Part shown: in pieces, positions 1 to 64,000 of the stretch
Layout of the letters: every line of letters begins with the position of its first letter
Position numbering within the stretch: position 1 is the first letter of the stretch
From: Candidatus Poseidoniales archaeon
GTDB lineage: Archaea; Thermoplasmatota; Poseidoniia; Poseidoniales; Thalassarchaeaceae
Reading direction: 5' to 3'
Assembly: GCA_012964335.1 (NCBI GenBank)
Contig: DTUF01000024.1
Span: 1-64,000 of the forward strand
Length of the DNA stretch: 64,000 nucleotides
Notes under the pieces: model-generated
What the model saw: only the letters and a program-made list of their open reading frames with translations
What the model was told of the DNA's origin: nothing
Databases searched by the model: none
Program-made: the position numbers and the translations under genes

Positions 1-353
1 GAATCTATCTTAGCAATGAAAGCGTCTTGACCGGCTGAAATCGCATTGGTACCAAATTTGACATCGCCAATTAAAAATCCAGTTAGGTATGTGTTTCCAT
101 TTGAATCAGTATACGATGTAGATGTAACAGGAGAACCACCATTCGTACTTGAGGAGTCGCTGATTCCAGATTTAACCCAATCACCAGCCGCCTTCCCGGA
201 AGCAAAATTGTCACTTTCTAGTTCTAATTCTACACTATCTGAGCGAATTAGTGATGCATTCATTCCTGAAAAGCCACCCGCTAAAAGAGAAGTTACAACC
301 AATAGAATTACCCAAATAGAGTATGGTCTATCGCTACCTATGTTCAAGTTCAT
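1..353 (-). CDS. Secreted propeller-repeat protein, N-terminal part (cut by window edge)
   Basis: The reverse strand from the ATG at 353 reads without a stop to the left edge, so only about 117 N-terminal residues are present. Residues 10-32 form a hydrophobic signal segment (SIWVILLVVTSLLAG). Past residue 75 the phrases GDWVKSG, NTYLTGFLIGDVKFGTN and QDAFIAKID closely resemble the repeat units of the large protein at 465-3971 (for example VTGYYQGDVTFGTT). That pattern is typical of SBBP-like beta-propeller repeats in archaeal and bacterial surface proteins. It is therefore a paralogue of its neighbour on the same strand. An exported surface protein is inferred; substrate and partner are unknown. 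A longer start is excluded by a stop just upstream. Confidence 0.75.
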   Translation of the reverse strand, partial: MNLNIGSDRPYSIWVILLVVTSLLAGGFSGMNASLIRSDSVELELESDNFASGKAAGDWVKSGISDSSSTNGGSPVTSTSYTDSNGNTYLTGFLIGDVKFGTNAISAGQDAFIAKID

Positions 354-395
354 AGCATTGTGACGGTGAGCATCCCCTATTGAAGGCTCTCGTTT

Positions 396-412
396 CGGGT
401 CCTAGGGACCCG
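396..412 (-). terminator. Perfect 7-bp hairpin between two surface-protein genes
   Basis: CGGGTCC and GGACCCG flank a 3-nt TAG loop. The hairpin lies about 50 bases past the stop of the 465-3971 gene and about 40 bases before the start of the paralogue at 353. There is no clear T-run on the reverse strand after the stem, so a terminator or processing role is only a guess from position. Confidence 0.35.
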
Positions 413-464
413 TTCCGACTAATGAGTGAAATACCACATCAAACTACAAGTCTGAAATATTGTT

Positions 465-3400
465 TCACTGCTCAAATACAGCCCAGTCATCCATGCTAAG
501 AGAACGATACCACCAAACTCCAGCCTCATCCTGCCACCACTCTATACCATCATCGTCAACAGTAATTCCTGATTGACCATCAGAACCCTCTGTACTAGCA
601 GTCTCAGTGGTATCTGTAGCCGTTAATTTCTCTTGTGCCAAGGATTCGAAAACCTCTGCAGCCTGTGGTCTTAAGTCATCCACCTCTGAATCATCGTCAT
701 CTCTATTCAGAAGGAAAAATGCTGCTCCTCCTCCTACAACAATTATCAATAAACCAGCAGCAATTGCAATGGCCATCAAATTCAAACTTGACCCGCCATC
801 ATCTGAAGAATAGGCAAGTTGTGCCTTTGAACAGCCACCGTCGCCCATTTCTGCATCTGCTTTTGTGTCTGGGCATTGGTCAACAGAATCTGGTGTTCCA
901 TCGCCATCAGAATCTATCTGAGAAAGACTACATCCTGCCGAATCTATTTCTCCGATTTCCCCAGGTGGTGTGTCTGAACAATTATCATAACCATTCAGTA
1001 ATCCATCATTGTCATCGTCAAGCTCTTCAACAGCACAACCATTTAGTAAAACATTTTCAATCCATTGAGATGGCGTATCACGGCAACTATCTGGATTATT
1101 TCCTGATGTATTATCTCCGTACCCATCACCGTCCCTATCTTCTGTTTGTGTCGCATCATCAGGGAAGGCATCAACATCATCATTTACACCATCTTGGTCA
1201 ATATCATCAGTACAACCATTTTCATCGCGGTCAAGCCCTTCTGGTGGAGCAACATCTGGACACTCGTCATCACTATTCGCGACGCCATCATTGTCGTCAT
1301 CTGCCTGTGAAGGGCTACATCCTACTCCATCAACCAAATGAGACTCTGAAATCGGGGTATTTGGACACTGGTCAATTATGTTACCAACTGAATCAAATTC
1401 CCATAATCCATCTCCATCATCGTCTGGGTCTTCATCTGAATCTCGGCAACCATCACGGTCAGCATCAAGAGCAGGTGTTGAAATCCAACCGGTTTCACCG
1501 CGAGGACATCCGTCATCAGCATCCACAATGAGGTCGTTGTCGTCATCTAAGTCCTCAGTGGTATCTCGACAACCATCGCCATCTTTGTCAGTTATACTGC
1601 CAGATATCCACCCTACTGAACCTCGCGGACAAGAATCAACATCATCATCCAAACCATCACCATCGTCGTCATCATCTTCATCAACATCGCGGCAACCATC
1701 TTTGTCTAAGTCTTGTACACCACTAGAGTCCCAATTCGTAGCCATTGGAGTACAATCATCATCAAAATCATTGATTCCATCGCCATCATCGTCAGCATCT
1801 TCTTGCGCATCATTGCAGCCATCTCCATCGTGGTCCGTGGTAGCATTACTAGTCCAACCAAGTAAGCCATTTGGACAGGTTTCATTGGCATCTGCTACGC
1901 CATCGTTGTCACTATCAACATCCTCTTCAGTTGAATCCTTACAACCATCTCCATCATAATCAGTTTGAGATGTTGATGTCCAGTTCCGCAGTGAAGGAGC
2001 GAAGGCACAATCGTCGTCATTATCAAGAACACCATCACCATCATCATCATCATCTTCCATAATATCATGACAACCATCTTGGTCGTAATCGTTAGCATCA
2101 TTGGCTGTCCAATTTTTATAAGAAGTGGAATTTGAACAATCGTCTTGAGAATCACTCACCCCATCGTCATCATCATCATCATCTTCGTCTGAGTCACGAC
2201 AGCCATCACCATCTGTGTCAATTGACCAGTCAAGTGAATCCCAATTTATTGCCGGACCGATGCAATTGTCATTACTATCCTCTCTTCCATCACCATCCAT
2301 GTCAGGATCGCAAGCATCACCCAACATATCACTATCAAAATCCTCCTGAAGTGGATTAAAATTCAATGGACAGTTGTCATTCAAATCTGAAACATTATCC
2401 ATATCGCTATCTGTGTTGAGTGACCATACGAATCCACTCCCATGATAAAACGCACTGGATGTATAGTTTGCAGGCCCAATTTGAGCAGAACAACCGGCGC
2501 CATCATGATTCACACAAAATCTTCCAGACATTATTAGATTCCCTACTGAGGTGAATAGGGCTGCATTGCCAGAATCAAAGAGTGGGCCTCCACCTGATTC
2601 TGCCCACATCCAATGTCCAGTAGGTGAAACTCCGGCAAAAAATGCAGCAAATGGTGCAGCAGTTAGGCTAATCTGGCCAAAACCAGCGTTAGCTATTGCA
2701 GTATGTTCCATATCGAACCAACCGACTGCAACAACACCCCCCAAAGGATTCAGCGCTATATCTTGTAGATGTTGAGTGTGACCTGAACTATTCAATCCCC
2801 AAAGCCATGTCCCAGTTTTATTTAGACGTGCCACAAAAGCACTTTGAACAGTAGCATTTACCCACCAATTTTGCCCATCTAATTCAATTAGACCTACTAT
2901 GTCACCACCCAAATATATGCTATCAGAGTTTACTTCTATATCATAGGGAATAATACCTCCCCAAACGGCCTTGGCTTCGTTAGCCCATAGCCAATTTCCT
3001 TGGCTATCAATCTCAGCAACGAATAGGCTCAACGCACCAACATTAAGTAAAGTCGTGGTACCAAATGTCACATCTCCTTGATAATATCCGGTAACGAATA
3101 TTCTGCCAGCGGAATCAATTGCAATTGCCGTAATATTATCTCCAAGATTACCGCCAATAATCGTATCCCATACATAGTCACCATTGGTCTTGTTTATTTT
3201 CACAATATAACCATCTTGGCCATTCTGAATGTTTCGGCTAGTGTTGCCAAAATAGGTGTGGTCTTCGAACGAACCGACAACATATGCATCGTCATTAGAG
3301 TCTAGTGTAATCCCATGCATTGAATCAAGGTCTGAAGTACCTCCCTGAGGAGTACCCCAATCCCAACCCCCTGAAGAGTTCATCTTAGCGACAAAACCAT

Positions 3401-3971
3401 CAATACCGCCACCATTGGATACTTCCCAATCTTGACCCCATTCAATATCTATCCAAAATGATCCAACCATCCAAATATCTCCGGTTGAAGAGACGGCAAT
3501 ATCACCTAGTATTGCACCACCTGAAGACCCAGGCCCTACCGAAGTCATCGATACCCAGTTCCAGGAACCCCACTTTGACAGGGAAGCAACAAATGCTCGT
3601 GGACCTGATTGTGTAGCGGGTTGAATTGATCCAAATGCGACATCACCCCGAAGAGTCCCACCAACAATGATGTTGGTGTTAGTATGGTCCATGACCATTG
3701 CCCCAATATGAACGGAATTGAGGTCACCTGGGCCGTTGCTTGAGCCGGCATCTGGACCTGCATCCCTCACCCAATTGGTGGTACTGGCACGGCCACCAGC
3801 ATTTTGAATCGCAATCTGTTGTGCTTGATTTAGTACTACCTCTTCGCTATCAAAACCGGAATCTGCGATGGTTGGTTGTGGTGCTATTGTCGCAGGTAAA
3901 GGTATTGTTGACAGTAGCAACAAAGTAGTCAGAAATAAAATCAATGGGATGCCTGACGCGCCTTCTTTCAT
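465..3971 (-). CDS. Giant surface protein: propeller repeats + thrombospondin type 3 calcium repeats + C-terminal membrane anchor
   Basis: This is a protein of 1168 residues. Residues 8-29 form a signal peptide. About residues 65-515 hold repeating GDVxFG / FVAKxxxxGxWxW units (SBBP-type beta-propeller). About 517-1047 are dense DxDxDGxxDxxDxC repeats, the thrombospondin type 3 calcium-binding signature, with regularly spaced cysteines. About 1060-1079 is a transmembrane helix followed by an acidic tail ending in a Trp-rich segment (EWWQDEAGVWWYRSL). The architecture indicates a calcium-stabilised stalk carrying a propeller head, anchored in the membrane and exposed outside the cell. A paralogue starts 111 bases beyond its stop. 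A stable hairpin abuts the start codon. The ligand is unknown; adhesion or polymer binding is inference. Confidence 0.88.
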   Translation of the reverse strand: MKEGASGIPLILFLTTLLLLSTIPLPATIAPQPTIADSGFDSEEVVLNQAQQIAIQNAGGRASTTNWVRDAGPDAGSSNGPGDLNSVHIGAMVMDHTNTNIIVGGTLRGDVAFGSIQPATQSGPRAFVASLSKWGSWNWVSMTSVGPGSSGGAILGDIAVSSTGDIWMVGSFWIDIEWGQDWEVSNGGGIDGFVAKMNSSGGWDWGTPQGGTSDLDSMHGITLDSNDDAYVVGSFEDHTYFGNTSRNIQNGQDGYIVKINKTNGDYVWDTIIGGNLGDNITAIAIDSAGRIFVTGYYQGDVTFGTTTLLNVGALSLFVAEIDSQGNWLWANEAKAVWGGIIPYDIEVNSDSIYLGGDIVGLIELDGQNWWVNATVQSAFVARLNKTGTWLWGLNSSGHTQHLQDIALNPLGGVVAVGWFDMEHTAIANAGFGQISLTAAPFAAFFAGVSPTGHWMWAESGGGPLFDSGNAALFTSVGNLIMSGRFCVNHDGAGCSAQIGPANYTSSAFYHGSGFVWSLNTDSDMDNVSDLNDNCPLNFNPLQEDFDSDMLGDACDPDMDGDGREDSNDNCIGPAINWDSLDWSIDTDGDGCRDSDEDDDDDDDGVSDSQDDCSNSTSYKNWTANDANDYDQDGCHDIMEDDDDDGDGVLDNDDDCAFAPSLRNWTSTSQTDYDGDGCKDSTEEDVDSDNDGVADANETCPNGLLGWTSNATTDHDGDGCNDAQEDADDDGDGINDFDDDCTPMATNWDSSGVQDLDKDGCRDVDEDDDDDGDGLDDDVDSCPRGSVGWISGSITDKDGDGCRDTTEDLDDDNDLIVDADDGCPRGETGWISTPALDADRDGCRDSDEDPDDDGDGLWEFDSVGNIIDQCPNTPISESHLVDGVGCSPSQADDDNDGVANSDDECPDVAPPEGLDRDENGCTDDIDQDGVNDDVDAFPDDATQTEDRDGDGYGDNTSGNNPDSCRDTPSQWIENVLLNGCAVEELDDDNDGLLNGYDNCSDTPPGEIGEIDSAGCSLSQIDSDGDGTPDSVDQCPDTKADAEMGDGGCSKAQLAYSSDDGGSSLNLMAIAIAAGLLIIVVGGGAAFFLLNRDDDDSEVDDLRPQAAEVFESLAQEKLTATDTTETASTEGSDGQSGITVDDDGIEWWQDEAGVWWYRSLSMDDWAVFEQ

Positions 3972-3991
3972 GGCCGCCCCTAAGGGCGGCC
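3972..3991 (-). promoter_or_regulatory. 8-bp leader hairpin abutting the start codon of the thrombospondin-repeat gene
   Basis: GGCCGCCC and GGGCGGCC form a perfect all-GC stem with a 4-nt loop, ending at the base before the ATG (3971). No T-run follows on the reverse strand, so it is not a simple terminator of upstream gcvT. An A/T-rich TATA-like stretch lies at about 4063-4080, which would put the stem inside the 5' leader. A 7-codon reading frame (MLNKGRP, stop) overlaps its 5' arm. Translational control is inferred. Confidence 0.4.
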
Positions 3992-4083
3992 TTTATTCAA
4001 CATCACCCTTTGCTGTCATCGTCATGTGTTCTAGAGAAATGGGGGAATCAATTCAATTTGAGGTTAATATGTATTTATTTCAA

Positions 4084-5277
4084 TCAAATAAAAGGTGGCC
4101 TAACAACGACCGCTGGAATCTGCTTTCTTGGGTTAGGTGCAATCAGCACTTCATCACCAGGCTCGACTCCAGTGATGTATCCCAAACCAATGCCAACTTT
4201 ACCAAGGCTTGGTGAAGGACCACCAGAAGTAATAATCCCAATTTCATTACCCCGTGAATCTAGCACTTTTGAACCAGTACGTGGAAATGGACCGCGGCCA
4301 AGATATTTGATACCCCACCAGCGTTGGTCTCTTGATTCAATGCTGGTTTTAACTCTAAATTTGCCAATGAAATCATGGTCTAAATCAAGGCCAAAAGGAA
4401 CATTTGTTTCAAATGAATCACGTGCTAAGAAAGAGGATTCTACCGCTGAGTCTTCATCCTCTCCCAAACCTGGCCAATGGAAATCCTGACCAGACAAGAG
4501 AAATCCTTTCTCCATCCGAAGAGTGTCTCTAGCACCTAACCCGACCGGAGATATTCCAAATGGCTCGCCACCACTCAAAAGTGCCTCCCAAAGGGTTTCA
4601 GCTTGATTGTTGTTGACAAAAATCTCAAAGCCTCGTTCACCAGTATATCCAGTTGCTTGAATCCAACCGGTAATTCCGAATTCATTTTCAGATATCGCCT
4701 TGCCAGTGAAATGTTTAATCGCATTTTCAACACCTAATACTGCTTCAATGATTTCAGGAGATTTTGGTCCTTGAAGAGCGAGAATAGATGTCTCATCAGA
4801 AAGGTCCTCAAAAGTAACTACACCATCTTTGGGAAGATGTGAATTAAACCAATCTTTCATCACTGTAATCATGCTAGCATTCGGCACACCTAAGATTACA
4901 ATATCTGATGGATGTTGCCAATCAATACAACCGGTTTCAATTATTGTTTGACGGTCAGTTACTGCAAATATCATGTCATCAATTATTACCCCATCAGCAT
5001 CAAGAAAATGCGTGTACGCACAGCGCCCAGGTTGTAGATGCTCTACACTTTGGGTTGCAATTGATTGTAACCACTCTCTGACACCATCTCCTGAAAATCT
5101 AAAGAATCCCATGTGTGATACATCAAACAGACCGGCATTTTCACGCGTATTAAGGTGCTCTTCCATCATTGATGAATACCAAATTGGTAACTCAAAACCA
5201 TGGAAATCTACGATATTGCCACCCCACCTTTTGTGGGCTTCGTAGAGGGCTGTTCTTACTAATTCCTCTGACATCAT
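4084..5277 (-). CDS. gcvT: Aminomethyltransferase, glycine cleavage T protein
   Basis: From the MMSEELVRT start the protein has 397 residues, slightly longer than the usual 360-375. GcvT catalyses release of ammonia from the aminomethyl group carried on H protein and transfers the one-carbon unit to tetrahydrofolate. Family signatures are visible: HGFELPIWYSSMMEEH near the N-terminus, NAGLFDVSHMGFFRFSG, YTGERGFEIFV in the middle, and GLGARDTLRMEKGFLLSG, the folate-binding core. The frame could extend to an ATG at 5349, but those extra residues do not match the family, so the Met pair at 5277/5274 is preferred. The only H-like protein in this window (54257-54781) lacks the lipoyl lysine, so the functional partner must be elsewhere. 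The P5CDH gene is divergent. Confidence 0.9.
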   Translation of the reverse strand: MMSEELVRTALYEAHKRWGGNIVDFHGFELPIWYSSMMEEHLNTRENAGLFDVSHMGFFRFSGDGVREWLQSIATQSVEHLQPGRCAYTHFLDADGVIIDDMIFAVTDRQTIIETGCIDWQHPSDIVILGVPNASMITVMKDWFNSHLPKDGVVTFEDLSDETSILALQGPKSPEIIEAVLGVENAIKHFTGKAISENEFGITGWIQATGYTGERGFEIFVNNNQAETLWEALLSGGEPFGISPVGLGARDTLRMEKGFLLSGQDFHWPGLGEDEDSAVESSFLARDSFETNVPFGLDLDHDFIGKFRVKTSIESRDQRWWGIKYLGRGPFPRTGSKVLDSRGNEIGIITSGGPSPSLGKVGIGLGYITGVEPGDEVLIAPNPRKQIPAVVVRPPFI

Positions 5278-5422
5278 GCCTGCGCAATCGTTTCCGGTTT
5301 TCAATAGTAGTGCAAAGGAAATTATCAACGATAGATTTGAACTCTCCAACTCAGTGGATGATTAGTTTTGAAAAAATACCCATTCACAACCCTCAAAGAG
5401 TGCCCATGACGGGGAGCGATGC

Positions 5423-7045
5423 ATGACTGACCACCCGGTGAACGAGCCTGTTCTCGGATACGCCCCAGGAAGTGCTGAGCGAACTACCCTACAGACTGAA
5501 CTTGATCGCCAAATGAATGAAGTCGTAGAAATACCCTGCATTATTAATGGCGAGAAAGTGTTCACTGGAAACACAACCACTCAAGTCATCCCTCACAATC
5601 ACAGGCATGTGTTGGCAAATGTACACCTCGCTGGCAAAGCAGAAATTGCTGCTGCGTGTGATGCTGCTGTTGCCGCTCAACAAGCTTGGATTGAATTAGG
5701 ATTAGAAGCACGTTGTCAAATTTTTGAGAAGTGTGCTGAACTTTTAGCAGGTGACTGGCGCATGAAAGTTAATGCATCTACAATGTTGAATCAGAGTAAG
5801 ACTTGCTTCCAAGCAGAAATTGATTCTGCCTGTGAATTGATTGACTTCTGGAATTTCAATGCACATTATGCGCGTGGTTTTCACGACCTCTACCAACCGC
5901 TTGTTTCACCTCAAGGTGTGAAAAATAGCACTGAAATACGCCCATTAGAAGGATTTGTGTTAGCCATTACGCCATTCAATTTCTCGAGTATCGCTGCCAA
6001 TCTACCAAGCGCACCAGCAATTGTGGGAAATACCGCGGTTTGGAAGCCTTCTCGAAACTCATATCATTCAAACTATGTCTTGATGGAATTGATGATGGAG
6101 GCTGGATTACCCGCTGGTGTCATCAACTTCGTACCATCATCAGGCCCAGATATCTCAGAAGTTTGCTTACCAAATCCAAACTTTGCAGGCGTTCACTTCA
6201 CAGGCTCAACTGCAACCTTCCAATGGTTGTGGCAGAAAATCGGTGAACACCTACCTAACCTCAAATCATATCCGCGAATTGTCGGAGAAACCGGCGGCAA
6301 AGATTTCGTAGTCGCGCATCCAGAATGTGATGAGCAAGGATTGTTGGTAGCACTATTACGCGGTTCCTTTGAGTATCAGGGTCAGAAATGTTCAGCCGCT
6401 AGCCGCGCCTATGTACCAAAGTCCGTTTGGTCAAGAATAGGACAAAACCTAGTTGATGATGTTGGAAAAATCACCATGGGTGATGCAAGAGACTTCACTA
6501 ATTTCATGACTGCAGTTATTGACCAGCGTTCATTTGACAAAATTACTGGATACATTGAGAGAGCAGAGGCAAATCCAGCCTGTGAAATCGTTGTCGGTGG
6601 AGGTAGTGATGACAATGTAGGCTGGTTTATTGAACCGACAATTATTGTTTCGAGTGACCCTCATTCAGAAACCATGGTAGAGGAGATATTTGGCCCAGTG
6701 TTGACCATTTACTTGTATGATGATGAGCAGTTTGAAGAAACACTCACATTATGTGATATATCAAGTCCATACGCCCTAACTGGCTCTATTTTCGCAAGCA
6801 ATGATGAGGACGTGAAAACCGCTTTCAACGCACTTCGCTTCACAGCTGGAAACTTCTACATCAATGACAAACCAACTGGAGCAGCTGTCGCACAACAACC
6901 CTTCGGCGGTGCTCGTGCCAGCGGAACGAACGACAAAGCAGGTGGCCCTCTCAATCTACTTCGATGGATTTCACCTCGCTCAGTCAAACACACTTTTGAA
7001 ATCCCTCAAACATGGGACTATTCGTTCCTTTTGCCTGATGAATAA
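5423..7045 (+). CDS. pruA: L-glutamate gamma-semialdehyde (1-pyrroline-5-carboxylate) dehydrogenase
   Basis: This 540-residue aldehyde dehydrogenase oxidises glutamate semialdehyde to glutamate with NAD+, the last step of proline catabolism. The N-terminus NEPVLGYAPGSAERTTLQ and the blocks FNFSSIAANLPSAPAIVGN, GETGGKDFVVAH, FEYQGQKCSAASRAYVP (catalytic Cys about residue 323) and QQPFGGARASGTNDKAGGP match the ALDH4A1 family, which is typical of animals, fungi and Bacteroidetes. Length also matches (about 540). No proline dehydrogenase domain is fused and none is seen nearby, so the first step must be encoded elsewhere. Gene context (gcvT divergent, thiamine transporter downstream) is not an operon for proline use. 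Resemblance to eukaryotic and bacterial forms suggests ancient acquisition. Confidence 0.93.
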   Translation: MTDHPVNEPVLGYAPGSAERTTLQTELDRQMNEVVEIPCIINGEKVFTGNTTTQVIPHNHRHVLANVHLAGKAEIAAACDAAVAAQQAWIELGLEARCQIFEKCAELLAGDWRMKVNASTMLNQSKTCFQAEIDSACELIDFWNFNAHYARGFHDLYQPLVSPQGVKNSTEIRPLEGFVLAITPFNFSSIAANLPSAPAIVGNTAVWKPSRNSYHSNYVLMELMMEAGLPAGVINFVPSSGPDISEVCLPNPNFAGVHFTGSTATFQWLWQKIGEHLPNLKSYPRIVGETGGKDFVVAHPECDEQGLLVALLRGSFEYQGQKCSAASRAYVPKSVWSRIGQNLVDDVGKITMGDARDFTNFMTAVIDQRSFDKITGYIERAEANPACEIVVGGGSDDNVGWFIEPTIIVSSDPHSETMVEEIFGPVLTIYLYDDEQFEETLTLCDISSPYALTGSIFASNDEDVKTAFNALRFTAGNFYINDKPTGAAVAQQPFGGARASGTNDKAGGPLNLLRWISPRSVKHTFEIPQTWDYSFLLPDE

Positions 7046-7194
7046 GTACAAATCTCAGGTAAATCGTAATCAATGACGATATGCAAGTTCATTAATCGCT
7101 TACACTACGATTAGCATGAATGGGTAAGCCTCGCAAGCATGACGAGATGGCATTTGTGAGTGAAAATAATACAGTAATTTGTTAGGTGAGATAT
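7046..7194 (+). other. Intergenic leader before thiB; no TPP riboswitch seen
   Basis: This 149-base gap precedes the thiamine transporter. It contains a weak hairpin (CGCTTAC at 7097-7103 with GTAAGC at 7124-7129). I looked for the conserved TPP-aptamer core (CTGAGA plus ACCTGAT-like segments) and did not find it. A ribosome binding site AGGTGAG (7184-7190) sits just before the ATG at 7195. Confidence 0.4.
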
Positions 7195-8307
7195 ATGAAA
7201 ATTAAGTTGATAATGAATTTACTAACTATTTCAATTCTGCTCAGCACCCCGCTTACTGGCTGTCTTGGACCAGCAGATAATGAGGGAAATGACTCAAGTG
7301 AAAGCCTCGGAAAATTACGGATTTTGACTTATGATGTGTTTGCAATTAGTGATGAGATGATTGCGGAATTTGAAAACCGCACTAATTACGATGTGGAATT
7401 AATCAAAGTTGATGATGCAGGTTCTGTGCTAGCAAGAGCCCTTCAAACCAAAGATGACCCGATTGCTGATGTAATTATTGGAATTGATAACTCATTTTTG
7501 CAAATCGCGCTCGACTATGACTTATTCGCACCTTATGACACCAGTGTGATTCCAAACCTCCATCCAGAGGCTAGTTCTAGTTATACTGGCAACCTTGTTG
7601 CACCTTATGATTGGGGGCGCGTTTGTATCAACTACGATACCACATATGTTGATGGAGAAAATGTGACTGTACCTGAAAGTCTGTGGGATTTCACCTCTGA
7701 AAATTGGACTGGAAAAGTTGTTGTACAAAATCCACGGACTTCTTCGCCGGGTCGCTCATTCTTACTTGCAACAGTGGATTACTTCGCCAATGATGCGGAT
7801 GATTCTACCGACTTCTCTGATTGGTGGAGTGCGATGAACAATAATGGGGTCATCGTCACTGACGGGTGGACTGAGGCCTACGAAACACACTATTCGGGGG
7901 GTTATGGCCAATGGTATGATGGGTTCATTGGTGATGCGAATGCAGTTGTTTCCTACTGCCATTCACCTGGTGTGGAAGCATATTTCGGTGATAACTGGAC
8001 AACATCTGTTGCATTGACTCTAGATCGTTCTTCATTTCTTCAGGTAGAGTATGTTGGAATTGCAAAAGGCACTTCACAAAGCGCAGGGGCTCAAGAATTC
8101 ATTGCAGAAATGTTGAATCATGGTGTGCAGTCTAGTATTTCATTGACCAACTACATGTATCCAGCGGCGGCAAATTATACCCTACCATCAGAAAATGGAT
8201 ACTTGTATCACACAGGGGTTCCAAACCAAGATTCTAGCCTTACACCGGCTGAAATAGGTGCTGGAATTGATGAATGGTTGAATCAATGGGATTCAGCAAT
8301 GGCGTGA
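7195..8307 (+). CDS. thiB: Thiamine ABC transporter substrate-binding lipoprotein
   Basis: This is the periplasmic-binding-type component of a thiamine importer. The start is the ATG at 7195, preceded by AGGTGAG; a GTG three codons upstream lies inside that site. The signal sequence ends in a lipobox (TPLTGC, Cys about residue 24), predicting a lipid-anchored protein outside the membrane. The mature part follows ThiB/TbpA closely: LRILTYDVFA, DVIIGIDNSFL, APYDWGRVCINYD, VVQNPRTSSPGRSFLL, VTDGWTEAYE and a final TPAEIGAGIDEWLNQW. It heads a three-gene operon with ThiP (4-base gap) and ThiQ (2-base gap). Iron-binding relatives have different ligand motifs, so thiamine is preferred. The gene implies vitamin scavenging. 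Confidence 0.9.
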   Translation: MKIKLIMNLLTISILLSTPLTGCLGPADNEGNDSSESLGKLRILTYDVFAISDEMIAEFENRTNYDVELIKVDDAGSVLARALQTKDDPIADVIIGIDNSFLQIALDYDLFAPYDTSVIPNLHPEASSSYTGNLVAPYDWGRVCINYDTTYVDGENVTVPESLWDFTSENWTGKVVVQNPRTSSPGRSFLLATVDYFANDADDSTDFSDWWSAMNNNGVIVTDGWTEAYETHYSGGYGQWYDGFIGDANAVVSYCHSPGVEAYFGDNWTTSVALTLDRSSFLQVEYVGIAKGTSQSAGAQEFIAEMLNHGVQSSISLTNYMYPAAANYTLPSENGYLYHTGVPNQDSSLTPAEIGAGIDEWLNQWDSAMA

Positions 8308-8311
8308 GAGA

Positions 8312-9970
8312 ATGCGGAAAGTGGTGTTTCACACAATACCAGCGGTTCTAGTAATTCTACTCGTAATAGCACCATTCATCATCGCTTTAATTCGTCTTTC
8401 AGAAGCCAGTGAGGTTGGGATTTTTGAGGCATTCTCAAACCTTGACAACCGTTATCAGACAAGTGGCGCGATTGGCTTTACTCTCAAACTCTCAGCCATA
8501 TCTACTCTTGCAACGGTTGCGTTCGGACTTCCTTTAGCATGGTGGATGGGACGTTATCACTGGCCGGGCCACCGATTAATCCGGGCGCTACTAACAACTC
8601 CTTTCGTTGTCCCAAGCATGGTTGCAACTATTGGCTTCATCTCTCTTTTGGGGCCCCAATCATGGCTCTCAGAAACATTCAATCTGCAACTCTGGCACAC
8701 GATGACTGCAATTGTAATCGCCCATACGTGGTACAATGTTGCCTTGGTAGTTCGGCTCGTTGAGCCGGCAATTGCTAGGCTTGACCCGTCACTAGAAGAG
8801 TCGGCTAGACTGCTGCCTCAGGGAAATAAAGCGTGGAAAAGGGCATGGCGACTTTGGTGGCCTGTAATCAGATTGAATCTCGCTGCCGCCGCGACCCTAA
8901 CATTCGTGTTCTCATTCACCTCGTTTGCTCTAGTTCGCCACCTCGGAGGGCCGGGGATGTACAATATGGAAAGGGCAATGGCTGAAAGGCCATTCACTGG
9001 CATCATTGGAGTAGGGGCTGTTGACAGCGAAATAGTGTTGGCATTTGGAATCATACAGTTGGTTATTCTCGCATCGGCTCTGTGGCTATTGACGGAATTT
9101 CAACGCCGAGGAAAAACTTGGCTTCCACTAGCAACCGAAAAATCAACGAGGTTGCCCCTTGTAAACGCCCAAATCCCAAAATTGCTGATGTCACTAGCAA
9201 TTCTCGCTGCCATCGCACCATTGTATTTCACCATCATCGGTTCGTTTTCTATTGCAGGTAATTTTTCTACACAAGCTTGGTATAATGCTTTTTCAACGAA
9301 CAGTGAATTTACCCTTCTGCAACCACTTCTGAACACCTTACGCTTCGCTACACTGACTGTCCTAATCGCCATTCCACTAGCATGGCTCTCCGCCAACTCA
9401 GTTGCAACCTTAGAGAAGCAAGAGGGGTGGTCATCTAGATATGCAAGAGTTTTGGATGTGATGGTAATGGCACCTTTCGCCCTATCTGCAGTCATGGTAG
9501 GATACGGAATTCTGATTGGCCTATCTCATATCTCAAACTCTCTTCTATTAGTGTGGTGGTTACCCCTATTGGCCCACCTGATTATCGCCTTACCCTTTGC
9601 AATGAGGGTTATTTTACCAGCCATGCGAAGTCTTGACCCGTCATACTTGGAGGCGGCTAGAACTCTAGGAGCATCACCATTTACGGTACTATTCAAAGTG
9701 CATTTACCGCTTCTGAGAGGCCCTCTGATAGTTGCAGCAATTCTAGCATTCGCGGTATCATTAGGGGAATTCGGTGCCACATGGCTTCTTTGGAATACAC
9801 CCGATTGGACGACACTCCCCGTATTGATTGATAGAGCCTACTCTAGGCCTTATGACCCATTGGCAAGGTCAATTGCACATGTCGCCGCTAGCCTTTTGTT
9901 AATCACCACTCTAACACTTTTCATAACCGCAGAGAGATTTCGGATGGCAGGGCAAGAGGGGGAATTTTAG
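8312..9970 (+). CDS. thiP: Thiamine ABC transporter permease
   Basis: This 552-residue polytopic membrane protein contains two tandem binding-protein-dependent permease domains, roughly residues 50-260 and 330-540, with about twelve hydrophobic helices. The EAA-type cytoplasmic loops that contact the ATPase are visible: ARLDPSLEESARLLPQGNKAW in the first half and SLDPSYLEAARTLGASP in the second. The fused two-domain arrangement is characteristic of ThiP and of iron FbpB permeases; the adjacent ThiB decides for thiamine. The start ATG follows the thiB stop by four bases, and thiQ begins just after its stop, so the three subunits should be co-translated. Confidence 0.9.
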   Translation: MRKVVFHTIPAVLVILLVIAPFIIALIRLSEASEVGIFEAFSNLDNRYQTSGAIGFTLKLSAISTLATVAFGLPLAWWMGRYHWPGHRLIRALLTTPFVVPSMVATIGFISLLGPQSWLSETFNLQLWHTMTAIVIAHTWYNVALVVRLVEPAIARLDPSLEESARLLPQGNKAWKRAWRLWWPVIRLNLAAAATLTFVFSFTSFALVRHLGGPGMYNMERAMAERPFTGIIGVGAVDSEIVLAFGIIQLVILASALWLLTEFQRRGKTWLPLATEKSTRLPLVNAQIPKLLMSLAILAAIAPLYFTIIGSFSIAGNFSTQAWYNAFSTNSEFTLLQPLLNTLRFATLTVLIAIPLAWLSANSVATLEKQEGWSSRYARVLDVMVMAPFALSAVMVGYGILIGLSHISNSLLLVWWLPLLAHLIIALPFAMRVILPAMRSLDPSYLEAARTLGASPFTVLFKVHLPLLRGPLIVAAILAFAVSLGEFGATWLLWNTPDWTTLPVLIDRAYSRPYDPLARSIAHVAASLLLITTLTLFITAERFRMAGQEGEF

Positions 9971-9972
9971 CC

Positions 9973-10596
9973 GTGCTGAAAGTAAAAAATTCAACAGTTT
10001 CGTTTGGCGGCAAAAAAATCCTTGATGCGATGAACCTCAATGTTTCAGACGGGGAAGTCGTGGCTCTCCTAGGACCGAGCGGTTGTGGAAAAACTACACT
10101 TCTACGTTTTATTGCTGGGCTGGAGAAAGGAAGTGCAGGAGAAGTACATATTGATGGAAAAGATGTTACTAATCTACCCCCAGAAAAGAGAGGTGTAGGA
10201 ATGGTTTTCCAAAACCTTGCCTTATTCCCACACCTTGATGTGGCTGGAAATCTCTCTTTTGGCATGTCACAACCAAATTCAGAAAAGATTAGCGAAATGT
10301 TGGAAACTGTCGGTTTGAAAGACTTTGAGAAACGCAGAATTGACCGACTTTCAGGAGGTGAAGGCCAGAGAGTTGCTTTGGCTAGGTCCTTGCTTGCTGA
10401 GCCGACTGTTCTCCTGCTTGATGAGCCGTTGGCATCGCTTGATGAAGACCTGAAAACGGCTCTTGCTGAAGATGTTCGTAAGATTCTCAAAGAGGGTGGG
10501 ATTACCGCAATTCACGTCACACATGACCGCCAAGTTGCGGCAATTATTTCAGACCGTATTGTTGAGATGGATGCAATTCAACCAGGAGAAGATTAA
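9973..10596 (+). CDS. thiQ: Thiamine ABC transporter ATP-binding subunit
   Basis: This short ABC ATPase (207 residues) powers the importer. The Walker A GPSGCGKTT is near residue 37, Q-loop FQNLALFPHLD, signature LSGGEGQRVALARS (Glu in place of the usual Gln) near residue 125, Walker B VLLLDEPLASLD and a switch His in HVTHD. The compact length matches ThiQ, which lacks the C-terminal regulatory domain of sugar-type ATPases. It starts with GTG two bases after the thiP stop. It ends five bases before the convergent stop of the SPFH gene. Confidence 0.9.
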   Translation: MLKVKNSTVSFGGKKILDAMNLNVSDGEVVALLGPSGCGKTTLLRFIAGLEKGSAGEVHIDGKDVTNLPPEKRGVGMVFQNLALFPHLDVAGNLSFGMSQPNSEKISEMLETVGLKDFEKRRIDRLSGGEGQRVALARSLLAEPTVLLLDEPLASLDEDLKTALAEDVRKILKEGGITAIHVTHDRQVAAIISDRIVEMDAIQPGED

Positions 10597-10601
10597 GCAA
10601 T

Positions 10602-11864
10602 TCAATCTTCTTTGTTAATGTGGGCTTGGTCTTCACCTTCAACATCTGATTTCCTTAAGTCCCCAAGTTGCTTCAGTGCTTCTTTAGCCACTTCACTATC
10701 ATCGCTTGATTTTGCAATATCTGTAAGAGCATCAAGAATTTTATCAGAACCCGTACGAGATGACTCAAGTCGTGCTTGCTCACGTTCTGCTTCAAGTGCC
10801 ATTCGTTCTTTCTTCCTATCTTGCACACTAGCAAATAAATCCATTGCAATTTCTGCCTGACCTCTCTTCTCAGCGAGGTTTCGTTCTATTTCTGCATCCG
10901 CTTTTCCATCTTGAAATTGATTGATTTCTCTCTCCGCCTCAAGTTTTACTTGTGTTACTTCAACATCATGATGAGCATCCGTCAATTCTTGGCCACGTCG
11001 CGAATCCTGTTTGGCGATTTGTAATTGATTTAATTGATTCCAACGAGCTAACTCAAGTTCCCCAGAAGATTTTACCTTGGCTAACTCCAACTCAACTTTC
11101 GCTCGTTCCTCTGCAGAGACACCGGTCATATTCAAGCGAGCCTGAAGTTCTGCTTTGCGCATGTGATGAGATAATATTCTCTCCATCTCTGTTGCTTCTT
11201 TCTCATCAATGATGGTATTCCTCATCACAAGATTCTCAAGTTCTACACTCATTTTCAATAGTTGTTCAGCCTCGGTTTGATTCCAATTGACAAACACATT
11301 GTCAAATGTAAATCCAAATGATGTGACCGTTGCTCGCATTGAAACTCGCAACTCAGCCAACAATTCTTCTGTGGCCTCAACTGTACGAAGTGACTCTATA
11401 GTTTGACCTTGGATCATCGGGTTCAAATTCGATTGAATCTCCTTCTCAAGTGCATCAACAAGTGTCCCTGTAGTAATTTCCATCTTCCCTTTTGCAGGAA
11501 GTTGAAGTAGCTTTGGTGCTTGCTCGCGGGTGATGTTTAATCTGAGATTGAGCATCCCTATCGCTGGTTGCCCATCCGTTGTCTGAGTATTCAACCTAAG
11601 GAGGAGGTCATGAGGACCAAGGAAAGCAAAAAGGAACGTTCGCTTAGGATTACCTCGCCCGAACATACGCGAAAGAAGACCCGCTTTGGGATTAACCTCC
11701 AGGTGCTGTTGAGTCGCTACTCCCGCAATTTTCCCATCTTCTACTACCACACATGCTTCATTTGGTTTTAGGGTAACCATTGAACCACTAGGTACATCTC
11801 GGTCATGTATATATCTAGCAATTACTGCTGGACTGTCTCGCCATCGAAAACTCTTTTCTACCAT
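10602..11864 (-). CDS. SPFH/Band-7-like protein with C-terminal coiled coil
   Basis: This 420-residue protein has no signal peptide or membrane helix. Residues about 20-215 resemble the SPFH (stomatin/prohibitin/flotillin) fold: a beta-rich start (SMVTLKPNEACVVVEDGKIAG), an NLRLNITREQAPKLLQ strand-helix unit, and a region ending in VTSFGFTFDNVFVNW, comparable to the Band-7 core where the partner helix begins. Residues about 220-400 are charged heptad-like helix rich in Glu, Lys and Gln. SPFH proteins usually scaffold membrane microdomains as oligomers; here the anchor is missing, as in the virion-core/YdjI type. The start is supported by AAGGTGA seven bases upstream. It is transcribed five bases behind the helical gene at 11870-12400, probably as one unit. 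The cargo is unknown. Confidence 0.65.
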   Translation of the reverse strand: MVEKSFRWRDSPAVIARYIHDRDVPSGSMVTLKPNEACVVVEDGKIAGVATQQHLEVNPKAGLLSRMFGRGNPKRTFLFAFLGPHDLLLRLNTQTTDGQPAIGMLNLRLNITREQAPKLLQLPAKGKMEITTGTLVDALEKEIQSNLNPMIQGQTIESLRTVEATEELLAELRVSMRATVTSFGFTFDNVFVNWNQTEAEQLLKMSVELENLVMRNTIIDEKEATEMERILSHHMRKAELQARLNMTGVSAEERAKVELELAKVKSSGELELARWNQLNQLQIAKQDSRRGQELTDAHHDVEVTQVKLEAEREINQFQDGKADAEIERNLAEKRGQAEIAMDLFASVQDRKKERMALEAEREQARLESSRTGSDKILDALTDIAKSSDDSEVAKEALKQLGDLRKSDVEGEDQAHINKED

Positions 11865-11869
11865 TTATT

Positions 11870-12400
11870 TCACCTTTTTACTAATCCATCTATGTACATA
11901 TTTCGCTCGCGGAAATGATTGCGAGCGCGTCCGATTCTATCGTTTATTCCACCGGCCATAATGATGAGTTCTGCCTCTTCTTCACTAGTTCTTAACGATT
12001 CTAGTAATGCATTTGCATCTCTAGTAACTTCCACCAGTAAATTGAGAGTTGAGAGGTCGTGATTGACCAACTGTTTCTGAGCCTTCTTAGAAAGTTTCCC
12101 TACTTCAATATGAGAACTTCTAGGAGAACCTGTAACTGAAAATTGAGCGTCACCTGAAATACTTTGGATTGTAGCAAATATTTCATCACACGACCCCCTT
12201 AACTCTTTCATGCCATTATTGTGAGAATGAGCGTGTACTCGTTCAAAATGGTCTTGAAGCATTTCTGACCTTCGACGAATTTCTTCACATACTGCCTTAT
12301 CTGATTTGATGAATTTGCCTTTTTCATATCCATCAAATGCTGAAACCAATATTCTAACACTGTTGACAGAGGCTGTGAGTGCTAAGGCTGTTGGGTCCAT
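11870..12400 (-). CDS. Helical protein of unknown function, upstream partner of the SPFH gene
   Basis: I do not recognise this 176-residue protein. It is predicted almost entirely helical: a hydrophobic N-terminal segment (PTALALTASVNSVRILVSAFDGY) followed by charged amphipathic helices with His-rich HAHSHNNG near the middle. There is no clear export signal, cysteine pair or nucleotide motif. The ATG at 12400 is preferred over a TTG nine bases upstream. Its stop lies five bases before the SPFH start, so the two proteins are probably made together and may interact; that is inference from spacing alone. Confidence 0.55.
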   Translation of the reverse strand: MDPTALALTASVNSVRILVSAFDGYEKGKFIKSDKAVCEEIRRRSEMLQDHFERVHAHSHNNGMKELRGSCDEIFATIQSISGDAQFSVTGSPRSSHIEVGKLSKKAQKQLVNHDLSTLNLLVEVTRDANALLESLRTSEEEAELIIMAGGINDRIGRARNHFRERNMYIDGLVKR

Positions 12401-12617
12401 TGTAATCAATTAACCTTGTGCGCTGTGAACGTTATTGATAGTTCCTATATCTTGTAAAACTTTAATCTACGAATTATCATACTATTGAATTGAAATATCG
12501 CCTTTCCAATTGAACCAAAACCTGTATCCCCATACTAGTCACAACTTTTGGGAAACATTTACTCTGTCGTTCAAAAAAACCCTACATTGAAGGAGCCTCT
12601 CGGTTTGCAAGAACATT

Positions 12618-13415
12618 GTGAATCGCCCCAACCTGTTGCTGAGACCATTCAGAATATTTCGTTGTACATGGGATAGAAGGGGGCTTCTAGGCGGGAAATG
12701 GTATTACATTGAGATATTCATTCTTGGACTATTACTTGTGGCTGTACCATACTTCTCAGTCAATCATCTTGTAGCCGCAGTCGGTCACACTTTGTGGGAC
12801 CCTGAATTACCACTTGACAGATTAATCCCAGTAATTCCATGGATGATAATCCCTTACGCCACATTGTACATATTGAACCCACTTCCAGTGTTTTCACATC
12901 CACGCAATGATAGAGGGAGAATGGAATTACTGATGACTTTGCAGGGAATTGCTACATTGACGATAATTAGTTGTGTCTTCTTCATCTTCTTTCCTGCAGA
13001 AATTGACATGCGAGACCAATTACCATCTGACATCATGGAAGGTGGAGGATTTGTCGGGACAACATTCAGAAATGTACACCTCTCAGATATGCCGTGGAAT
13101 GCTTGGCCGAGTTTACATATTTCACAATCACTTGTTTTGGTTATGGCCCTAACTCGCTGGTTGAAGAGAGATTGGAGTGAGTTGTGGTGGTCTCGACCAG
13201 CACTTGCCATCCTTTGGATTGATTGGTCGTTACTATGCATCAGTATTTTGACCACAAAACAACACTACCTTTGGGATCTTGGAACTGGACTACTTATGGG
13301 ACTCTTTTGGTGGTGGATGCTTGAAGCAGGATTAAAGCGACTTGATGGGATGTCAGAGAGAGAAATCGCTGCAGAATTTGACAATCCATCAAAGAGAATG
13401 CCGTCTGAATCTTAA
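12618..13415 (+). CDS. PAP2-superfamily membrane phosphatase/phosphotransferase
   Basis: This 265-residue integral membrane protein has about six hydrophobic helices. The PAP2 active-site pieces are visible late in the chain: NAWPSLHIS (motif 2, catalytic His) near residue 176 and SILTTKQHYLWDLGTG (motif 3, nucleophilic His and Asp) near residue 215. This spacing and the wide Trp-rich membrane segments resemble the PAP2_3 group, which includes inositol-phosphoceramide-synthase-like enzymes and lipid phosphate phosphatases. The likely role is removing or exchanging phosphate head groups on membrane isoprenoid lipids or carriers. The GTG start at 12618 is the only reasonable one. The gene stands alone, convergent with the phosphate transporter. 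Substrate cannot be told from sequence. Confidence 0.75.
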   Translation: MNRPNLLLRPFRIFRCTWDRRGLLGGKWYYIEIFILGLLLVAVPYFSVNHLVAAVGHTLWDPELPLDRLIPVIPWMIIPYATLYILNPLPVFSHPRNDRGRMELLMTLQGIATLTIISCVFFIFFPAEIDMRDQLPSDIMEGGGFVGTTFRNVHLSDMPWNAWPSLHISQSLVLVMALTRWLKRDWSELWWSRPALAILWIDWSLLCISILTTKQHYLWDLGTGLLMGLFWWWMLEAGLKRLDGMSEREIAAEFDNPSKRMPSES

Positions 13416-13416
13416 C

Positions 13417-15534
13417 TCAACTGTATACAATAGGCAAGAATGCGTTAGCAGCCTTTTCACAAGCATTCGCAACGTCATCAAGGCGTTGTAATACACGGTA
13501 CATGTGCATCGCTGCCAGAGGTTGTTCATCACCTTCGGTAAACACGAATGCAGCAGAATCCCTCTCAACCTCATCAGCTTCATGCTCTAGCATATTGACC
13601 TCACGAATTAACCTGAAAAGTGCGTTTTTCTCTTTCCTAGTATAACCAGAGAAGTTTAGGTTTTTTAGTTGCTCAACTGTATCCTCATAACGACTTACTG
13701 TTTCAACCACGGCATTTGACATTTGCAATAAATTATCACGTGCTTCCTGATTGTCATATAGGCTACGGAATGAAAGTTGTTCAGCAACATTTTGAGCATA
13801 GTCTGCAATGCGGTCTTGACGTGAAATCATGTGCAAGAAATTATCTCGCCCAATTGTAATACGAACCCCTTTCCCAACCTCTTCCCGAAGAGTTGCTTTG
13901 AGATGGTCTGCCTCAAGTTCAGCTGATACTGTAGCGGCGATTTTTTCTTTTGGATCACCACCGGAAACTGCTTCTGAAATCGCTTCTGCCATGCAACTCA
14001 CAGTTCGCTCAACGGCAATAGCATGCTCGTGGAATAACTCGAATGGCGAAACCCCCATTACTTCTACGGAAGGAAGAGGTGCAATTATCTCAATATCAAC
14101 AGCATCTTCTTCATCATCTCGTTCTGGAATTGGCTTGATTACTACATATCCAGTAATAGCAAATGCCAATACAGTCACTACAACTACATTCATTGGAGTT
14201 CCTGCAAACATGATGTAGAAAATTACGGCTCCAAATCCAGCAACAGGTAGACTTGCTACCCAACTAGCAGCGATTTTCCAGAATACACGGAAATCAACAG
14301 CAGATGCGCCACCTGCTAAGCCAACTCCAACTACAGCACCTACTAATGTGTGAGTTGTTGAAATTGGAACCGCCAAGAATGGCATTGAGAAAATTAGTAC
14401 CGTTGTTGCAGCACCAAACTCAGCCGCAAACCCTCTAGAAGGAGTAATGTGGGTAATTTTCTTACCGATTGTATCCATTACTTTGTAGCCCCAAGTTGCT
14501 ACCCCAATAGTGATACCTGCGCCACCAAGAAGAAGCAAGCCAATAGGCACTTCTACTTGCTCAGTAGATAAGGTCCCGTTAGCAGATGTCGCAATATCAT
14601 ATATCGCCGCCATTGGCCCAATTGCATTTGCAACATCATTTGCACCATGGGCAAAGGCAACATAACAAGCAGTGATTATTTGCAGCCAAATGAATACTTG
14701 CTCAACTCCAGCGTACCCTTCCTCTTTGAACTCATAACGACGTAAAATAAGCCATAGAATTGTGCTCGCTACTATTCCAATGGCAAGCGCAACAAGTAAA
14801 CTGTTTAATGGAATCCAAGCACCTTCAACGAGTGGGTTGAAAGTTGTACCATCCTTAGGAGGGAGCCAATGAGACTTGACGATTATCCCCTTGGCATCAA
14901 GATTGGAATAAAACCCCTTCAGACCTTTGAATTGAAGAGCAAGGCCGAGAACAAAGAATGTTGGCAAAGCTAGGAGGGGTGCAATTTTACGCGTCCTTTC
15001 TACAGGGTCTTCATGATTCATAATTACTCGTTTGATTAAGTTAAATGAGAAGTAAGCGATGAACCCACCTAATAATGGAGAAATAATCCAACTCATCACT
15101 ATCTCCAATACTTTGCCCCAATTTACAGAATCGACCTGAATGAATAGTCCCATTCCGATGACTCCGCCAACGATACTGTGAGTCGTGGATACTGGCAAAC
15201 CATACTTTGTAGCGATAGTTAGCCAAATTGCTGCGGCCAATAACGCACCCATGAATCCATACATTAAATTTTGACTTAATTCGTAAGAAAATCCTTGGTC
15301 GCCGAAATCAAGTACACCCTTTCGAATCGTGTCTGTAACGTGACTTCCGAAGAATACAGCACCAGCGAATTCAAAGATTGCTGCAACGATAATTGCGCGC
15401 TTGAGGGTTAATGCGCCACTGCCAACGCTAGTACCCATGGCATTAGCAACATCGTTTGCACCGATATTCCAAGCCATGTAGGCTGCAATCAAAGCCGCCA
15501 TAACCATGACGACGGTGATGGTCATCCCTAGCAT
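13417..15534 (-). CDS. Inorganic phosphate permease (PiT/PHO4 family) fused to PhoU-like domain
   Basis: This 705-residue protein imports phosphate with a cation. Both PiT signature repeats are present: WNIGANDVANAMGTSVGSGALT at the N-terminus and FAHGANDVANAIGPMAAIYD in the middle, each followed by a GLPVSTTHSIVG or AVPISTTHTLVG motif. About ten to twelve helices extend to about residue 475. From about 490 to 700 the chain is soluble and helical, with Glu/Asp-rich patterns (LEHEADEVERDSAAFVF) of the PhoU/DUF47 fold that in other genomes is encoded as a separate protein beside pit genes. The fusion suggests built-in regulation of transport. Such fusions also occur in Bacteroidetes-type proteins, hinting at exchange. 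Alternative Met4 start possible. Confidence 0.9.
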   Translation of the reverse strand: MLGMTITVVMVMAALIAAYMAWNIGANDVANAMGTSVGSGALTLKRAIIVAAIFEFAGAVFFGSHVTDTIRKGVLDFGDQGFSYELSQNLMYGFMGALLAAAIWLTIATKYGLPVSTTHSIVGGVIGMGLFIQVDSVNWGKVLEIVMSWIISPLLGGFIAYFSFNLIKRVIMNHEDPVERTRKIAPLLALPTFFVLGLALQFKGLKGFYSNLDAKGIIVKSHWLPPKDGTTFNPLVEGAWIPLNSLLVALAIGIVASTILWLILRRYEFKEEGYAGVEQVFIWLQIITACYVAFAHGANDVANAIGPMAAIYDIATSANGTLSTEQVEVPIGLLLLGGAGITIGVATWGYKVMDTIGKKITHITPSRGFAAEFGAATTVLIFSMPFLAVPISTTHTLVGAVVGVGLAGGASAVDFRVFWKIAASWVASLPVAGFGAVIFYIMFAGTPMNVVVVTVLAFAITGYVVIKPIPERDDEEDAVDIEIIAPLPSVEVMGVSPFELFHEHAIAVERTVSCMAEAISEAVSGGDPKEKIAATVSAELEADHLKATLREEVGKGVRITIGRDNFLHMISRQDRIADYAQNVAEQLSFRSLYDNQEARDNLLQMSNAVVETVSRYEDTVEQLKNLNFSGYTRKEKNALFRLIREVNMLEHEADEVERDSAAFVFTEGDEQPLAAMHMYRVLQRLDDVANACEKAANAFLPIVYS

Positions 15535-15627
15535 GAGTTACCGCTCGAGGGTTTGTCTATTAACGCTGTGGAAACAAACTTTGGATTTGGAATGCCACCT
15601 CAAAAGGTGTTACACACCTCAATTATC

Positions 15628-15805
15628 TACATCAATGACAAAACCAATTCTGGTTGAATCAAATAAATCAGTAGGCCGATACCTGCGAACATCATCATCC
15701 AACTGTCAACCATCTTAATCATATCAGTAGCTTTGCGGGAGAAGGCTTCAACCTTCTTGCTTCCAACACCAACAATCACTAACACTGTCATCATGCTGAC
15801 GAAGA
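15628..15805 (-). pseudogene. Relic 3' end of a second CcdA/DsbD-like gene
   Basis: The reverse strand from about 15805 down to a TAG at 15628 translates to about 58 residues containing ATDMIKMVDSWMMMFAGIGL and LIYLIQPEL. This aligns without gaps to the last 55 residues of the adjacent gene (ATGTIKLVGAWMMMFAGIM, MIYLTNPEL), about half identical by eye. The relic has no start and no upstream portion. Its base composition is A/T-rich like the chromosome, unlike the GC-rich intact copy that directly precedes it. It reads as the tail of the original gene left after replacement, or as a decayed duplicate. Confidence 0.7.
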
Positions 15806-17296
15806 TCAGAGAATCAAGGTGGTCAACTCTGGATTCGTGAGATAGATCATCAGCATGATGCCGGCGAACATCATCATCCAGGCACCGACTAATTTGATCG
15901 TGCCCGTGGCGCGGCGCAGGAAATTGATTGCGACCTGTCGTCCGAGACCTACGATACCGGTCACGACGATCATGAGAACCAACAGACCGATCATCAGCGC
16001 ACCGAGTCCGTATAGGACGGATTGGTTACCCAATGTCGAGAGGTAGATGATGAACGGCAGCACCGCGGCCGCCGTACAATCCACAGACGCGGCCGCATAA
16101 CCAAATCCATAGAGGTACATGTTGCGTTTCGGCGTGAAGGTCTCATCCGCCTCCGTGGTCGACCACTTGTCGATCCACCGCTGGATGAATCCCATCAGGT
16201 GTGAGGTCCCGCCCATCAGCATGAATCCTCCGAGAACGAACAACAGAACCGCAATGCTCAGCGCCAGATAGTGAATCAACCCACTGCGCGCAAAGGCCTC
16301 TCCCATGACCACGGCGATGATGCCGATGATGAGGAAGAAGGTCCACATCCCGAGACCCGAAAGTGTCCCGATGACCAATGAATTGGGCATTTTACCCTTC
16401 AATTTCCCCGCCTCGATTAATTCATCCTCTCGCGAGCCCAAGGAGAGATAGTAGGATATGAAGCCCGGCAGAACCGGGAAGGCGCAGGGTGAGAAATACA
16501 CGAGAATCGACAACATCAGGCCGAGGAAAATGATCCCCATCATGCTAGTCTCAACTTTGGCCAGGCCGAAGGTACGCAGCTCCTCGACCTCCTCCTGTGA
16601 GCCCGACAGGGCGATGATGACCGCGGAATCAAACGATTTCCAGCCATCGGTCGGCGTCCCCGTGCTCTCCTTGCCCACAATCCAGCCCTCGTGATCGATG
16701 ATCATCACGACCGGGATGGTGCCCGTGCCGACCGGTGTGAACAGACGCACGGGGTCATCACGCGTATCATTCGCCACATTGACGATCGCTGCGGTCTCAT
16801 TGCCGATACCTGTCGGATATGTCGGCACGGTGTACTCACCACCGCTCTCGTTCAGATAGGCCAAGTCCTCGTAATACCAAGCACCGTAGGCGATGATGAT
16901 AATCTCACGACCGGATTCGTTGCCCACTGCCTCCCATTCGGACTGCATGTCCTCTAGGTGATACTGCACGAAGTGACAACTACCGCAATCACGCGCCATC
17001 ATATCGACGATGACGACCTTGTCGCGGTGATCGCTCAAACGGAACCAGCCAGTCTCATTGGTCACATCCGACTCAATTCCCGTCCGGTTCAGCGTCTCAA
17101 ACTCCAGATCTGGCACCTGTTCTGGCTCGCCAGCCGAGGACATCAACGAAGCCGACAAACCGAACACGGTCAGGCCGGCATAGGCGATACCGGCGAACAT
17201 GACGACAGATATCGCGAAGGCAACCCAGGTCTTCTTTTCAGCAAAGACATTGACATCAATGCCAACCTTCCACTGCAAGGTCTCCTTCCATGCCAT
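15806..17296 (-). CDS. Membrane thiol-disulfide exchange protein: thioredoxin-like domain + CcdA/DsbD transmembrane domain
   Basis: From the ATG at 17296, which follows CAGGAG by six bases, the protein has 496 residues. A membrane helix spans about 23-48. About 60-230 is a redoxin domain facing outside with the active-site pair DCGSC (Cys104, Cys107). From about 255 on there are six or more helices of the CcdA/DsbD family with the two conserved membrane cysteines in FSPCAFPVLPGF and SVDCTAAAVLPF. Such proteins carry reducing power across the membrane for cytochrome c or surface-protein thiols. Its GC content is conspicuously higher (58% in a counted 60-base line) than both flanks, and a relic paralogue follows its stop. 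A tRNA lies just upstream. Acquisition by transfer is inferred. Confidence 0.85.
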   Translation of the reverse strand: MAWKETLQWKVGIDVNVFAEKKTWVAFAISVVMFAGIAYAGLTVFGLSASLMSSAGEPEQVPDLEFETLNRTGIESDVTNETGWFRLSDHRDKVVIVDMMARDCGSCHFVQYHLEDMQSEWEAVGNESGREIIIIAYGAWYYEDLAYLNESGGEYTVPTYPTGIGNETAAIVNVANDTRDDPVRLFTPVGTGTIPVVMIIDHEGWIVGKESTGTPTDGWKSFDSAVIIALSGSQEEVEELRTFGLAKVETSMMGIIFLGLMLSILVYFSPCAFPVLPGFISYYLSLGSREDELIEAGKLKGKMPNSLVIGTLSGLGMWTFFLIIGIIAVVMGEAFARSGLIHYLALSIAVLLFVLGGFMLMGGTSHLMGFIQRWIDKWSTTEADETFTPKRNMYLYGFGYAAASVDCTAAAVLPFIIYLSTLGNQSVLYGLGALMIGLLVLMIVVTGIVGLGRQVAINFLRRATGTIKLVGAWMMMFAGIMLMIYLTNPELTTLIL

Positions 17297-17349
17297 TATT
17301 ATCTCCTGTAGCACTTACCGCCTTTATCTTTCCATTCAATGGAATGGAT

Positions 17350-17355
17350 AAAAAA
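17350..17355 (-). terminator. T-tract terminator of tRNA-Val(CAC)
   Basis: Six T residues follow the tRNA 3' end immediately on the reverse strand, a usual archaeal transcription stop. A short inverted repeat (TCCATT/AATGGA) lies a few bases further on, before the CcdA-like gene. Confidence 0.5.
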
Positions 17356-17428
17356 TGGGCCCGGCCAGATTTGAACTGGCGAACTTCGCCATGTGAAGGC
17401 GACGTCAAAACCCCTAGACCACGGGCCC
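17356..17428 (-). tRNA. tRNA-Val (anticodon CAC)
   Basis: A 73-nt cloverleaf without encoded CCA. The acceptor arm GGGCCCG pairs with CGGGCCC, discriminator A. The anticodon arm TCGCC-TTCACAT-GGCGA gives anticodon CAC, reading GUG valine codons. The T arm is GCCAG-TTCAAAT-CTGGC. It is very similar to the tRNA at 59116-59188 except for the anticodon and variable positions. It sits between acs (divergent) and the GC-rich CcdA-like gene. Confidence 0.93.
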
Positions 17429-17506
17429 CTGAATGGCGCCCACCCAAGTACCCTGTTTAACGCTGACGACAAGGACTACATTCGCTCCAAATCTCTCTTG
17501 CGTGGA

Positions 17507-17516
17507 TTTGATATAT
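17507..17516 (+). promoter_or_regulatory. TATA box for acs (leaderless message)
   Basis: TTTGATATAT is centred about 26 bases before the ATG at 17538, the distance at which archaeal RNA polymerase would start on or next to the start codon. No Shine-Dalgarno lies before that ATG. This fixes the acs start and argues against the longer frame from 17433. Confidence 0.55.
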
Positions 17517-17537
17517 CGGGCGCGGGCTCGCTACCTG

Positions 17538-19532
17538 ATGGCTGGACAAGATAGTATACAGAATCTGTTGGATGAGCAACGAAAATTCCCGCCACCTGAA
17601 CCAATTGCAAGTGATGCACACATCACCAATTTTGAACAGTATAAATCAATGTGGCAACACAGTATTGATGACCCTGACAGATTTTGGGCTGACATCGCAG
17701 AGGAGTTTGAGTGGTACCGTAAATGGGATACTGTTTCTTCATGGGATTTTGTAAAAGGCCACATCAAATGGTTTGATGGTGCGCAACTAAATGTTAGCGT
17801 AAACTGTCTTGACAGACATGTTGCTGCTGGCCGCGGAGATTCGCCTGCTATCTCTTTTGAGGCCGATAATGGTGAAAGTACCACCTACACTTTCAGCCAA
17901 GTTCTTGAGAAGGTTAGCCGCTTAGGAAACCTATTGAGAGAAAATGGTGTTGTGAAGGGGGATAGAATTACAATCTATATGCCCATGATTCCTGAACTAG
18001 CTTTTGCTCTACTTGCTTGTGCTAGAATAGGAGCTATTCATTCAGTAGTTTTTGGCGGATTTTCAGCAGATTCCTTAGCGCAAAGAATCGTTGATTGTGA
18101 ATCTGATGTGATGATAACAACTGACGCCGGTATCAGAGGTGGACGCACAATTCCGTTGAAATCCATTGCTGATGATGCTATCGAAATAGCAGCCAATAAA
18201 GGAGTCAATGTCAGATGCGTTCTAGTAAACCATCGTGCCGGTGATGGGGTCGGAACTGGCTCATCAGGTTGGGTTGAAGGAAGAGATTTTGACATGGATG
18301 CTGGCATGGCAGATGCTGCCACAGAATGTGAACCTGAAATCATGGATGCTGAAGACCCGTTATTCATTCTCTACACTTCAGGGTCAACTGGCCAACCAAA
18401 GGGAGTCATGCACAGCCAAGCAGGTTACATGATTTGGACTGCAACCACGTGTAAGTATGTGTTTGACCTTGACCCAGAGAGAGATTTACACTTCTGTACT
18501 GCAGATATTGGTTGGATAACTGGCCATTCTTACATTGTATATGGTCCACTTGCTCTTGGAACTCATACCTTGATGTTTGAAGGGATACCAACCTATCCAG
18601 ATGCAGGGAGATTTTGGGATATTTGTGACAAACACAAGCCCACCACATTTTACACAGCACCAACTGCAATTCGTGCTTTAATGGTCTATGGAAACGACCC
18701 AGTTACTCGGTACAAACGCAGTTCTATACGTGTTTTAGGAACAGTGGGAGAACCTATCAACCCAGAAGCATGGATGTGGTACCACGAAGTAGTAGGTGAT
18801 TCTACTCGGCCTATCGTGGATACTTGGTGGCAAACTGAAACAGGTGGGATTATGATAACCCCATTACCAGGAATGACTACTACAAAACCGGGTTCAGCAA
18901 CTTATCCATTTTTTGGAATTAATCCTAAAATTGTCCATGCTGATGGAGAAGAATGCCAAGTAAATGAAGGAGGATACCTCATCATCGAAGGTGCTTGGCC
19001 AGGAATGATGCGAACCATTTATGGAGACCATGATAGATTTGTCAAGACCTACTTCAGTCAACAACCGGGCCGATATTTCACTGGTGATGGCGCCCGCAAG
19101 GATGAGGATGGATGTTTCTGGATTATGGGACGTATTGACGATGTCATCAATGTCTCTGGACATCGAATGGGGACTGCTGAGGTTGAATCGGCACTGGTTG
19201 AGCACGAAGCAGTTTGTGAGGCTGCTGTTGTTGGTTTCCCACACGAAATCAAGGGCCAAGGCATCTATTGCTTCGTAACTCTAGAAGGTGGACGAACACC
19301 TTCTGAAGATCTTCGTCAAGAACTACGGGCAGGAGTACGACGAATTATTGGTCCAATCGCCACCCCAGATAAAGTGCATTTTACCCAGGTATTACCCAAA
19401 ACGAGGTCTGGAAAAATAATGAGGCGTATTCTAAGAAAAATCGCATCAGGAGATATTTCAGACATGGGAGATACCAGTACTTTAGCAGACCCAAGCGTGG
19501 TTCCAAAACTGCTAGAAAGCCGTCCGGAGTGA
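17538..19532 (+). CDS. acs: Acetyl-CoA synthetase (AMP-forming)
   Basis: This 664-residue enzyme converts acetate, CoA and ATP to acetyl-CoA, AMP and pyrophosphate, and matches the usual length of about 650. The ATP-binding loop [19 protein letters not shown] lies near residue 277, the acetate-pocket block [16 protein letters not shown] follows, [16 protein letters not shown] is in the middle, and the C-terminal lid carries [19 protein letters not shown] and [14 protein letters not shown] with the lysine that is acetylated in regulated homologues. The upstream frame from 17433 would overlap tRNA sequence and adds unrelated residues, so the ATG after the TATA box is chosen. It would feed acetate into citrate synthase (36958-38136). 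Confidence 0.95.
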
Positions 19533-19592
19533 TTTCAATACCGCCGATTCATCTAAAGCGGCGAATATAGAGGATAATACGAGGGAAGAAGA

Positions 19593-20549
19593 ATGGCTGC
19601 TGAATCTCGCAACCGCGGAACACCTCTAGATTTGGAGGTGATTAATTCAATCCGCATCAATCGTTCTGCGCTTGAGCGCCGTGCAAGTAGCCTACCAAAA
19701 CGCCGGGCAGTAAAGAGTGATTGGCAGGTCGCATGGATGTTACATGCTATTCGCTGCATTGACTTGACAACTCTAGCTGGGGACGATACACCTGGACGTG
19801 TTCTAAGAATATCACAAAAAGCAATTCGCCCAATTCGTACCGACCTTCTGTCCGCTCTTGATTTAGATGTTAATACCATCCATTGTGCTAGTGTTTGTGT
19901 CTATCATAATATGGTTGAAACTGTCTCTAAATCTGTACAAGGAAGCCCCGTGGGGACTTGTGCTGTTTCAACGGGATTTCCAGCAGGCCATATCCCACAT
20001 CATCAAAAATTAGAACAAATTGAAGCATCAGTGGCAGCTGGTGCTGATGAAATTGACATAGTTGTCAGCCGATCTAATGTGTTACGTAATGATTGGCAAG
20101 CACTGTATGATGAAGTCAAAGATTTCCGTCATTCTTGTGGCGATGCCCACCTCAAAACGATTCTTGCAACTGGGGAATTGGCTAGCCTAAAGCAGGTTGC
20201 GCAAGCCAGTCAGGTTTGTATGATGGCGGGTGCTGATTTCATCAAGACTTCAACCGGAAAAGAAAGCGTGAACGCAACTTTACCGGTCGGTTTAGTAATG
20301 GCACGAGCCATCAGAGATTTCTACGAAAGAACCGGCAATAAAGTCGGCTTCAAGCCAGCCGGTGGAATCTCAAAAGCAAAAGATGCTGTCACTTGGTTAG
20401 CCATGATGAAAGAGGAATTAGGTGAAGAATGGATGCGGCCAAACCTTTTCAGAATTGGCGCCTCGTCCCTACTAGGAGACATAGAGAGGCAACTAGAATT
20501 CCACCTTTCGGGACATTATTCGGCAGCAAATAGGCATCCAATGGCATGA
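19593..20549 (+). CDS. deoC: Deoxyribose-phosphate aldolase
   Basis: This 318-residue class I aldolase splits 2-deoxyribose-5-phosphate into acetaldehyde and glyceraldehyde-3-phosphate. Key blocks are VSTGFPAGHIPHHQKLEQIE, GADEIDIVVSRSNVL, LKTILATGEL (helper Lys), MMAGADFIKTSTGKESVNAT (Schiff-base Lys in IKTSTGK) and VGFKPAGGISKAKDA. The long N-terminal extension and these motifs match the animal/bacterial long form (about 310-320 residues) rather than the short archaeal form (about 220). The following ALDH16-type gene starts nine bases after its stop, so acetaldehyde or a related aldehyde is a reasonable substrate for that protein. Confidence 0.93.
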   Translation: MAAESRNRGTPLDLEVINSIRINRSALERRASSLPKRRAVKSDWQVAWMLHAIRCIDLTTLAGDDTPGRVLRISQKAIRPIRTDLLSALDLDVNTIHCASVCVYHNMVETVSKSVQGSPVGTCAVSTGFPAGHIPHHQKLEQIEASVAAGADEIDIVVSRSNVLRNDWQALYDEVKDFRHSCGDAHLKTILATGELASLKQVAQASQVCMMAGADFIKTSTGKESVNATLPVGLVMARAIRDFYERTGNKVGFKPAGGISKAKDAVTWLAMMKEELGEEWMRPNLFRIGASSLLGDIERQLEFHLSGHYSAANRHPMA

Positions 20550-20558
20550 GGTGAAAAA

Positions 20559-22913
20559 ATGGCAGTAAAAGAGATTCTAGAATCCTTAGACTGGGGCCCA
20601 GCCCCGGAATCAGACAAGTTCGCACGTGAGTGGTTAGACCAACATGGACCTTCCTTCGGGATGTACATTAACGGACAGTGGGTAACTCCAGAATCAGGTG
20701 ATAATTTTGAGTCTTTTAACCCGGCAACGGGGGAACTTCTCGGTACAATTTCACAAGCAGGAGATAGCGAAGTCAACTCAGCGGTAGCCGCGGCAAGAGC
20801 AGCCCTCCCCGGTTGGTCATCCTCACCAGGACATGTACGCGCACGATATCTCTACGCAATAGCACGCCAAGTGCAGAAACACCACAGATTACTAGCGGTA
20901 ATTGAAACCCTTGACAATGGAAAACCAATTCGTGAAACAAGAGACGCAGACGTGCCACTAGTCGCCCGTCACTTCTATCACCACGCAGGTTGGGCTCAGT
21001 TATTTGACGAGACTTTTCCTGGATATGGCCCTGTAGGTGTTTGTGGTCAAGTTATCCCTTGGAATTTCCCTTTGCTAATGCTAGCGTGGAAGATTGCTCC
21101 GGCCTTAGCCGCCGGCAATACAGTAGTTCTCAAGCCGGCGGAATTCACCTCAATTTCAGCACTAGTTTTTGCTGAAATCTGTAATTCAGTTGGACTACCA
21201 CCAGGAGTAGTCAACATCGTAACAGGAGATGGGAAAACTGGTGCTCTTATCACCGAACATGATGACATTGACAAAGTCGCCTTCACCGGTTCAACAGAAG
21301 TTGGCCGTATTATTCGCAAAGCAACTGCTGGTAGTGGCAAAGCATTAACCCTTGAATTGGGCGGTAAAAGTCCATTCATCGTCTTTGAGGATGCTGATAT
21401 TGACTCGGCGATTGAAGGTCTAGTGAATGCTATCTGGTTCAACCAAGGGCAGGTTTGCTGTGCTGGTTCTCGATTACTAGTCCAAGAATCAATTGCTGAA
21501 AGATTCCACGAAAAACTGCGCTCAAGAATGGCTAAACTTCGTATCGGAAACCCAATGAATAAGGCTATTGACATGGGGGCAATTGTTGATGAAAGTCAAC
21601 GGAAAACGATTGAAGATTTGTGCAAATTAGGCTGTGATGAAGGTGGCGAAATGTGGCAACCATCAACCGAACTACCCGACAAAGGGTGTTTCTTCCCACC
21701 CACACTTTTTACCAACGTTTCACCATCCTCAACTATAGTGCAAGAGGAAGTTTTCGGGCCAGTCCTAGTTTCACTCACATTCCGCAACCATAAGGAGGCA
21801 ATCTCATTGGCCAACAATACGCGATATGGGCTTGCAGGTAGCGTTTGGAGTCAAGATATTGACACGGCTCTAGAAGTTGCTAGATCTATCCGAGCAGGCG
21901 CTATTTGGGTTAATTGCACCAACCAATTTGATGCAAATGCAGGATTTGGCGGTTACCGTGAATCAGGATTTGGTAGAGAAGGCGGACGTGAGGGTATGCA
22001 TGCTTACATGAGACCTCTTTCAAATGGAACAAAAACCGAAAAGATGGAGAGTAGAGGAGAACAAAAATCCGTAACCAAATCATCTTCTTCAAATGCGACT
22101 GAATCAGTAGACCGTACCGCTAAAATGTACATCGGTGGAAAACAAAAACGACCAGATGGTGGTTACACAATGGACGTAACTGGACCTTCAGGAACTGTCG
22201 GGCAGGTTGGCAGAGGAAACCGCAAAGATATTCGCGATGCTGTTGAAGCTGCTAGTGGGGCAACAAAATGGGCGACAACCAATGCCCATACTCGTTCTCA
22301 AATTCTCTATTACATCGCTGAAAATCTTGAACAGCGAAGTGCTGAATTTGCGGCCCGCATAAGCGCTATGACTGGCTCAACCACAGCCCAAGCAGAATCT
22401 GAAGTTGCAGATGCAGTTTCAGAATGGTTCCGCTGGGCAGCATGGGCAGACAAGTATGACGGGGCAGTACATGAGACGACAATGCACGGTTTGGTATTGG
22501 CATTGAATGAACCATTAGGTGTGGTTGGAGTAACTTGTCCGGATGAGAGACCACTCTTTGGATTCACGAGGTTAGTCGCACCACTTCTCGCAATGGGCAA
22601 CTCGGTCATCGCTGTGCCATCAGAAAGTAACCCATTAGCGGCTACTGACCTATACCAAGTCCTCGAGACCTCTGACTTACCTGCAGGTGTACTCAACATT
22701 GTGACTGGTATCCACTCCGAATTTGTGCCTGCTCTTGCTGCTCATGATGGTGTTGACTCAATGTGGGTAGGTGTAGGAGATGTTGATGAAGTACAAATTG
22801 CCAGTGTGAGTAACATGAAGAGAGTCTGGAAAGTGAACATGGATGCTAGCGGAGATGAATACTTGCGTCAGTCAACCCATGTCAAGAATATCTGGCTTCC
22901 TCATGGTGTATGA
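20559..22913 (+). CDS. ALDH16-type double aldehyde dehydrogenase
   Basis: This 784-residue protein carries two aldehyde dehydrogenase domains. Residues 1-490 are complete: GYGPVGVCGQVIPWNFPLLML (cofactor site), FTGSTEVG, LELGGKSPFIVFEDAD (general-base Glu) and FNQGQVCCAGSRLL (catalytic Cys pair). Residues about 530-784 are a second, shortened domain with GVVGVTCPDERPLFGFTRL and LPAGVLNIVTGIHSEFVPALAAHDGVDSMW cofactor-site echoes but no catalytic cysteine block. This is the layout of ALDH16A1 and its bacterial relatives, as are the opening residues (LDWGPAPES). GAGGTGA lies seven bases before the ATG. Coupled with deoC, it probably oxidises the aldehyde made from deoxynucleoside breakdown. Confidence 0.85.
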   Translation: MAVKEILESLDWGPAPESDKFAREWLDQHGPSFGMYINGQWVTPESGDNFESFNPATGELLGTISQAGDSEVNSAVAAARAALPGWSSSPGHVRARYLYAIARQVQKHHRLLAVIETLDNGKPIRETRDADVPLVARHFYHHAGWAQLFDETFPGYGPVGVCGQVIPWNFPLLMLAWKIAPALAAGNTVVLKPAEFTSISALVFAEICNSVGLPPGVVNIVTGDGKTGALITEHDDIDKVAFTGSTEVGRIIRKATAGSGKALTLELGGKSPFIVFEDADIDSAIEGLVNAIWFNQGQVCCAGSRLLVQESIAERFHEKLRSRMAKLRIGNPMNKAIDMGAIVDESQRKTIEDLCKLGCDEGGEMWQPSTELPDKGCFFPPTLFTNVSPSSTIVQEEVFGPVLVSLTFRNHKEAISLANNTRYGLAGSVWSQDIDTALEVARSIRAGAIWVNCTNQFDANAGFGGYRESGFGREGGREGMHAYMRPLSNGTKTEKMESRGEQKSVTKSSSSNATESVDRTAKMYIGGKQKRPDGGYTMDVTGPSGTVGQVGRGNRKDIRDAVEAASGATKWATTNAHTRSQILYYIAENLEQRSAEFAARISAMTGSTTAQAESEVADAVSEWFRWAAWADKYDGAVHETTMHGLVLALNEPLGVVGVTCPDERPLFGFTRLVAPLLAMGNSVIAVPSESNPLAATDLYQVLETSDLPAGVLNIVTGIHSEFVPALAAHDGVDSMWVGVGDVDEVQIASVSNMKRVWKVNMDASGDEYLRQSTHVKNIWLPHGV

Positions 22914-22947
22914 TAAGGGTTAAAAGCCGAATTTTCCTTCATCAACC

Positions 22948-23484
22948 ATGCAACCAAACACAGACCAATGGGGTCAGCCAATTCAGCCAGACCCTCAACC
23001 AATGTTAGTCGGGGCCCCTCAACCAATGGTTGTAGGAGGAGTTGATCCTGGAATGATGACTGGGCGACCCGCCCAAATGATGGGATTCATAGATTCGGTG
23101 AAGAGTGTTCTTATGAACAACTTCGCGAACTTCAACGGAAGGGCATCTCGCTCAGAATATTGGTGGTTTTACCTGTTCACATTCCTCGTGGGACTTCCTC
23201 TAGGTGTTATTGATGGAGTGATACTAGTTGTTATGGATGTCCCGATAGATAGTTTGCTGTGGAGTTTTAGCCCACTAGGGACATTATTTCAACTTTCAAT
23301 TATGATTCCTAGTTTGGCTGTTGCAGTTCGCCGCATGCATGATTTAGGAAAATCTGGATGGATGTTACTCATTGGATTGATTCCCTGTGTAGGGATTATT
23401 TTGCTTATTGTTTGGACGGCTTCAGATGGCGAGCCTCACGACAATGCATACGGCCCTGTGCCAACTAATGTATTGGCTCAGTAA
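22948..23484 (+). CDS. DUF805-family membrane protein
   Basis: This 178-residue protein starts with a Pro/Gln/Met-rich soluble stretch (about 1-50) and continues with the DUF805 signature: FNGRASRSEYWWFYLFTFL, three to four hydrophobic helices, VAVRRMHDLGKSGWMLLIGLIP and a closing GEPHDNAYGP. DUF805 proteins are small inner-membrane proteins of unknown role. The gene follows the ALDH16 gene by 34 bases and converges on serC with seven bases between stops. The Met/Gly/Pro tail at the N-terminus is longer than usual for the family. Confidence 0.8.
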   Translation: MQPNTDQWGQPIQPDPQPMLVGAPQPMVVGGVDPGMMTGRPAQMMGFIDSVKSVLMNNFANFNGRASRSEYWWFYLFTFLVGLPLGVIDGVILVVMDVPIDSLLWSFSPLGTLFQLSIMIPSLAVAVRRMHDLGKSGWMLLIGLIPCVGIILLIVWTASDGEPHDNAYGPVPTNVLAQ

Positions 23485-23491
23485 GTGATAA

Positions 23492-24580
23492 TCACGAATA
23501 TCGTGACTCAAATTCACGCATGAAATCAACTAGTGCTTGCACGCTTTCAATCGGGCACCCATTGTACATTGATGCACGAATACCTCCCACTGAACGATGT
23601 CCCTTCAAGCCACCAAGTCCTGCTTCTCCGGCCTCGGTCAAGAATATTGGTTCTAATGTTTCATCTGCTAAACGCCATGTCACGTTCATCACTGAACGCG
23701 AATCCTTGTCAGCGTGTGGCGCCCAGAAATCTGTGCGATCAAGTTCATTGTAAAGCAAGTCGGATTTGGTTTGATTTCTGGCGATAGAAGCCTGTAAACC
23801 ACCATTTTCTTCAAGCCAGTTAAACACTCTATCAAGAACAAATATTCCGAAAGTATTGGGTGTGTTGAATAGAGAACCTTTGGAAGCGTGAACCGAATAG
23901 TCGAGCATCGTCGGAATCCCGTCCCCAACCTTGGAAAGTGCCCATGGAGAGAGAATCACTAGCGTCACCCCACTTGCACCGAGGTTCTTTTGCGCCCCTG
24001 CATAGACCAAATCGTGGGCTGAAATATCAATGGGTACGCCAGCGATATCAGAACTTGCATCCAAAATTAGGGGTTTACCACCACTATCTGGAAGGTGATG
24101 AAACTGGGTGCCAAAGAGAGTATTGTTCGAGGTATAATGCACGAAAACTGCATCTTCTCTGATTTTATATTCACCATTTTTAGGAATTCTCTTGAATCCG
24201 CTTTCATCAGGACTCCAAGCCGCTTGAGCATCACCAACTCTCTGTGCCTCAGCCAATGCTTTCTTTGACCATCCACCGGTTAGGAGATAGTCTGCCTTCT
24301 CGCCTTCACCAAGAAGATTGAGAGCAGTCATGTAGAATTGTAGTGATGCACCACCTTGTAGGAAAAGAACGGTGTAATCATCTGGTACCCCAAGTACACG
24401 CCTAAGACCGGACATTGCTGAATCAACAATATCTTGGAAAGTTTGGCTACGATGAGAGATTTCTAGTAATCCAAAACCACTACCATTGAGGTTAGGTAGT
24501 GCTGCGCGGCACTCCTCAACCACAGATAATGGCAGAACTGCGGGGCCGGCACCAAAGTTGTGGATACGCCCCTGCGTCAT
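23492..24580 (-). CDS. serC: Phosphoserine aminotransferase
   Basis: This 362-residue PLP enzyme interconverts 3-phosphohydroxypyruvate and phosphoserine with glutamate as amino donor. The N-terminal HNFGAGPAVLPLSVVEE, LLEISHRSQTFQDIV, LFLQGGASLQFYMTALNLL and VYAGAQKNLGASGVTLVI (PLP lysine within AQKN) are diagnostic of SerC, and the C-terminal GLKGHRSVGGIRASMYNGCP closes the family pattern. The start is the ATG at 24580. It stands alone on its strand. A SerK-like kinase (57517) and a SerB-like HAD protein (61864) elsewhere in the window could share the phosphoserine pool. Confidence 0.95.
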   Translation of the reverse strand: MTQGRIHNFGAGPAVLPLSVVEECRAALPNLNGSGFGLLEISHRSQTFQDIVDSAMSGLRRVLGVPDDYTVLFLQGGASLQFYMTALNLLGEGEKADYLLTGGWSKKALAEAQRVGDAQAAWSPDESGFKRIPKNGEYKIREDAVFVHYTSNNTLFGTQFHHLPDSGGKPLILDASSDIAGVPIDISAHDLVYAGAQKNLGASGVTLVILSPWALSKVGDGIPTMLDYSVHASKGSLFNTPNTFGIFVLDRVFNWLEENGGLQASIARNQTKSDLLYNELDRTDFWAPHADKDSRSVMNVTWRLADETLEPIFLTEAGEAGLGGLKGHRSVGGIRASMYNGCPIESVQALVDFMREFESRYS

Positions 24581-24712
24581 TAATCTAAGGCGGGCCGTGA
24601 TGGTCTTTCATTTCATCGGCCAAATCGCTTGTTCGCAAATGCAGATCATATTCTCTACGCCACCCAAGGGCTACGCTCTCCGCACTGCAAGTGATTACTA
24701 GGTTCTCTGAAA

Positions 24713-25015
24713 TTACTCAGCACTACCCATGAAGGCGCACTCGATGAGGCCCCATGGCATGATGATGATGCGTAGAACGAAAGCAACAATGTCCGTGTGA
24801 CCGCGGTTCCGCAATCGTCCAACCCAAAGCCCTAAACTGGCCCACATAACCAGAACCATTCCGATGGTTCCGATTATAGCTACACCTGCCATTCCAGCTA
24901 CCATTGTGATGGCCATGTTAATTACCATCAGAACGATTGTCCCTATCCACCAATCCTTTATTCCATAATTCATGCCTGAATCAAACAGCATATGTCCTTT
25001 TACATCTATATCCAT
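24713..25015 (-). CDS. Small membrane protein, unknown
   Basis: This is a protein of about 100 residues with two long hydrophobic segments (WWIGTIVLMVINMAITMVAG and a following GVAIIGTIGMVLVMWASLGLWVG), a basic turn WVGRLRNRGH and a third weak helix near the end. The second of two in-frame ATGs (25015) is chosen because AGAGGT ends six bases before it; it touches the first ATG. I do not recognise the family. It is a lone gene between serC and the divergent pdxT. Confidence 0.55.
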   Translation of the reverse strand: MDIDVKGHMLFDSGMNYGIKDWWIGTIVLMVINMAITMVAGMAGVAIIGTIGMVLVMWASLGLWVGRLRNRGHTDIVAFVLRIIIMPWGLIECAFMGSAE

Positions 25016-25246
25016 TTTCATACCTCTTTAGTTATACTAACCTAAAATTAACGTTTGCCATACGGTCTATAAACAACATCCAGCCCATATGCGATTTTGA
25101 ATAATTTTCTAACAAAAACCTTGGGCCAACTGGACAAAAACTGTCAAAATTTATCATTTAATGGATATAGTTCAATAAAAAAAGGACTCTAAATTCACTC
25201 CTCTTTAAGTGATGGGTTCATGTTTGAGTGGCACCGCCGGCACCAC
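25016..25246. other. Divergent intergenic region, no further gene seen
   Basis: The gap holds A/T-rich stretches (25140-25200) suitable as promoters for the small membrane gene and pdxT. I see no RNA fold, repeat or reading frame of interest. Confidence 0.4.
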
Positions 25247-25849
25247 ATGGTAAGAGTCGGGCTGGTGATGCTGCAAGGTGCTCGTCATGCCCATATTTCC
25301 ACTTTAGAATCAGCATCTGAAGAACTTGGCCTCGCTCTTGAAATTATTGAATTGCGAACCCCGCTTGACCTACAAACGAGCGGAATAGATGCAATTGTAT
25401 TCCCTGGCGGGGAATCTACAACCATACGACTGACTGGGGCAAATGACCTAAACAATCTGCTACCAGCTTTGTTTGACTGGTTACGTACAAATGAAAATAC
25501 CCCAGTGCTAGCGACCTGTGCTGGTGCAATCCTACTTGCACAACCCAATGATAGCGGGACACCATTGGTTAATGCAACAGTGAACAGAAATGGCTACGGT
25601 AGCCAAGCAGATTCATTCCAAGCAATGTTAGAAGTCCCAACCCTTGGAGAACCCTATCTAGGAGTATTCATCCGTGCCCCGAGGTTTGCTTCAATTGGTG
25701 AAGGGGCACAAGCAATCGCCACTCACAACCAAGAAGTGGTTGGAATTAGACAAGAAAACCGTTTAGCAGTGACCTTTCACCCCGAACTATCAGGTGACCT
25801 GAGGTTCCATACTTGGCTGTTAAAACTTGCAGAAGGTGAAAAAACTTGA
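25247..25849 (+). CDS. pdxT: Pyridoxal 5'-phosphate synthase glutaminase subunit
   Basis: This class I glutaminase of 200 residues supplies ammonia to PdxS for pyridoxal phosphate synthesis. It begins VRVGLVMLQGARHAHI, as PdxT does, has the oxyanion turn FPGGESTTIR, the nucleophile block VLATCAGAILLA (Cys), the family block SFQAMLEVPTLGE and the catalytic FHPEL (His-Glu; the usual final tail is changed). An ATG nine codons upstream exists but adds a His/Arg-rich stretch not seen in the family. PdxS is not in the window. The next gene overlaps its stop by four bases. Confidence 0.88.
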   Translation: MVRVGLVMLQGARHAHISTLESASEELGLALEIIELRTPLDLQTSGIDAIVFPGGESTTIRLTGANDLNNLLPALFDWLRTNENTPVLATCAGAILLAQPNDSGTPLVNATVNRNGYGSQADSFQAMLEVPTLGEPYLGVFIRAPRFASIGEGAQAIATHNQEVVGIRQENRLAVTFHPELSGDLRFHTWLLKLAEGEKT

Positions 25850-26979
25850 AACTTGAAATTCACCAACCAAACATGCCTGAACCGGTTGAACCACCGACAA
25901 GAGATGAAGCAGAAGGGTGTATACAATGCCAAATTGGAAGTAAAATGGTGCTGTTTATCACTGGTGAATGTCACTGGCAATGTGATTACTGCCCGCTTTC
26001 AGAAAACCGCCGCGAAATAGATCACATGTATGCAAACGAGCGGCGCTGTGAAGTTGCTGATTGGACCGCTGTAATAGAAGAAGCAAAGGCAATGGACGCC
26101 ACAGGAACGGGGATTACCGGAGGTGATCCCATGATGGTTAGGGAGCGGGTTGAAGAGGCTTGTAAAGCCCTGAAAAATAAGATGGGTGATAACCATCACA
26201 TCCATCTTTACACAAGTATTCCATTTCCTCCTAAACACGCAGTAAGTTTAGCAGATTCTGGCTTAGATGAAATTAGATTTCACCTTTTAGATTTGGAGTT
26301 GGAGCGCTACCTACCAACTATAACAGCGTGTGCCGAAACCAGCATGAATGTCGGAATTGAAATTCCATGCGAGCCAGATAAAGAAGAGAGGCTTTACGAA
26401 CTAATTGAGGAACTGCGCCATACATCAATAGAATTTATCAATCTAAATGAACTAGAAATTACAGTTGGTAATCATGATAATATGGAACTTCGTGGATTTA
26501 ATCTAACCAACGAATTGACGGCTGGAGCAGAGGGGTCTGACGAACTTGCAAGAGCAATTCGAAATCAGGTGAATATGGCTAACGTCGGAATGGACACTCG
26601 TGAGCCATACGGTTATTCGGTCAAATATTGTACATCGTCTTACAAAGACTCAGGTCAACTTCGCCGCCGGTTCATGAGAAGAGGAGAGGCAAGTATCTCA
26701 CCACACGAACAACTAACGGATGATGGAACTCTAGTGTTTGGCGCCATCTATTGCCAAGATGATGAATCTGCTGAATTCCTAGAAGAACTGGTTGAGACCT
26801 GTGATATACCTGAGCAATTTCTCTACCATGATGCAGACAATGGGAGAATTGAGGTGCCATTATTACTTGCTGAGGGTATTGCTGATGAAATTGCTGCACC
26901 CGCAGCAATGATTGAGGTTCACCCAACTTATGAGCGATTGGAAGTCAGTCTAATTTGGCTCAATGAGCACCGCCCATAA
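25846..26979 (+). CDS. Radical SAM protein, unknown substrate
   Basis: This 377-residue protein carries the cluster motif CHWQCDYC (Cys42, Cys46, Cys49), preceded by a KMVLFITGEC strand, and the SAM-binding GTGITGGDPMM segment. A second cysteine pair (CIQC, Cys25 and Cys28) lies just before. The barrel continues with HLYTSIPF and EIRFHLLDLE blocks. The C-terminal third (about 270-377) has no recognised domain. The likely start is TTG at 25846, overlapping the pdxT stop and preceded by GGTGA. ATG at 25873 is the alternative. Translational coupling to pdxT hints at cofactor-related chemistry, but the reaction is not known. Confidence 0.8.
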   Translation: MKLEIHQPNMPEPVEPPTRDEAEGCIQCQIGSKMVLFITGECHWQCDYCPLSENRREIDHMYANERRCEVADWTAVIEEAKAMDATGTGITGGDPMMVRERVEEACKALKNKMGDNHHIHLYTSIPFPPKHAVSLADSGLDEIRFHLLDLELERYLPTITACAETSMNVGIEIPCEPDKEERLYELIEELRHTSIEFINLNELEITVGNHDNMELRGFNLTNELTAGAEGSDELARAIRNQVNMANVGMDTREPYGYSVKYCTSSYKDSGQLRRRFMRRGEASISPHEQLTDDGTLVFGAIYCQDDESAEFLEELVETCDIPEQFLYHDADNGRIEVPLLLAEGIADEIAAPAAMIEVHPTYERLEVSLIWLNEHRP

Positions 26980-27019
26980 TCGTCGGGTTGATGAAGGAGG
27001 CGCGGGTCGGCCGAGTTAG

Positions 27020-27574
27020 ATGAGTGACGACGAAGAGGCTGAAGCAGAGCCAACGGATGCTGTCGTTGACGAGGCTCCAACAATCGAAGTTGAGGAAGAG
27101 CCTCGAGAATTGACGATGGAAGAGAAACTCGGCGAAGCTGAAAGCAGAGCTGAAACTGCCGAAAAAGAAATTGCTTATCGTGACGCAGATATTGTAAATA
27201 TCCGAAAACGCCATACTCAAGATAGAGCAGATTTGCTGCGCTATGGTGGGCAAGGACTTGCTAGGCGGATAATTTCACTTCTTGATGACTTTGATAGGGC
27301 AATTTCATCTATGCCAGAAACAACAGATGACTCCATCATGGAAGGTATCAACATGATTCGAAATAATCTAGAAATAGCACTCATTACTGATGGCGCCAAA
27401 ATGATTGATGTAAATGGTCAGAAATTTGACCCTAAAATAATGGAAGCCATCACCACAATCCCAGCAAGTGATGAACACGCCCCAAATACCGTTGTACAGG
27501 TACTAGAACCTGGTTGGATGCTACATGACCGAGTATTGAGACCTGCTAGAGTAATCGTTACGGCGGTGAAGTGA
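27020..27574 (+). CDS. grpE: GrpE nucleotide exchange factor
   Basis: This 184-residue co-chaperone releases ADP from DnaK. An acidic disordered N-terminus (about 1-40) precedes a long coiled coil (about 40-95) with the dimer helix AESRAETAEKEIAYRDADIVNIRKR, then the four-helix and beta-wing head with FDRAISSM, the GVNMI-like block EGINMIRNNLEIAL, and the hallmark FDPKIMEAIT and PNTVVQVLEPGWMLHDRVLRPARVIV. dnaK and dnaJ are not adjacent. A DUF1499 gene follows immediately at the next base. Confidence 0.93.
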   Translation: MSDDEEAEAEPTDAVVDEAPTIEVEEEPRELTMEEKLGEAESRAETAEKEIAYRDADIVNIRKRHTQDRADLLRYGGQGLARRIISLLDDFDRAISSMPETTDDSIMEGINMIRNNLEIALITDGAKMIDVNGQKFDPKIMEAITTIPASDEHAPNTVVQVLEPGWMLHDRVLRPARVIVTAVK

Positions 27575-28093
27575 TTGAGTGAAGAAGAAAAATGGTACGG
27601 TTCACCACGTATATTGCAAGTCTTTGCATTGGGGATTACCACCCTTTACATCTGTACGATATTCCTAGTTTGGATCGCAGCACCCACCCTTGAGTTTGAG
27701 GAATATCCTACTCAATGCCCAGAGAATTCTCAAAACTGCTCACGGATTGCCCCTAATCCGTACCGCGCTACTGGCGAGCAAGGAATCGTGTTGAATGCAA
27801 GCAAAGCCGAAGTAATGTCCGAAATCATTACGTGGATTGATTCCCAACCTAGGACTGAAGTGGTTGCTGAATCAGAAGATGTTGGCTATATTCATTCGGT
27901 TTTCCGATCTTTTGCTATTCGTTTCCCTGATGATATGTTGTTTCACGTTGAATGTGAGAATGGGAGTGCAGTAATTTGGACCCACTCACAATCTCGACTA
28001 GGAGTATCCGATTTTATGGTCAATGATGACAGAGTCCTCGCCTTTGCTGAACACATTGAAAGCCAACAATGGTCATCAGAATCTTGCGAATAA
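27575..28093 (+). CDS. DUF1499-family membrane-anchored protein
   Basis: This 172-residue protein has one N-terminal membrane helix (about 13-35) and then the DUF1499 pattern: CPENSQNCSRIAPNPYRA, VLNASKAEVMSEIITWI, IHSVFRSFAIRFPDDMLFHVE and SRLGVSDFMVNDDRVLAFAEHI. DUF1499 proteins are lipid-binding-like domains of unknown role at the membrane. It starts with TTG at the base after the grpE stop. It converges on the NadM-like gene with two bases between. Confidence 0.75.
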   Translation: MSEEEKWYGSPRILQVFALGITTLYICTIFLVWIAAPTLEFEEYPTQCPENSQNCSRIAPNPYRATGEQGIVLNASKAEVMSEIITWIDSQPRTEVVAESEDVGYIHSVFRSFAIRFPDDMLFHVECENGSAVIWTHSQSRLGVSDFMVNDDRVLAFAEHIESQQWSSESCE

Positions 28094-28095
28094 GC

Positions 28096-28749
28096 CTATC
28101 CAACGGCTTCAAATGGTCTGCCAAGGAAAGCCAACCTCTTCAGCCAAATTTCATCCCATAGAAGTTCAGCCACTTCTTCTGGAATTGTCTCCACCATTAC
28201 TGAGATAGATGCTTCCCTTTCAGATACCGTTGACAGCATCTTTAGGGTTGAGCGAATTCTCCAACCTTCCCATGATTCTCTTACTTGTAATGGTGATTCA
28301 ACGACTTCCCAATCGGAGTTCCGATAAAGGTCTGCTGTTTGTTCATCGCTAGTAAACAAAATTCCCGCTCTGCCATGATATTTCTCTGCGTGTGCAACCC
28401 AATTAGGTGGGTCATTGATATCAGGAACTGCGACCACATCAACCTCAACATTAGGATGATTTGTTGCCAACCAACAACATATCATTTGTTTTCGCTCTTC
28501 CCAAGTCCAAGGGTTGTCGAGAGATTCTGGTTGATTTGCTGAGCCGATAACAATACGACTTGGCAAACCGATTTCGTTTGAGTAATCAAGAGCGGCGCCA
28601 ACTAACTTCGCATGACCTAGGTGAAAGGGCTGAAATCGCCCTAAAACAACCAACGCAGGTGCAGGGGTCTGCTCCGGTGGCTCAGGCTCAATCAACAGGG
28701 GTTCCTCAGCAACAGAAAACGGGTTTTCCCACTCATCTTCTGTCATCAT
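28096..28749 (-). CDS. NadM-like nicotinamide-nucleotide adenylyltransferase
   Basis: This 217-residue nucleotidyltransferase shows the GRFQPFHLGH signature (ATP-binding HxGH type) near residue 40, VIGSANQPESLDNPWTWEERKQM and a closing WEGWRIRSTLKML resembling the ISTTxxR motif with the family's arginine. These are the marks of archaeal NMN adenylyltransferases, which make NAD+ from NMN and ATP. It carries a Pro-rich extension of about 30 residues at the N-terminus. The start ATG overlaps the stop of the upstream gene by four bases (ATGA), with GGAGGG a few bases before. Confidence 0.75.
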   Translation of the reverse strand: MMTEDEWENPFSVAEEPLLIEPEPPEQTPAPALVVLGRFQPFHLGHAKLVGAALDYSNEIGLPSRIVIGSANQPESLDNPWTWEERKQMICCWLATNHPNVEVDVVAVPDINDPPNWVAHAEKYHGRAGILFTSDEQTADLYRNSDWEVVESPLQVRESWEGWRIRSTLKMLSTVSEREASISVMVETIPEEVAELLWDEIWLKRLAFLGRPFEAVG

Positions 28750-29462
28750 TTACCCTCCACTACACCTGATGTGAGAAGCTTTCTAATGTTGAACCCACCG
28801 AATCCGGCACTTAGGTAAGATGACCAATCTCTTCTTGTTAGCAGAATCGTCTCCCCCTCTGTAAGAAATTCTGCCAAGCCGTGAAGTGACTCCGCATGCC
28901 TTTGATGACTCTGCATCGTTGACAATATCCGAGGGTCATTTTTTTCATTTAGAGTCTCGCCTAACTGCTCTCTACGCCCCATCCAGTCAACCACTACTGC
29001 CTCTGAGTACTGCTGTTTGGACAACGTTTTGATACTCGAAATCGCCGCGTCCCAAGTTCTCAGCTCATACAATTCACCTACTTGATTCATAGATTCACCA
29101 ATATATGGTTCTAAGTACAAAAATCCCCTGCCTTCCATACATCTCCAAGTGCCTATACTTGCCCATTCGGCTAACAGCCAAATTCCTGAGGCAATTTCCT
29201 CAATATCGGCGCCAGCAACCATTCGTTGTGATGCGGTGAGCAATACTGAGTCAGCGCCCTGAATGATATCGTGATCTTCAATCCAGTCAAGGATTTCTGC
29301 CTCAACATCAACATCAAAGCGGCGTTCGATAAAATCCGTCATTTCTGGCCGTAACTTTCTTCCCGATTTATCCTGCATTTGCTGATGCAAATCAGTGGTT
29401 GAAGTATTCAACAGACTTAACCAAGCATCGCTATCAACGACCATCGCTAGCAAGTCTGCCAT
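28746..29462 (-). CDS. Unknown protein coupled to the NadM-like gene
   Basis: I do not recognise this 238-residue soluble protein. It is mostly helical and acidic. The features visible are two Asp/Trp-rich helices (EAEILDWIEDHDIIQGADSV), a central WLLAEWASIGTWRCMEGRGFLYLEP segment, a QSHQRHAESLH helix and a C-terminal LTRRDWSSYLSAGFGGFNIRKL block. No export signal, Cys pair or P-loop is present. The four-base overlap with the NadM-like gene suggests co-translation, so a role tied to NAD metabolism is a possibility but not shown. Confidence 0.55.
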   Translation of the reverse strand: MADLLAMVVDSDAWLSLLNTSTTDLHQQMQDKSGRKLRPEMTDFIERRFDVDVEAEILDWIEDHDIIQGADSVLLTASQRMVAGADIEEIASGIWLLAEWASIGTWRCMEGRGFLYLEPYIGESMNQVGELYELRTWDAAISSIKTLSKQQYSEAVVVDWMGRREQLGETLNEKNDPRILSTMQSHQRHAESLHGLAEFLTEGETILLTRRDWSSYLSAGFGGFNIRKLLTSGVVEGK

Positions 29463-29603
29463 GACACTGCGTCACAGCCCTGCCCCATGAATATCTCCCC
29501 AACGAATTACGGCAAATAAGAGCAGTTGTGAACGCCGGATTGAAAAGTCACAGGCCTGACCGAAGGTCAAAGTGCAAGGTCAAGCCGACTTGGTAAAATT
29601 GGG

Positions 29604-30728
29604 GTGAATCGTTTGGCAACCATCGTTGAACAGATTGCTGACATCCAAGCTGAGATTGATAAAACTCAGAAAAACAAGGCAACTGAGCACCATGTTGGAA
29701 AATTGAAGGCTAAAATTGCTGCGCTCAAAGCAAAACAGGAAAAAGTCGCAGCCCACTCAAAATCGGGCGGTCCCGCCAAAGGATTCGAAGTCAAGAAGTC
29801 CGGCGACGCCTCGGTCGCCCTTGTCGGCTTCCCAAGTGTGGGGAAATCAACCTTAATCGGCCAAGTTACTGACGCTGATTCGCACACCGCTGGCTACGCC
29901 TTCACTACGCTAACTTGTATTCCCGGCCTGATGGAACACCGCGGCGCAAAAATCCAGATTCTTGACTTACCCGGACTCATCAAAGGCGCCGCTGAAGGAA
30001 AAGGCCGCGGCAAGGAAATACTTGGAGTCGTCAGAAGTTCTGACATGGTACTGTATGTGGTTGACCCATTCCAAGACGCACATTTCAAAGTTCTACACCG
30101 AGAACTAGAAATTGCCGGAATGAGGTTGAACCAAGATAAACCTCCAGTCTTTATCACCCGAAGAAACAGGGGTGGGGTAGAGGTAAGGACCACCGTTGAA
30201 CAGACCTATCTCACGAAAGAAGAGATGCAGGACATCGTACGCTCGTTTGGTTACACGAGTGCGTTGGTAACTCTGCGAGTTGACGCCACCGCAGAAATGT
30301 TAGTTGACACCATGGCATCTAACCGAGTTTACTCAAAGGCGATTGTAATCGTCAATAAAATTGACCTTGCTACACAAAAAGATCTCGATAATATGTATGC
30401 CAAGTTGCCTGAAGGTTGGCCTATTCTGCCGATTTCAGCAAAAACCGGTCAAGGAATTGAAGAATTGAAAGATTTCATCTATGATAATCTCGGCTTCATG
30501 TCGGTTTTCTTGAAGCCGCAAGGCCAAGAAGCCGATTTGATTGAACCACTGATTGTCAAAGACGATAGCACCGTTAGGGATGTTTGTGTTACCTTGCATC
30601 GAGATTTTGTCAGAAAGTTCCGATTTGCAAGGGTCAAAGGTCCAAGTGCAAAATTCGATTGGCAAAGAGTTGGCTTAGACCACCAACTCAAACATGACGA
30701 CCTGCTGACTATCCTCATCCGCCGTTAA
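29604..30728 (+). CDS. DRG-family (developmentally regulated) GTPase
   Basis: This 374-residue protein is the archaeal-type DRG GTPase, a translation-associated factor. The helical start (EIDKTQKNKATEHHVGKLKAKIAALK) is family-specific. G1 is GFPSVGKSTLIG near residue 75, G2 AFTTLTCIPG, G3 DLPGLIKGA and G4 NKID near residue 251, with a G5-like SAKT. A C-terminal TGS-like domain follows with DSTVRDVCVTLHRDFVRKFRFARVKGPSAKFDWQRVGLDH. Start GTG at 29604, or TTG at 29613 with GGGGTGA before it. It is convergent with the histidine kinase; the two stops are adjacent. Confidence 0.92.
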   Translation: MNRLATIVEQIADIQAEIDKTQKNKATEHHVGKLKAKIAALKAKQEKVAAHSKSGGPAKGFEVKKSGDASVALVGFPSVGKSTLIGQVTDADSHTAGYAFTTLTCIPGLMEHRGAKIQILDLPGLIKGAAEGKGRGKEILGVVRSSDMVLYVVDPFQDAHFKVLHRELEIAGMRLNQDKPPVFITRRNRGGVEVRTTVEQTYLTKEEMQDIVRSFGYTSALVTLRVDATAEMLVDTMASNRVYSKAIVIVNKIDLATQKDLDNMYAKLPEGWPILPISAKTGQGIEELKDFIYDNLGFMSVFLKPQGQEADLIEPLIVKDDSTVRDVCVTLHRDFVRKFRFARVKGPSAKFDWQRVGLDHQLKHDDLLTILIRR

Positions 30729-31856
30729 TCACAGCGGTAAATTGACGATGAAGGTTGAGCCAACACCAACCTTGGATGTCACAACTAGTGACCCACCATG
30801 CATGTCAACGAAGTGTTTGGAAAGAGCGAGCCCTAGACCAGTACCTGGACGTTGGCGCCCATCTGAACCTTTTACCTGGACAAATTCCCGGAATATCAGT
30901 TCTTGGTCATCATGAGAAATACCGGTCCCTGTATCGCGTACCAGTATATGCGCTTCATCTTCAAATTTTGTGCATGAAATGACCACTTCACCACCCGAAT
31001 CCGTGAACTTTATTGCATTTGAAACGAGATTGAGGATCACCTGACGGATTGCTCTTTTGTCAACCATCAACTCACCTAAATCTTCCAATTCCACAACCAT
31101 TAAAATACCCTTTTTCCTTGCATTTGGAGAAACCATTTTCACAGCTTCTTTTATGATTGGAGTCAATTCTGTTGCTGATTTATCAAGTTCCATTCTTCCA
31201 GCAACAATTTTTGACAAATCTAGTAAATCAGTAACCAGTGATAATAGGTGGTCTGTTGAGGAGCGAATTGATTGCAAACTCTCTTTCTCAAAAGTGTCAT
31301 CTTCTGCTTCTTCAAGTAGTAAATCTGTGTATCCTACGATACCTTGCAGTGGCGTTCGTAGTTCATGGCTCATACCGCTGTAAAAACCGAGGCGTTGTTC
31401 ATTCATATCTTGTAACTCGTTTTGCAGATGGACAAGTTCGGTTACTTCATGAAAAACCACTACTGCTCCAACCAAATCACCTTCTCGTGATGTGAGAGGA
31501 GTGGCGGAGAGACGGAAATGACGGGCCTCACTGCCCTCACCCCTAGAAACGGGGAGTTCATGGATTGGCTGCCCACCATGTAACACACCTGTAACTGGAA
31601 AGTTTTCTTCAGTAAATGGCTCACCATCACTATCCCTCCAATCAAATTGAGCGGCAAAAGCAGCCAATGTAAGTTCAGGAGAGTAAATTAATCCTAATTC
31701 TGTGCGGGCTACATCGTTGAGAAGAACGATATTACCCATGACATCTGTGACAGCAACTGCTGCATTGATGCTACTGAGAATGTTTGACAATTGCTCGCCC
31801 CTTTGATGCAACGCATCGAGCAATTGCTCCTGTTCCGTTGGTGGTGGTTCAGTCAT
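30729..31856 (-). CDS. PAS-domain sensor histidine kinase
   Basis: This 375-residue cytoplasmic kinase has no membrane helix. About 20-145 is a PAS domain (AAVAVTDVMGNIVLLNDVARTELG and GDLVGAVVVFHEVTEL). About 155-225 is the dimerisation helix pair with phospho-acceptor His164 (GMSHELRTPLQGIVGYTD). About 265-375 is the ATPase: N box NLVSNAIKFTDSGG, G1 DTGTGI and G2 GTGLGLALSK. There is no receiver domain and no response regulator next to it, so the phosphate target is an orphan elsewhere. The sensed signal is internal or redox/light-like, but undetermined. Confidence 0.9.
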   Translation of the reverse strand: MTEPPPTEQEQLLDALHQRGEQLSNILSSINAAVAVTDVMGNIVLLNDVARTELGLIYSPELTLAAFAAQFDWRDSDGEPFTEENFPVTGVLHGGQPIHELPVSRGEGSEARHFRLSATPLTSREGDLVGAVVVFHEVTELVHLQNELQDMNEQRLGFYSGMSHELRTPLQGIVGYTDLLLEEAEDDTFEKESLQSIRSSTDHLLSLVTDLLDLSKIVAGRMELDKSATELTPIIKEAVKMVSPNARKKGILMVVELEDLGELMVDKRAIRQVILNLVSNAIKFTDSGGEVVISCTKFEDEAHILVRDTGTGISHDDQELIFREFVQVKGSDGRQRPGTGLGLALSKHFVDMHGGSLVVTSKVGVGSTFIVNLPL

Positions 31857-31994
31857 CTTCCCACTATAGGCGACTTGCTTTTGTCATATCACAACTCCCC
31901 CGTTGGGGAGTATCAAAGCAATCATCCGATGTTACACTCGCCAAGCGAGCCTTGAATATGGATGAGTCCATCACGGATACCCGGGGAGAGGTTG

Positions 31995-33161
31995 ATGGAG
32001 AGGCGGTATCCGAAAATTGGCAAACTCGCAATGCTCATTTCCATATCCCAATTTTTAGGGGTTCTGCTAAATGGAATACTTGGCTGGTTCCCTGCAGGTG
32101 TATTAGGTACTGGAAGTACCGGTCAGAAATTTCATCTCCTTCAATACATCAGGCAGTCCCTGAATTTACCATTCAAAGAGGGTGGTTTCTGGTCAGATGC
32201 TGGGAATTTAACTGGCCAAGAATATGCTATGATATCAATGATGGTAATAACTTTGGTAATTGCGATTGTTGGCCTCAGACAACGCGAATCTATTGTAGGA
32301 CCCTCAAAAATTAGTGCTGATATACAGCGTGAAGAACTAGAATCTGGTCAAGTGTCTGTTTCAAGACCTGGCGGCTTGAGCGTCGTGAATCCCACTACCG
32401 CCGCTATCGTGTCAAATATTGTCGGTGGTGATGGCACTCCAACTGCAGATATCATTGCCAATGCACTCGGTGAGATGAAGGCAGTGGCTGTCGAAATGGG
32501 AGTTGATGACGAGTTAATAAAAGGAAAGATAATCCAAGAAGATAGTGACGATATCACTATCGATAGCCGTTTTACAGTCACAGCCAATACTGATGACATG
32601 GAAGTTATTGATCTATCTAAGCCAAAATCTGATGATATTTCACAGAATGAAGTAGTATCAGATAGTGATGAGATTGGCTGGCTTGATGATTCACCTTGGG
32701 CTGAAGACGATATCACCATTGATTCACAAAATATCACTGAGGCAGAGAGAAAAGAAAAACCATCCTTGCCAAGTCTTCCGAGTTCGCCGACCCGACAAAC
32801 TGCGGCCGAACCTGAGGTTGTTGAGGTAAAGCCACCTCCTGTCCAAAGCAAATATGTAAAACCAGTTCAAACTCCTGTTGTGCCTCAAGTGAAAGAGGCA
32901 CAGAGTGGAGCTATGCCAAATCGGCCTAGCGGACTCCCCAACAAAGCAGTATTTGACATTGAGTTGAATTCTTGGACATTGTTCGGAAGACCAATTGAAT
33001 TCACAGATACTCCTCCAATACCTGTTATCAAGAAGGCGGCAACATCTGCACCTACACCAGCAACAAATGCTCGAACACCACCTTCACTGCCAACGATTCC
33101 AACCCCTCCAAAGAAGGAAACTAAGCCAAAACCACGCCTGCCCTCTATCCCTCAAATATGA
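31995..33161 (+). CDS. Membrane protein with long Pro-rich tail, upstream of tatC
   Basis: I do not recognise this protein (about 388 residues). Two hydrophobic helices (about 8-30 and 65-90) are followed by a long acidic, Asp/Ile-rich region and a Pro/Ala-rich low-complexity end (about 250-388). A short conserved-looking patch, VFDIELNSWTLFGRP, lies in that tail. The ATG at 31995 is chosen because GGGGAGAGG precedes it closely; an earlier ATG at 31962 lacks such a site. tatC starts 27 bases after its stop, so it may be translated with, and possibly serve, the Tat system. Confidence 0.55.
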   Translation: MERRYPKIGKLAMLISISQFLGVLLNGILGWFPAGVLGTGSTGQKFHLLQYIRQSLNLPFKEGGFWSDAGNLTGQEYAMISMMVITLVIAIVGLRQRESIVGPSKISADIQREELESGQVSVSRPGGLSVVNPTTAAIVSNIVGGDGTPTADIIANALGEMKAVAVEMGVDDELIKGKIIQEDSDDITIDSRFTVTANTDDMEVIDLSKPKSDDISQNEVVSDSDEIGWLDDSPWAEDDITIDSQNITEAERKEKPSLPSLPSSPTRQTAAEPEVVEVKPPPVQSKYVKPVQTPVVPQVKEAQSGAMPNRPSGLPNKAVFDIELNSWTLFGRPIEFTDTPPIPVIKKAATSAPTPATNARTPPSLPTIPTPPKKETKPKPRLPSIPQI

Positions 33162-33188
33162 TGGGGGAGAGCCGTCTCGCAGAAGGCA

Positions 33189-33986
33189 ATGGTAGTTGCT
33201 GGGACTGAAACCTTGGCCCGCGACCTAGAGTCCTTACTAGACAGTGAACAAGGTGAAATGCTGACATCTGCAAGTGACTTTTTCAGAACAAGGGTCAAAC
33301 GCTTCGCGATGACATTTTTCGTGGGGATGATTGTCGGTTATCCCATTGCAGGAATGGCCTTGACTTGGTTACTTGGACAAGCAAATTTAGTACCGAATGA
33401 GGTTTCAATTGTGGTTTTACAACCCTTAGAAGTCGTTATTCTCCAACTTAGACTGGCTGCTCATTTCGCAGTATTACTAGTCGCTCTTACAGTGACATTT
33501 GAAGCCGCATTGCTGGCCGCCCGTAGTGAACAATTTAAAGCACGATTGAAGGGTGTAGAATTGTCAAACTTTTCTTCATTCAGCAGTGTTATTTTGGCAG
33601 TACTGTGTGCCATCTTACTGGGTATTGCAGGCATCTGGTATGTGGTTGATTTTCTGCTACCTATTTTACTTGAATATCTACAAGCAGACGCTGCAGCAAT
33701 AGGAGCAACTACAACTTGGCAATTATCCGCTTGGATCGGTTTCATTGCCAGCTTATGCCTTGGAGCAGCTATTGGTTTCCAAGTTCCGCTTGTAACCTTG
33801 ATTTCCCTTCGAGGGGGATTGGTTGATAGAGATATGTTAACCCAATATAGACGACACTTCTGGTTCGCTGGTTTCTGTGTAGGTGCAATGCTTTCTCCGC
33901 CTGACCCACTATCGATGTTTCTTGTCGCAGGACCCATGCTAATTCTATTCGAAATTGCTCTCATTCTTGACCGAATTTTCGGCTGA
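33189..33986 (+). CDS. tatC: Twin-arginine translocase subunit TatC
   Basis: This 265-residue integral membrane protein has six helices and the TatC C-terminal signature: ACC-like loop residues followed by GFQVPLVTLISLRGGLVDRDMLTQYRRHFWFAGF and GAMLSPPDPLSMFLVAGPMLILFEIAL. TatC recognises twin-arginine signals of folded cofactor-bearing exports. The N-terminal cytoplasmic helix (about 1-38) is longer than average and replaces the usual short MPLxxHLxELRxR start, so signal binding may differ. No TatA is visible in the window. It converges on the UMF1 transporter gene. Confidence 0.85.
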   Translation: MVVAGTETLARDLESLLDSEQGEMLTSASDFFRTRVKRFAMTFFVGMIVGYPIAGMALTWLLGQANLVPNEVSIVVLQPLEVVILQLRLAAHFAVLLVALTVTFEAALLAARSEQFKARLKGVELSNFSSFSSVILAVLCAILLGIAGIWYVVDFLLPILLEYLQADAAAIGATTTWQLSAWIGFIASLCLGAAIGFQVPLVTLISLRGGLVDRDMLTQYRRHFWFAGFCVGAMLSPPDPLSMFLVAGPMLILFEIALILDRIFG

Positions 33987-34020
33987 AAGCCATTCAACAG
34001 TTGTTGAAGGTTAGCCTGTC

Positions 34021-35790
34021 CTAATCGCTACTGTCTGCCTTCTTGGCTCGATTTCTTTCATCCTCTGCCTTTGCTACAGCAATACCATCCTCAACATTAA
34101 CCCAGAACATCATGACTGTCCCCGTAATTATCAGAATTGACAAACTGGCTACCGCTACCCTGCTGTCATACATCGTTGACAGTATACCATACATCATAGG
34201 TCCAATTAGCGCCGCTACTTTACCAAAGAACCCGAAAAAGCCGAAGAACTCTGTGCTTCTAGATTCTGGAATCATTTTTCCAAATAGACTTCGAGCAAGT
34301 CCTTGAGAACCCCCCATTAGAACTCCAGCAAGACATCCCAATAGTAGAAATTGCATTGTTACACTAAGGCCTAGTGGAGCCCACACCAATTCTCTTGCAT
34401 TAATGCCAATATAATCGAGTTTACCATCACCTAGACTAGTTGGATGGTCAACACCTAAGGAAGTCGTTCCATTTAGGCCAGCACTACCATTTACTGAAGC
34501 AGAAAAACGTGAATCGTCTAATGACCCCATGAACAAAGTTACTTCCTCTAATGTAGCATTGCCCACTCCACCTTCTTCAGAGGGTAAGAAGTGTCCAAAT
34601 TGGGCTTCAAGAGCCTTGTCTGATGAGCCATCTCCAAGAACCTCATAGTCAAGCATTCTGACTTCGTAATGGTCATCTGCCCAATCAAACTGGAAATCAT
34701 AATCTTCATGGTTTTCTAATTCTAGTGGTGCAAAAGCAAGGGCACCTCCTATCATGAAACACCAACCTACTAAAGACACGGTTAGTGCTTTCTTGGTTGA
34801 TGTTTTTCCAGCTAACCAAGTGAAGAAATAAGCAGCCGGAAAACCCACGAATTGAATTACAACAATTGTCATTATTAGATCAGTAATTGATAGGCCTAGG
34901 ACGGCAATACCGTATACACCTGCAAGCGCAGTTACGCTGTTGATCCCATCAATGAAGAAGAAATATGCCAGCATGTAAATGAACAAAGTCTTGAATGAAC
35001 GCCATTCACTCAATGTTTTCTTCAATTCTTTTATTGCTAATTTGGTGGCAGATGCAACATCCAAATCTTCAACCTCATTTTCAATTTCTGGTTCAGGTAC
35101 TGTTGCAAATGTCCAAAATGCAAATCCAAACCACCAGAGTCCCGAAGTCGCCATACAGAATGGAATCGTGGATGCACCAATACCCATAACTAGGCCTAAG
35201 TGGAACACCAGTAGTAACCCGCCACCGAGGTAACCGTAAGCGTACGCCTTGTTTGAAATGCCATCCATCTGTTTCTCTGATCCTTGGTGGGGGAGTAGGG
35301 CGTTGTAGAATACTCCAGCACCATTTAAGCCAATATTTGCAAACAAAAACATCACAAATAGCCAAACCCATTGTGATGATATTGAAAATAACGGTGCTAA
35401 CGCAAGTAAGGTGACTGAACCTGCGCCAACCCAAGTTAGAATTTTCAACATTTTAATCTTGATTTTGGTTCTATCTGCTATTACGCCAAACCCCGGACTT
35501 AGAACAGCCACCAGTAAGGCAGCACCAGTCACAGCCCAAGCCCAGAAAGTATCTGAGGTCATTTCCCCAAATCCGGTTGTCACTGAGATGCCATTCGCTT
35601 CTAAGAAAAGGTAGGCAAACCACCCAGGAAGAATTGCGGTTGTCACACTGGTTTCAAATGCAGATTTCGCCCAATCATACATGCAATAGCCGCGGATTTG
35701 TTTCGAGTTGTCATCTTGTTGTAATCCAACTATTTCCCCAACCGAGGTAGCCGCATCACTCATTGACTGACTTGCTTCACTATCTGCCAT
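34021..35790 (-). CDS. UMF1-family MFS transporter (Atg22-like) with large extramembrane insert
   Basis: This 589-residue permease opens with the UMF1 hallmark RGYCMYDWAKSAFETSVTTAILPGWFAYLF and carries the MFS loop GVIADRTKIKIKMLKIL. About twelve helices are present. Between helices, about residues 355-475, lies a hydrophilic acidic insert of about 110 residues with several NxS/NxT sites. Typical UMF1 proteins (about 420-500 residues) do not have such an insert. The N-terminus is preceded by GGAGAG. Substrate is not known for the archaeal members; yeast Atg22 exports amino acids from the vacuole, so amino-acid or peptide efflux is a guess. Confidence 0.8.
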   Translation of the reverse strand: MADSEASQSMSDAATSVGEIVGLQQDDNSKQIRGYCMYDWAKSAFETSVTTAILPGWFAYLFLEANGISVTTGFGEMTSDTFWAWAVTGAALLVAVLSPGFGVIADRTKIKIKMLKILTWVGAGSVTLLALAPLFSISSQWVWLFVMFLFANIGLNGAGVFYNALLPHQGSEKQMDGISNKAYAYGYLGGGLLLVFHLGLVMGIGASTIPFCMATSGLWWFGFAFWTFATVPEPEIENEVEDLDVASATKLAIKELKKTLSEWRSFKTLFIYMLAYFFFIDGINSVTALAGVYGIAVLGLSITDLIMTIVVIQFVGFPAAYFFTWLAGKTSTKKALTVSLVGWCFMIGGALAFAPLELENHEDYDFQFDWADDHYEVRMLDYEVLGDGSSDKALEAQFGHFLPSEEGGVGNATLEEVTLFMGSLDDSRFSASVNGSAGLNGTTSLGVDHPTSLGDGKLDYIGINARELVWAPLGLSVTMQFLLLGCLAGVLMGGSQGLARSLFGKMIPESRSTEFFGFFGFFGKVAALIGPMMYGILSTMYDSRVAVASLSILIITGTVMMFWVNVEDGIAVAKAEDERNRAKKADSSD

Positions 35791-35887
35791 GTCTCTCCGA
35801 AGTCACCCATAGACTATGATGGTTCCACCAATCAAAATCGGACCCCTTTGGGTTCAAGTGTAGAACCTGTAACGGAGAGTAGGGGGA

Positions 35888-36940
35888 GTGGGTGTGACTT
35901 GGGCACAACCGAGACAAAATTCTGTTGAAGCACTTTGCTACGGCATCAATCAATTTGATGGTGTTGAATTTGACCTCCGATTAACTACTGATGGAGAATT
36001 GGTACTGCATCATGATAACACCACAAAAGATGATAATTATGTTGAATTATTGAGTAGTGACGAAATGAAGCCATTTGCCGACAAATTTGATGAACTCCTG
36101 GCAAGAAAAGATTTCACAACTCCATGGCAAGAACAAGGAAAGACGGTTTGTATTGAACTGAAATCACCACACCCTAGTAGTGGAGTTGGAGGAGGTTGGA
36201 AAGGTGGTTCAAAACGGGTTGAATACATTTCATCTATGATAAAAATGGTTGATGATGCCATTGCTGAATTTGAACTGCCTGAAGGAACTACTGTTCTGTA
36301 TTCCTTTGACAAAAAATTTCTACCAGCAGTTAAAACAGCGGGCTGGAGTCATCCAAAAGCCCGCCTAATGCCCACATTGAGAGAATGGGGTTCCGGTAAT
36401 TTACAACGTGCAATTGCGGCACCATCTTTCATCGCCCACTCATTGCCTAGATTAATGCGCAAACATCAGAAATGGGGGGCTCCAATGATTCCCTGTACTC
36501 TTGATTATCTACATGGCATAAACCGCCATCTTACATTAGGGACAAGTGTAGCCCTCACAGGAAAAGGACTTGAAAAATTGACCAAAGCAAGGAAAGGGTT
36601 TCCTGCCTTTGTTTGGCCAGTTAGGGTACACCATGAGAAATTGATTCTTGATGCAGGGCTCACCCCTCTCACTGATGACGCCTCTCCAGAAATTACACAT
36701 CTGCCAGACGGCTCACCTAGGTTAACTAGGCCAGCTAGTGAACCACTTTTTGATGGCCAACATGTTCCGTGGCATGAAATGACAAATGACAGCCGAAAAG
36801 AATTCCTTTCAGCCCAGAGGAATCGCTGGCAATGGAGCCGCTCTGTAGATCAATTAATGGCCGCAACTAGCGAAAACCAAATCCCGTGGGAAGTACCACG
36901 AATAATTTGTCACCGCGGTGCTGGGAAAACCACATTTTGA
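35888..36940 (+). CDS. Glycerophosphodiester phosphodiesterase family protein, apparently circularly permuted
   Basis: The first 60 residues match the GDPD barrel from its second strand onward: NSVEALCYGINQFDGVEFDL (metal ligands Glu27, Asp29) and GELVLHHDNT (His41/42, Asp43). Further blocks are CIELKSP near 98 and a late VWPVRVHHEK...LTPLTDD resembling the last strand. The usual opening strand AHRG is absent at the N-terminus, and an in-frame stop six codons upstream of the GTG rules out an extension. A good match to that strand, PRIICHRGAGK, lies instead at the extreme C-terminus (His342, Arg343). GDPDs hydrolyse glycerophosphodiesters to glycerol-3-phosphate. Permutation is inferred from motif order; a frame-broken tandem copy is the alternative. 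Confidence 0.7.
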   Translation: MGVTWAQPRQNSVEALCYGINQFDGVEFDLRLTTDGELVLHHDNTTKDDNYVELLSSDEMKPFADKFDELLARKDFTTPWQEQGKTVCIELKSPHPSSGVGGGWKGGSKRVEYISSMIKMVDDAIAEFELPEGTTVLYSFDKKFLPAVKTAGWSHPKARLMPTLREWGSGNLQRAIAAPSFIAHSLPRLMRKHQKWGAPMIPCTLDYLHGINRHLTLGTSVALTGKGLEKLTKARKGFPAFVWPVRVHHEKLILDAGLTPLTDDASPEITHLPDGSPRLTRPASEPLFDGQHVPWHEMTNDSRKEFLSAQRNRWQWSRSVDQLMAATSENQIPWEVPRIICHRGAGKTTF

Positions 36941-36957
36941 TAAAAGGAATAGTTAGA

Positions 36958-38136
36958 TTATTCAAGCCGCTGAACAGGCTGGTTTCGACCAATATATTTT
37001 GGCCGGTAAATAGGTACTCCTCGACCACCTCTTGCCTTACGCTCATCAAGAATTTGCGCACTAATCCCTGCAATTCTAGCCCATCCAAAGAAGGTAGTGA
37101 AATACTCTGGTTTATGGAATCCTACAGCGTGTAATAGTGTCCCTGATGCAACATCAACATTTGCAAAAGGGTTGCTTATTCTTGGGTTTTCACCGAGTAC
37201 TTTTGGTGCAATTTCCCTTAATACCTTCACGATTTTGAAATTATTATCGTCAGGACATATCTCTGAACCTAAAGCGATTTGAGCCGCTGCTCTAGGGTCT
37301 TCTGCCCTAAGCACTGCATGACCAAAACCGTAAACGGGGCGCTTAGCCGCTAATTCACTTCGAACGAACTTTTCCACCTTGTCAGGATCACTAGTACCAA
37401 TCCTCTGGATAAACTCAAGACACGACTGATTAGCTCTCCCGTGCAACGGGCCTGAAAGCGCATTCATTGCACTTGACATAGATGCGTAGAGACTAGCCTT
37501 ACCACTAGCCACACACTTTCCTGAAAAAGTGGATAGGTTACCACCACCATGGTCCATGTGCAAAACCAAGAAGGTACGAAGTACGCGAACCATATTGTCT
37601 GAATCTTCGCCTGATCTACCTAATAAATGGACGAAATTCTCAACCATGCCCCGTTCTGGCTCACTACCAGCTTCTGGCAATCCATGGCCACCGCGTAAAA
37701 GGAAGATTGTTGCCATTAACTCCGGCATTCTTGCAATTAAATTGAGTCCATCCTCTCTAACATCACCTGTTGTATCAGCAATCCCCAATGCTTGGATACC
37801 GAGGGCTAACCAATCCATTGGATGGCCACTCCCCGGAGTTAGCGATTCTAGAACTCGAAGTGTACCCGCAGGCATCTCTTCTGCTCGAGCCGACAAATCT
37901 TTGCGAAATTCTTGGGACTCATGACGATTTGGTAAGCGCTTTTCAAAAAGCAGAAAGATGATATCTTCTGGATCCATTTCGGCAAGGTCAGTAATTGGGT
38001 AGCCGACGTAATGAACTCCTTTTATTGTATCAACGAATGAAGTTCGGCAAGTGCCGACTGGAATACCTCGTAATCCAGTATCCAAGTGACTATCCTTAAC
38101 TTCAAACAATGTTGGTTCATCCTCACTGTCACTCAT
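36958..38136 (-). CDS. gltA: Citrate synthase
   Basis: This 392-residue enzyme joins oxaloacetate and acetyl-CoA to begin the citrate cycle. The active-site blocks are LHMDHGGGNLSTF, ALSGPLHGRANQ (catalytic His) and VYGFGHAVLRAEDPRA (second His), with a late WARIAGISAQILDERK containing the substrate arginine. Length and motifs match the short archaeal/type I form rather than a methylcitrate synthase, although the two are hard to separate by eye. A perfect anti-Shine-Dalgarno match precedes the ATG, suggesting strong leadered translation. The gene is convergent with the permuted GDPD. Confidence 0.92.
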   Translation of the reverse strand: MSDSEDEPTLFEVKDSHLDTGLRGIPVGTCRTSFVDTIKGVHYVGYPITDLAEMDPEDIIFLLFEKRLPNRHESQEFRKDLSARAEEMPAGTLRVLESLTPGSGHPMDWLALGIQALGIADTTGDVREDGLNLIARMPELMATIFLLRGGHGLPEAGSEPERGMVENFVHLLGRSGEDSDNMVRVLRTFLVLHMDHGGGNLSTFSGKCVASGKASLYASMSSAMNALSGPLHGRANQSCLEFIQRIGTSDPDKVEKFVRSELAAKRPVYGFGHAVLRAEDPRAAAQIALGSEICPDDNNFKIVKVLREIAPKVLGENPRISNPFANVDVASGTLLHAVGFHKPEYFTTFFGWARIAGISAQILDERKARGGRGVPIYRPKYIGRNQPVQRLE

Positions 38137-38142
38137 TTGGCA

Positions 38143-38152
38143 ATCACCTCCT
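38143..38152 (-). promoter_or_regulatory. Perfect ribosome binding site of citrate synthase
   Basis: On the reverse strand AGGAGGTGAT lies six bases before the ATG at 38136, an exact match to the consensus pairing partner of 16S rRNA. This contrasts with leaderless-looking genes such as acs and fixes the start. Confidence 0.7.
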
Positions 38153-38317
38153 CCGGGAATTCACCTCAGTCTAGTCATTGGTATAAGTGCAACGCAATGA
38201 GAATTCCAAAACGCATCAACTGAATTTATGAACACCAAGTAAAAAAAATATTTATTTTCACGGGATCATCATACACATAACAATTACAGCCACATAGCCA
38301 CCCCTGCACCTGAGAAC

Positions 38318-38797
38318 ATGTCTAGGTGGAAGCGAAGATTTGCCAGCCGAGAGGAGCCTTGGTGGGAGAGTGGTGTGAATTTCACTTGTCTTCCTGACTG
38401 TGGGCGCTGCTGTGATGAACCGGGCGGAATAGTGTATCTTTCCCGCGAAGATGCTGAAAGAATTGCTAATCATCTTGACATTAGTTTGAAACTATGGCTA
38501 ACAGAAAACTGTCGGACTAGTTTTGATGGAAGATTTGTGCTAGAGTCTAAACCAGAAGATGGACGTTGTATCTACTTAACAGGAGAGAAAACTTGTAGCA
38601 TTTATGAGGTGAAACCAGCTCAATGTTCAGCCTTCCCATTTTGGCGGGAAAATGTAGTTTCAGAGAGGGCTTGGGAGAAAACCAAAGCACTGTGCCCTGG
38701 TATAGACCACGATGATGCAATTGAAATTAATGGTAATTCAATCAAGTTGAATTTAGAAGCCGACCGAATCGCAGAAAAAGGATTCAGGTTCATTTGA
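38318..38797 (+). CDS. YkgJ-family cysteine cluster protein
   Basis: This 159-residue protein matches the YkgJ zinc- or iron-chelating family: CLPDCGRCCDEPGG near residue 27, GRCIYLTGEKTCSIYEVKPAQCSAFPFW in the middle and a last Cys in ALCPGI. The eight-cysteine spacing CxxxCxxCC...C...C...C...C is the family pattern. The metal and function of the family remain undefined. It is a lone gene next to the convergent DnaA-like ATPase gene (five bases between stops). Confidence 0.85.
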   Translation: MSRWKRRFASREEPWWESGVNFTCLPDCGRCCDEPGGIVYLSREDAERIANHLDISLKLWLTENCRTSFDGRFVLESKPEDGRCIYLTGEKTCSIYEVKPAQCSAFPFWRENVVSERAWEKTKALCPGIDHDDAIEINGNSIKLNLEADRIAEKGFRFI

Positions 38798-38802
38798 ACA
38801 AC

Positions 38803-40776
38803 TTAGATATCTCCTAAGTTGAATGATTGACTCATTTCTGAAGGGTCCGCTGTTCTCAGAATTACCACTGGGTGTAGTTGGGTCACAGGCACTAACAAAT
38901 CGTCTGCAGAAACTGATTCCTCATCAATATCCCAATCCGTTTCTGGAATGTATTCTTCTATCCCAACGGCCTCGTAAGGGCGCTCTGGCTTAGTCCTCGT
39001 TTTCAGAGATTCTCCTGCCCCTAACTTTGAAATGCGTGACAGTTTACGTTCAATTTCAAGCATTTTATCAGCCATTTCAACCAATTCCTTTGGCTCAGCA
39101 TTCTCAATTTTACTGGAAATGTCCTCCATCTGACCATGTAAGGAAAATAGCTCATCTTGATGCCGACGGAGTCTAGACTCTAACCGGTCAAGGAATCCTT
39201 CACTCGTCAATTCAATATTGGGAACTTCACCTCTCGGTTCTTCTAATGTTGTGGGAAGACCTGACAACTCAATCCTGTCACGAGCATCCTCTAGTGCACC
39301 TTTCTCACGGCCGAGGTGCCTTTCAATCAGTGAATCAACGGCATCTCTACTAGTATCTGGCATTAAATCTGGAGGCTGATAATCATCAACAATTGATTCT
39401 AATTCACTGATAATATCAACATTTGGTTGGCGCTCCTTTGGTAGTACATGGTCTAGCACCTCACGCACAATTCGCTGCCCAGTTCTCTCAGTATCCCAAG
39501 CAATTAGGCCATCATCACCCCGCATTACCAATTCTTCTCCTGAAAGTATTGTCTCAATATCGCCGACACCAAACGGCTCGGCCCCAGCCTCGATTGCTAG
39601 TGCTACCGCCTCAAAACCAGACTCCGCTACACTCCAATCTCTATCCGCTGCAACGGCAATTGCTCGCAATTGTTCGTCCGATAGAGGAAGACCCCTCACT
39701 AATGCTCGGTTTCTCATAAATAGAACCAATGTCATGACATCTGGATTATCAAGATTGACTTCAACGGATGACCTAAGTGCACCACCTAGTATCCCAGAAT
39801 AATTGCAGTTTTCACTAGAAGTGATTACCACTTGAACCCCAAAATTTAGACAACTGTCAATAATAATACCTAGGTTTTCTTCGCTATCTTCTCCAACCGA
39901 TTGAATATCATCAATAAGCAGTGTACTACAGCCCTGAACTGCATCTACCCAATCGTCAGATAACTGAGATGGAAATGAACTTCCAACAATGATTCGGACT
40001 TCGTCTTCAGGTGACCTAGTATGCATCGAGGAACCAATCGCTCTCAATAGATGACTTTTCCCCACACCCTCGCCTCCAAAGATGATGAGGGGATTTGCTC
40101 GCTCAGATGGGTGAGTTATCACCTCATTACCGGCAGTACTTGCCAATCGGTTGTTAGGCCCTACCTGCCAATTACTCCATGTGAAGTTTTGGTTAGGTGT
40201 GAAGATAGGTGGCCATCCAGGACGACCTATTGCAAGTTCTTCTGCAACCATCTTCAACGGTGATTCAACTGGTGGTGGAACTGCCCCAATAAGTTCAGAA
40301 TGATGCTGGCGAGCAGACTCAGTTGGTCTCACATGCCCTCTCTGCTTGGAGAGTACATCACGCCACAATGGTGTTGAGACGTTTCTTGTTTCCATATCTT
40401 CAACATCTGAGTTGACCCAGGCGGGAAAGTTTGGTTTAGTCGCTGATGGGGCTTGGTCAGTATCAATCATTGGCGCATCTGCTTCCACACCCTGCCGCAT
40501 TCTCTGAAGCCTTTGAGACGCAATGGTACCAAAATCACCAGCTCTCTTTTTGACTGCAGTTGATGTTGAATGTAAAAATGGCCCATCAAATGGATTCTCC
40601 ACAGGAGGTAATTCTCCCCTTCGAATATATTTCCCAAGTGATGCTTGAGGTGACTCTGTCTCTGAACTAGTCAACTCTGACTTTCGCTCTGACAATAACC
40701 GCTTGCTTTTCTCCAGTTGTTGTTGAAGAAGTGTTCGCCTAGCCATGCCATCCACCATATTTCCTAAATTTGCCAT
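38803..40776 (-). CDS. DnaA-like AAA+ ATPase (domain III only) with long helical flanks
   Basis: This is a protein of 657 residues. About 192-400 strongly resembles the AAA+ core of bacterial DnaA: FTWSNWQVGPNNRLASTAGN is laid out like the FxxFVxGPSNRxAxAAA entry of DnaA, then ANPLIIFGGEGVGKSHLLRAIG (Walker A 234-241), LLIDDIQSV (Walker B 286-292), VVITSSEN (sensor 1) and a box VII Arg (LRSSVEV, Arg335). The bacterial DNA-binding domain IV helix-turn-helix is absent. In its place are about 250 residues of acidic linker and a coiled coil (about 515-595). The N-terminal 190 residues are low complexity. It is the first of two genes in a head-to-tail pair with the DUF835 protein. Archaeal initiation normally uses Orc1/Cdc6, so its role is unknown. 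Confidence 0.75.
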   Translation of the reverse strand: MANLGNMVDGMARRTLLQQQLEKSKRLLSERKSELTSSETESPQASLGKYIRRGELPPVENPFDGPFLHSTSTAVKKRAGDFGTIASQRLQRMRQGVEADAPMIDTDQAPSATKPNFPAWVNSDVEDMETRNVSTPLWRDVLSKQRGHVRPTESARQHHSELIGAVPPPVESPLKMVAEELAIGRPGWPPIFTPNQNFTWSNWQVGPNNRLASTAGNEVITHPSERANPLIIFGGEGVGKSHLLRAIGSSMHTRSPEDEVRIIVGSSFPSQLSDDWVDAVQGCSTLLIDDIQSVGEDSEENLGIIIDSCLNFGVQVVITSSENCNYSGILGGALRSSVEVNLDNPDVMTLVLFMRNRALVRGLPLSDEQLRAIAVAADRDWSVAESGFEAVALAIEAGAEPFGVGDIETILSGEELVMRGDDGLIAWDTERTGQRIVREVLDHVLPKERQPNVDIISELESIVDDYQPPDLMPDTSRDAVDSLIERHLGREKGALEDARDRIELSGLPTTLEEPRGEVPNIELTSEGFLDRLESRLRRHQDELFSLHGQMEDISSKIENAEPKELVEMADKMLEIERKLSRISKLGAGESLKTRTKPERPYEAVGIEEYIPETDWDIDEESVSADDLLVPVTQLHPVVILRTADPSEMSQSFNLGDI

Positions 40777-40800
40777 TAATTTTCAATCATACTAGGATAA

Positions 40801-43227
40801 TTAACCCTCGAAGTCATTCAACATTGATTCTATTTTTTTAATCTGTTCAAATTGAATAAGTTGAGCACGATATTTGACAGCAACCGTTGAATCAATTACT
40901 GAACGATTTTCTTGGATATTAATTCGGTTGATTAAATCATTTACCATCACTGATTTCTTCTCTAATTCAGTAAGCAGTTTCAATCCCTCCTTTGAGTTAG
41001 CCTCTATGCGGTCAACAAGTTGACGAATTGGGTGGCCTTTATCAGCCAAACTATTGATTCTCTCTAGAATCTTCAAGTCAATACCAGATCGCTTAACCAT
41101 TTGTTTTCGGTCGGCATAAAGAGCTTCTAATTCGGAGCCAACCAACATTTGGGTAAGAGTCTTCGACTTCTGAATTCGGATAGCTGATTCTCTAGCAAGT
41201 GGATTGGTTACCAAATCAGGCGTAATTGCTGTTGGGGCTTCTTCTGAAGCGCTAACCACAGCAGCACCCCATTGACGAGTATTAACACCAGAAATTGAAG
41301 AGGTTTTGGAGGATTTCACACCATGACGTAGAGACCTTGAATTGTCAACAGCTGCACTCATACCCCGGGTCTCAAGCACCTCCCAGTTTCTCTCTTCATT
41401 AGTTTCCCATTCACCAACTTCTCTAAATGCATCTTTCTTGTAATTCAGGGCAGTTACCGACCTATCTATAGCCTCGTAGCCTGAATCTACTAATTGCCCT
41501 TCAAATTGCTTACTATTTGCTGCTGCATAATGCATTGATGCCTTTTCAAATTGTAATATGTCAGGTTTTTGCGGTACACTAACTCGTCTCTTTTGTTTAC
41601 TACGATAGTTTACTGTCGGTTGGTTTGGCCGAGCATATTCAGGTTCAACCTCAGGCTCAGAGGAATCAGCATCCTCTACAACCTCAGTTTCCACAATTTC
41701 CTCAGAAGTGATATCAGAAGAATCAGGGGCATCTACATCAAGAGTTGAAGCATTTTCTTGGGGAGTGGTGGTTGACTCATCATCCATGTTAGCCGATGGG
41801 GCCGTTGCCCAACTTGGAAGGGCGAAATCTCCTTCTTCATCATCAGCAGTTACTGTGGATTCTAGAGGTTCATCATTTGAGGTAGTATCATCTGAAGATA
41901 TTGGTTCAGGTTCAACTTCTGACCTCATCTCATCAAGTAAAGAGGCCGCTGAAAATGAGGTTTCTGGTTGAGTAAACTGAGCCGATGAGGCACCGCTGTT
42001 TGATTCATCTTTTGTTGGTGAATCTTGGGTTTGCTCCACAGTTGAAAGAAGTCTGGTTGCTGCGTCCTTGAACTCACCTTCAGCCTCACTTACAATATCG
42101 ATTCTTTGCGGTTCTGGAATACTTAATGACTCAGTTTCTTGGCAGAACCGATGGCCTTCAACAACTGCTGGTCTCTGAGCCCATTCACCGATTGTACCAG
42201 CACTAATTTGGTCACATTCTCGCAACAATAGTGAACGCTCACGCTGGTCCCAAACATCAAAATCAGCGGGAATTAACACCATATTATTGGAAGTTTGAAT
42301 ACCATCAAATAAATTACGTAGCATACCTATCAAACGGCTAAAGCCGTGGATTCCACTAAGATATTCAACCCCATCTAGAATAATGACTGCCCTTGATGAA
42401 CCCCATAGAAACTGATCGCATTCTCTACGAATTTCTTCCAATCCTGGATTAACAGTTCGCACCCCTTCAACTTCTCTTTCACTAAGCCAACGACATACTG
42501 AAATTGGTAATCCGAAGTCATCAGAAATACGCTGAGGCGGGCTACGAGATATCACCATAACAGGATGGCCGATTGAAGCAAGATGTGTTGCAACTGTGAA
42601 CACAGAATCAGGTATCTGTTCATCAATTATGTAACTACAACCGGCTTCAAATTCTTCCCCGGGAATATATTCAATAATATCAGCAACATCATCTGCCTCA
42701 GAATCTTCTTCGTCATCATCTAGGGTTTTCTCAGTCATCGTCCATTCCCGATTACGTTTTGAACGCCACCAATCAGAATCTCGCTTTGTATTCGTTATCC
42801 ATCCCTCTACTTTCTTGTCAGCGTGGGTATCTGAACCAGCAAAATGCAACTTAGCCTCTGGATGCAAGTCAGCAATCAATCCAAGATCAACATCAGTATG
42901 AACTGAAATCCGTGAATCATCTGCTGCAGCGCAGTCCCTCAACTCTTCCAATGCATTATGGCCCATCAACAATTCAGTAGACTCAAACAGAGCCATTTCA
43001 GGTGCACCATCTGAAATCACAAGTTGAGCAATGCTTACTGGATTGGTTGGTTGTTGAATCCTAATATAACCACTACTACCTTCTTTATCAAAGTCAATCA
43101 AGAGCAACTCAAGCACCCCTGAACCACCTCTACGCACCTCCTTGGTGATACCCTTCGGTAGTTCAGCCACGGCAATCCTCGCCCCTCGTCTTGCTTGACC
43201 CCCTCTTGAACGTGGCCCTTCACGCAC
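40801..43227 (-). CDS. DUF835-domain protein with N-terminal beta domain and long disordered C-terminal region
   Basis: This is a protein of 808 residues. About 30-130 is a beta-rich module (GVLELLLIDFDKEGSSGYIR, ISDGAPEMALFESTELLMGH) resembling archaeal DUF2226-like modules. About 195-340 carries the DUF835 pattern, a RecA/KaiC-like fold without a P-loop: GCSYIIDEQIPDSVF, VMVISRSPPQ, ICRWLSE-type strands, RAVIILDGVEYLSGIHGFSRLIG and VLIPADFDVWDQRERSLLLREC. About 400-560 is acidic and Ser-rich; the remainder is helical. The start is GTG at 43227; GTG at 43170, seven bases after a GAGG site, is a serious alternative. It lies 24 bases upstream of the DnaA-like gene and is probably its operon partner. 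Confidence 0.65.
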   Translation of the reverse strand: MREGPRSRGGQARRGARIAVAELPKGITKEVRRGGSGVLELLLIDFDKEGSSGYIRIQQPTNPVSIAQLVISDGAPEMALFESTELLMGHNALEELRDCAAADDSRISVHTDVDLGLIADLHPEAKLHFAGSDTHADKKVEGWITNTKRDSDWWRSKRNREWTMTEKTLDDDEEDSEADDVADIIEYIPGEEFEAGCSYIIDEQIPDSVFTVATHLASIGHPVMVISRSPPQRISDDFGLPISVCRWLSEREVEGVRTVNPGLEEIRRECDQFLWGSSRAVIILDGVEYLSGIHGFSRLIGMLRNLFDGIQTSNNMVLIPADFDVWDQRERSLLLRECDQISAGTIGEWAQRPAVVEGHRFCQETESLSIPEPQRIDIVSEAEGEFKDAATRLLSTVEQTQDSPTKDESNSGASSAQFTQPETSFSAASLLDEMRSEVEPEPISSDDTTSNDEPLESTVTADDEEGDFALPSWATAPSANMDDESTTTPQENASTLDVDAPDSSDITSEEIVETEVVEDADSSEPEVEPEYARPNQPTVNYRSKQKRRVSVPQKPDILQFEKASMHYAAANSKQFEGQLVDSGYEAIDRSVTALNYKKDAFREVGEWETNEERNWEVLETRGMSAAVDNSRSLRHGVKSSKTSSISGVNTRQWGAAVVSASEEAPTAITPDLVTNPLARESAIRIQKSKTLTQMLVGSELEALYADRKQMVKRSGIDLKILERINSLADKGHPIRQLVDRIEANSKEGLKLLTELEKKSVMVNDLINRINIQENRSVIDSTVAVKYRAQLIQFEQIKKIESMLNDFEG

Positions 43228-43342
43228 GCGTACTATGGCCGATTCGCCAACTTACCTCAAATCACCGACCGAACACAGAGGACCTGCAATAATAGCAAAA
43301 AAACAAAGTTATTGGTTAGTGAATATATTCACTAGGGTAGGA

Positions 43343-43774
43343 TTATTTTTCAGATATGCCAAGAATTTGGTGCCCGCGGCCAAACCAGCCCCAACCCTCT
43401 ACCACCCAGAGATAAAGCTGATTCAAAGTTTCATCATCTACCCCTGCTTTCTTAGCAACTTGCTTGATTAATTTCATCTCTTCATCAGTGTATTTGCCAT
43501 CGCACGCAGCCATCAATATTGTGTCACGCAGGAGAAGTTTTACGCTATCTGCTGAAAGTGCTTCAAGATGATATTCAATATCTATCCATTCCCCAACGAT
43601 TTCACTAAGCCTTTCTCTAACATCTCTTTGGTAAAGTAGAGAGGCTACTCGGGACTCATAAGCGCTCATTTCCTCAGGTGAAAATTCCCCATCACAAGTT
43701 GCTGCAACTGCCAATATAGTGGCATATGAAATAGCCTCATCGCCATCCATTTCCAACAAAGAATCAGGGAGCAT
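43343..43774 (-). CDS. TerB-like protein
   Basis: This 143-residue acidic all-helical protein resembles the TerB/DjlA N-terminal fold: ATILAVAATCDGEFSPEEMSAYESR and TILMAACDGKYTDEEMKLIKQVAKKAGVDDETLNQL are the two DGxxxxEE units typical of that fold, which is thought to bind metal or membranes. The tellurite label of the family is historical and does not imply tellurite resistance. The start may be ATG 43774 or 43750. It lies upstream of the DUF835 gene on the same strand, with a gap of 115 bases, so co-regulation is possible but unproven. Confidence 0.6.
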   Translation of the reverse strand: MLPDSLLEMDGDEAISYATILAVAATCDGEFSPEEMSAYESRVASLLYQRDVRERLSEIVGEWIDIEYHLEALSADSVKLLLRDTILMAACDGKYTDEEMKLIKQVAKKAGVDDETLNQLYLWVVEGWGWFGRGHQILGISEK

Positions 43775-43871
43775 TGCTTAGCGGAGAACCTGTAACTGTC
43801 TTGAATACTCCCTTGCCAATTTTAACATTGATATCTTGATGTAAAGACAAAATCACTCAATCTCACGAAAA

Positions 43872-44600
43872 TTGGATGAAGTAAGCCCTCTTACGGTTGC
43901 TATGGATGACCTACCAGATGATGCGGTCTCATGGTCGGTTAATACTGAAATTGCCAAAGTTCAAAGACAAAATATGTACAATGCAGTGATTTTTGCAATT
44001 GCAGGGTTTATTGCAATACTGATTTGTTTCAAAGTCCTATCTTTTATTGGTTTGGATAATTGGATTGGCCTTTTGATTATTACCTCAGTTATCGCCTTCT
44101 TATTATGGAAGGAACTTTTCAGAAATATCAGAAAAATGACACTTCTGAACTTGGTTGCAATTGGAACCGGACACCCGTGGCATCCCAGTGAAGTTATGGA
44201 AAACAACTCAGTTTTCGTATCGGATGGTGATTCCTGGTACCTAATCCCACCCAAGGTTCGTATCTCACCTCAATCCGGGTCAGGAAATGAGAGTACTGTT
44301 CTGAAGAGAAATGACATGGATGGAAAAATTATTTTGCGATGGCAACAACCACCTGACTCAATAACTCAAGGTGTGGTATCCCTGATTAATCAGGCTCTTT
44401 CTTTCCGTGATGCCCAAGAAAGGGATTTGGACTCAGAAGACCCTATTGAAAGTGCGAGAGAGAGAGAAGATTTGGAGTTTTACCCTGTAGAGAGGGTATG
44501 GCAAGAAACAACACAGGGCTCTTTAGCACCGGAACCAGGGGCATTACTTCGCAAGATGAGGAAACATAGTTCTGAAATCATCAAGAAAGATGATGAATAG
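43872..44600 (+). CDS. Two-helix membrane protein, unknown
   Basis: I do not recognise this 242-residue protein. Two adjacent hydrophobic helices (about 38-58 and 62-82) are followed by a soluble domain (about 95-175) with beta-like stretches (LVAIGTGHPWHP, NSVFVSDGDSWYLIPPKVRI, KIILRWQQPPDSI), then an acidic/basic charged end. The start may be TTG at 43872 or ATG at 43902, the latter giving MDDLPDDAV. The gene at 44627 follows by 26 bases on the same strand and also encodes a membrane protein, so they may form a pair. Confidence 0.5.
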   Translation: MDEVSPLTVAMDDLPDDAVSWSVNTEIAKVQRQNMYNAVIFAIAGFIAILICFKVLSFIGLDNWIGLLIITSVIAFLLWKELFRNIRKMTLLNLVAIGTGHPWHPSEVMENNSVFVSDGDSWYLIPPKVRISPQSGSGNESTVLKRNDMDGKIILRWQQPPDSITQGVVSLINQALSFRDAQERDLDSEDPIESAREREDLEFYPVERVWQETTQGSLAPEPGALLRKMRKHSSEIIKKDDE

Positions 44601-44626
44601 TAATTCTCACACTCCATAAAAAGTGA

Positions 44627-45244
44627 ATGTTAATGCGGTTCAGCCAGCAGCGGCAAAATATGGAATCGTGGCGCCAGCGCTTGGAGTCGCTTGATGAACG
44701 CCAAACCGAGATGCTTCTTGGCTCTCCAATGTCACAACGTTTTGCTACTTGGCCGCTTTCAATCAGCCATCCAGCAATTGTTGGCGCATTCTATGGTCTA
44801 CTACTAATTGCTGCCTTGATAATACCAATTGGATATCACAACTCTTGGAATATTGAGGATTGGTTTAGAGAAGTTTCCTTCATGGGTTTGAGTATCGCTC
44901 TTGGATTAGCATTAGCAGGACAAATTTCGTCCCTAATTAGCAAATTTTTCCAGCGCCCACCCATCACACCACCACGAGCAGTGCTGTTCACCATGCCTTT
45001 CGCCGGATTCGTTATCTTGTTAGGTAGTTGGATGAACCTTGTCCCACAAATCCCTGAGTTGTTAGCGTGGTTGCTAATGCTTGCACCGGGGCCAATTTAT
45101 GTGCATCTTTCTTGGGCTCCTCGACACAGGATGCTTACAATGTTAGAAGATGGAAAAGATCCGTTTGGGCCATCAAGAGTTGAAATTGGGCAAATGGAAA
45201 AGGAACAAGAACTTGTAGATGCTGTGAACGCCATTGATGATTAA
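44627..45244 (+). CDS. Four-helix membrane protein, unknown
   Basis: A protein of 205 residues with an amphipathic charged N-terminus (about 1-35, Gln/Arg rich) followed by four hydrophobic helices (about 47-67, 85-105, 120-140, 145-162) and a cytoplasmic acidic tail. I find no family motif. It is close behind the two-helix gene and converges on kbl with four bases between stops. Starts at 44627 and 44633 are equally likely. Confidence 0.5.
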   Translation: MLMRFSQQRQNMESWRQRLESLDERQTEMLLGSPMSQRFATWPLSISHPAIVGAFYGLLLIAALIIPIGYHNSWNIEDWFREVSFMGLSIALGLALAGQISSLISKFFQRPPITPPRAVLFTMPFAGFVILLGSWMNLVPQIPELLAWLLMLAPGPIYVHLSWAPRHRMLTMLEDGKDPFGPSRVEIGQMEKEQELVDAVNAIDD

Positions 45245-45248
45245 ATTA

Positions 45249-46430
45249 TCAAATTAGGTTAACAATTTTACCAGCGGTTTCGTAAGCGATTAGAATCTCA
45301 TCTAATTGGCCCTCTGTTAATCCAGTTGACAATTGATTGCGGACCCTCGCTTTATCTCGCGCTACCATCGGGAAGACAATCGCGCCAACAACAACACCGA
45401 GTTTGCGCATCTCATCAGACAATTGCTTCGCAACTGAAGATTCGCCACACATTACAGGAATTATCGGAGTTGTTGACATTCCTAAATCGAAGCCAAGCGA
45501 TTCCATTTCTCGCCGGAATCTATCGGTATTTTCCCACAACCTAGCATGGTGCTCTGGCTCATCCATCAACACCTCTACAGCTGCCTTTTGAGCCGCCGCA
45601 ATACCAGGTGGTTGACTGCCCGACAGCAACCAAGAACGTGAGTGATTTAATGCATGATTGCGGACCTGTTCGCTACCCGCAACTATTCCTCCTTGAACAC
45701 CTAGAGCCTTGGAGAAAGACCCAATCTCAAAGTCAACTCGTCCCTGTAATTTGAAATGGTCAACAATGCCAGCGCCTCGGTCACCAAGAACGCCCTCACC
45801 ATGACAATCGTCTACGAACACCATTGCCCCATGCTCCTCGGCAAGTGCAGTTATTTCGTCAAGTGGTGCAACATCCCCATCCATGGAAAATACCCCATCC
45901 GTAATGATTAGTTTCCGCTCGCTTCCGGAGTTCTGACGAAGAACTTCTTCTAATGCAGCAACATCGTTGTGTGGGTAAACTGCCCGGCTTGCCTTGGTTA
46001 GGCGTACACCGTCAATTATAGATCCGTGATTTAGTTCATCTGAGATGATAACATCCTCTTTCCCGGTCACCAAAGTTGGGATGAGTCCAACGTTTGCAGT
46101 ATATCCTGATGAGTAGATAAGAGAGGCTTCAACTCCTTTGAATTCAGCGACCTTTTTTTCTGCTTCAAGGTGAATATCCATAGTGCCACTGATAGCCCTT
46201 ACTGAACCGCTTCCAGCGCCGTATTTTTTGGTCGCTTCCACTGCCGCAGCAATGACTTTTGGATGGGTTGTCAAATTGAGGTAATTGTTTGCTGAGAGCA
46301 TAATCATCTCTTTTCCATCAACTGTACAACTAGGCGTACTGGCTGATTCTAGAGTTGGTGGTTCCCACAGTAGATTTTGCGATTTCAGCGTTTCAAAACG
46401 CTCGCGCATCCAAGGAATATCTCTCGCCAT
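45249..46430 (-). CDS. kbl: 2-amino-3-ketobutyrate CoA ligase (glycine C-acetyltransferase)
   Basis: This 393-residue PLP enzyme of the alpha-oxoamine synthase family cleaves 2-amino-3-oxobutyrate with CoA to glycine and acetyl-CoA in threonine breakdown. Signature pieces are SANNYLNLTTHPKVIAAA, YGAGSGSVRAISGTMDIH, HGSIIDGVRL, FVDDCHGEGVLGDRGAG and GSFSKALGVQGG with the PLP lysine. Kbl is preferred over the related biotin enzyme BioF by its ANNYL start and length; threonine dehydrogenase is not in the window. Its product glycine would feed the gcvT system. An etfAB/gcdH block lies directly upstream on the same strand. Confidence 0.85.
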   Translation of the reverse strand: MARDIPWMRERFETLKSQNLLWEPPTLESASTPSCTVDGKEMIMLSANNYLNLTTHPKVIAAAVEATKKYGAGSGSVRAISGTMDIHLEAEKKVAEFKGVEASLIYSSGYTANVGLIPTLVTGKEDVIISDELNHGSIIDGVRLTKASRAVYPHNDVAALEEVLRQNSGSERKLIITDGVFSMDGDVAPLDEITALAEEHGAMVFVDDCHGEGVLGDRGAGIVDHFKLQGRVDFEIGSFSKALGVQGGIVAGSEQVRNHALNHSRSWLLSGSQPPGIAAAQKAAVEVLMDEPEHHARLWENTDRFRREMESLGFDLGMSTTPIIPVMCGESSVAKQLSDEMRKLGVVVGAIVFPMVARDKARVRNQLSTGLTEGQLDEILIAYETAGKIVNLI

Positions 46431-46508
46431 TAAGTGGGCAACTGCGCGCCCACTTCTTTTTGATTGCGCACACTAACTCAGGTATCTACAAGTAGATAAT
46501 TTTCTTCT

Positions 46509-47432
46509 TCAGAGGATTTTAGCGATTTCATCGCCAAGTATTGGTAACGCCTCTTCCCAAGTTGAAACTATGCCATAATCTGCCACCTTGAAAATTGGTG
46601 CTTCTGGGTCTTTATTGATTGCAACAATGTACTTGCTAGTACGCATTCCTGCCAAATGTTGAATCGCACCTGAAATACCAACTGCAATGTAGAGGCTTGG
46701 ATTAACTGTCTTTCCAGTTTGGCCCACCTGCATAGAGTGAGGGATTTCATCCCATGTGTCTACAGCGGCTCTGCTAGCACCGACCGCCGCCCCTAACTTA
46801 TCTGAAAGTGCATACAAATGCTCAAAATTATCTGGACTGCCCATTCCTCTGCCTCCTGAAATGATGATATCTGCATCGGAAACATCGAGTCTAGCGCTAG
46901 CCTTTGCGATTGCTTCTTGAACGGCAATTTTCACATCACCACTTTGCTGAACAGTAGCAGATTCGGCATTACCACCATCTCCAGCTGGAGGGAAGGTGTT
47001 CGAGCGGAGTGTGACTACACAATCGTCACCAACGGTAACTTCTTGCATTGCTTTTCCAGAATAAATCGGATGAGTCATTGTCAGCCCTTGTGAAATTGCT
47101 ACAACATCCTGCACCACAGGTATACCACGGCGGGCTGCGATCCTTGCAGCCACATCTCTACCTTGAGCGCTAGCCGCTCCAATGATGACACCAGTGCCAG
47201 CCGCAGCATCAAACGCTGCAGCCCAAGCACCGCCATCAAATGTTGAGAAACAATCCCCAATAACTGAGAGAACTTTTCCAACGCCAGCAATTCCTGCCGC
47301 CGTATCTGCGCCGGCTCCCCCAGCACATAGGATAGTAGGTGATGCACCTAAGGATGTGGCCGCCCCAACTAATTGGTTAGTCACTGGATGTAAATTGTCT
47401 CCTTGAGTTTCTGCAATGATTGTAATGTCCAT
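46509..47432 (-). CDS. etfA: Electron transfer flavoprotein alpha subunit
   Basis: This 307-residue FAD subunit accepts electrons from acyl-CoA dehydrogenases. The C-terminal FAD half is clear: SGGRGMGSPDNFEHLYALSD, AAVGASRAAVDTWDEIPHSMQVGQTGKTVNPSLYIAVGISGAIQHLAGM and INKDPEAPIFKVADYGIV. The AGGAGGGG site lies directly after the etfB stop, so translation of the two subunits is coupled. ETF-quinone oxidoreductase was not seen in the window. Confidence 0.95.
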   Translation of the reverse strand: MDITIIAETQGDNLHPVTNQLVGAATSLGASPTILCAGGAGADTAAGIAGVGKVLSVIGDCFSTFDGGAWAAAFDAAAGTGVIIGAASAQGRDVAARIAARRGIPVVQDVVAISQGLTMTHPIYSGKAMQEVTVGDDCVVTLRSNTFPPAGDGGNAESATVQQSGDVKIAVQEAIAKASARLDVSDADIIISGGRGMGSPDNFEHLYALSDKLGAAVGASRAAVDTWDEIPHSMQVGQTGKTVNPSLYIAVGISGAIQHLAGMRTSKYIVAINKDPEAPIFKVADYGIVSTWEEALPILGDEIAKIL

Positions 47433-47443
47433 CTATACCCCTC

Positions 47444-48184
47444 CTACAGCACCTTTGCCTCGTCACGTAATAATCCAACAACTTCAGGCACACTTTCTGA
47501 GCCTTCGTAGGTTTTGCCCGGTGGTTTTTGAGCAGGGGATGAATGACCGTTGAAATTAACTTGTGATGCGCTAACATCGCCACCTACAACCTCAATTTGA
47601 GCCCGCTTAGCCATCATGATTCCACGAACATTAGGACGGCGCAACTCATTCTGAGTTTTTGTGAAAGTTACTACTGCTGGAGATGACACAGTCACTCTCT
47701 CGCTACCACTTGCAGTTGGCCTTAGGTAGGAGCCTGCTGAATCAGACTCGCTCACTTCTGAAACACAAGCCGCACCAAGAATTTCTGCGATTCCTGGTCC
47801 AGTGGAACCCTGATTGCGGTCTGCTGATTGCTTTCCGCAGTAGACCAAATCTACGCCGGCCGCTGTGACAGCGTTTGCGAGCGCAGCCTGTACCTGATTT
47901 GAATCCAAATCTTGCCAGTCATCTTGCCAAATTCGCACCAACTTGGTGACTCCAAGTGCTGCTGCATCTTTCAGGACCTTGTCGGCTCTTGCTGGACCCA
48001 AAGTAATCGCAGTGATTGAACCACCAGCCGCTTCTATGTGTTGCAATGCGGCCTCGAAAGCGTACTCATCGTACGGGCTGGTTACCCAACTTGCAATTGC
48101 AGATTCATCTACACGACCATTGACTACAACGATCTTGGCGTTGGTGTCGGGTACTTGCTTCAACAACACGGCAATTTCTACCAT
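47444..48184 (-). CDS. etfB: Electron transfer flavoprotein beta subunit
   Basis: This 246-residue AMP-binding subunit pairs with EtfA. It begins VEIAVLLKQVPDTNAKIVVV and contains NPYDEYAFEAALQ-type text (SPYDEYAFEAALQHIE), DLVYCGKQSADRNQGSTGPGIAEILG and RRPNVRGIMMAKRAQIEV, all typical. etfA follows with 11 bases between. The upstream neighbour is the glutaryl-CoA dehydrogenase gene (112-base gap), which likely delivers electrons to it. Confidence 0.95.
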   Translation of the reverse strand: MVEIAVLLKQVPDTNAKIVVVNGRVDESAIASWVTSPYDEYAFEAALQHIEAAGGSITAITLGPARADKVLKDAAALGVTKLVRIWQDDWQDLDSNQVQAALANAVTAAGVDLVYCGKQSADRNQGSTGPGIAEILGAACVSEVSESDSAGSYLRPTASGSERVTVSSPAVVTFTKTQNELRRPNVRGIMMAKRAQIEVVGGDVSASQVNFNGHSSPAQKPPGKTYEGSESVPEVVGLLRDEAKVL

Positions 48185-48296
48185 GGTGCGGGCGACTTAG
48201 GATGCCTCTATGAACATTTAGACTAAACAAACATCTGCTCTTACAGAGCAAATCAGAAAAAATACTTCAAAAATCCAAATTCTTGCTCTTTTTTGT

Positions 48297-49478
48297 TCAA
48301 ATAGAACGGGTGAAACTCTGGATACCTGTGATATGACGTCCTATAATCAAATTATGAATATCGTGTGTACCTTCATAGGTCTTGACAGATTCTAAATTTG
48401 CCATATGCCGCATAATGCAATACTCATCTAATATCCCATTAGCACCATGAATATCCCTAGCCTCTCTAGCGATTTGAAGAGCGATGTCAACATTGTTCAT
48501 CTTAGCGAGTGAAATATGTTCAGGAATCCATGAGCCATTATCCTTCTTCCGTCCTAGCTCAAGCGCTAACAATTGCCCTTTGGTAATCTCCCTCAACATC
48601 CAAGCCAACTTGTTCTGTACAAGTTGGTAAGCAGCAATTGGATGGTCAAATTGAATGCGCGAAAGTGAATATTCCCTTGCCGAATTAAAGCAAGCTTGAG
48701 CCGCCCCAATAACTCCCCACGAAATCCCGTAACGAGCATTGTTTAAGCAAGAAAAAGGACCTTTCAATCCCTCCACCCCGGGTAAAATCCTATCTTTGGG
48801 AATCTTGCAATCCTGAAACACCAACTCACTAGTCACACTAGCCTTCAGCGAGTGCTTCCCTGTCATTTCTGGAGCGGAGTATCCTTCATCACCGGTCTCA
48901 ACAATGAAACCACGAATAACGCCATCCAATTTTGCCCAAACCACTGCCAAGTCTGAATTCGTGCCATTTGTAATCCACATTTTAGCACCATTCAACAGAT
49001 AGTGGTCTCCTTTGTCTTCAGCCTTGGTAATCATGTCACCCGGATTTGAACCATAATCTGGCTCAGTCAATCCGAAACAGCCGATTAAATCACCTGTTGC
49101 CATTTTCGGCAAGTATTTGTTCTTCTGTTCTTCGCTACCAAAGTCCCAAATTGGATACATTGCTAAAGAACCCTGCACACTTGCAAATGAGCGAAGTCCA
49201 GAGTCACCACGTTCCAACTCTCGGCAAATTACACCATATGCCACATAGGATAGACCTGGGCAGCCATAGCCTTCTAGCGGTGCGCCAAGCACACCCATTT
49301 CACCAAGTGCTACACGCCATTCGTCAGGAAAAACACCATCACTGCAAGCCTTTTCAATTTTTGGAAGTACTTCATCCTCAACCCAGTCGCGAACCATATC
49401 ACGAACCATTATTTCCTCATCGGTAAGTTGTGAATCAAGATCATAGAAATCAAGTGCTTCGTACACCATCTCTGTCAC
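48297..49478 (-). CDS. Glutaryl-CoA dehydrogenase-type acyl-CoA dehydrogenase
   Basis: This 393-residue flavoenzyme converts glutaryl-CoA to crotonyl-CoA and CO2 in lysine and tryptophan breakdown. Diagnostic blocks are GLRSFASVQGSLAMYPIWDFGSEEQ, IGCFGLTEPDYGSNPGDM, ARYGISWGVIGAAQACF, FDHPIAAYQLVQNKLA and the catalytic-Glu block TYEGTHDIHNLIIGRHITGIQSF. These match GCDH rather than the general short-chain enzymes; the other dehydrogenase in the window (54920) is of the short-chain kind. It lies upstream of etfBA on the same strand. Confidence 0.88.
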   Translation of the reverse strand: MTEMVYEALDFYDLDSQLTDEEIMVRDMVRDWVEDEVLPKIEKACSDGVFPDEWRVALGEMGVLGAPLEGYGCPGLSYVAYGVICRELERGDSGLRSFASVQGSLAMYPIWDFGSEEQKNKYLPKMATGDLIGCFGLTEPDYGSNPGDMITKAEDKGDHYLLNGAKMWITNGTNSDLAVVWAKLDGVIRGFIVETGDEGYSAPEMTGKHSLKASVTSELVFQDCKIPKDRILPGVEGLKGPFSCLNNARYGISWGVIGAAQACFNSAREYSLSRIQFDHPIAAYQLVQNKLAWMLREITKGQLLALELGRKKDNGSWIPEHISLAKMNNVDIALQIAREARDIHGANGILDEYCIMRHMANLESVKTYEGTHDIHNLIIGRHITGIQSFTRSI

Positions 49479-49534
49479 CCTTGATTATCTGCGGCCTTCA
49501 ACGGCTCATCAATGCTCCGATTGAGTCTGTTGCT

Positions 49535-50797
49535 TCACTTTTTAGCACCCTTTCTCGCTTTGCCTTTCAATTGACCTTTCTTTACCTTAGCCGCCTCTCT
49601 TTTCGCAGCCAATCGACCATTTGACCAAGCCATGTATCTTTTCTGCAAGGCTGGCGAACTCATGTAAATCAATCCTACAACTACACCAGGAACTGCGATA
49701 ATTACAAGCATTGGAGCAAGGGCTGCTACTAAATTTTCTGAAATTGTATTTTGGGGTGGATAATAATACACCACTCGACCGTAAGAAGTAACAGCATAAC
49801 CTTCGTCAGAATTGATTGACCAGCCGCCCACCAGTGTCTCCCCTCTGAGTGCCACATCATCTCCTGTTGCATCTGAATTATCCAACCAGGGATATGCCAA
49901 CCCCATCTCATCAGTACCGGCTTTGATATCCCAATCAACCCATCCAAAAGGTGCTGTTTGGAATAGTAAGTGGTCCTTGTCACGGACATGTATTCCAGTG
50001 AACTCTCCAGAAATTTCAACATTCTTGACTAGCACAAATGAACTTGCAGGATTGTTCAAATCTAATTCAACAATGCCGACTGAATGACCTTGACCAACTC
50101 CAAAACACCTGTCTCTCTCAACGTGAGGGCATTCTACTGAGAACCATCTCGTTCCTTCACTGCCTGGAAGCCAGTGAAGTTCATGCTGTTGATCAATAAC
50201 AGCCAAACCATTCGATTCAGTTGCTACCAGACACATTGCATGCATCTTGTGAAGACAACTAATGTCTAGAATTGGTGAACTCTTACTATTATTCAATGGG
50301 AAATATTCTGTATTGCCGTTAGCATCCTCACGGAATCTAGTAATGACTCCACTAGCGGCTCCAATGTAAGCCCAGTTACCAGATGAATCCCACGTAACAG
50401 CATTCAAGTTTTGAGCCAACAAATTTGCTGTTGAACCAGGCACATGAGTTACTGAATGGTCATCTCTTGTATAACGCAGGAGTGTGCCATCATCTCCAGC
50501 GATTAAAGCGGTGAGTCCTTGAGGATGCCAATCAACATCATTTAGGTCATCTTGATCATTAGAATTCAATTGAACCTGATTGAATGGTTTTCCTGCTGCA
50601 ATAAAATGAGCATAACCAAGTGTTCCAATCAAAAGCATATCCTCTCCTGATGGTGAAACTGCTAGAGCATCAATACCCATATCTGATTCGCCAATGAACA
50701 GTTCTGTCGACACAGCAACCACCGAATTACTCTCTTGAGCCAATGCGGTTGGGATTAGTAGAAGCAGCAATACTAGAGGTAAGGTGACCCGCCGCAT
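49535..50797 (-). CDS. Secreted propeller-like protein with C-terminal membrane anchor
   Basis: This protein has about 420 residues. From the ATG at 50797, preceded by GGGGTGG, it begins with a Sec signal peptide (MRRVTLPLVLLLLLIPTALA). Repeats of the DDLNDVDWHPQGLTALIAGDDGTLLRY type are consistent with a WD/Kelch-like beta propeller. A C-terminal hydrophobic helix (about 362-385) is followed by a Lys-rich cytoplasmic tail (KKGQLKGKARKGAKK). The fold faces outward. Several Cys pairs (DISCLHKMHAMCLV, CPHVERDRCF) may form disulfides. It lies behind gcdH but is not obviously related to it. The start 12 codons upstream was rejected. Confidence 0.65.
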   Translation of the reverse strand: MRRVTLPLVLLLLLIPTALAQESNSVVAVSTELFIGESDMGIDALAVSPSGEDMLLIGTLGYAHFIAAGKPFNQVQLNSNDQDDLNDVDWHPQGLTALIAGDDGTLLRYTRDDHSVTHVPGSTANLLAQNLNAVTWDSSGNWAYIGAASGVITRFREDANGNTEYFPLNNSKSSPILDISCLHKMHAMCLVATESNGLAVIDQQHELHWLPGSEGTRWFSVECPHVERDRCFGVGQGHSVGIVELDLNNPASSFVLVKNVEISGEFTGIHVRDKDHLLFQTAPFGWVDWDIKAGTDEMGLAYPWLDNSDATGDDVALRGETLVGGWSINSDEGYAVTSYGRVVYYYPPQNTISENLVAALAPMLVIIAVPGVVVGLIYMSSPALQKRYMAWSNGRLAAKREAAKVKKGQLKGKARKGAKK

Positions 50798-50875
50798 GAA
50801 CCACCCCACCGGCACCGGTGATTTATCCTTCACGGATGATTATGAGGAGGGTTTGGGAGAGTAAGTTTGAACCAC

Positions 50876-51421
50876 ATGAGCCTCTCGGACACGTTCATGG
50901 AGACCTTTGAGGTTAAGCGCGGGATGGCTAAGAGTGTATCAGAAGACGGTGGGCTGGGGGCTCTTGCAGGCAAATATTTTGACGATGTGCAAGCATCCGA
51001 TGACGATGGATTTAAAGGAAAATTTGGAATCTTGTTGAAAGTCGCAGCTCATTACAATGTTAAAGGCCAATTAGAAACTGATGTTGAACAGATGAAAGGT
51101 GGTGACCTAGAAGAATTCCTTTCAGCCGATGGTGGTCGAGAAAAAGCAATGGATTCTCGCCGACGCTGGTCGGAATTCCTAGACTCTGCAACTGGATATT
51201 CGCCAAAACAGCGCGGCGACAAAGCGAAAGAAGCAACTAAGAAGGCATCTAAGGCAAAATCTGCAGTTTCACAAGCACGTCATTTCATGAAACTGTCAGA
51301 TGTGAGTGATGAAAAGTCAGCTTTGGCTGAAGAATTAATCACTGAAATTCAGGCATGCCTAGACAGGGGCGACTTCACCCGTGCCGCAAGCCGTGGCGAA
51401 AAACTAGGGAAATTATTCTGA
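50876..51421 (+). CDS. Helical protein of unknown function upstream of tyrS
   Basis: I do not recognise this 181-residue protein. It has an Asp/Gly-rich first third, a Lys/Ala-rich coiled-coil-like middle (about 115-145, SPKQRGDKAKEATKKASKAK) and a helical end with EITAELITE-like text. ATG at 50876 is preferred over a TTG upstream. tyrS starts 12 bases after its stop, with GGTGA between, so the two are probably one message. Confidence 0.55.
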   Translation: MSLSDTFMETFEVKRGMAKSVSEDGGLGALAGKYFDDVQASDDDGFKGKFGILLKVAAHYNVKGQLETDVEQMKGGDLEEFLSADGGREKAMDSRRRWSEFLDSATGYSPKQRGDKAKEATKKASKAKSAVSQARHFMKLSDVSDEKSALAEELITEIQACLDRGDFTRAASRGEKLGKLF

Positions 51422-51433
51422 TGGTGAAAAATT

Positions 51434-52546
51434 ATGGAAAACGAAGACCTCTCTCCGCTTTCAGCAGAGCACAAAGAGAAAGTCTTAGCGATGTTCACCG
51501 ATGCTGATGAGGTGGTTGGTGTAAATCACCTAGTTGACTGCCTAAGTAATTCCACTTCACATGCAGGTGATGGCATCATCAGAGCCTATGTTGGATTTGA
51601 ACCATCAGGAAAAGCACATATCGGCTGGAAAGTGATTGCACAAACTCTCAGACGCCTGCTTGATGCAGATGTAAACGTACTAATTTTCCTTGCCGATTGG
51701 CACGCTTGGGTGAATGACAAATTTGCCGGCGATATGGACAAAATCCGGACTACAGGCCGCTACATGGAAGAGGTGTTTAGAGCACTACTTGGACACCCAG
51801 AAGAAGGCGATGGGGCTGGCCAACTACGGTTTCTCTATGCTAGTGAACTAATGGACTCTGGAGATTATTGGGCGCGTGTATTGAAGTGTTCAAAGAATAT
51901 GAGTTTAGATCGTGTGCGTCGAACTTTCAGCATAATGGGAAGAGACGAGGATTCTTCTGATGGTGACCTGTCAAAATTCTTCTATCCAGCAATGCAAGCA
52001 GCTGACATATTTGAGTTACAGATTGACATCGCCATAGGTGGCATGGACCAACGTAAAGCACACATGTACATGCGACGGGTTGCAGACCGCCACAATTGGT
52101 TGAAAGCAACCTGCGTCCACACACCTATTCTTTCAGGACTCAAAGCATCAGGAGCACGAATGGAGTCTTTTGACCACAAGATGAGTAAATCAGACCCAGG
52201 CGGAGCAATCTTGCTACATGATGATGCCAAGAAGATGCGAAAGAAGATGCGTAAGGCATACCTTGACCCACAAGACGAGAAATCACCTGTTTACGAGTTA
52301 GTGGAACACATTGTTCTCCCTGAGTTAGGAACCTTGACTGTCACGCCAAAACCAGAGTACGGAGAACCTAGCACGTGGGACAACCTAGACTCCCTAAGGG
52401 CCGCCCTAGCGAGCGGGGAAGTTCACCCCTTAGACCTCAAATTCGGGGTCGCTGACGCTGTTGCAGAGACTTTAGCGCCTCTAACAGCCCATTTCGATAA
52501 AAAACCAGAACTACTTGATGAAATCAATGAGATTACTGGGAATTAA
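51434..52546 (+). CDS. tyrS: Tyrosyl-tRNA synthetase (archaeal/eukaryotic type)
   Basis: This 370-residue class Ic synthetase charges tRNA-Tyr. It has the HIGH-type AHIGW at about 56-60, DWHAW and the KMSKS loop HKMSKSDPGGAI at about 253, with YVGFEPSGKAHIG binding tyrosine. The length and pattern fit archaeal rather than bacterial TyrRS (about 420 residues with an S4 domain, absent here). It starts after a GGTGA site. Confidence 0.93.
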   Translation: MENEDLSPLSAEHKEKVLAMFTDADEVVGVNHLVDCLSNSTSHAGDGIIRAYVGFEPSGKAHIGWKVIAQTLRRLLDADVNVLIFLADWHAWVNDKFAGDMDKIRTTGRYMEEVFRALLGHPEEGDGAGQLRFLYASELMDSGDYWARVLKCSKNMSLDRVRRTFSIMGRDEDSSDGDLSKFFYPAMQAADIFELQIDIAIGGMDQRKAHMYMRRVADRHNWLKATCVHTPILSGLKASGARMESFDHKMSKSDPGGAILLHDDAKKMRKKMRKAYLDPQDEKSPVYELVEHIVLPELGTLTVTPKPEYGEPSTWDNLDSLRAALASGEVHPLDLKFGVADAVAETLAPLTAHFDKKPELLDEINEITGN

Positions 52547-52656
52547 ATTTTCAACTTATAGGATTTCAAATTGACTGCCTATTCTGCCATGATGCATATT
52601 CATGTCGGGAGAGGGTTCTAATGCAATGGGCTTGCGGATTTAGATTAGTGGTTAAC

Positions 52657-54213
52657 ATGATAAATGTCGGAATCGATGATATCGCAATCCATTTTCCAAA
52701 AATTTACTTCGATATGAAGGACTTTGCAGAAATGAGAGGTGCAGACTATGGTAAACTCAATCGAGGATTAGGCCTCTCAGCGATGTCTGTGCCAGACATT
52801 CACGAAGATACTGCAACTATGGGTGCAAATGCTGTCACCCGTCTAATAGACCGTAATGGGTTAGACCCAAATGAAATTGGAAGAATGTATCTAGGTACAG
52901 AATCTGCCTTAGATGGTGCGAAACCAACTGCGACATACATCTTGGATATGCTAACCCAACGATATTCAAAACAATACGGTGAAGATTGCTTCCGTAACTG
53001 TGATGTTGTTGACATGACATTCGCTTGTATCGGTGCGGTTGATGCTCTTCACAACACACTTGATTGGGTCGCTCGTGGCGGCTTAGATGATGGAAGAGTA
53101 GGTGTAGTTGTCTTCTCTGACAATGCAAAGTATGACCTTGAATCTAGTGGAGAGTATACACAAGGAGCAGGTGGAGGTGCTATTCTTGTGCGTCACAATC
53201 CACGTCTCATCGCCATCCCTGATACCTGGGGAATCTCGACAACTCCTGTACACGACTTCTTCAAGCCACGGCGTGAAGTATCTCTCACCTCAATTATTAC
53301 CCATGTACTCCAACTTGCACGTGAAACCGGCGAGACACTCAAAGATGGAGTGGCCGAGCGGATGATTAAACATCTACCAGAATCTACCGTTCGCCGACTT
53401 GGAATTTTTGCTCACGGCGAAGAAAAAGTACAGGTTCACCGTGATGAACCTGTTTTTGATGGACAATTTTCCAACCGATGTTACCAAGAAGCTGTGAAAA
53501 CCGCTTTCTTAGACTTTCAGCGTAAAGCCGTGAAGAGTGGCCGCTATAATGCTGAAACTGATGAAATTCTTACAGAACAATGGATTCGGATCATAATGCA
53601 TCTACCTTATGCTTTCCAAGCAAAGAGAATGTTCCCAGATGTGTTCCGCCACGACCGCAGAAATGAACCAATGTGGCAGGATGTCATTGCTGAGATTGGT
53701 GATGAACCAGACCGAGCAGAGTTTGATGACACCCCAGAAGGAGAGACCGAGTGGGATAGGGCACAAGACTTGTACCGCAGAGCAATTGCAAAGACTACAC
53801 AATACCAAGAATTCCAAAATACTAGAATTGAGAAGGCTCAACGCGCTTCAAGCCTAATTGGAAATCAATACACCGGTTCTATTTTCCTAGCCATAATGTC
53901 AACTTTTGAGTCTGATTATGAGGATAACGAAAATATTGAGAATAATTATTTTGGATTATGTGGATACGGTTCTGGAGCAAAAGCAAAAGTGTTTGAAGGA
54001 AAAGTTTCACCAAAATGGCGAGAGGTTGTATCCCGCTGGAACATGTTTGAGAGAATGGCAGGCCGAATCGCCATTGACCAATCTACTTACGAAGAACTAC
54101 ACAAAGGACTTCGGGAAATTTCTGTTGTTGAGCCGAAAGGCGAGTTTGCCCTTGTTGAAATTCAATCCGAAGGGGCCTATGAAGGTGCCAGAACATATCG
54201 TTGGGTCGCTTAA
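52657..54213 (+). CDS. hmgS: Hydroxymethylglutaryl-CoA synthase (eukaryote-like)
   Basis: This 518-residue enzyme makes HMG-CoA from acetyl-CoA and acetoacetyl-CoA for isoprenoid lipid synthesis. Family pieces: VGIDDIAIHFPKIYFDM, GTESALDGAKPTATY and the catalytic-Cys block VVDMTFACIGAVDAL (near residue 124). A region with TTPVHDFFKPRRE, GIFAHGEEKVQVHRDE and a long insert (about 320-410) follows, then NQYTGSIFLAIMSTFES. The family motifs GIDDI and VDMTFACIGA are typical of the long form rather than the compact archaeal form (about 350). ATG at 52657 gives the family start; an ATG at 52621 adds unrelated residues. Confidence 0.88.
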   Translation: MINVGIDDIAIHFPKIYFDMKDFAEMRGADYGKLNRGLGLSAMSVPDIHEDTATMGANAVTRLIDRNGLDPNEIGRMYLGTESALDGAKPTATYILDMLTQRYSKQYGEDCFRNCDVVDMTFACIGAVDALHNTLDWVARGGLDDGRVGVVVFSDNAKYDLESSGEYTQGAGGGAILVRHNPRLIAIPDTWGISTTPVHDFFKPRREVSLTSIITHVLQLARETGETLKDGVAERMIKHLPESTVRRLGIFAHGEEKVQVHRDEPVFDGQFSNRCYQEAVKTAFLDFQRKAVKSGRYNAETDEILTEQWIRIIMHLPYAFQAKRMFPDVFRHDRRNEPMWQDVIAEIGDEPDRAEFDDTPEGETEWDRAQDLYRRAIAKTTQYQEFQNTRIEKAQRASSLIGNQYTGSIFLAIMSTFESDYEDNENIENNYFGLCGYGSGAKAKVFEGKVSPKWREVVSRWNMFERMAGRIAIDQSTYEELHKGLREISVVEPKGEFALVEIQSEGAYEGARTYRWVA

Positions 54214-54256
54214 TTAAGTCAATTAATCCCAACAAAACCGATTTCACTAAGTGGAA

Positions 54257-54781
54257 TCAGACTTCATCTAGGTAAAGGCTTTCTACATAGTCCATATACT
54301 CATCTGGAGTAAGAAGGTCTTCTTCATCTAACTCATCAGGCCGGATATTCATCAACCAACCATCAATATACGGGTCTTCATTAACTAATTCAGGACTATC
54401 CTCAACTTCGCCATTCAATTCTACAACATGACAAGCAACTGGAGCATATATCACATGTCTGCCATTGGATGTTCTAAGAGTTGCTAGGGTTTCCTCTTCC
54501 AAAACTTCGTGACCACTAGCACCAGCATCTCTGGCACCAGTCCCTATTTGATCAGATTCACCATCATCATTAAACTCGTCATACTCATCAACATTTGACT
54601 GCTGAGCAAGAACTACTCTAATCATATCCCCAAGTTCAGCCTGAAGAAAATCGGTAATACCAATTTTGAATAAATCACCTGTTTCATCGTCAGAATCTAA
54701 CTTTTGATACCAAAGGTGGCCTTTGGAATACTTTCTGTCATCTAAAATCTTGAATTCAATATAATCGTCCTCTTCTGTCAT
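54257..54781 (-). CDS. Glycine cleavage H-protein-like protein lacking the lipoyl lysine
   Basis: This 174-residue protein shows the H-protein frame: YSKGHLWYQK, FKIGITDFLQAELGDMIRVVL, YAPVACHVVELNGEVEDSPELVNEDPYIDGWLMNIRP and a closing LLTPDEYMDYVE. The lipoylation site, normally ESVKAVSDLYSP, reads RTSNGRHVIYAP; the lysine position is Asn106. An acidic insert of about 30 residues (NVDEYDEFNDDGE) lies just before it. Without the lysine the protein cannot carry the aminomethyl group in the known way. GGAGGAG lies six bases before the ATG. It is 49 kb from gcvT. A regulatory or other domain-swapped role is a guess. Confidence 0.72.
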   Translation of the reverse strand: MTEEDDYIEFKILDDRKYSKGHLWYQKLDSDDETGDLFKIGITDFLQAELGDMIRVVLAQQSNVDEYDEFNDDGESDQIGTGARDAGASGHEVLEEETLATLRTSNGRHVIYAPVACHVVELNGEVEDSPELVNEDPYIDGWLMNIRPDELDEEDLLTPDEYMDYVESLYLDEV

Positions 54782-54919
54782 TGATGCTCCTCCTTTTGGC
54801 GCGGCGACTTTCGCCTAATATTTAACGATTTGAGTTACAATGCCTAAATTTTAGCAACAAACACCTCATAGCGACCCGTTATGAATAAGATGCGGCTGGC
54901 GTAACCACAGGTGAGACAG

Positions 54920-56092
54920 GTGGACTTCCGAGAAACTGACGAACAAAGCATGATTCGAGCCATGGTTAGAGATTTTGCCGAATCAGTACTCCCACCAACC
55001 ATTGAAATGAGGGACAAGGAACAGATTCCTCCTACTGAAGAATGGCAGACTTTTTGTAAAGAAACTGGCCTACAGGGCATTACTATTGCAGAGGAATACG
55101 GAGGCATGCCAGTAGATGATATTAGTGAAGCGATTATCATTGAAGAACTAGCTCGCGTTGATGCCTCGTTCTCAGTATTTTATTGCGTCCATGTCGGACT
55201 TTGTTCCAAGACCATTTCATTACACGGGACAGATGAACAGAAGCAGAAATATTTGACTCAACTAGCGGCTGATAAGGTCGGTGCATATTCACTATCAGAA
55301 GCCGGAGCTGGTACTGATGCAGGCGCCCTTTCATGCAAAGCAGAGTTGTCAACAGACGGTTCTCATTACGTCTTGAACGGAATGAAAATGTGGGTCACAA
55401 ATGGTGATTCAGCAGACATTTATGTTCTTTTTGCAAAGGTAGTTGAGCATCCGGAATATGGGGTTAAGAAACATGGTGGAACAACTGCTTTTATTGTTGA
55501 AAAAACGTTTGATGGGTTTAGCGTCGGTAAGAAGGAAGACAAACTTGGTATCCGTAGTAGTGATACATGTAGCCTAGTGCTTGAAGATTGCAAAATACCA
55601 GTAGAAAATGTACTTGGAGAGGTTGGAAAGGGTTTCTCAATTGCCATGAATGCTTTAGATAATTCACGCATTGGTATCGCGGCACAAGCACTAGGAATAT
55701 CGCAAGGAGCATTTGAGGCATCACTGAAATATGCTCACGAAAGAGAGACTTTTGGAAAGCCGCTGGCAGCCCACCAGATGATCACCTCATACCTCGCAGA
55801 TATGGCTACACGCATCGATGCTTCTCGCCTCCTAGTATACCGTGCAGCACATGCAAAACAGTTGCACTACGAAGAAGGTACACCGCGGCACACCAATGAA
55901 GCAAGCATGGCAAAACTGTTCGCAGGAGATACCGCAATGTGGGTATCTGAACGGGCTGTACAAATTCACGGAGGTTACGGATATATCACCGAGTTCCCTG
56001 TAGAGAGATTCTTCCGAGACGCAAAAATCACTCAGATTTATGAAGGGACTCAAGAAGTTCAGAGATTGGTGATTGCTCGGAATCTAAAATGA
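54920..56092 (+). CDS. Acyl-CoA dehydrogenase (short-chain type)
   Basis: This 390-residue flavoenzyme oxidises acyl-CoA to enoyl-CoA, passing electrons to EtfAB. It begins MDFRETDEQSMIRAMVRDFAE, contains GAYSLSEAGAGTDAGAL (FAD/substrate site), LNGMKMWVTNGDSADIYVLFAKV, RETFGKPLAAHQMITSYLADMA, QIHGGYGYITEFPVERFFRDAK and the end ITQIYEGTQEVQRLVIARNL with the catalytic Glu (EGT). This motif set is that of short/branched-chain dehydrogenases. GTG at 54920 with AGGTGA before it is favoured over GTG at 54911. Confidence 0.92.
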   Translation: MDFRETDEQSMIRAMVRDFAESVLPPTIEMRDKEQIPPTEEWQTFCKETGLQGITIAEEYGGMPVDDISEAIIIEELARVDASFSVFYCVHVGLCSKTISLHGTDEQKQKYLTQLAADKVGAYSLSEAGAGTDAGALSCKAELSTDGSHYVLNGMKMWVTNGDSADIYVLFAKVVEHPEYGVKKHGGTTAFIVEKTFDGFSVGKKEDKLGIRSSDTCSLVLEDCKIPVENVLGEVGKGFSIAMNALDNSRIGIAAQALGISQGAFEASLKYAHERETFGKPLAAHQMITSYLADMATRIDASRLLVYRAAHAKQLHYEEGTPRHTNEASMAKLFAGDTAMWVSERAVQIHGGYGYITEFPVERFFRDAKITQIYEGTQEVQRLVIARNLK

Positions 56093-56136
56093 ATAATTGC
56101 ACATTCAAAAAGATTCAAAGCCAAGAATTCATTGAA

Positions 56137-57393
56137 TTATGGCCATCGTAACTGCGGCCAATCACTTGGGTCACTATCTTGCCAATCAATGTCGTTGAGC
56201 ATAGAGTATAGTTCATCAATAGACGATACATCATGTTCTACTTGCAAGCGGTGAAGATATTCCTTCAGTCGACCAAGCCTAATCCCTGGCGGCAATCCAG
56301 TATTATCTGCAATCCAGTGGCCATCGGCCAAAGCAACATCATTGGCCTTATTTTCTTGAAGTTGGTCAAGTGCAGTTTGAACCTTTTCAACACCTTCAGT
56401 ATCAAGTGCAAATTCACAGGCTAGTTGAGTATCAAGCCCTTCACCAAGAACAGCTCGGTAAAGACGAAGGTGATTTACGTCATTTTCATTAGGCAAATTA
56501 CCCATAAATCTTCTCAATTCACTAACTCGAGTGATGGTCGCTTTAGGCATGGTCAAATCTCTGAACAAGCCGGCTGGGTTATCATGCCGAAACATGATTG
56601 CCAATCGGGCTTCAATCACTGGACATATTGATGATTTCATCTGAAGAGAAGATTGGCCATTTAAATCAAATGAATGGCCATTAAAAATGATATTAAGAAC
56701 ACCATCAGATTCCATCCTTGCCAATACATCTGCCGCGTGAACACCTGACAAAATCCGGCGTAATTCCTGCCAAATTCGCTCTACACTAACATTTTTCAAC
56801 ATTTCGCGGCACTCAAGAAGTGCCGCTGAAAGTAGTTCATCAGGCTGCCACAATCCACCAACCCCTTGGTCCATGAATCGATAAGCACGCATTACACGCA
56901 GGCCATCTTCCTCCAACCGAAGTGAGGCATCCCCTACCGCCCTAAGGACCCCATTTCGCAGGTCCTCAAGCCCATTATACGGGTCATACAACTCTTTTCT
57001 AGCCAAGTCAATAGCCATGGCATTGATAGTCAAATCACGTCTTTCTAAATCCACTGCAAGTGATGTACCAAAGTCAACTGAATCAGGTCTCCTTCCATCA
57101 AGATATTCTTGGTCGCACCTCAGAGTTGTCACCTCAAACAAGTCAGACCCAGCGTTTAGACGCACTGAAACCGTACCGTACTCTACTCCGGTCTTGATTG
57201 AGTTCGGAAAGTGCTTCAATACCTGATGTGGTTCAATATCTGTTGCCAAATCATAATCGTTAGGTTTTACTCCGCTCAAACCTTGTCGAATACTTCCTCC
57301 AACCACCCATATTCCGGCACTGTTTTCAGCAAAAATTGAGACGATTTTTAGAAGGTCATCCGGTAGAGACTGAACCCAAGATTCTAATTGCAT
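56137..57393 (-). CDS. cca: Class II CCA-adding enzyme / poly(A) polymerase family nucleotidyltransferase
   Basis: This protein of about 418 residues has the bacterial-type class II nucleotidyltransferase head: VVGGSIRQGLSGVKPNDYDLATDIEP (catalytic Asp pair), VTTLRCDQEYLDGRRPDSVDFGTSL, RRDLTINAMAID and EDGLRVMRAYRFM with the nucleotide-template residues. The C-terminal half is helical (neck, body, tail). It repairs tRNA 3' CCA ends, which the two local tRNA genes do not encode. Archaea normally use the unrelated class I enzyme, so this is an unexpected form; poly(A) polymerase is an alternative. The start at 57393, after GGGGAGAGG, is chosen over 57495. A SerK-like gene diverges from it. Confidence 0.8.
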   Translation of the reverse strand: MQLESWVQSLPDDLLKIVSIFAENSAGIWVVGGSIRQGLSGVKPNDYDLATDIEPHQVLKHFPNSIKTGVEYGTVSVRLNAGSDLFEVTTLRCDQEYLDGRRPDSVDFGTSLAVDLERRDLTINAMAIDLARKELYDPYNGLEDLRNGVLRAVGDASLRLEEDGLRVMRAYRFMDQGVGGLWQPDELLSAALLECREMLKNVSVERIWQELRRILSGVHAADVLARMESDGVLNIIFNGHSFDLNGQSSLQMKSSICPVIEARLAIMFRHDNPAGLFRDLTMPKATITRVSELRRFMGNLPNENDVNHLRLYRAVLGEGLDTQLACEFALDTEGVEKVQTALDQLQENKANDVALADGHWIADNTGLPPGIRLGRLKEYLHRLQVEHDVSSIDELYSMLNDIDWQDSDPSDWPQLRWP

Positions 57394-57516
57394 AGGCAAG
57401 CCTCTCCCCTTGAGGTCCCCAAGCCCCCCTTTGGGCAACGCCTTGACTCTCGCGAACGGCTCCACAAAGTAACGGGGGGCGGCAATTGCTTTCAAGGGGA
57501 ATGGCGAGTCGAGGCT

Positions 57517-57924
57517 ATGAAGGTGGAACTAGTTGCTATTGAGTGGCTAAGGGCTCACGAAGAGACTCGGCCGAGAAAGGTTCGAGAATTAGCCAAAATT
57601 ACAAAAAAATGGGGTTGTTACACCAAACCATTGCTGGTAGATAGAAAGAGTGGCGCCATCCTTGATGGACACCACCGCCATGCTGTTGGCCATATTCTAA
57701 ATCTATCCCGATTACCGGTTGTTCTTTTTGATTATTTTGAAGATGATTCCATCACAGTTGAACCCTGGCCAAATTGCGGACTTGAAACTCTATCAAAACA
57801 AGATATCATTGACATGTCTATTTCTGACGAATTATACCCACCAAAAACCAGCCGCCATACTACCAGTTGGAAAAGCCCTCCAATAGCAGAATCTCTAGAA
57901 CGTTTAGCAAAATTGAATGATTAA
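57517..57924 (+). CDS. SerK-like serine kinase of the ParB/Srx fold
   Basis: This 135-residue protein has the ParB-like core ILDGHHRHAVGHIL (Asp50, His52, His53, Arg54), a catalytic-type Glu at residue 15-16 (RAHEETRP) and a C-terminal PPKTSRHTT block. From memory, the archaeal ADP-dependent serine kinase SerK shows the same order: PHE near residue 30, DGHHRW, a VILDYFSDD strand matching VVLFDYFEDD here, and SPKTTRHV. The present form is shorter (135 against about 240). A GAGG site precedes the ATG at 57517. With serC and a SerB-like HAD in the window, phosphoserine metabolism is the preferred role. A ParB or Srx function is less likely. Confidence 0.65.
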   Translation: MKVELVAIEWLRAHEETRPRKVRELAKITKKWGCYTKPLLVDRKSGAILDGHHRHAVGHILNLSRLPVVLFDYFEDDSITVEPWPNCGLETLSKQDIIDMSISDELYPPKTSRHTTSWKSPPIAESLERLAKLND

Positions 57925-57969
57925 ATACGCCCTCGTCGAGGTCAAATTATCTGTTCAAGATAATATATC

Positions 57970-59034
57970 TCATGGGACTAAATCTTCGTGGTGGCCAAAT
58001 CCAAAGTCTTCAAATGTCGCATCGGGAGCGCCTGGGTGTTGCATCTTTGTCTCTAATAACGCCATCATGGTGGGCCATAATGGCGTCAACCATTCTGATG
58101 CATTCGCCAACAAGTCAAAGAGTGGATGTTCAGACAATTCTTCAGTTAGTTCATCAAAGTGAATGAATATATCATTCGGATCTTCATCGCCAACATCCCA
58201 TAAATCGTCATCAACATTAGCTACTAGGGCAACTGGAGGTAAATTCTCGGGGAGTTGCCGTAAATCAGCCGCCAATGCACGCAGACTGTCTGCCTCATCA
58301 GTGTCAAAAACACCCAACTCAGTTCCGATTTCCAAAGCATCCTCAAACAGGCCTGCAAGTTCTCTAGAATCTGTAGATTCAGACTCAGTTTCACATATAT
58401 CCACCGGTCCGAAAAGTACGCCACCTAGGTCTGTATCAAACAGATTACCTTGCTTCTCCCTCTTGATTAGTCTTTGAGCTATTCTGCCTCCAAGGGGGGC
58501 GATTACAAATCCTCCATCAGCAACTCTGTCCTCAACCCAAGTTGGTAATTCTGTAAGGGAACCTGTCACTAATACACGATTCAACGGAGAGGGGAGGTTA
58601 GGGGGGGTATGGTTAATTTCCCTCATCTTACGAGTGTGGAAAGTTGTGTCACTTTCAAAATCCCTGAGATGGTTTCGAACATGTTCAATTACCTGCCTAT
58701 TTGGGTCTACAACAGTAACCCCTCCATCAGGCCCTACTATATGGCCAATTAACGCAGCCAAGTAGCCACCTTTAGCACCTATAAGCAGAACTTCATCCCC
58801 ATCATCTAATTCCAAGTGATGTAAAAGAGTGCATATCATATGTGGTGCTGAAATTGTTTTGATTCCGCCTTCATCGGTTTCAGTAAAAACTAGTGGCCTA
58901 TCGTGGTAGAATGGAGTTGGGTCATAGTCACTAAAGGATTCAATATCAACTGAGAGCATAGCATCACGAATCGCTGGAGACATTGGTACATCAGCGGATT
59001 CAAGCCGCGCCAACAAGTCTGATATCTCACTCAC
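57970..59034 (-). CDS. Protein-L-isoaspartate O-methyltransferase-like protein with C-terminal extension
   Basis: This 354-residue protein has a Rossmann methyltransferase domain in about 50-215: TISAPHMICTLLHHLELDDGDEVLLIGAKGGYLAALIGHIV (SAM site and family signature) and VTVVDPNRQVIEHV. About 220-354 is an extra acidic domain with no match. Pcm enzymes repair damaged asparagine/aspartate residues. Target specificity of this enlarged form is unknown. It is convergent with the SerK-like gene. Confidence 0.75.
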   Translation of the reverse strand: MSEISDLLARLESADVPMSPAIRDAMLSVDIESFSDYDPTPFYHDRPLVFTETDEGGIKTISAPHMICTLLHHLELDDGDEVLLIGAKGGYLAALIGHIVGPDGGVTVVDPNRQVIEHVRNHLRDFESDTTFHTRKMREINHTPPNLPSPLNRVLVTGSLTELPTWVEDRVADGGFVIAPLGGRIAQRLIKREKQGNLFDTDLGGVLFGPVDICETESESTDSRELAGLFEDALEIGTELGVFDTDEADSLRALAADLRQLPENLPPVALVANVDDDLWDVGDEDPNDIFIHFDELTEELSEHPLFDLLANASEWLTPLWPTMMALLETKMQHPGAPDATFEDFGFGHHEDLVP

Positions 59035-59115
59035 GAACTAAGCCACTACAGTCCTCACACAAAAGGCTACGGGGTCGCGTGGTTCATAATGGAGTGGTTC
59101 TTCGGCCTATTAGTC

Positions 59116-59188
59116 GGGCTCGTGGTCTAGCGGTTATGACGTCGCCTTTACAAGGCGAATATCGGCGGTTCAAATCCGCCCGGGCCCA
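59116..59188 (+). tRNA. tRNA-Val (anticodon TAC)
   Basis: A 73-nt cloverleaf, no encoded CCA, with acceptor GGGCTCG/CGGGCCC, discriminator A, anticodon arm TCGCC-TTTACAA-GGCGA (anticodon TAC, reading GUA and other valine codons) and T arm GGCGG-TTCAAAT-CCGCC. It differs from tRNA-Val(CAC) at 17356-17428 mainly in the anticodon and T stem. An A/T-rich TATA-like element (TTCATAATGG) is about 27 bases upstream. Confidence 0.94.
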
Positions 59189-59222
59189 TAATAAAATTAA
59201 CTAGGGTGTAAAAAATTACAAC

Positions 59223-59229
59223 TTTTTTT
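59223..59229 (+). terminator. T7 tract downstream of tRNA-Val(TAC)
   Basis: Seven T residues about 35 bases past the tRNA end form a plausible archaeal transcription stop. The rest of the gap to pncC (59189-59377) shows only A/T-rich sequence. Confidence 0.4.
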
Positions 59230-59377
59230 GAAATTAATTTCGCCCAGACCTAAAGATGGTATCTCGACCAATAGTCTGAGATAATCTTTCATAAATGCCG
59301 AAATAACTCATTACTTGAAGATTCCATCATTTTTGTCCGCCCATATAGTCAAAAGGCTCCGCTCCGGCGCCTAAAAC

Positions 59378-60094
59378 ATGGCACAAGACGCCTCAGTGCT
59401 AGCAGGTTTACTAGCCCGCCGTATCAAACGGGCAGAAATGTTCCTCGCCACGGCAGAATCCTGTACAGGAGGCATGATTGCTTCTGTCCTGACTGACATA
59501 CAAGGAGCTAGCCGTTGGTTCACTCAAGGCTGGATTACTTATTCAAATGAATCAAAAATCAAACAATTAGGAGTTGATGAAAGTATTTTCGTTGCTGATG
59601 AAGGATCGGCTGGTGCCGTCAGTTCAGAAGTTGCTGAGGCAATGGCAATTGGCGCTGCTAAGAAATCAGGCGCTGATATGACAATCGCTGTAACAGGAAT
59701 TGCAGGACCAACTGGTTCTACTGAATCAAAAGAAGTTGGATTAGTTTGGGTAGGGATTTATCTTGATGACAAAGTCACAACAAAGTGTGCAGAATTTGGG
59801 CAGGGTGACCGTCACAGCAACAAGGAGGCTTTCACCACTTTTGCTCTTAGGGTTGCTTTGGAAGTATGGGGAGAACACCATGAACAACAGAACGCAGAGA
59901 GTGAATCTTCAGATGAAGATGGTTCAAAAGCGCCTACAAGTGTCCCTGCAGCCCTAAATTTACTGTCAGATGGCCCCCAAACAGGAGACTGGCATGGAGA
60001 TGTGGCTTGGTCAGAAGGTGATGAAGAACCTAAACCTGATTCTGATGAAGACCCAGCCATACCTGATTCCGATATCGCTTGGGGTGAAGAGTAG
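59378..60094 (+). CDS. pncC: Nicotinamide-nucleotide amidase (CinA C-terminal domain) with acidic tail
   Basis: This 238-residue protein deamidates NMN to nicotinic acid mononucleotide. The core is ATAESCTGGMIASVLTDIQGASRWFTQGWITYSNESK, DEGSAGAVSSEVAEAMA, IAVTGIAGPTGSTESKEVGLVWVGIYLD and FTTFALRVALEVW, all standard for the short PncC form. Beyond about residue 165 there is an acidic tail of about 70 residues with two AW motifs (HGDVAWSEGDEE and SDIAWGEE) that the family lacks. Together with the NadM-like gene it points to NAD recycling. It starts with the ATG at 59378. Confidence 0.88.
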   Translation: MAQDASVLAGLLARRIKRAEMFLATAESCTGGMIASVLTDIQGASRWFTQGWITYSNESKIKQLGVDESIFVADEGSAGAVSSEVAEAMAIGAAKKSGADMTIAVTGIAGPTGSTESKEVGLVWVGIYLDDKVTTKCAEFGQGDRHSNKEAFTTFALRVALEVWGEHHEQQNAESESSDEDGSKAPTSVPAALNLLSDGPQTGDWHGDVAWSEGDEEPKPDSDEDPAIPDSDIAWGEE

Positions 60095-60175
60095 GTACTC
60101 TAATTCTAACTCATTCAATCTGTGGATTAATTTTCAAGCGCAATTGCTTAGAACATCCTCGTCCGCCTTGAAGAT

Positions 60176-61852
60176 ATGGCGGACGGGGGCTGGCGTATAA
60201 TCTCATTGAAATTACTCGCCGCGAAGTTGTTTCCCGCGGCAGACATCAGTGAAAGATTGTTAGCGATTGATAATCTAGACCAATTAATTTCTATTGCAGT
60301 TGATGAAGGAATGACTGGATTATTGACCAATGAAATCTTATCAAACCTTGAACAAAAGTCTCGCTCTATAACGAGCGAGCCTGAGAAAGATGATGAAACT
60401 GATTCCGAATCTGTATCTGAAGATTTCAACGAGATGGTTCCGGTTCTTGATGCAGCAAAACAAGATTTGAACAACAAGCCAACACAAGGGCGCGTCCTCG
60501 CCCCGATTAGTCCACCTGAACTAAAACCAGCGGAACGTCCTCACGGACTTCCACATTTCTCTCTAGATGGTTTTCCTATGCTAGCAACCGATGTTGATAT
60601 TGAGTTAGACATCCACTTTGACATCACAGGAAAAAGTACTACTGAAGGGAAACTAAGTGACATTATTTCCCACTTCAATAGCCGTTTAGAAAAAATAAAA
60701 AAGATGCTAATTACTTCAGGTAAATTACCAAATAGACCGATAGAAACCAATCAACTCGCTCGCAACAAATCACGTTATTCAGACAGTAACAATACTGCGA
60801 CAATCGTTGGACTGGTCAATGATGTCAGGCATAAAGGGGAAAATCTTCATTTCAAGGTAGAAGACATTAGTGGTGAGATATTTTGTGTTCTCCGGCCACC
60901 GCGCGCTATGGATGGTTCAGCCGCAGCAAAGCGGCGAAACACCATTGCAGTTGCCGGTCTAATGGAGGACGATGTTGTAGGCGTAACAGGCTTCATCAAT
61001 CCCGGTAGCAGAGACATGCTGTTAGTCGAAGATATACATCTTGCACCAATGACAAGGCACACAAAACGATGTGCTGAGGAGAACCAAGCGGTATCTGCTG
61101 CTTTTGTATCAGATCTTCATGTAGGATCCAAAACATTCCTTCGCTTCCAATGGGATAAGTTGGTGAAATGGTTTCACGAAGACCCACTTGCGAAGACCAT
61201 CAAATATCTAGTTCTCTCAGGTGATGCTGTTGATGGAGTAGGGATTTACAAGGACCAAGACAAAGAATTAGAGATTGTTGACGTCTACAAACAGTACGAA
61301 GAAGTGGCTCGTCTAACCGAGTTATTACCCGATTGGGTGGAGACCATCATCCTGCCAGGTAACCATGATGCGGTGCGCCCAGCTGAACCACAACCATCTC
61401 TAGACCCAATGATTCAGCAATATTTCAACAGCGCCACATTTGTTGGTAACCCTTGTGATTTCAGCCTACACGGGGTGCGTACTCTTGCTTATCACGGAGT
61501 GAGCATCATGGACTTTGTTTCATCAATAAAACACGTAACATTCAGTAAGCCAGAGATTGCCATGGCAGAAATGCTGGAGAGGCGTCATTTAGCACCAACT
61601 TGGGGTGGCAAAACCCCACTGTCCCCAGAACCAGAGGACCACATGGTGATTGAGAATATTCCAGACATTTTTGTCACAGGACACGTACATGGACATCACT
61701 GTGGAGATTACAAAGGAAGCACTCTGATTCAAAGTAGTACTTGGCAGGACCAGACAGGATACATGCGAATGCTTGGATTCCAGCCAAAACCGTGCATTCT
61801 GACTGTTGTTAATTTGAACACACATAAAACTGCTTCAGTACCATTTGCATAA
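60176..61852 (+). CDS. polB: DNA polymerase D small subunit (DP1)
   Basis: This 558-residue subunit carries the 3'-5' exonuclease and assembly role of PolD, the archaeal replicative enzyme. The calcineurin-like motifs are in order: VSDLHVGSKTF, VLSGDAVDGVG, ILPGNHDAVRPAE, AYHGVSIMDF and VTGHVHGHHCGDYKGSTLIQSSTWQDQT. An OB-fold precedes them (AVAGLMEDDVVGVTGFINPGSRDMLLVEDI), and the N-terminus holds the usual helical and disordered part. It is the firmest archaeal marker in the window. Confidence 0.95.
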   Translation: MADGGWRIISLKLLAAKLFPAADISERLLAIDNLDQLISIAVDEGMTGLLTNEILSNLEQKSRSITSEPEKDDETDSESVSEDFNEMVPVLDAAKQDLNNKPTQGRVLAPISPPELKPAERPHGLPHFSLDGFPMLATDVDIELDIHFDITGKSTTEGKLSDIISHFNSRLEKIKKMLITSGKLPNRPIETNQLARNKSRYSDSNNTATIVGLVNDVRHKGENLHFKVEDISGEIFCVLRPPRAMDGSAAAKRRNTIAVAGLMEDDVVGVTGFINPGSRDMLLVEDIHLAPMTRHTKRCAEENQAVSAAFVSDLHVGSKTFLRFQWDKLVKWFHEDPLAKTIKYLVLSGDAVDGVGIYKDQDKELEIVDVYKQYEEVARLTELLPDWVETIILPGNHDAVRPAEPQPSLDPMIQQYFNSATFVGNPCDFSLHGVRTLAYHGVSIMDFVSSIKHVTFSKPEIAMAEMLERRHLAPTWGGKTPLSPEPEDHMVIENIPDIFVTGHVHGHHCGDYKGSTLIQSSTWQDQTGYMRMLGFQPKPCILTVVNLNTHKTASVPFA

Positions 61853-61863
61853 GACGGAACTAT

Positions 61864-62550
61864 CTAGAGTTCCGATGGGAACGATTCGCCTGGGAAAAGA
61901 TGTGGCCAAAGGTTTCTACAATCATTACCCTCAACAATAGGTACTCCAGCTTCTTGAAAGCCCTCAAAGGCCATTTCTTTACTTGGGTTAAACCCAATGA
62001 ATCTACTGCCAGGAATCATCATTGAAAGGTCGGTATGATTGTCCCCAACTGAACATATCTGCTCTGGCTCAAGGTTATTGATACGGCACAACTTCTCAAC
62101 CATGTCCCCTTTGTAGTGAGCCGGTACTCTCACCATACCCTCATCTTGAAGGAAGCCTTTTTCATCATACTGGAAGCCATTTGCTACCCAGTCATCAACT
62201 TTCAACATTTGAGCAATTGAGCCTATTAGCAAATCAACACCTGCACTTACGATGGCCACTGCGACGCCCCTCTCTTTGAGAGCATCCACCAAATCTCTAG
62301 CACCAGGATTTAGGTTTACACCTTGGTAACAACGAATTAATTCGTCGCGATGGATTAATGGATTCACCTTCTTCCAATGTTGGATATCATCAGCCATGAA
62401 CTCTTCATCAGAAATTCCTCCCTTTAGGAATTGGTCTAACATCGGTCCACTATTTGTGCCAAAATGTTCGTGAATAATGCGCCACGAAGAGATGGTGTCA
62501 ATGAGTACCCCATCGCAATCGAAAACTACCGCTCGTAACTCCATGCTCAC
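61864..62550 (-). CDS. HAD-superfamily phosphatase, SerB-like
   Basis: This 228-residue hydrolase shows motif I VVFDCDGVLIDT (nucleophile DxD), motif II VAIVSAGVD, motif III Lys in HYKGDMVEKL and motif IV SVGDNHTDLSMMIPGSRFIGF. The helical cap between motifs I and II is of the phosphoserine-phosphatase (C1) type. Phosphoserine is a plausible substrate given serC and a SerK-like gene nearby, but other small phosphates are equally possible. It converges on the PolD small subunit. Confidence 0.8.
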   Translation of the reverse strand: MSMELRAVVFDCDGVLIDTISSWRIIHEHFGTNSGPMLDQFLKGGISDEEFMADDIQHWKKVNPLIHRDELIRCYQGVNLNPGARDLVDALKERGVAVAIVSAGVDLLIGSIAQMLKVDDWVANGFQYDEKGFLQDEGMVRVPAHYKGDMVEKLCRINNLEPEQICSVGDNHTDLSMMIPGSRFIGFNPSKEMAFEGFQEAGVPIVEGNDCRNLWPHLFPGESFPSEL

Positions 62551-62693
62551 AACTCATGTTTGCGGTTGTTATGGTCTCTTATGAATGGAATGATTAAACT
62601 GCTGAACTACATCTATTCCTGTTCAGAATTTTCATAGTGAAAAAGTGTAATTTATACGGAAATATTGAGATTCAAGGTTTCAAAATGAGAAAA

Positions 62694-62735
62694 GGCCCCA
62701 CCACTGCTCAGCAGATGCCGAACAGAGGCGGGGCC
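62694..62735 (-). terminator. Terminator-like stem followed by T-run
   Basis: The stem GGCCCC...GGGGCC, with a further CC/GG extension, is followed on the reverse strand by TTTT (62690-62693), then CTCATTTT. It would stop transcripts coming from the surface-protein/pilin gene. Confidence 0.45.
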
Positions 62736-62838
62736 AAATCAGCCTTACCGCAAACAGAGCTTACGCTCTGTAACGGAAGGTCGGGTGCTCAGGGGCCAAA
62801 GCCCCCAAGCATCCCTGCATTCAGCGCCCGAAGGCGCT
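62694..62838 (-). ncRNA. GC-rich multi-stem structured RNA region
   Basis: In an otherwise A/T-rich gap between two reverse-strand genes, about 145 bases fold into four hairpins on the reverse strand. They are AGCGCC-UUCG-GGCGCU (62823-62838); a bulged stem with CAAAG-type loop from 62783 to 62815 (GGGTGCT and AGCATCCC arms, GGGGC/GCCCC inner stem); a two-level stem 62743-62780 closed by CAGAGC-GUAA-GCUCUG; and GGCCCC...GGGGCC (62694-62735) followed by TTTT. Two of the loops are stable tetraloops (UUCG and a GNRA loop) only on this strand. It could be an independent RNA or the 3' untranslated region of the pilin-fusion gene. I match it to no known RNA family. Confidence 0.5.
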
Positions 62839-62852
62839 TCGTATTACTCACT

Positions 62853-64000
62853 TCAGCGGATGCTGGTTGGTGATGCAGTGTACTGCTTCAACATGTACGC
62901 AGCGCCACCAGGCAATTCGTACTGAATGTCAATTAATGCCGAGTCGATGAGACCGTCATTGTCTGTCATTCTGATGAAGATTCTGTCACCAGGTCCGAAG
63001 GTTGTGATACAAGGTGAACCACCACGCTCACAGTGAGATATGTCATCCCAGAAGGTTACCATATTCTCGCTGTTACGAGGAGCGAATCCGTACACATTCT
63101 CTTCATCTCCACCACCAGGTGCAAGTGCAGTCTTGTACACTTGCTGTCCGCTAGCATTGGTCCACAATACAGAGACAGTCACTGCCTGTGTGGCTAAGTC
63201 TGTAGCTGCATATGATGTAGTAATTCTCCAGTGCCATTGGTCCTGTTGTAGTCCACTGATCTCTTGTACAGTAATTGATTCTGCTGAGAAGGTCAACCTT
63301 GGTGTGCCCTTGACACTGGTGTCTGCGAGTGAGCCTGCCCACACGTAGATTACACCAGCCAAGACGACTGTGATTGCAACAAGAAGGATGGTTGCGATAA
63401 CTGGGCTAACTGCACGGTCATCGTCAATCATTGATTCCTCCTCGAAATCTTCCTCGTCTTCTTCCGCTCGAGAGCGGCTGAGTAGAGCACCAACGAATAC
63501 GCCGACTAAGCCGACTGCCATCAATGTTGGAGCGAACGAAGCAACAGCCTGTGCTGCCTTGGTCTCCACAATGAGTGGTAACTCGCTGTTGGTTCCTGAA
63601 GCAGTCATGTTATTGTCTGCCCAGTTCTTCTCTTCTAGAGCTGGCCTCTCGTACTTCGAGTTGTCAGTGTATTGACCAGTGAATGGATTCACTGTCATTA
63701 TGTCTACGAACACACGAACATCCTCAGATGTCTTGTTCATTCGGACGTAATTTCCAACCTCAACTGATCCACCGTAGTCAGGTAGTGATAATGCACCGTT
63801 TCCTGGACCATTGCTTCCAAGTCTTACACTGCTCTGGTATGTACCATCACAGCCTGCACAATCAGTGTCAACGATAAAGAATGACACTTGCAAATCGTAG
63901 AGATACTTGTATGTTCCATCTGAGTTGATTGGAGCATCTCCATCCATGTGCTGAAGGTTAACTGACACAGGTACCATAGTCTCGCGCAGAACACCGTCAA
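62853..64000 (-). CDS. Surface protein fused in frame to a pilin-like domain (cut by window edge)
   Basis: The reverse-strand frame is open from the right edge (no stop in the last 23 bases above 63977) to 62853. The visible upstream part ends with a membrane helix (SFAPTLMAVGLVGVFVGAL) and an acidic tail. After SM (ATG 63431) comes a classic archaeal type IV pilin/archaellin N-terminus: DDDRAVSPVIATILLVAITV, then a hydrophobic helix and a beta-rich pilin-like body (about 190 residues). A strong GAGGAGG site sits seven bases before that ATG. So the pilin could be made as a separate protein starting at 63431 as well as part of the long fusion. Class III signal processing at the charged DDDR site is inferred. 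Confidence 0.65.
   Translation of the reverse strand, partial: DGVLRETMVPVSVNLQHMDGDAPINSDGTYKYLYDLQVSFFIVDTDCAGCDGTYQSSVRLGSNGPGNGALSLPDYGGSVEVGNYVRMNKTSEDVRVFVDIMTVNPFTGQYTDNSKYERPALEEKNWADNNMTASGTNSELPLIVETKAAQAVASFAPTLMAVGLVGVFVGALLSRSRAEEDEEDFEEESMIDDDRAVSPVIATILLVAITVVLAGVIYVWAGSLADTSVKGTPRLTFSAESITVQEISGLQQDQWHWRITTSYAATDLATQAVTVSVLWTNASGQQVYKTALAPGGGDEENVYGFAPRNSENMVTFWDDISHCERGGSPCITTFGPGDRIFIRMTDNDGLIDSALIDIQYELPGGAAYMLKQYTASPTSIR

Follow-up and report, generated by a model that had tools for sequence, protein, structure and literature searches.

Probable in-place overwriting of a DsbD-like gene by an orthologue from another MGIIb lineage in a Candidatus Poseidoniales genome

We analysed a stretch of 64,000 nucleotides (the window) from contig DTUF01000024.1 of a Candidatus Poseidoniales genome (GCA_012964335.1). 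The genome assembly comprises 1.97 Mb in 54 contigs, with a completeness of 85.5 and a contamination of 0.04, and its family, f1, includes Thalassarchaeaceae (MGIIb). A gene coding for a protein of 496 aa lies between the genes for a PHO4-family phosphate transporter (PHO4) and an acetyl-CoA synthetase-like protein (ACS). It is accompanied on the ACS side by tRNA-Val(CAC), noted as its neighbor in the original prediction, and on the other side, directly behind its stop codon, by a short homologous tail (Table 1). The frame of the gene reaching 17314 is a longer variant, which starts 5' of the conserved ATG on the minus strand. The ACS ORF is given as listed, and its true start is probably further in.

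Table 1. Features of the locus, with positions counted from the first base of the window
Feature	Coordinates	Strand	Basis or remark
PHO4-family phosphate transporter, native flank	13417..15534	minus	PF01384; 93.5% aa identity to L012
Remnant of the native gene: its final 55 codons and stop	15627..15794	minus	84.7% aa identity to L012; tree
3' junction, out of register, 2 bases (AT) shared	15792..15795	minus	base-by-base comparison
Foreign GC-rich block, close to L003 (genus g3)	15793..17228	minus	blastn; includes the stop and 11-13 bases past it
Intact gene, chimeric (496 aa)	15806..17296	minus	ORF, GC3, profile and fold matches
5' junction, in register at conserved AEKxTW codons	17224..17233	minus	base-by-base comparison
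Native 5' end (about the first 22 codons) and native upstream region	17229..17296	minus	matches L012 and L047, not L003
tRNA-Val(CAC), native neighbor outside the exchanged block	17356..17428	minus	ARAGORN
Acetyl-CoA synthetase-like (ACS), native flank	17433..19532	plus	Pfam; 94.7% aa identity to L012

The encoded protein is laid out as an N-terminal membrane helix, a ResA/TlpA-like thioredoxin domain with the motif CGSCH, and a polytopic CcdA/DsbD-like membrane domain. Four cysteines (C101, C104, C268 and C404) are invariant in the 31 rows compared; the CxxCH of the thioredoxin domain is invariant, and the invariant cysteines of the membrane part sit in PCAFPVLP and DC. A structure model (mean pLDDT 75) matched ResA, DsbE and CcmG via the thioredoxin domain only. 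A Pfam scan of the window protein gave no match, and among the 31 relatives PF02683 (DsbD_TM) was matched in two (best 2.2e-05) and NCBIfam DsbD in one. In DsbD the membrane part comes first and the thioredoxin domain after it, whereas in the window protein the thioredoxin domain precedes the membrane part. The protein therefore resembles the DsbD/CcdA redox transporters in its conserved membrane cysteines and its CxxC thioredoxin domain, but differs from DsbD in domain order, so that "DsbD-like", the label it was originally given, is fair and "DsbD" is not. Its predicted function is probably to supply extracytoplasmic thiols with reducing power from the other side of the membrane.

Among the 41 window genes of at least 200 aa (the intact gene included), this gene is the sole outlier in composition. 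Its GC3 is 0.728, against a mean of 0.371 (s.d. 0.041) for the others, the next-highest value in the window being 0.464. Uniform composition, which had been named beforehand as speaking against replacement, was thus not found. The GC content of the gene is 55.5% and rises to 57% in 500-base windows, while the flanks (43-45%) lie near the window average of 45.0%, as had been stated. The original prediction was also right in calling the gene GC-rich, but its figure of 58% is a local value and not that of the whole gene.

The gene is of foreign origin. Over positions 15793-17258 the DNA is 95.7% identical by blastn to locus L003 (genome G010), which belongs to g3, another genus of the same family, whereas at the protein level it shares only 51-56% identity with its counterparts in its own genus. 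The flank proteins of L003 share 70% (PHO4) and 35% (PAP2) identity with those of the window. A quick tree of 77 rows places the gene with L003 (support 99) and then with L004 and L092 of genus g3 (96), and an AU test on 27 of these rows rejects its grouping with its own genus (p 1.8e-61). Comparison with the L003 gene over 469 codons gave a dS of 0.13, a dN of 0.011 and a dN/dS of 0.085; the gene has thus remained under selection, in working order, since the two split. The actual donor may have been a genome other than L003. The GC3 of the L003 gene (0.74-0.76) exceeds that of its neighbors (0.49-0.61), and thus L003 is probably itself a recipient.

The surroundings of the gene, on the other side of the comparison, are native. 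The flank genes are close to those of L012, a locus of the same genus, not only for ACS and PHO4 (Table 1) but also for the DeoC-like (96.9%) and PAP2-like (83.0%) genes. Of eight further genomes of the genus, six carry a native orthologue as a single copy (unread bases break it up in G002), and the other two, 70% and 69% complete, gave none. In all six, ACS and PHO4 flank the native gene, and the full native copy that had been expected in sister genomes is therefore present at the same place. A search of the window's genome, which is 85.5% complete, returned one full copy and the tail only, with no native full copy elsewhere. The finding comes from this single metagenome-assembled genome, and the relatives are mostly incomplete assemblies as well. 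The tRNA-Val gene has its native position and orientation and is not part of the exchanged block, which makes it a probable bystander. As an integration site it was rejected, because it is outside the block, keeps the native orientation and points in the opposite direction in g3. Upstream of the gene in L013 and L047 ARAGORN reported no tRNA-Val(CAC); the four other genus relatives with the gene have the tRNA. No mobile element was recognized around the block among the eight proteins scanned.

The tail behind the intact gene has a frame that is open across 55 codons and then ends in a stop, and its GC content is 0.405-0.413. Its ungapped alignment with the C-terminal end of the intact gene gives about 52-54% amino acid identity, in agreement with the earlier description of a half-identical homologue of host-like composition, and with an E of 6.9e-11 in the genome search this similarity is not a matter of chance. 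Identity is 64-85% to the native C-termini of the six genus relatives and 40-60% to all other sequences compared. In a short tree of 55 columns the tail groups with five genus rows (SH-aLRT 99) and not with the GC-rich gene. It therefore belongs to the native gene of the genus and is the remnant of an orthologue, not the relic of a paralogue as originally supposed. The tail had also been described as having no start; an ATG does stand at 15794, but in the native gene this is an internal Met codon.

These data bear on the possibility that the two sequences are tandem paralogues, the tail being what is left of a duplicate of the intact gene that arose within one lineage. The tail does adjoin the gene in the same orientation and is homologous to it, but it is 85% identical to a genus orthologue and only 52-54% identical to the adjoining gene, and a second copy is absent in all six genus relatives that carry the gene. 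This origin is extremely improbable, and tandem duplication was rejected because the tail is nearer to the genus orthologues than to its neighbor, with which the SH-aLRT of 99 agrees.

The remnant probably does nothing, and it is probably decaying. Changes unique to it comprise five replacing and one silent, whereas five native tails, counted in a similar way with each set against the four others, sum to four replacing and ten silent (one-sided Fisher about 0.04, calculated by hand on small numbers). Four of the five replacing changes hit sites that are invariant in the six natives. An alternative that is compatible with replacement is that the 55 codons form a functional small protein under selection. 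The open frame with its ATG would suit such a protein, as would the dN/dS of 0.07-0.12 against the native tails (five tails where it was computable), although this ratio mostly reflects the time before the event. Given the excess of replacing changes and the invariant sites that they hit, we regard a functional tail as highly improbable.

The exchange can be placed almost to the base at both ends. On the 5' side the window follows its own genus through MAWKETLQWKVGIDVNVFAEKK and L003 from the following codons on. Position 17233 is the final base that matches the native sequence but not L003, 17228 is the first that is L003-like and unlike L012, L047 and L010 (L011 has the same base), and from 17224 the window differs from all compared genus rows, L011 included. 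Thus 4 to 8 bases are common to both sequences at this joint, which falls at the same codon in both genes. The 5' anchor shared with L003 is about 33 bases long at about 76% identity, and the upstream regions are not collinear. On the 3' side the L003 match passes the stop codon and ends at 15793, and the native match restarts at 15794. This joint is about 60 codons out of register: 11-13 bases past the donor stop, the sequence continues in the native gene at about its codon 437. Read from the aligned sequences, the intact gene is a chimera, native in its start and upstream region and foreign in the remainder, and is followed by a headless native tail.

Joints of this kind could in principle be artifacts, the contig being a chimera put together during assembly from two archaea that occur together. 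The genome was assembled from a metagenome, and a search of viral contigs for the 29-mer spanning the 3' junction, a weak test, was negative. Against this, a chimera would require two joints within 1.5 kb that share at most 8 and 2 bases, too short for ordinary assembly overlaps to be likely. In addition, the reading frame is preserved, the dS between the block and L003 is 0.13, and no second native copy occurs on another contig of the genome. We consider an assembly chimera very unlikely.

Our assessment is that most of an orthologue, stemming from a different MGIIb lineage near L003, was very probably written over the native gene at its own locus. Synteny, trees and composition thus bear out the replacement by a divergent copy that was proposed at the outset. 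Pairing of the incoming DNA would have taken place at the conserved start of the resident gene, with an in-register switch of sequence at the AEKxTW codons, so that the newcomer would be read from the start and upstream region of the native gene. At its other end, 11-13 bases past the donor stop, it would have been joined without homology to the native gene near codon 437; the native middle part would have been lost and the final 55 codons left behind. One homologous and one non-homologous joint are the signature of homology-facilitated illegitimate recombination, and we therefore propose a single event of this kind, with transfer presumably directed into the lineage of the window. Among 124 loci examined, 119 had a C-terminal match; two tails were present at four of the 119, all four being views of the window's genome, and no further remnants were found at the others.

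Homology-facilitated illegitimate recombination depends on the strand-exchange recombinase of the cell, and laboratory examples have longer homologous anchors than the approximately 33 bases seen here. Because the visible 5' anchor is short, a donor with a more similar start than L003 or a two-step route has to be considered. In the latter, the foreign gene would have been inserted near native codon 437 and the native body later deleted between the two gene starts, which are similar enough to make this conceivable, and the final joints would be the same. Such a route needs two events and an intermediate, however, and none was seen among the 119 loci. We therefore judge it rather unlikely and favor the single overwriting event.

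Exchanges are also visible at this locus in other MGIIb genomes. Between L003 and L015, both of genus g3, DNA identity is about 87% on the upstream side of the gene, with values of 85-98% for the 60-base steps closest to it, falls to about 50% in the interval that follows and returns to about 87% from PHO4 onward. The switches fall around the AEKxTW codons on the 5' side, as in the window, and near the PHO4 start on the 3' side. The PHO4 proteins place L003 with L015 (93.5% identity, compared with 89.2% for L003-L014 and 89.5% for L015-L014). In L003:1001-2541, relative to L015, the same gene is thus swapped between two divergent types within g3; 3 of 17 g3 genomes searched carry the L003-type gene, 8 the other type, and 6 gave no match. 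In L013, which belongs to the window's genus, PHO4 is 88-89% identical to that of three g3 genomes and 57-59% identical to that of its own genus. The DNA similarity of L013 to L017 starts at L013:7380, and within L013:7380-9751 the foreign PHO4 is accompanied by a portion of its neighbor on the opposite strand, a regulator-like gene of about 350 aa. Based on the L003/L015 and L013 cases rather than on a systematic count, we tentatively entertain, at somewhat less than even confidence, that the locus is a recurrent MGIIb exchange site. Closely similar GC-rich cores would have entered two genera, the window's and that of L003, with the 5' switch at the same codons and under native expression signals, and PHO4 would have been exchanged between these two genera too (L013); a conserved leader would maintain such a cassette-like site without a dedicated recombinase.

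The wider survey gave a few further observations. In the gene tree the f2 rows L083 and L085, and L057 beside L085, fall among the f1 rows, a placement that suggests older transfers between families. L112, L113 and L115 of g3 carry a second, distant relative (28-29% identical, in a 462-aa frame, covering residues ~180-485), and none like it was found in the window's genome. The N-terminal matches at L102:712-1299 and L057:4787-5147 are split in two separated pieces, perhaps through frameshifts or assembly gaps.

A literature search of titles and abstracts returned nothing on the present gene or on this type of scar in Poseidoniales among the matches listed. Gene replacement by distant orthologues, or xenologous displacement, as a rule leaves no scar and is deduced from trees; here, unlike in such cases, the leftover tail is direct evidence. 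As in xenologous gene displacement in situ (Omelchenko 2003, as referenced in PMC5867893), a divergent orthologue replaces the native one and gene order is kept: the gene groups with the other lineage, the native locus and its neighbors are retained, and no native copy was found elsewhere in the genome. Homology-facilitated illegitimate recombination, outlined in PMC3240628 as combining one homologous and one non-homologous joint, has been proposed for displaced effector arrays in Vibrio, where according to PMC5361080 the older sequence stays downstream. The present locus is alike in its in-register homologous joint, its 2-base joint about 60 codons out of register and its old sequence downstream. 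The process has been described in bacteria, whereas here it would have acted in an uncultivated archaeon and from a short 5' anchor. A further close parallel is the proteorhodopsin "overwrite" in Ca. Poseidoniales, in which a copy obtained by horizontal transfer took over the locus of a single-copy gene; the mechanism, homologous recombination or transposable elements, is left open in the account of PMC6461757. It shares with our case the archaeal order, a membrane-protein gene, replacement at the same locus and conserved neighbors; our case differs in concerning a redox protein, in having joints placed to the base and in leaving a chimeric gene and a remnant. Since proteorhodopsin overwriting has already been published for the order, the present locus is a well-resolved new case, which extends it to another membrane protein; and because donor-side and recipient-side relatives, both joints and the remnant are all in hand, the route of overwriting can be read directly.

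Follow-up and report, generated by a model that had tools for sequence, protein, structure and literature searches.

A DnaA-type AAA+ module joined to DUF835 in Thermoplasmatota: a possible signalling ATPase and a candidate pseudo-ATPase pair in marine Poseidoniales

Introduction

DnaA is the bacterial initiator of replication and Orc1/Cdc6 proteins are the normal starters of replication in archaea. Bacterial DnaA (TIGR00362; PF00308 and PF08299) carries the AAA+ core of the initiator clade. Hda (TIGR03420), which is a stand-alone AAA+ protein, corresponds to domain III of DnaA without the DNA-binding domain, and the DnaC/DnaI/IstB loaders form a neighbouring AAA+ clade. DUF835 has been classed as an inactivated KaiC, and the partners given for archaeal DUF835/iKaiC proteins are REC and PAS domains (PMC5847659).

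The archaeal proteins described here resemble bacterial DnaA in their AAA+ core, and those members in which this core is fused to DUF835 share with it Walker A and B, sensor 1, the arginine finger and sensor II. They differ in having no domain IV, the DnaA-box-binding domain, with DUF835 present instead. The likeness to the iKaiC proteins lies in DUF835 itself, a degenerate RecA/KaiC fold, and in a seven-transmembrane (7TM) protein beside a KaiC gene at one locus, but the partner here is a DnaA-type AAA+ module rather than REC or PAS. Unlike Hda, the archaeal module comes with other domains, either in one polypeptide or as partners. Among the results listed by text searches of a mostly openly available literature, no paper describes a DnaA–DUF835 fusion, and its novelty is provisional.

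The gene pair and its domains

The window, by which we mean the whole stretch of DNA analysed, comprises 64,000 nucleotides of a Candidatus Poseidoniales archaeon (GCA_012964335.1, contig DTUF01000024.1). The two genes of interest, c1 and c0, and the gene upstream of them have the following features.

38803..40776, minus strand: c0, DnaA-like AAA+ protein of 657 residues (ORF call, Pfam, NCBIfam and phmmer; orthologues in all Poseidoniales-type loci read)
39637..40194, minus strand: DnaA domain III-like core of c0, residues ~195–380 (Pfam, NCBIfam and phmmer alignments)
40051..40077, minus strand: Walker A of c0, GGEGVGKSH, residues 234–242, intact in the window protein
39901..39921, minus strand: Walker B of c0, LLIDDIQ, residues 286–292
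39751..39783, minus strand: DnaA box VII region of c0, GALRSSVEVNL, residues 332–342, with Ser337 at the arginine-finger position
40801..43227, minus strand: c1, DUF835 partner of 808 residues, with an N-domain, DUF835 and a long low-complexity tail
42865..43149, minus strand: N-terminal alpha/beta domain of c1, about residues 27–121
42217..42594, minus strand: DUF835 domain of c1, an inactivated KaiC/RecA-like fold (Pfam and model)
43343–43774, minus strand: TerB-like protein upstream of c1 (26.8 bits)

The genes c1 and c0 are co-directional and separated by 24 bp. A preliminary description of this DNA had placed a 657-residue protein 24 bases behind a DUF835 protein, and both reading frames and the gap are borne out.

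Sequence comparison assigns the AAA+ core of c0 to the DnaA clade. Residues 195–325 match Pfam Bac_DnaA (PF00308; 66 bits, E = 6e-18), and the best PDB matches found by phmmer are the Bacillus and Thermotoga DnaA proteins. Against curated models c0 scores 76.7 bits to DnaA (TIGR00362), half as much to Hda (39.7 bits) and far less to IstB (15.9 bits) and DnaI (13.7 bits). The profile comparison with DnaA, Hda and the DnaC clade therefore upholds the family assignment first proposed, and a best match to DnaC/IstB did not occur. The preliminary description was also right that Walker A and Walker B are present and that domain IV is missing, since profile searches of c0 for PF08299 found none.

Three details of that description are not confirmed. 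The residue named as the box VII arginine, Arg335, lies two positions before the finger, which falls on Ser337 when c0 is aligned to the invariant Ser-Arg of the fused relatives, and position 335 is R or K in part of the family only. A near-complete domain III is not borne out, as the sensor II arginine is unconserved and the Walker A lysine has gone in 19 of 55 orthologues. The long coiled coil is unproven, a crude heptad test having given no significant 42-residue window.

In c1, residues 213–337 match DUF835 (PF05763) with 60 bits, above the gathering cut-off. The predicted model of this domain resembles KaiC, RecA and FlaH in structure comparison, in agreement with its classing as an inactivated KaiC. 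The N-domain of c1 gave no recognized relative and no named fold match; it also forms the N-terminus of fused proteins in other Thermoplasmatota. PADLOC models of known anti-phage defence systems gave no match to the window pair.

We refer to the family of the window genome as f1, to the other family of the order as f2 and to genera by g-numbers. The TerB-like gene occurs in some genomes of the window genus and in g2, and an unrelated protein stands there in other genera. It was rejected as a third partner, being found at three loci only (the window, L067 and L068), with an unrelated small protein elsewhere.

Fused proteins in other Thermoplasmatota

A search of the phylum with the marine profile gave matches in many other families. 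A single polypeptide matched both c0 and c1 in nine of the 20 loci fetched; it has the DnaA core ahead of DUF835 and, in most cases, begins with the c1 N-domain. Of 24 named loci, which belong to Methanomassiliicoccales, Proteinoplasmatales and other Thermoplasmata, 14 have the same fusion. A whole-length profile found this fusion in 12 genomes of eight families outside the order, Methanomassiliicoccales included. The 14 fused proteins that were aligned all carry both Pfam domains, and domain IV (PF08299) occurs in none; DUF835 occupies its place. The architecture is N-domain, zinc ribbon, AAA+ and DUF835. Walker A, Walker B and an invariant arginine finger (R469) are conserved in the alignment, and sensor II mostly so.

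Two fused proteins score 287 and 334 bits against TIGR00362, below the cut-off of 343.9 bits, as expected because domain IV is missing. A profile of the fused proteins scores 364 bits to Bacillus DnaA. Individual members score about one third of their DnaA score to Hda and ~50 bits to DnaC/DnaI/IstB-type models. The core of one Methanomassiliicoccales protein is ~52% identical to DnaA of Paenibacillus and Priestia, and the model of a fused protein superposes on domain III of B. subtilis DnaA with a TM-score of 0.93 and 1.8 Å at 42% identity. The model of the full fused protein has a pTM of 0.40, too low for a confident prediction of any domain interface.

Variants of the arrangement exist. At L102 the DnaA and DUF835 genes are separate but adjacent. 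At L101 a KaiC gene lies between them; the DnaA protein (L101:7350-8954, G219:C218) opens with a signal-peptide-like stretch and also contains an FN3-like domain and a membrane segment, and the DUF835 is joined to a 7TM domain. In lineages f11 and f28 the DnaA module has no DUF835 adjoining. Some Methanomassiliicoccales (L119:5482-6504, L122:5488-6504 and the g70 genomes) have the N-domain joined directly to DUF835, the DnaA module being cleanly missing; two of the 24 named loci are of this kind. The DnaA–DUF835 link is therefore not obligatory, and the DnaA module can enter or leave as a unit.

These observations refine two further points of the preliminary description. The pairing of the DnaA-like and DUF835 proteins, deduced there from gene order, gains adjacency and gene fusion in relatives, and fusion is the stronger support for a functional link; that the two form one complex is still our inference. 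The presence of a DnaA-like protein in an archaeal genome is real, but is less exceptional than was implied, since many families of Thermoplasmatota have DnaA modules. PF00308 also matches proteins of the control genomes Methanocaldococcus, Haloferax and Methanosarcina, at the level of a profile match only. One match (L062; G139:C23:3093-4466) is a full bacterial DnaA scoring 536 bits to TIGR00362, most likely on a contaminating contig of an assembly that is archaeal in other respects, and was excluded.

gyrB/gyrA and a ThiC-like gene are found close to the fused gene, which often adjoins that of a zinc-ribbon protein (L094, L096, L098, L104, L114, L119 and L121–L127).

Distribution and divergence in Poseidoniales

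Adjacency of the pair in relatives was checked at 20 loci of the order at which both genes were readable; at every one c1 and c0 are neighbours that run in the same direction. With frames taken from the first possible start, the two overlap at 17 of these loci, by exactly four bases at ten. The gene order c3-c7-c6-c1-c0-c5-c4-c2 is kept across the order, with metabolic genes around. Full-length c1 was found in 18 of 60 genomes of the family, 17 of which have c0; in the remaining one (G035) a contig end cuts c0.

Almost every f2 genome has c0, as do the genera g1, g2, g3 and g7 of f1; it is absent from the remaining f1 genera, whose genomes are smaller. Loss of the pair from the small Thalassarchaeaceae-type genomes accompanies a general reduction of the genome, the neighbour c6 being likewise lost or unrecognizable. 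Genera that lack the pair showed no clean empty site, because c6 is missing or elsewhere.

The marine proteins differ from bacterial DnaA in their motifs. Arginine stands at the finger position in none of 55 marine genomes, and in the same set the Walker A lysine position holds lysine in 36, arginine in 14 and cysteine in five, the losses falling in genera g12, g13 and g16 and in one g15 genome. Purifying selection on marine c0 persists despite this loss of motifs. The window protein and its counterpart in G055, of the same genus, give dS 0.63 and dN 0.075 (dN/dS about 0.1), and a pair with arginine for the Walker A lysine gives dS 0.65, dN 0.055 and dN/dS 0.085. The marine proteins form one clade (support 100/100) on a very long branch, and the best tree puts the archaeal DnaA modules on one side of a branch with support 31/76, so that they may, but need not, go back to a single transfer. 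The marine pair has the look of a fused form that was split and is decaying, although the direction of the split is one that we infer.

Functional assignment

Our preferred reading of these sequences, to which we give a little less than even weight, is that a DnaA motor was captured and rewired into archaeal KaiC-type signalling, and that marine archaea have kept it largely as a scaffold. Bacterial-type domain III, without its DNA-binding domain and joined to DUF835, would constitute a regulatory ATPase in Thermoplasmatota. The AAA+ part would cycle or oligomerize with ATP, and DUF835, replacing the DNA-binding domain, would relay its state to partner proteins, of the KaiC type or others. We favour a signalling or regulatory ATPase over an initiator because DUF835 stands in the place of domain IV and because a membrane-anchored variant lies beside a KaiC gene.

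In Poseidoniales the module would have been divided between co-directional c1 (N-domain and DUF835) and c0 (AAA+), the two products probably still forming one complex. Hydrolysis of ATP in trans has probably been lost from marine c0 because it has no arginine finger, and in several marine genera nucleotide binding has probably gone too. The outcome in the marine lineage would be a scaffold or pseudo-ATPase held by purifying selection. The broader formulation, that a bacterial initiator motor whose DNA-binding domain was exchanged for an inactive KaiC domain became a lineage-wide signalling machine and survives in abundant surface-ocean archaea as a two-protein pseudo-ATPase under selection, we advance more tentatively still.

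The preliminary description hinted at a bearing of c0 on the start of replication, and its suggested survey of orc1 was carried out on the window genome and six relatives. The window genome has two canonical Orc1/Cdc6 proteins (396 and 250 bits), and each of the six relatives has two. These genes lie about 308 and 819 kb from c0, which is near 1.521 Mb, in the single-contig genome G061. The hint is thus not supported; c0 does not replace the archaeal initiator, and we rejected it as an origin factor. A genuine DnaA, opening a second origin or that of a resident plasmid, would fit the ~52% identity of the fused domain III to Paenibacillus and Priestia DnaA and its intact Walker A and B, finger and sensor II. 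We nevertheless regard such an accessory initiator as very improbable, given that no member has domain IV, that Orc1/Cdc6 is present twice, that the marine versions are degenerate and that the site is chromosomal and syntenic among metabolic genes. By analogy with Hda, a replication role exercised through protein contacts is possible. The module, with DUF835 as a docking domain, might act on Orc1/Cdc6, MCM, the clamp or gyrase and so time or limit initiation. Hda likewise is domain III without domain IV, DnaA and Hda share this clade, and fused genes are near gyrB/gyrA at many Methanomassiliicoccales-type loci. The gyrase neighbourhood persists, however, where the DnaA module is missing (L119 and L122), and the scores to DnaA far exceed those to Hda. 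With c0 so distant from orc1 in G061, the module dispensable in many Thalassarchaeaceae-type genera, the finger absent from marine versions and one lineage membrane anchored (L101), we judge this role unlikely.

Rather less probable is a chromosome-organizing or segregation factor, in which an AAA+/RecA-like pair with helical arms would serve as a nucleoid or polar organizer. Helical and repeat regions do occur in the fused proteins, and L095 gives weak matches to SMC models and to an archaea-specific SMC-related protein (35 bits), but those matches fall in helical regions of low specificity; there is no SMC head, no DNA-binding domain was found and the window protein was negative in the crude heptad test. 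An archaellum- or adhesion-linked positioning system deserves hardly any weight. Archaellin is found in nearly all f2 genomes and in four of 11 f1 genera, in line with what has been published for Poseidoniaceae and Thalassarchaeaceae (PMC6461757), and the pair initially seems to be distributed as the archaellum is in these families (PMC6461757, PMC6336850). Co-distribution with archaellin nevertheless rules out the link: the window genus has the pair without archaellin (four genomes compared), and genera g5 and g6 have archaellin without the pair.

Should the preferred reading, KaiC-type signalling by a captured DnaA motor, be correct, a conserved archaeal family of DnaA motors with a KaiC-type domain instead of the DNA-binding part would show an initiator ATPase given a new job. 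Methanomassiliicoccales offer a concrete target, as cultured relatives exist. The natural series from intact motor to pseudo-ATPase would allow the need for ATP to be read from sequence. For annotators, a DnaA label in a Thermoplasmatota genome does not signify a bacterial-style origin.

Other DUF835 genes

Another, shorter gene for a DUF835 protein follows the c0/c1 pair in its distribution among genera, being present or absent together with it. The product, DUF835 with a helical tail, is encoded at L148 (G000:C22:13193-13564), L146, L147, L149 and L150, divergently from the neighbouring gene of an acidic membrane protein with zinc-ribbon and EF-hand-like features. Yet another DUF835 protein, ~1,400 residues long, is widespread in Methanomassiliicoccales-type genomes (G380, G390, G330, G354 and others).
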